A DNA stretch of 8,891 nucleotides from Methanobacteriota archaeon (GTDB lineage: Archaea > Thermoplasmatota > Poseidoniia > Poseidoniales > Poseidoniaceae): positions 1 to 8,891 of the forward strand of contig JAPOHM010000050.1 in assembly GCA_029979405.1 (NCBI GenBank). Direction: 5' to 3'. Each line of letters begins with the position of its first letter. Position 1 is the stretch's first letter. Of the stretch, positions 1 to 8,891 are shown one piece after another. Made by a program: the position numbers and the translations under genes. The notes under the pieces are model-generated. The model was not told the origin of the DNA and ran no database searches. It saw only the letters and a program-made list of their open reading frames with translations.

Positions 1-284
1 GTGTTGTTGAATTCAATTAGTATTCTCGAATCAGTGGAAGTGTTGGAGCCAAAACCAACCTCTGATTCAGAGCCATAGTTTGTATTCGGGGTCGCAGAAT
101 CGATCATTGTATCTTTGAATACGGATACCGAGGATGTTGTTTTCATAATCGGATTTTCCTCTTCTAAAACATCTTCTTTCCAATCCGGAATGGCTTCCGG
201 TAATGCTAAATCGGCAAAAATAAACATCATGACTAAAGTTATTGAAATTGCGATTTTCCGGGGGTTGGTTCCACTAGATGACAT
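1..284 (-). CDS. Secreted DNRLRE-like domain protein, N-terminal part (3' truncated by window edge)
   Basis: The minus frame is open from an ATG at 284 to the window edge, giving 94 complete codons. Residues 1-9 are polar with a basic pair (NPRK). Residues 10-27 are hydrophobic (IAISITLVMMFIFADLAL), which fits a signal peptide or N-terminal anchor. An acidic linker follows. From about residue 52 the segment 'SVFKDTMIDSATPNTNYG' leads to 'VGFGSNTSTDSRILIEFN'. This matches the start of the DNRLRE / CBM96-like beta-sandwich found in large archaeal and bacterial surface proteins, whose usual pattern is 'D.....SP.TNYG....L.VG......R.LL.FD'. The start is supported by a stop 16 codons upstream in frame and by a TATA-like box about 30 bases upstream, implying a leader of only a few bases. 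The gene is divergent from the clamp-loader gene. The role is probably cell-surface or exported; the substrate is unknown. The family call rests on about 40 residues. Confidence 0.7.
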   Translation of the reverse strand, partial: MSSSGTNPRKIAISITLVMMFIFADLALPEAIPDWKEDVLEEENPIMKTTSSVSVFKDTMIDSATPNTNYGSESEVGFGSNTSTDSRILIEFNN

Positions 285-311
285 TTGGCTCAGGTTATCA
301 ACAAAGGAGGG

Positions 312-320
312 GGTATAGTT
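312..320 (-). promoter_or_regulatory. TATA-like box for the DNRLRE-like gene
   Basis: Read on the minus strand this is AACTATACC, preceded by the purine-rich stretch CGAAAGGA, which resembles a BRE. The box centre lies about 32 bases before the ATG at 284. With archaeal initiation about 26 bases downstream of the box, the leader would be only a few bases. This is inferred from spacing and composition. Confidence 0.4.
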
Positions 321-331
321 TCCTTTCGGTT

Positions 332-350
332 AGCCACCCGTAGGGTGGCT
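332..350. promoter_or_regulatory. Perfect 8-bp inverted repeat in the divergent promoter region
   Basis: Arms AGCCACCC (332-339) and GGGTGGCT (343-350) are exact reverse complements around the three-base spacer GTA. A T-G wobble at 331/351 could extend them. The dyad sits between the outward-facing TATA-like boxes at 312-320 (minus) and 364-371 (plus). It is more G+C-rich than its surroundings. The position suits a repressor or activator site able to act on both genes. It lies upstream of both predicted transcript starts, so it is unlikely to act as an RNA hairpin for either gene. Confidence 0.45.
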
Positions 351-363
351 GTATGAAATTGGG

Positions 364-371
364 ATATATTT
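364..371 (+). promoter_or_regulatory. TATA-like box for the RFC small subunit gene
   Basis: ATATATTT is preceded by the A-rich segment GAAATTGG, a possible BRE. Transcription about 26 bases downstream would begin near 393. That gives a leader of about 24 bases before the ATG at 417, or a leaderless message if the TTG at 393 were used. Confidence 0.4.
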
Positions 372-416
372 GCTCGAAGCGAAGGTTCAAAGTTGTCCAG
401 TTTTGACCGGTATCCG

Positions 417-1370
417 ATGAGCGAACTTTGGGTGGAGAGGCATCGTCCGCAGACGGTTTCCGACATCAAAGGTCAGTCCTCAGTAGTTCAAAGATTGGCT
501 TCTTATGCCAAGGTTTCTGATTTTCCACATTTGCTTTTTGCAGGGCCACCGGGAACTGGAAAAACAACGGCGGCTATGGCTCTAACGAGAGACGTTTTTG
601 GTGAAACTTTTAGGAATAATTTACTTGAAATGAACGCAAGCGACGAGAGAAAACTGGAAAGCATCCGTTCGAAAGTCAAACAATTTGCGAGAACTTCACC
701 ATATGGTGACGCTAAATTCAAGATTATCTTCTTGGATGAAGCAGATGCGTTAACTCACGATGCTCAAGGAGCACTCAGAAGAATAATGGAACAATATGCG
801 CAAACTTGTAGATTCATTTTATCTTGTAATTATTCGAGTAAAATCATAGAACCAATCCAAAGCAGATGTGCCGTTTTTAGATTTAGACCTCTTCCGGATT
901 CAGAAGTTATGAATCAAGTGATGGATGTTGCGAAATCTGAAGGTGTTTCTCTAGCAAATGATGCTGCTGAAGCATTGGTGAGAATCTCTCAGGGCGATCT
1001 AAGAAAAGCGATTACTGCTCTACAGGTTGCCGCCGCTCTTGAGACTAATGTTTCTCGAGACTTAATTTATGAAACCAGCGCTACCGCACCACCTGAATCT
1101 CTGCATCAATATTTGATGGCTTGCCGACAAGATGGATTCCACGCCGCTAGAAGAAGATTGAGAGAGCTACTTGACAGATATGGTTTAGCAGGTACCGACT
1201 TTGTAAATCAACTTCACAGAGAATTATACGGGGCTGACTTCTTGTCTGAATTGCAGAAGTTAGAACTTACAGAATTAATGGCCGATATTGATTTTCGATT
1301 GGTCGAGGGTGGAGGGGAGTCAATTCAGTTAGACGCTCTTACAGCAAGACTATCTCAACTACTCGGATAA
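417..1370 (+). CDS. rfcS: Replication factor C small subunit (sliding-clamp loader ATPase)
   Basis: This is the archaeal clamp-loader small subunit, an AAA+ ATPase that, with the large subunit, opens and loads the PCNA ring at primer-template junctions. From the ATG at 417 the protein has 317 residues, usual for the family. It opens with 'MSELWVERHRPQTVSDIKGQ', the conserved RFC N-terminal box. Walker A is GPPGTGKT (43-50), Walker B is FLDEAD (105-110), sensor 1 is near 'SCNYS' (136-140), the arginine-finger SRC motif is at 149-151, and sensor 2 is GDLRKAI (193-199). A helical collar domain fills the C-terminus. All catalytic motifs are intact. An in-frame TTG at 393 would add 8 residues. The ATG is preferred because the protein then starts as its relatives do. 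No convincing Shine-Dalgarno site precedes either. The 3' end overlaps the convergent gene by 12 bases. Confidence 0.96.
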   Translation: MSELWVERHRPQTVSDIKGQSSVVQRLASYAKVSDFPHLLFAGPPGTGKTTAAMALTRDVFGETFRNNLLEMNASDERKLESIRSKVKQFARTSPYGDAKFKIIFLDEADALTHDAQGALRRIMEQYAQTCRFILSCNYSSKIIEPIQSRCAVFRFRPLPDSEVMNQVMDVAKSEGVSLANDAAEALVRISQGDLRKAITALQVAAALETNVSRDLIYETSATAPPESLHQYLMACRQDGFHAARRRLRELLDRYGLAGTDFVNQLHRELYGADFLSELQKLELTELMADIDFRLVEGGGESIQLDALTARLSQLLG

Positions 1371-2210
1371 TTCGGGAACTTCCTCGACAACAAGTTTCAT
1401 TGAAACGGTCCGTGTGTTTGTCCAAGGGTCACCCTCTTCAACTACTTCGATATCGACAACATATGTTCCAACTTCAAGTGATTCAGGAATAGCCACAGCA
1501 ACTGGATAATCGATTGACTTGTGGGTTCTTACATCATCTAGAGCATTGGAATCGACGGCTGAAATATTCGTCCAAGAATTCACTAAATTATCTTCGCTCC
1601 AGTCTGCGGTAATTGTGTAAGTTGCACCAGATGCTAGAACATTGTCTGAGAAGGACAAAACAAGGTAATGAGTGCCAGTGTAATTTGCTAAAATTGTGAT
1701 TTCATTAGCTTTCGATTTTTCAAAATCAAATCCTTCATCATTTTCTGAAATCATTCCCCATCCTGAATCTACCTGTGGTGCGACTATATCTGCAAACGGT
1801 GCGTTTGTCAAAATGAAGGTCAACGCTAACCAGGTAAAAATATGAAGAAATGAAGCCTTAAACCATGTTCCTTTGGTATAGTGCTCGACAAATTTTTCTG
1901 GAAGAACTGCTCTGTGAATAGATGGCAAGAGGAAGATGCACATCATAGGAAGGAACCACAACAGGTCAGGACTATCTTGTGAAGACGGCATTGCAAGATA
2001 TCTCATCAATAAAGCAATAGTAAATCCAAAAGCTAAGACCAGCCACATAGAAACAGTATCTGCTCTTTCTTTAGCGACGTGTTTGACTGGGTCAAAGGAC
2101 TCGATTCCGAGGTCGGCTCCGGACCTGTTTTTCTTGCGGTCCTTTTGACCAGCACCGCGATTTTTCCTCTCGGTTGCCGCAGCTGCCAGAGCCGTATTGA
2201 TGTCCACCAT
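1359..2210 (-). CDS. Three-helix membrane protein with extracytoplasmic beta-rich tail, unknown family
   Basis: I do not recognise this 283-residue protein. The first 50 residues are soluble and strongly basic (ERKNRGAGQKDRKKNR near 14-29), so they probably lie in the cytoplasm. Three hydrophobic segments follow at about 53-73, 82-102 and 116-137. The remaining 145 residues are acidic and beta-rich. They include 'YLVLSFSDNVLASGATYTIT' (182-201) and a last stretch with 'LEVGTYVVDIEVVEEG' and 'TRTVSMKLVVEEVPE', like an immunoglobulin-type fold outside the membrane. With three helices the basic N-terminus is inside and the tail outside, consistent with the positive-inside rule. The ATG at 2210 begins 'MVDINTALAAAATERK'; no Shine-Dalgarno site is obvious. 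Minus-strand TATA-like elements lie near 2271-2277 and 2221-2227; only the first is far enough upstream. The stop codon lies inside the 3' end of the clamp-loader gene. Confidence 0.8.
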   Translation of the reverse strand: MVDINTALAAAATERKNRGAGQKDRKKNRSGADLGIESFDPVKHVAKERADTVSMWLVLAFGFTIALLMRYLAMPSSQDSPDLLWFLPMMCIFLLPSIHRAVLPEKFVEHYTKGTWFKASFLHIFTWLALTFILTNAPFADIVAPQVDSGWGMISENDEGFDFEKSKANEITILANYTGTHYLVLSFSDNVLASGATYTITADWSEDNLVNSWTNISAVDSNALDDVRTHKSIDYPVAVAIPESLEVGTYVVDIEVVEEGDPWTNTRTVSMKLVVEEVPELSE

Positions 2211-2270
2211 CGTACATGCGGTATATTGACAGTGAATGAAGGCTGTGGTTAATTTTAGAAAATCTCGGTT

Positions 2271-2277
2271 GTATATT
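2271..2277 (+). promoter_or_regulatory. TATA-like box, possible tRNA-Met promoter (also readable on minus strand)
   Basis: GTATATT is about 45 bases before the first base of the tRNA. Initiation about 26 bases downstream would fall near 2300 and leave a leader of about 18 nt for RNase P to remove. On the opposite strand the same bases read AATATAC and could serve the membrane-protein gene starting at 2210, with a leader of about 38 nt. The run at 2291-2313 between box and tRNA is G-rich on the plus strand. The intergenic stretch 2211-2318 shows nothing else. Confidence 0.3.
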
Positions 2278-2318
2278 CCGCATTCTTCAAAGAGGGGAGG
2301 GCGGTGGGCAGGCTACAT

Positions 2319-2451
2319 GCCGGGGTGGCGTAGTTGGTGGCGCGTCGGACTCATAGGGCAGTTCAAAAGAACTAATTGAGACGTACCAAAAACCCCTTCT
2401 CATGTCTGAGACATCCGAAGGTCGCGGGTTCAAGCCCCGCTCCCGGCACCA
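2319..2451 (+). tRNA. tRNA-Met (CAT), elongator, intron-containing, CCA encoded
   Basis: The cloverleaf folds cleanly once a 57-nt intron is removed. The acceptor stem is GCCGGGG (2319-2325) with TCCCGGC (2441-2447). The D stem is GCGT/GCGC (2328-2331 with 2340-2343). The anticodon stem is TCGGA (2345-2349) with TCCGA (2414-2418), anticodon CAT at 2352-2354. The variable region is 2419-2423. The T stem is GCGGG/CCCGC (2424-2428 with 2436-2440) around loop TTCAAGC. Discriminator A is 2448 and CCA is encoded at 2449-2451. It is called elongator, not initiator, because the acceptor starts G1-C72 and the anticodon stem lacks the three consecutive G:C pairs of initiators. The sequence closely resembles archaeal elongator tRNA-Met. 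A tRNA-Ile2 (CAT, modified to agmatidine) is a less likely alternative. Intron 2356-2412. Confidence 0.95.
2356..2412 (+). other. tRNA-Met intron (57 nt) with canonical bulge-helix-bulge splice sites
   Basis: The intron sits between tRNA positions 37 and 38. Exon bases CTCA (2350-2353) pair with intron bases TGAG (2407-2410) as the central four-base helix. It is flanked by three-base bulges TAG (2354-2356) and ACA (2411-2413). Each is cut between its second and third base, as expected for the archaeal splicing endonuclease. Inside the intron, GGCA (2357-2360) pairs with TGTC (2403-2406), with one wobble. Two further hairpins follow: GTTC-AAAA-GAAC (2361-2372) and TGAGA/TCTCA (2377-2381 with 2398-2402). 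The predicted form is a three-way junction. A CTGA at 2406-2409 resembles box D, but no box C was found. Confidence 0.9.
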
Positions 2452-2491
2452 TAAATCAAAACAGTTTTCATCGGCTCAAAAAAAACAATAG

Positions 2492-2498
2492 CATATAA
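2492..2498 (+). promoter_or_regulatory. TATA-like box for the RND exporter gene
   Basis: CATATAA is centred about 35 bases before the ATG at 2530, in the short A-rich gap after the tRNA. Initiation about 26 bases downstream would give a leader of about 8 nt. This supports the chosen start and suggests a nearly leaderless message. Confidence 0.4.
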
Positions 2499-2529
2499 CT
2501 GAGAAGAGCGCCTGTCAACAACGATAGCG

Positions 2530-5304
2530 ATGAAATCTGTATTAGATGGGATGACTACTTTCAGTGCAAATAAACCAAAAACGGCAGTTGTAATCTTCTT
2601 TGTTTTCATACTAACATTGTCACCATTTGCTATGTTCATTCAATTCGATAATAGTGAAGATGCCTTCTTCCCTGATAATGAAACAGTACAACTTCTGAAT
2701 GAGGTTGAAGATGAGTATCAAGCATCGATAGACTTCATTCGGTTTATTGATCGAATTGAATCAGGAGACCTTTACGAGAGTGAAACTTGGGAAAAATTGG
2801 CAATATTGGAAGCAATACTTCTCGAGAATAGTGATTTAGAAGAATATCAATATCCTCTGTACGGTATTCAACCTAATAACGGAATGGCAAGCACAGCCAT
2901 TCAGTGGTCTAAAATTCAAGACAAAGATTCCAATTTACCGTGGATAAACAATCTAAGCATTGCAATAAACGCAGTTACAACTTCAACCAATGAAACTCGT
3001 AATTCCTCGATTTTAGAACTTGGAACTATGATTGATACGATACCGTCACCATCAGTCATTACTTCTCAAGAACTGCGAAATTGGGCGCCGATAGAACCCG
3101 CCAAATGGCTTCAGAGAATAGATAATAATTCTAATATCTCAGCTGAAATAGTTTCGTTGAATATTGAAATTGAGACAATGATTTCCTCATTGGGAAGTGA
3201 TTCTGGATTAGTTGCTATACATGCAGGTCAAATTTCTGCTAAGTTAGGTGTGCTACAAGGTATGCAATACATCGATTACAAAGAGTTAATGATCTCTAAT
3301 TTGCCTGCCGAGGATAATGAAAATCCATGGCAATCGGATGGTCCAATTCTAACCTCTTTTGTAGTAATTACAGACCCAGAAATTCATGAAAAGAAAGTAA
3401 TTGGTGATGTCCAAGAAGAAATTTCGCTTTGGGCCTCGGATTTGCTTGAACAAGCAAGGGAAGAAACCGGTGATGAAGATGTATCAGTCTTTTCATTTTC
3501 ACAGTTGGCGACTGGCCAAAATGCTAATCTTGGAAAGGAATTAGGAATCCTAAATTCTGTTTGTTTACTGCTACTTGGATTTATTTTGTGGACGAAATTC
3601 CGAAGCTTAAGAGATACTGCGAGTGTTCTCACACTAACAGTATTTGCAATAATAGCAACTTATGGGTCTGCAGGTCTATTGACTCTGTTGGGCCTAAAGA
3701 TGCCGTTTAATGCCGCAATGAACTCTATTCCAATTCTGCTACTTGCAATTGGTGTGGATTATGGTCTGCACGTGGTCTCAAGGATAAGAGAAGAATTATT
3801 GGATGAAGAAAAGAATAATCCTCAAAATAGAGAAACTCTAAAAGATTTCAGCATTGATGCAAGAAGGGAGGCTATTAGAAAAGGTACACTTCTAACATCT
3901 GCTGCCTTGATGGTGGCGATTTTCACTGACATTGTTGGGTTCCTTTCTTTCAGATTTTCAACACAGGCTTTCCTTGTTTCGTTTGGTACAGTAATCGCTA
4001 TTGGCTTGTTCTACATTTACATCCTTAGCATTACTGTATTACCAGCTTTAATGATGATAATACCGCCTAAGAAACTAAAATTAGAAAAATCAGGAAAGAT
4101 AGAAATCGGTCCCGTTTCAAAGTGGATTGGTTCCCTGACAAAGACTCCAGTAAAGGTAGTCGCTGTTACAATAATCATTTCGATTCCGATGTTGCTAGGG
4201 TTCCAGCAATTGGAAGTAGGTTTTGATACGAGAGATAATTTTGATGATTCAGTTCCAGTCGTCCAAGATTTCTTGGTGATTGCAGATGAATTCCAAAGCA
4301 GTCCTGCACCTCTCTATGTTGTCATAAATGGTGACGTAATTTCTTCCGAGGGTCGTGCATTATACAATGAGGTAATTGTACAACTAGACGGGACAGATGG
4401 AATCAATGGCGTACCTGTAGGTATTTGGTCGGTTTTAGAGGAATCAAGAATTTCAAACCCAGAGTTAGATTCATTGTTGATAGAAATTGAATCTGATGAA
4501 TCCGCTTACAGTTCTCTAAAAGATTGGTTAATGTCTGCCGACGGCAGGAATATCTCCAGTGGTAATCTCAATTCAGATGCTTCGCAGACGGTCATCTCAT
4601 TCCAAGCGGCGACCCTTGATTGGCAAGATGCCGTAGATTTCGAGGTCGCATTAAGTGAAAAATTAACAGATGTGGCAGAGTTTAGTCAAGGTGATTTTGA
4701 AGCTAAATTATCAGGAAGGTCACTAATTCTTGCTAAGGTAACTGCAGACGTTGCCGATTCAGCAGTAATTTCGACTGCAACGGTTGCAGGAGTAATTTTG
4801 TTGATGCTAATTTCTATTAATTCCGTACGACAAAAAGACATCGTTCAGGGTGCCGCACGTGGATTTGTAACATGGATTCCGCTCATGGCAGTGGTTGTTT
4901 GGGTATACGGTATAATGGGATTGACCGGTTACCAATTGAATTCGCAAACGGTTACAATAGGCGCTTTGACTCTAGGTTTGGGAGTTGATTATGCAGTTCA
5001 CCTAACAACGCGCTTGGAAGAGGAAGTAGAACACAATCCACACGGAACTCCTGAGGATTGGGTTACAAAATCCAGTGCTACAACAGGAAGAGCGATGTTT
5101 GGTGCCGCTCTGACAACGGCCGGTGGTTTCTCAGTACTGAATTTATCATCTCTCGTTCCACTTCAATTGTTCGGACAGGTTTTCGTGGTGGCCATCATTC
5201 TCGCATTGGTATCAAGTTTGATGTTACTGCCACCATTGTACGCTTCTTTCCTTAGGAAAGATGCAGAGAAATACTTAGCGTTAAATGCAGGTGAATCAGA
5301 ATAA
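2530..5304 (+). CDS. RND superfamily exporter (MMPL/Patched-like), 12 membrane segments
   Basis: The 924-residue protein shows the duplicated RND layout: TM1 at about 17-38, a long extracytoplasmic loop (39-337), five helices (about 338-513), TM7 (540-560), a second extracytoplasmic loop (561-744) and five more helices (745-905). The diagnostic TM4 and TM10 motifs are both present: 'LLAIGVDYGLHVVSRI' (404-419, GVDY 408-411) and 'LGLGVDYAVHLTTRLEEE' (815-832, GVDY 818-821). Their aspartates are the expected proton-relay residues. Relatives (MMPL, HAE3, hopanoid exporters, NPC1, Patched) move lipids, sterols or hydrophobic compounds using ion gradients. The substrate cannot be read from sequence. 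The first loop, about 300 residues, is much longer than the second, about 185. The acidic tail 'KYLALNAGESE' is cytoplasmic. The ATG at 2530 fits a TATA-like box at 2492-2498. The stop codon abuts the convergent DUF2237 gene with no spacer. Confidence 0.92.
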   Translation: MKSVLDGMTTFSANKPKTAVVIFFVFILTLSPFAMFIQFDNSEDAFFPDNETVQLLNEVEDEYQASIDFIRFIDRIESGDLYESETWEKLAILEAILLENSDLEEYQYPLYGIQPNNGMASTAIQWSKIQDKDSNLPWINNLSIAINAVTTSTNETRNSSILELGTMIDTIPSPSVITSQELRNWAPIEPAKWLQRIDNNSNISAEIVSLNIEIETMISSLGSDSGLVAIHAGQISAKLGVLQGMQYIDYKELMISNLPAEDNENPWQSDGPILTSFVVITDPEIHEKKVIGDVQEEISLWASDLLEQAREETGDEDVSVFSFSQLATGQNANLGKELGILNSVCLLLLGFILWTKFRSLRDTASVLTLTVFAIIATYGSAGLLTLLGLKMPFNAAMNSIPILLLAIGVDYGLHVVSRIREELLDEEKNNPQNRETLKDFSIDARREAIRKGTLLTSAALMVAIFTDIVGFLSFRFSTQAFLVSFGTVIAIGLFYIYILSITVLPALMMIIPPKKLKLEKSGKIEIGPVSKWIGSLTKTPVKVVAVTIIISIPMLLGFQQLEVGFDTRDNFDDSVPVVQDFLVIADEFQSSPAPLYVVINGDVISSEGRALYNEVIVQLDGTDGINGVPVGIWSVLEESRISNPELDSLLIEIESDESAYSSLKDWLMSADGRNISSGNLNSDASQTVISFQAATLDWQDAVDFEVALSEKLTDVAEFSQGDFEAKLSGRSLILAKVTADVADSAVISTATVAGVILLMLISINSVRQKDIVQGAARGFVTWIPLMAVVVWVYGIMGLTGYQLNSQTVTIGALTLGLGVDYAVHLTTRLEEEVEHNPHGTPEDWVTKSSATTGRAMFGAALTTAGGFSVLNLSSLVPLQLFGQVFVVAIILALVSSLMLLPPLYASFLRKDAEKYLALNAGESE

Positions 5305-5664
5305 TCAAACGGCTCTTTCTTCCAATAATTCCAATGGAATTATTTCAAGGGCTTTTTGATTAGTCGCTTCCAAATCCACTGGGCAGGCGACTCCGTTATT
5401 CAAAGCATCCAACCATGTGCGAGCACAAACGCACCATGAGTCTCCAGGCTTGAGGCCTGGGAAATTAAAATGTGGAGCAGGAGTCATCAAGTCATTTCCT
5501 CGCATTTTAGCGAAGTTAAGAAATTCTTCCGTTACAATACAGCAAACGGTGTGAGATCCGCGGTCATTTTCATCTGTATTACAATAGCCGTCTCTATACC
5601 ACCCAGTTAGAGGCTTACAGGAACATTCTCCGATGTCCTCGCCAAGTACATTCTTCTGTGACAT
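5305..5664 (-). CDS. DUF2237 family protein, cysteine-rich, unknown function
   Basis: At 119 residues this is a full-length member of the DUF2237 family, found in bacteria and some archaea, function unknown. Family hallmarks are all present: 'NVLGEDIGECS' (5-15), 'PLTGWYRDGYCNT' (18-30), 'TEEFLNFAKMRGNDL' (45-59), 'FPGLKPGDSWCVCA' (68-81), and 'LEATNQKALEIIPLELL' (98-114). Eight cysteines (14, 16, 28, 41, 42, 78, 80, 94) could bind metal or serve redox roles, which is inference. There is no signal peptide, so it is likely cytoplasmic. It starts 38 bases after the CD36-like gene on the same strand and may share its transcript; no clear TATA box lies in the gap. Its stop codon abuts the RND exporter's stop codon. 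A 10-bp-arm palindrome (5324-5344) lies within its last codons. Confidence 0.9.
   Translation of the reverse strand: MSQKNVLGEDIGECSCKPLTGWYRDGYCNTDENDRGSHTVCCIVTEEFLNFAKMRGNDLMTPAPHFNFPGLKPGDSWCVCARTWLDALNNGVACPVDLEATNQKALEIIPLELLEERAV
5324..5344. repeat. Perfect inverted repeat near the tail-to-tail gene junction
   Basis: Arms AATAATTCCA (5324-5333) and TGGAATTATT (5335-5344) are exact complements around a single A. As RNA it would form nine base pairs with a three-base loop. It starts 20 bases after the RND exporter stop codon and lies inside the coding end of the DUF2237 gene (codons for IIPLELL). It could fold at the 3' end of the exporter transcript. No T-run follows on either strand, so a classical terminator is not supported. 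Confidence 0.4.
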
Positions 5665-5702
5665 GGCGTTCGGAGTCCGGCTAATTACTTGAAATTGTGT
5701 AA

Positions 5703-8630
5703 CTATTCCTCAGAATCCCCTATTGCGTCAGTTGTAATATACTCCTTTTCAGGTTGGGTTAGTACTAGAGCTTCGAATTCATTCTCAGAATCGGTTCTCA
5801 GTGCTAAAATCAGTCCAAATACTAGCCCAGATAGGCCGATTATCCAGAATGAAACTGTAACCCAATCAATCCAGTGGTCAAAGTTCGAGAAATACATGAT
5901 AGAGTCTTGATTAGTTACAATATTAGAGACTAAAACTTCAGCGGTTTCATCATCTAACTCTCCTGAGGTTTTTATCATGAAGACCTCCGTTAAATTGTCC
6001 ATTGTTGGTGGTTCTTGTTGTTCGGTATTAGGCCTCGTATCTAAGTAAAATATTGACTCGGATTGACCGCCGATGATTACCTTGCTAATTGATTCGGCTT
6101 TGATTTCAACTTCGCTACCAAAGTAAACGGGCAGTGCTCCAGGAATCGCATCTAATATGTCTCCATTGTTGATTAATTTAGCTTGAATTGGCCTAGTTAA
6201 TGGGTCCATGCTCGCTTTACACACGTCGACTGGCACTCCTTTGAGTTCTCCATTGGAACTACAGTCCAATGGCACTACTCCGTAACCGGATAGGTCAACA
6301 AGATCTCCATCTCCCGTAATGAAACTGCCAATCGTTTCACCTTGCAGTTCCGCAGTAATCAATCCATATGTTGCATCTTCTTTTTCTAAGGTTCTCCAAC
6401 CGATGTATTCACTGTCTCCTACCATTACAGTTTCACCTTTATTGCAGGAATCAGACTCTCCCGTACAAATGGTTAGAATTGCAGGAGCTCCAGTTGATTT
6501 TCCACCATCCACATATTGTGCTGAACCAAAATATGTTTCATTCGACTCTAAACTCGTCCAACCTTCAGTCATATTTGTCGAATCACCAGTGGCAAGGTAT
6601 GCATTGACAGGATCATGCCACCCGAGAAGCCAATTGTTCACTGGCTGGGTTAGGTACTCCGAGGTACCAAAACTATCCTTTAGGAAATCAGGAACGAAAT
6701 TTTTGAACACGACTTCCATCATCAGCAGTCTTGCGGCTGCTGCGGCGTTTTCGTCAATTTGGTAAATTTCTGCTACAGTTTGATCATTCCATTCTACTGA
6801 TTCAGCAAGTTCTCCAGTTGAATAGTTGATAGGTAGGGATTTACCACTTAATTCTCCATATAAGAACATGGTTGCCCCTTCGGCTTTTGTGAGACCATAC
6901 GGGCCATACAACATTCTTGCACTATCTTCTTGAGTTAAATCTACAGGGTCAGCTTCTGGGAATCCAAGAATTCCAGAGCCCCACATGCCACCTGCATTCA
7001 ATGAATATTCCATGTAGGTGTTGTCTATGGGGTTAATGGAACCGAAGCTTTGGTTTACGAATTCAGATGCAGTGATATTTCCTTCTCCTCCAACAAGAAT
7101 CAGAGGAAGGGAGACATCGTTGTTTAACCAAGATTGACAGAATTGCTTGATGTCATCATGCTGACTTGACGTCAGGCCGTATGTCTCCATTGCTTCAATC
7201 TTTGACATTGAAATGAATGAATCAAGACCGAATGAAAGTCCAGATTCACTTACGGCTACAATTCCGAGTGGTTCATCTGTTCCATCTCCCATCCCCAGAA
7301 CATTTCTAGCCACCTCATTTGAAATTGATATCCCCAATAGAGCTTCAAATCTTGTGGACAGATTAACCAAATCTTCGGAGGTGTTTGTCACGTAATCATC
7401 ATCTAGAGCCCCATAATCCATCATCAGGCTACCCATTCCTCCGAAAAGTGTCCAATCTCTTGCAAGGGTAATTTCAATGTCAGTTGGATGTTCGAATCCC
7501 CACAATTCTGCCCTCTGCAGAGTAACCGAATCTTCAGGATTCGCCTGAATCTCTTCCAGAGTATCCGGTTCTCCCATTGCTGCATATACCAAAGGTCCCA
7601 TGTAATTGATGAATGCTAAATCTTCTCCTGAAGGTCCTTCTGCGTGGTAGAACATGTGCTCTAAGTCTAAATCTGAGACGAATGAACTCGATTCATTATC
7701 TTCGATTCCATTTCCATTTACGTCACCCTCTAAGGTTTCATTTTCATCGATAACTCCGTTCCCGTTATCGTCACCTAGTAAATTACCAGTTTCAGAATCT
7801 CTCCAAATCTCATCGTATTCAAGAATACCATCGCCATCGTCATTCCACGTGCCAGAAATCCATTGTGGATGTACTCCTCCAGAACTTAGGTATGTTTGAT
7901 TTTCATCGTTTGTGAATGCTCCACCGTATGCTTCATCAAATGCAGTGAACACTCCGTCAAGGAAGAACGATTCAGCAGAGTTGTGAAGGAGGGTGTCTAT
8001 AATGTAAATTGAGCCAGGCCCTTCCACGGTATTCAAAATGGCCATGTGTTCCTCTCTAATTTCATCCGCAACACCGTGCGCAGCAGATACCTGCTGGAAA
8101 TGGATGTCGATTACCCCAGAGACGAATCCTACTTTTGTAATGTCCATGACAGCATTAATCGCAGTACCAGTGGCTCCTACAACTTGAGGATTGAATGCAA
8201 TATTCAACTGGCTAACATTTGTGTCACAAGAGTAAGCAGTATCATCCGAACATGCGTATGAGGTAATTTGGCTGTACTTTAACAAACCATTCTTTATGTC
8301 ATAATCTTCAACAGTTCGCTTTAGAGTAACGTCGTATGTAATTGGACCAATTTTTTCGTAAATCGGTTCAGTGCCATTATTTTCAACATCGTCTACATTC
8401 AAAATCGACCACGCATAAAAGTCCCTTTGACTGGTTTCTTCCGCCCATTCTTCTTGTACCTCTAAACATAGTACATCTTTGCATATGTCGTCTTTTACTT
8501 TTGTAGCAACAGCATCATTGACTGCATCAGGGACCGCTCCCGTTGCCATTGGGCCAATAACTGCAAGGTTTAACATTACCAAAACAAAGCCTACGCCGAG
8601 GAAAGTTAGGTTCAATGGTTTCAGATTCAT
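5703..8630 (-). CDS. CD36/SR-B/LIMP-2-like two-anchor membrane protein with a large insertion carrying EF-hand-like loops
   Basis: The 975-residue protein has one hydrophobic anchor near each end (about 8-28 and 924-943) and a large outside domain, the topology of CD36 proteins. Matches by eye: after the first anchor, 'FYAWSILNVDDVENNG' then 'PIYEKIGPITYDV' (71-101) aligns with CD36 'FWIFDVQNPQEV...RGPYTYRV'. 'NNWLLGWHDPVNAYL' (665-679) aligns with 'RELLWGYRDPFLSLV'. 'ALPVYFGSEVEI' and 'SIFYLDTRPNTE' (832-870) align with 'LPHFLYASPDV' and 'RTYLDIEPITG'. CD36 proteins bind and channel lipids; function here is inferred. Residues of roughly 180-640 have no CD36 counterpart. They include EF-hand-like loops 'NDDGDGILEYDE' (263-274) and 'DDNGNGVIDENE' (287-298), and a weaker one at 303-314. 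Nine cysteines include the close pairs 50/55, 127/135, 722/729 and 790/804, which suggest disulfides. Thirteen N-x-S/T sequons lie in the ectodomain. The ATG at 8630 precedes the anchor correctly; a GAGGT two bases upstream is too close to be a good ribosome site. Confidence 0.8.
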   Translation of the reverse strand: MNLKPLNLTFLGVGFVLVMLNLAVIGPMATGAVPDAVNDAVATKVKDDICKDVLCLEVQEEWAEETSQRDFYAWSILNVDDVENNGTEPIYEKIGPITYDVTLKRTVEDYDIKNGLLKYSQITSYACSDDTAYSCDTNVSQLNIAFNPQVVGATGTAINAVMDITKVGFVSGVIDIHFQQVSAAHGVADEIREEHMAILNTVEGPGSIYIIDTLLHNSAESFFLDGVFTAFDEAYGGAFTNDENQTYLSSGGVHPQWISGTWNDDGDGILEYDEIWRDSETGNLLGDDNGNGVIDENETLEGDVNGNGIEDNESSSFVSDLDLEHMFYHAEGPSGEDLAFINYMGPLVYAAMGEPDTLEEIQANPEDSVTLQRAELWGFEHPTDIEITLARDWTLFGGMGSLMMDYGALDDDYVTNTSEDLVNLSTRFEALLGISISNEVARNVLGMGDGTDEPLGIVAVSESGLSFGLDSFISMSKIEAMETYGLTSSQHDDIKQFCQSWLNNDVSLPLILVGGEGNITASEFVNQSFGSINPIDNTYMEYSLNAGGMWGSGILGFPEADPVDLTQEDSARMLYGPYGLTKAEGATMFLYGELSGKSLPINYSTGELAESVEWNDQTVAEIYQIDENAAAAARLLMMEVVFKNFVPDFLKDSFGTSEYLTQPVNNWLLGWHDPVNAYLATGDSTNMTEGWTSLESNETYFGSAQYVDGGKSTGAPAILTICTGESDSCNKGETVMVGDSEYIGWRTLEKEDATYGLITAELQGETIGSFITGDGDLVDLSGYGVVPLDCSSNGELKGVPVDVCKASMDPLTRPIQAKLINNGDILDAIPGALPVYFGSEVEIKAESISKVIIGGQSESIFYLDTRPNTEQQEPPTMDNLTEVFMIKTSGELDDETAEVLVSNIVTNQDSIMYFSNFDHWIDWVTVSFWIIGLSGLVFGLILALRTDSENEFEALVLTQPEKEYITTDAIGDSEE

Positions 8631-8670
8631 GGACCTCGTCTTGGGTAGTTAGAATTGAACCTATCGGATG

Positions 8671-8676
8671 AAAAAA
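8671..8676 (-). terminator. T-run after pyruvate kinase, possible archaeal terminator
   Basis: On the minus strand six T residues occur 11 bases after the pyruvate kinase stop codon. Oligo-T runs act as intrinsic terminators in archaea without needing a hairpin. If active, the CD36-like gene would need its own promoter in the remaining 40 bases. That stretch has only a weak AT-rich segment (about 8648-8659). Confidence 0.35.
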
Positions 8677-8687
8677 TGCTCACGGTG

Positions 8688-8891
8688 TTATTCCGTTCCG
8701 GAAATACTTCCATCAGATTGTAATTTGTATAATCTGACTGTACTCGTAGCTCCACTCATCGCTTGGGGAGATCCTGAAATCGCTACTATTCGCTCACCAC
8801 GCTTGATTGTTCCCTTTTCTGCAAGAATAGAAATAGCGTTCTGCATTGTTTTAGAACCTCTATCATTTTCTTCGACGATTACTGATTTAAC
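8688..8891 (-). CDS. pyk: Pyruvate kinase, C-terminal end (5' part beyond window)
   Basis: The minus frame is open from the window edge to a TAA at 8688-8690, giving 67 residues. The sequence 'AISILAEKGTIKRGERIVAI' followed by 'SGSPQAMSGATSTVRLYKLQ' is the end of the pyruvate kinase C-terminal domain. Relatives show 'G....GD.VV...G.P....G.TN..RV'. The enzyme converts phosphoenolpyruvate and ADP to pyruvate and ATP in the cytoplasm. The catalytic barrel lies outside the window, so activity cannot be judged. After the conserved end the protein has a short polar tail, 'SDGSISGTE'. The stop is 57 bases before the start of the CD36-like gene on the same strand. Confidence 0.85.
   Translation of the reverse strand, partial: VKSVIVEENDRGSKTMQNAISILAEKGTIKRGERIVAISGSPQAMSGATSTVRLYKLQSDGSISGTE

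Follow-up and report, generated by a model that had tools for sequence, protein, structure and literature searches.

A CD36-family protein with a large predicted helical apex insert in Poseidoniales archaea

Do archaea encode a relative of the CD36/SR-B/LIMP-2 scavenger receptors and, if so, what might such a protein do? The question was raised by a sequence-only reading of the window (the whole stretch of 8,891 nucleotides analysed here), which assigned one long open reading frame to this family. Its coordinates, strand and length for that frame proved exact, and the features of the encoded protein are as follows:

5703..8630, (-): CD36/SR-B family protein, 975 aa, read from the ATG at 8630 to the stop at 5703
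8529..8618, (-): N-terminal membrane anchor, residues 5-34 (hydropathy; model helix 4-31)
8163..8429, (-): CD36 N-terminal beta block, residues 68-156 (Pfam PF01130 E 7.7e-9; hhalign)
6756..8168, (-): apex insert, about residues 155-625, mostly helical, ~470 residues
7737..7844, (-): two EF-hand-like (or dockerin-like) acidic loops within the insert, residues 263-298 (pattern scan; model confidence low here)
6606..6632, (-): WLLGWHDPV motif, residues 667-675, matching CD36 LLWGYRDP (hhalign)
6228..6248, (-): ELKGVPV motif, residues 795-801, matching CD36 NLKGIPV (hhalign against profile A2, printed row L062)
5940..5993, (-): C-terminal block LTEVFMIKTSGELDDETA, residues 880-897, matching CD36 VPILWLNETGTIGDEKA (hhalign)
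5793..5870, (-): C-terminal membrane anchor, residues 921-946 (hydropathy; model helix 920-944)

Membrane anchors and sequence homology to CD36

Hydropathy exceeded 1.6 only in residues 5-34 and 921-946, in agreement with the large ectodomain between two terminal anchors that had been proposed, and an acidic tail lies C-terminal to the second anchor. Together with the predicted helices, this gives the protein the TM-CD36-TM architecture used as a criterion in the portions of an SR-B survey available to us (PMC10715195). The protein is acidic (D+E 16.8%, K+R 4%) and carries 14 N-glycosylation sequons, versus 8.0 expected, with at least as many in 40 of 2000 shuffles. Eight of its nine cysteines are close neighbours (50/55, 127/135, 722/729, 790/804), and these are conserved in some archaeal subfamilies and missing in others (e.g., L062).

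The window protein matched PF01130 at 35 bits against a gathering score of 26.5, over model positions 51-134 of 463 only. All ten archaeal paralogues scanned also matched this model (26.5-73.5 bits; in six the match fell into two stretches), and some resemble CD36 more closely than the window protein does. At the N-terminal block, local profile-profile alignment gave E 1.1e-6 (probability 91%) with the archaeal profile A2 and E 2.8e-4 (41%) with alignment A1. Homology to CD36 continued collinearly beyond this block in hhalign, in which the CD36 profile was shallow (8 rows, Neff about 1.6). The C-terminal half alone aligned with it over 218 columns (E 2.1e-4, probability 46%) and, when the insert was omitted, the alignment spanned 328 columns (E 3.9e-7, probability 93%). 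None of 100 column shuffles reached the real score, either for the C-terminal half or for the insert-free core. Because the C-terminal half scored 36.5, compared to 22.5 for the best shuffle and 22.8 for the reversed control, its similarity to CD36 is beyond chance.

Three CD36-like blocks in the order of the human protein had been described previously, and that order was borne out by Pfam and hhalign. Against A2, CD36 LLWGYRDP fell on the column block of window residues 668-674, LLGWHDP (printed row L062); W667 and L669 to V675 are invariant in A1, and L668 is variable. Further along, GALPVYFGS is collinear with LPHFLYASP, with the register uncertain both there and at TYLDIEP. A 39-row profile run against the PDB returned four sequences at E <= 1, all of them CD36 or LIMP-2 and none significant (E 0.18-0.68), with the C-terminal block pairing with LIMP-2 at only -2.5 bits; we regard this result as suggestive only. 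The single window protein had no phmmer match in the PDB and no NCBIfam family at E <= 1.

Predicted fold and the apex insert

Structure prediction gave the ectodomain as an asymmetric beta-barrel of the CD36 type. Thus the PF01130 match is present and the CD36 barrel is predicted; their joint absence had been named as grounds for abandoning the assignment. Together, the HMM, profile, fold and distribution data supported homology to CD36/SR-B/LIMP-2, an archaeal host and a doubly anchored ectodomain, and we consider the window protein almost certainly a member of the CD36/SR-B family.

The apex insert, confidently predicted by the model as a domain of about 470 residues, brings the protein to roughly double the length of CD36. 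In the model, this helical insert appears to replace or overlie the three-helix apex bundle of CD36, as seen at the level of the whole bundle rather than of single helices. Comparison with the PDB found no close solved relative of the insert and no known binding fold; a missing PDB counterpart does not by itself establish that its fold is novel. The acidic-loop stretch (7737-7844) was found in close relatives and is gone from the more distant rows of A1.

Distribution and paralogues

A protein search identified 88 homologues, 84 of which were annotated as CD36 in a precomputed Pfam column, and the best tblastn segment showed identity to the window protein down to about 26% (L080). A scan of genome contigs identified 24 loci, every one titled Euryarchaeota/euryarchaeote, Poseidoniales, Poseidoniaceae or Poseidonia. 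For genome counts, the taxon levels were taken from G005 (the genome of L024, a Marine Group II (MG-II) record), whose order was inferred to be Poseidoniales. PF01130 was found at E <= 0.001 in 101 of 389 genomes of this phylum (89 exceeding the cut-off), 134 of 194 of the class (115) and 199 of 292 of the order (169); none of the 14 control genomes matched in any of the three scans. All 101 phylum positives were among the class positives, and all 134 class positives were among the order positives when 140 of the 199 order genomes were compared. With the A2 profile, 115 of the 389 phylum genomes matched; 11 of the 14 genomes gained were among the order matches listed, and G301, G347 and G368 were outside them. 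Genome-level absences are soft, since completeness values were not given for these genomes. A search seeded with 13 diverse members returned four proteins only, probably because unrelated word matches filled its 7989 candidates, and is uninformative on absence elsewhere.

The proposed archaeal host was upheld by the archaeal neighbour genes, the window itself encoding an archaeal RFC small subunit, and by the recurrence of homologues across numerous genomes from a single archaeal order; on the same grounds we rejected eukaryotic contamination. Two viral-contig scans gave 38 and 59 pattern-matching stretches, none encoding a relative, with patterns that reach close relatives only. Distant CD36 paralogues were observed head to head in G074 (L065:5422-8028 (-) and 8115-10664 (+)), with similar pairs in L063 and L064. 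In L024, a chromosome-level record, one paralogue was split over two frames (7914-9647 and 9611-10603).

Gene neighbourhood

In the window, the CD36 gene lies between pyruvate kinase, of which the 3' end is included, and DUF2237; these three share the (-) strand, and an MMPL gene convergent with them comes next:

8691..8891, (-): pyruvate kinase gene, 3' end, immediately upstream of CD36 (80.5% by tblastn to the protein of L003, itself pyruvate kinase by Pfam, E 1e-97)
5305..5664, (-): DUF2237 protein, beginning 38 bp past the CD36 gene end (Pfam E 3.6e-52)
2530..5304, (+): MMPL/RND transporter, convergent with the CD36 operon (Pfam MMPL E 9.5e-27; HAE3- and HpnN-like in NCBIfam, under those models' cut-offs)

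Of 44 loci examined, 14 had pyruvate kinase upstream of CD36 (L001-L010, L012, L014, L016 and L068). In near relatives the order is pyruvate kinase-CD36-SPFH/Band 7-DUF2237, with the SPFH/Band 7 (stomatin-like) gene following CD36 in every locus of L001-L015 except L001 (14 of 15); it is also missing from the window. Its copies in L002 and L004-L015 were 85-99% identical to that of L003 (L003:10967-11884). This gene order suggests that a membrane-organising SPFH protein may be a working partner of the CD36 protein in near relatives. An MMPL gene was present in 10 of the 24 contig-scan loci, and tblastn found it in 0 of 9 loci L016-L024 and 0 of 20 loci L062-L081, some of which have short flanks.

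Other subfamilies have other neighbours. The paralogues most like CD36 had genes for both a GH38 alpha-mannosidase and a mannitol dehydrogenase close by in all three loci fetched (L062, L066 and L067), with an FGGY kinase (Pfam) also near the gene in L066 and L067; no GH38 gene was seen adjoining CD36 in the window's subfamily. In another subfamily the CD36 gene lay between a TctA-like transporter and a lamin-tail and phospholipase-D-like (PLD/LTD) protein (L070:3267-5813, L074:7677-10001). A follow-up check confirmed the assignments of pyruvate kinase, of GH38 in L062 and L067 and of TctA in L070. Genes for 3-hydroxyacyl-CoA dehydrogenase were close to CD36 in L020 and L072. By eye, among the matches listed, such a gene lay within about 5 kb of the CD36 match in at least 5 of 50 genomes (G006, G133, G343, G374 and G506), where a rough estimate with assumed gene numbers expects 1.5 genomes (P 0.017). 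We rate this link to fatty-acid oxidation as weak because some of the five genomes may share one inherited gene order.

Proposed function

CD36 and LIMP-2 are believed to hand their ligand through an inner tunnel to the membrane's outer face. We think that the archaeal protein probably acts likewise as a lipid conduit formed by its enlarged apex and barrel. Both tails would be cytoplasmic and the ectodomain outside; the apex would capture a hydrophobic or lipid-bearing ligand, and the barrel tunnel would pass it to the outer membrane face.

The convergent MMPL gene invites a different reading, in which the protein might move the cell's own envelope lipids outward with an MMPL/RND flippase as partner. 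Its model is PgfA, which works with MmpL3 in mycobacteria according to the available portions of PMC9678360, and it draws otherwise on a gene order not seen beyond the window's subfamily. We consider this unlikely: the MMPL gene is outside the CD36 operon, L006 lacks it and yet keeps the rest of the order, tblastn returned none in loci L016-L024 and L062-L081, some of them with short flanks, and the window protein has no match at E <= 1 to PF11271 (DUF3068/PorA), although two archaeal paralogues scored 16.4 and 17.5 bits, under the Pfam cut-off of 29.5. We are similarly doubtful that, instead of forming a lipid conduit, the protein serves at the cell surface as a receptor or docking site for proteins or polysaccharides, with the insert as a protein- or glycan-binding head. 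LIMP-2 itself docks a glycosidase, beta-glucocerebrosidase (complex in PDB 9fjf, by its entry title), and a huge, variable apex with EF-hand-like loops, the surplus of sequons and the GH38 neighbours of the CD36-likest subfamily would all suit a dock. However, those GH38 genes are unseen beside genes of the window's own subfamily, and no known binding fold was recognised in the insert. A lipid conduit remains our preferred reading.

MG-II archaea are abundant and uncultured, and the archaeal CD36-family protein is a concrete candidate for their uptake of hydrophobic matter.

Family origin

The tree comprised 38 archaeal rows and three vertebrate rows, with CD36 and LIMP-2 the only eukaryotic members; it omitted the P proteins, L025-L061, the partial loci L011, L013, L015, L022 and L023, the split L024, and the near-copies L066 (95% to L067) and L071 (96% to L070). 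The vertebrate rows separated from the archaeal rows with support 100/100, across branches of 2.66 and 1.72 that drew long-branch warnings. Because of these branches and the restricted eukaryotic sampling, the family cannot be rooted, nor its direction read, from this tree. Both origins suggested in the earlier reading, a prokaryotic root and a transfer from a eukaryote, are kept as candidates.

Phagocytosis is not known in archaea. Previous work has treated the SR-Bs as an old family of eukaryotes and linked them, tentatively, with phagosomes (PMC10715195, in the portions available). A diverse archaeal family passes the same HMM and two-anchor test, and therefore the phagosome link is weakened and the origin of the family becomes testable. 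We speculate, with less confidence than in the conduit itself, that CD36, the Poseidoniales proteins and actinobacterial LmcA/PgfA form one lipid-handling superfamily that was prokaryotic before phagocytosis, and that its archaeal branch evolved a helical apex of unsolved fold, capturing lipids or lipid-bearing particles in an archaeal group that is among the most common in the ocean.

Comparison with known systems

The earlier reading was right about family, host and anchors; it missed the apex insert that doubles the length, the Pfam CD36 label on 84 of the 88 homologues and the bacterial CD36-like fold already published (PMC8972800, PMC9678360, in the parts available). The latter is the actinobacterial DUF3068 protein MSMEG_0317 (LmcA/PgfA), which has no three-helix apex (PMC8972800), in contrast to the giant apex of the window protein. 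Described here is an archaeal CD36-family protein with the same predicted barrel, bearing a ~470-residue helical head for which no close solved match was found.

Compared to CD36/LIMP-2 (PF01130), the window protein is alike in its two anchors, its predicted beta-barrel ectodomain and the common order of its N-terminal, GYRDP-like, LKGIPV-like and C-terminal blocks. It differs in length (975 versus 472 aa for CD36), in its archaeal host and in its helical apex insert. Cysteine bridges have been described in several mammalian and insect SR-B members, and the cysteine arrangement of the window protein, informally compared, appears to differ from that of the CD36 family. The SR-B survey covered 165 eukaryotic species, and in its main text, as available, the strings 'archaea' and 'prokaryot' have 0 occurrences (PMC10715195). 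In the same portions it describes the three-helix apex bundle as variable across eukaryotes, with lineage-specific apex expansions; the window protein resembles these eukaryotic SR-Bs in combining a conserved barrel with an expanded apex.
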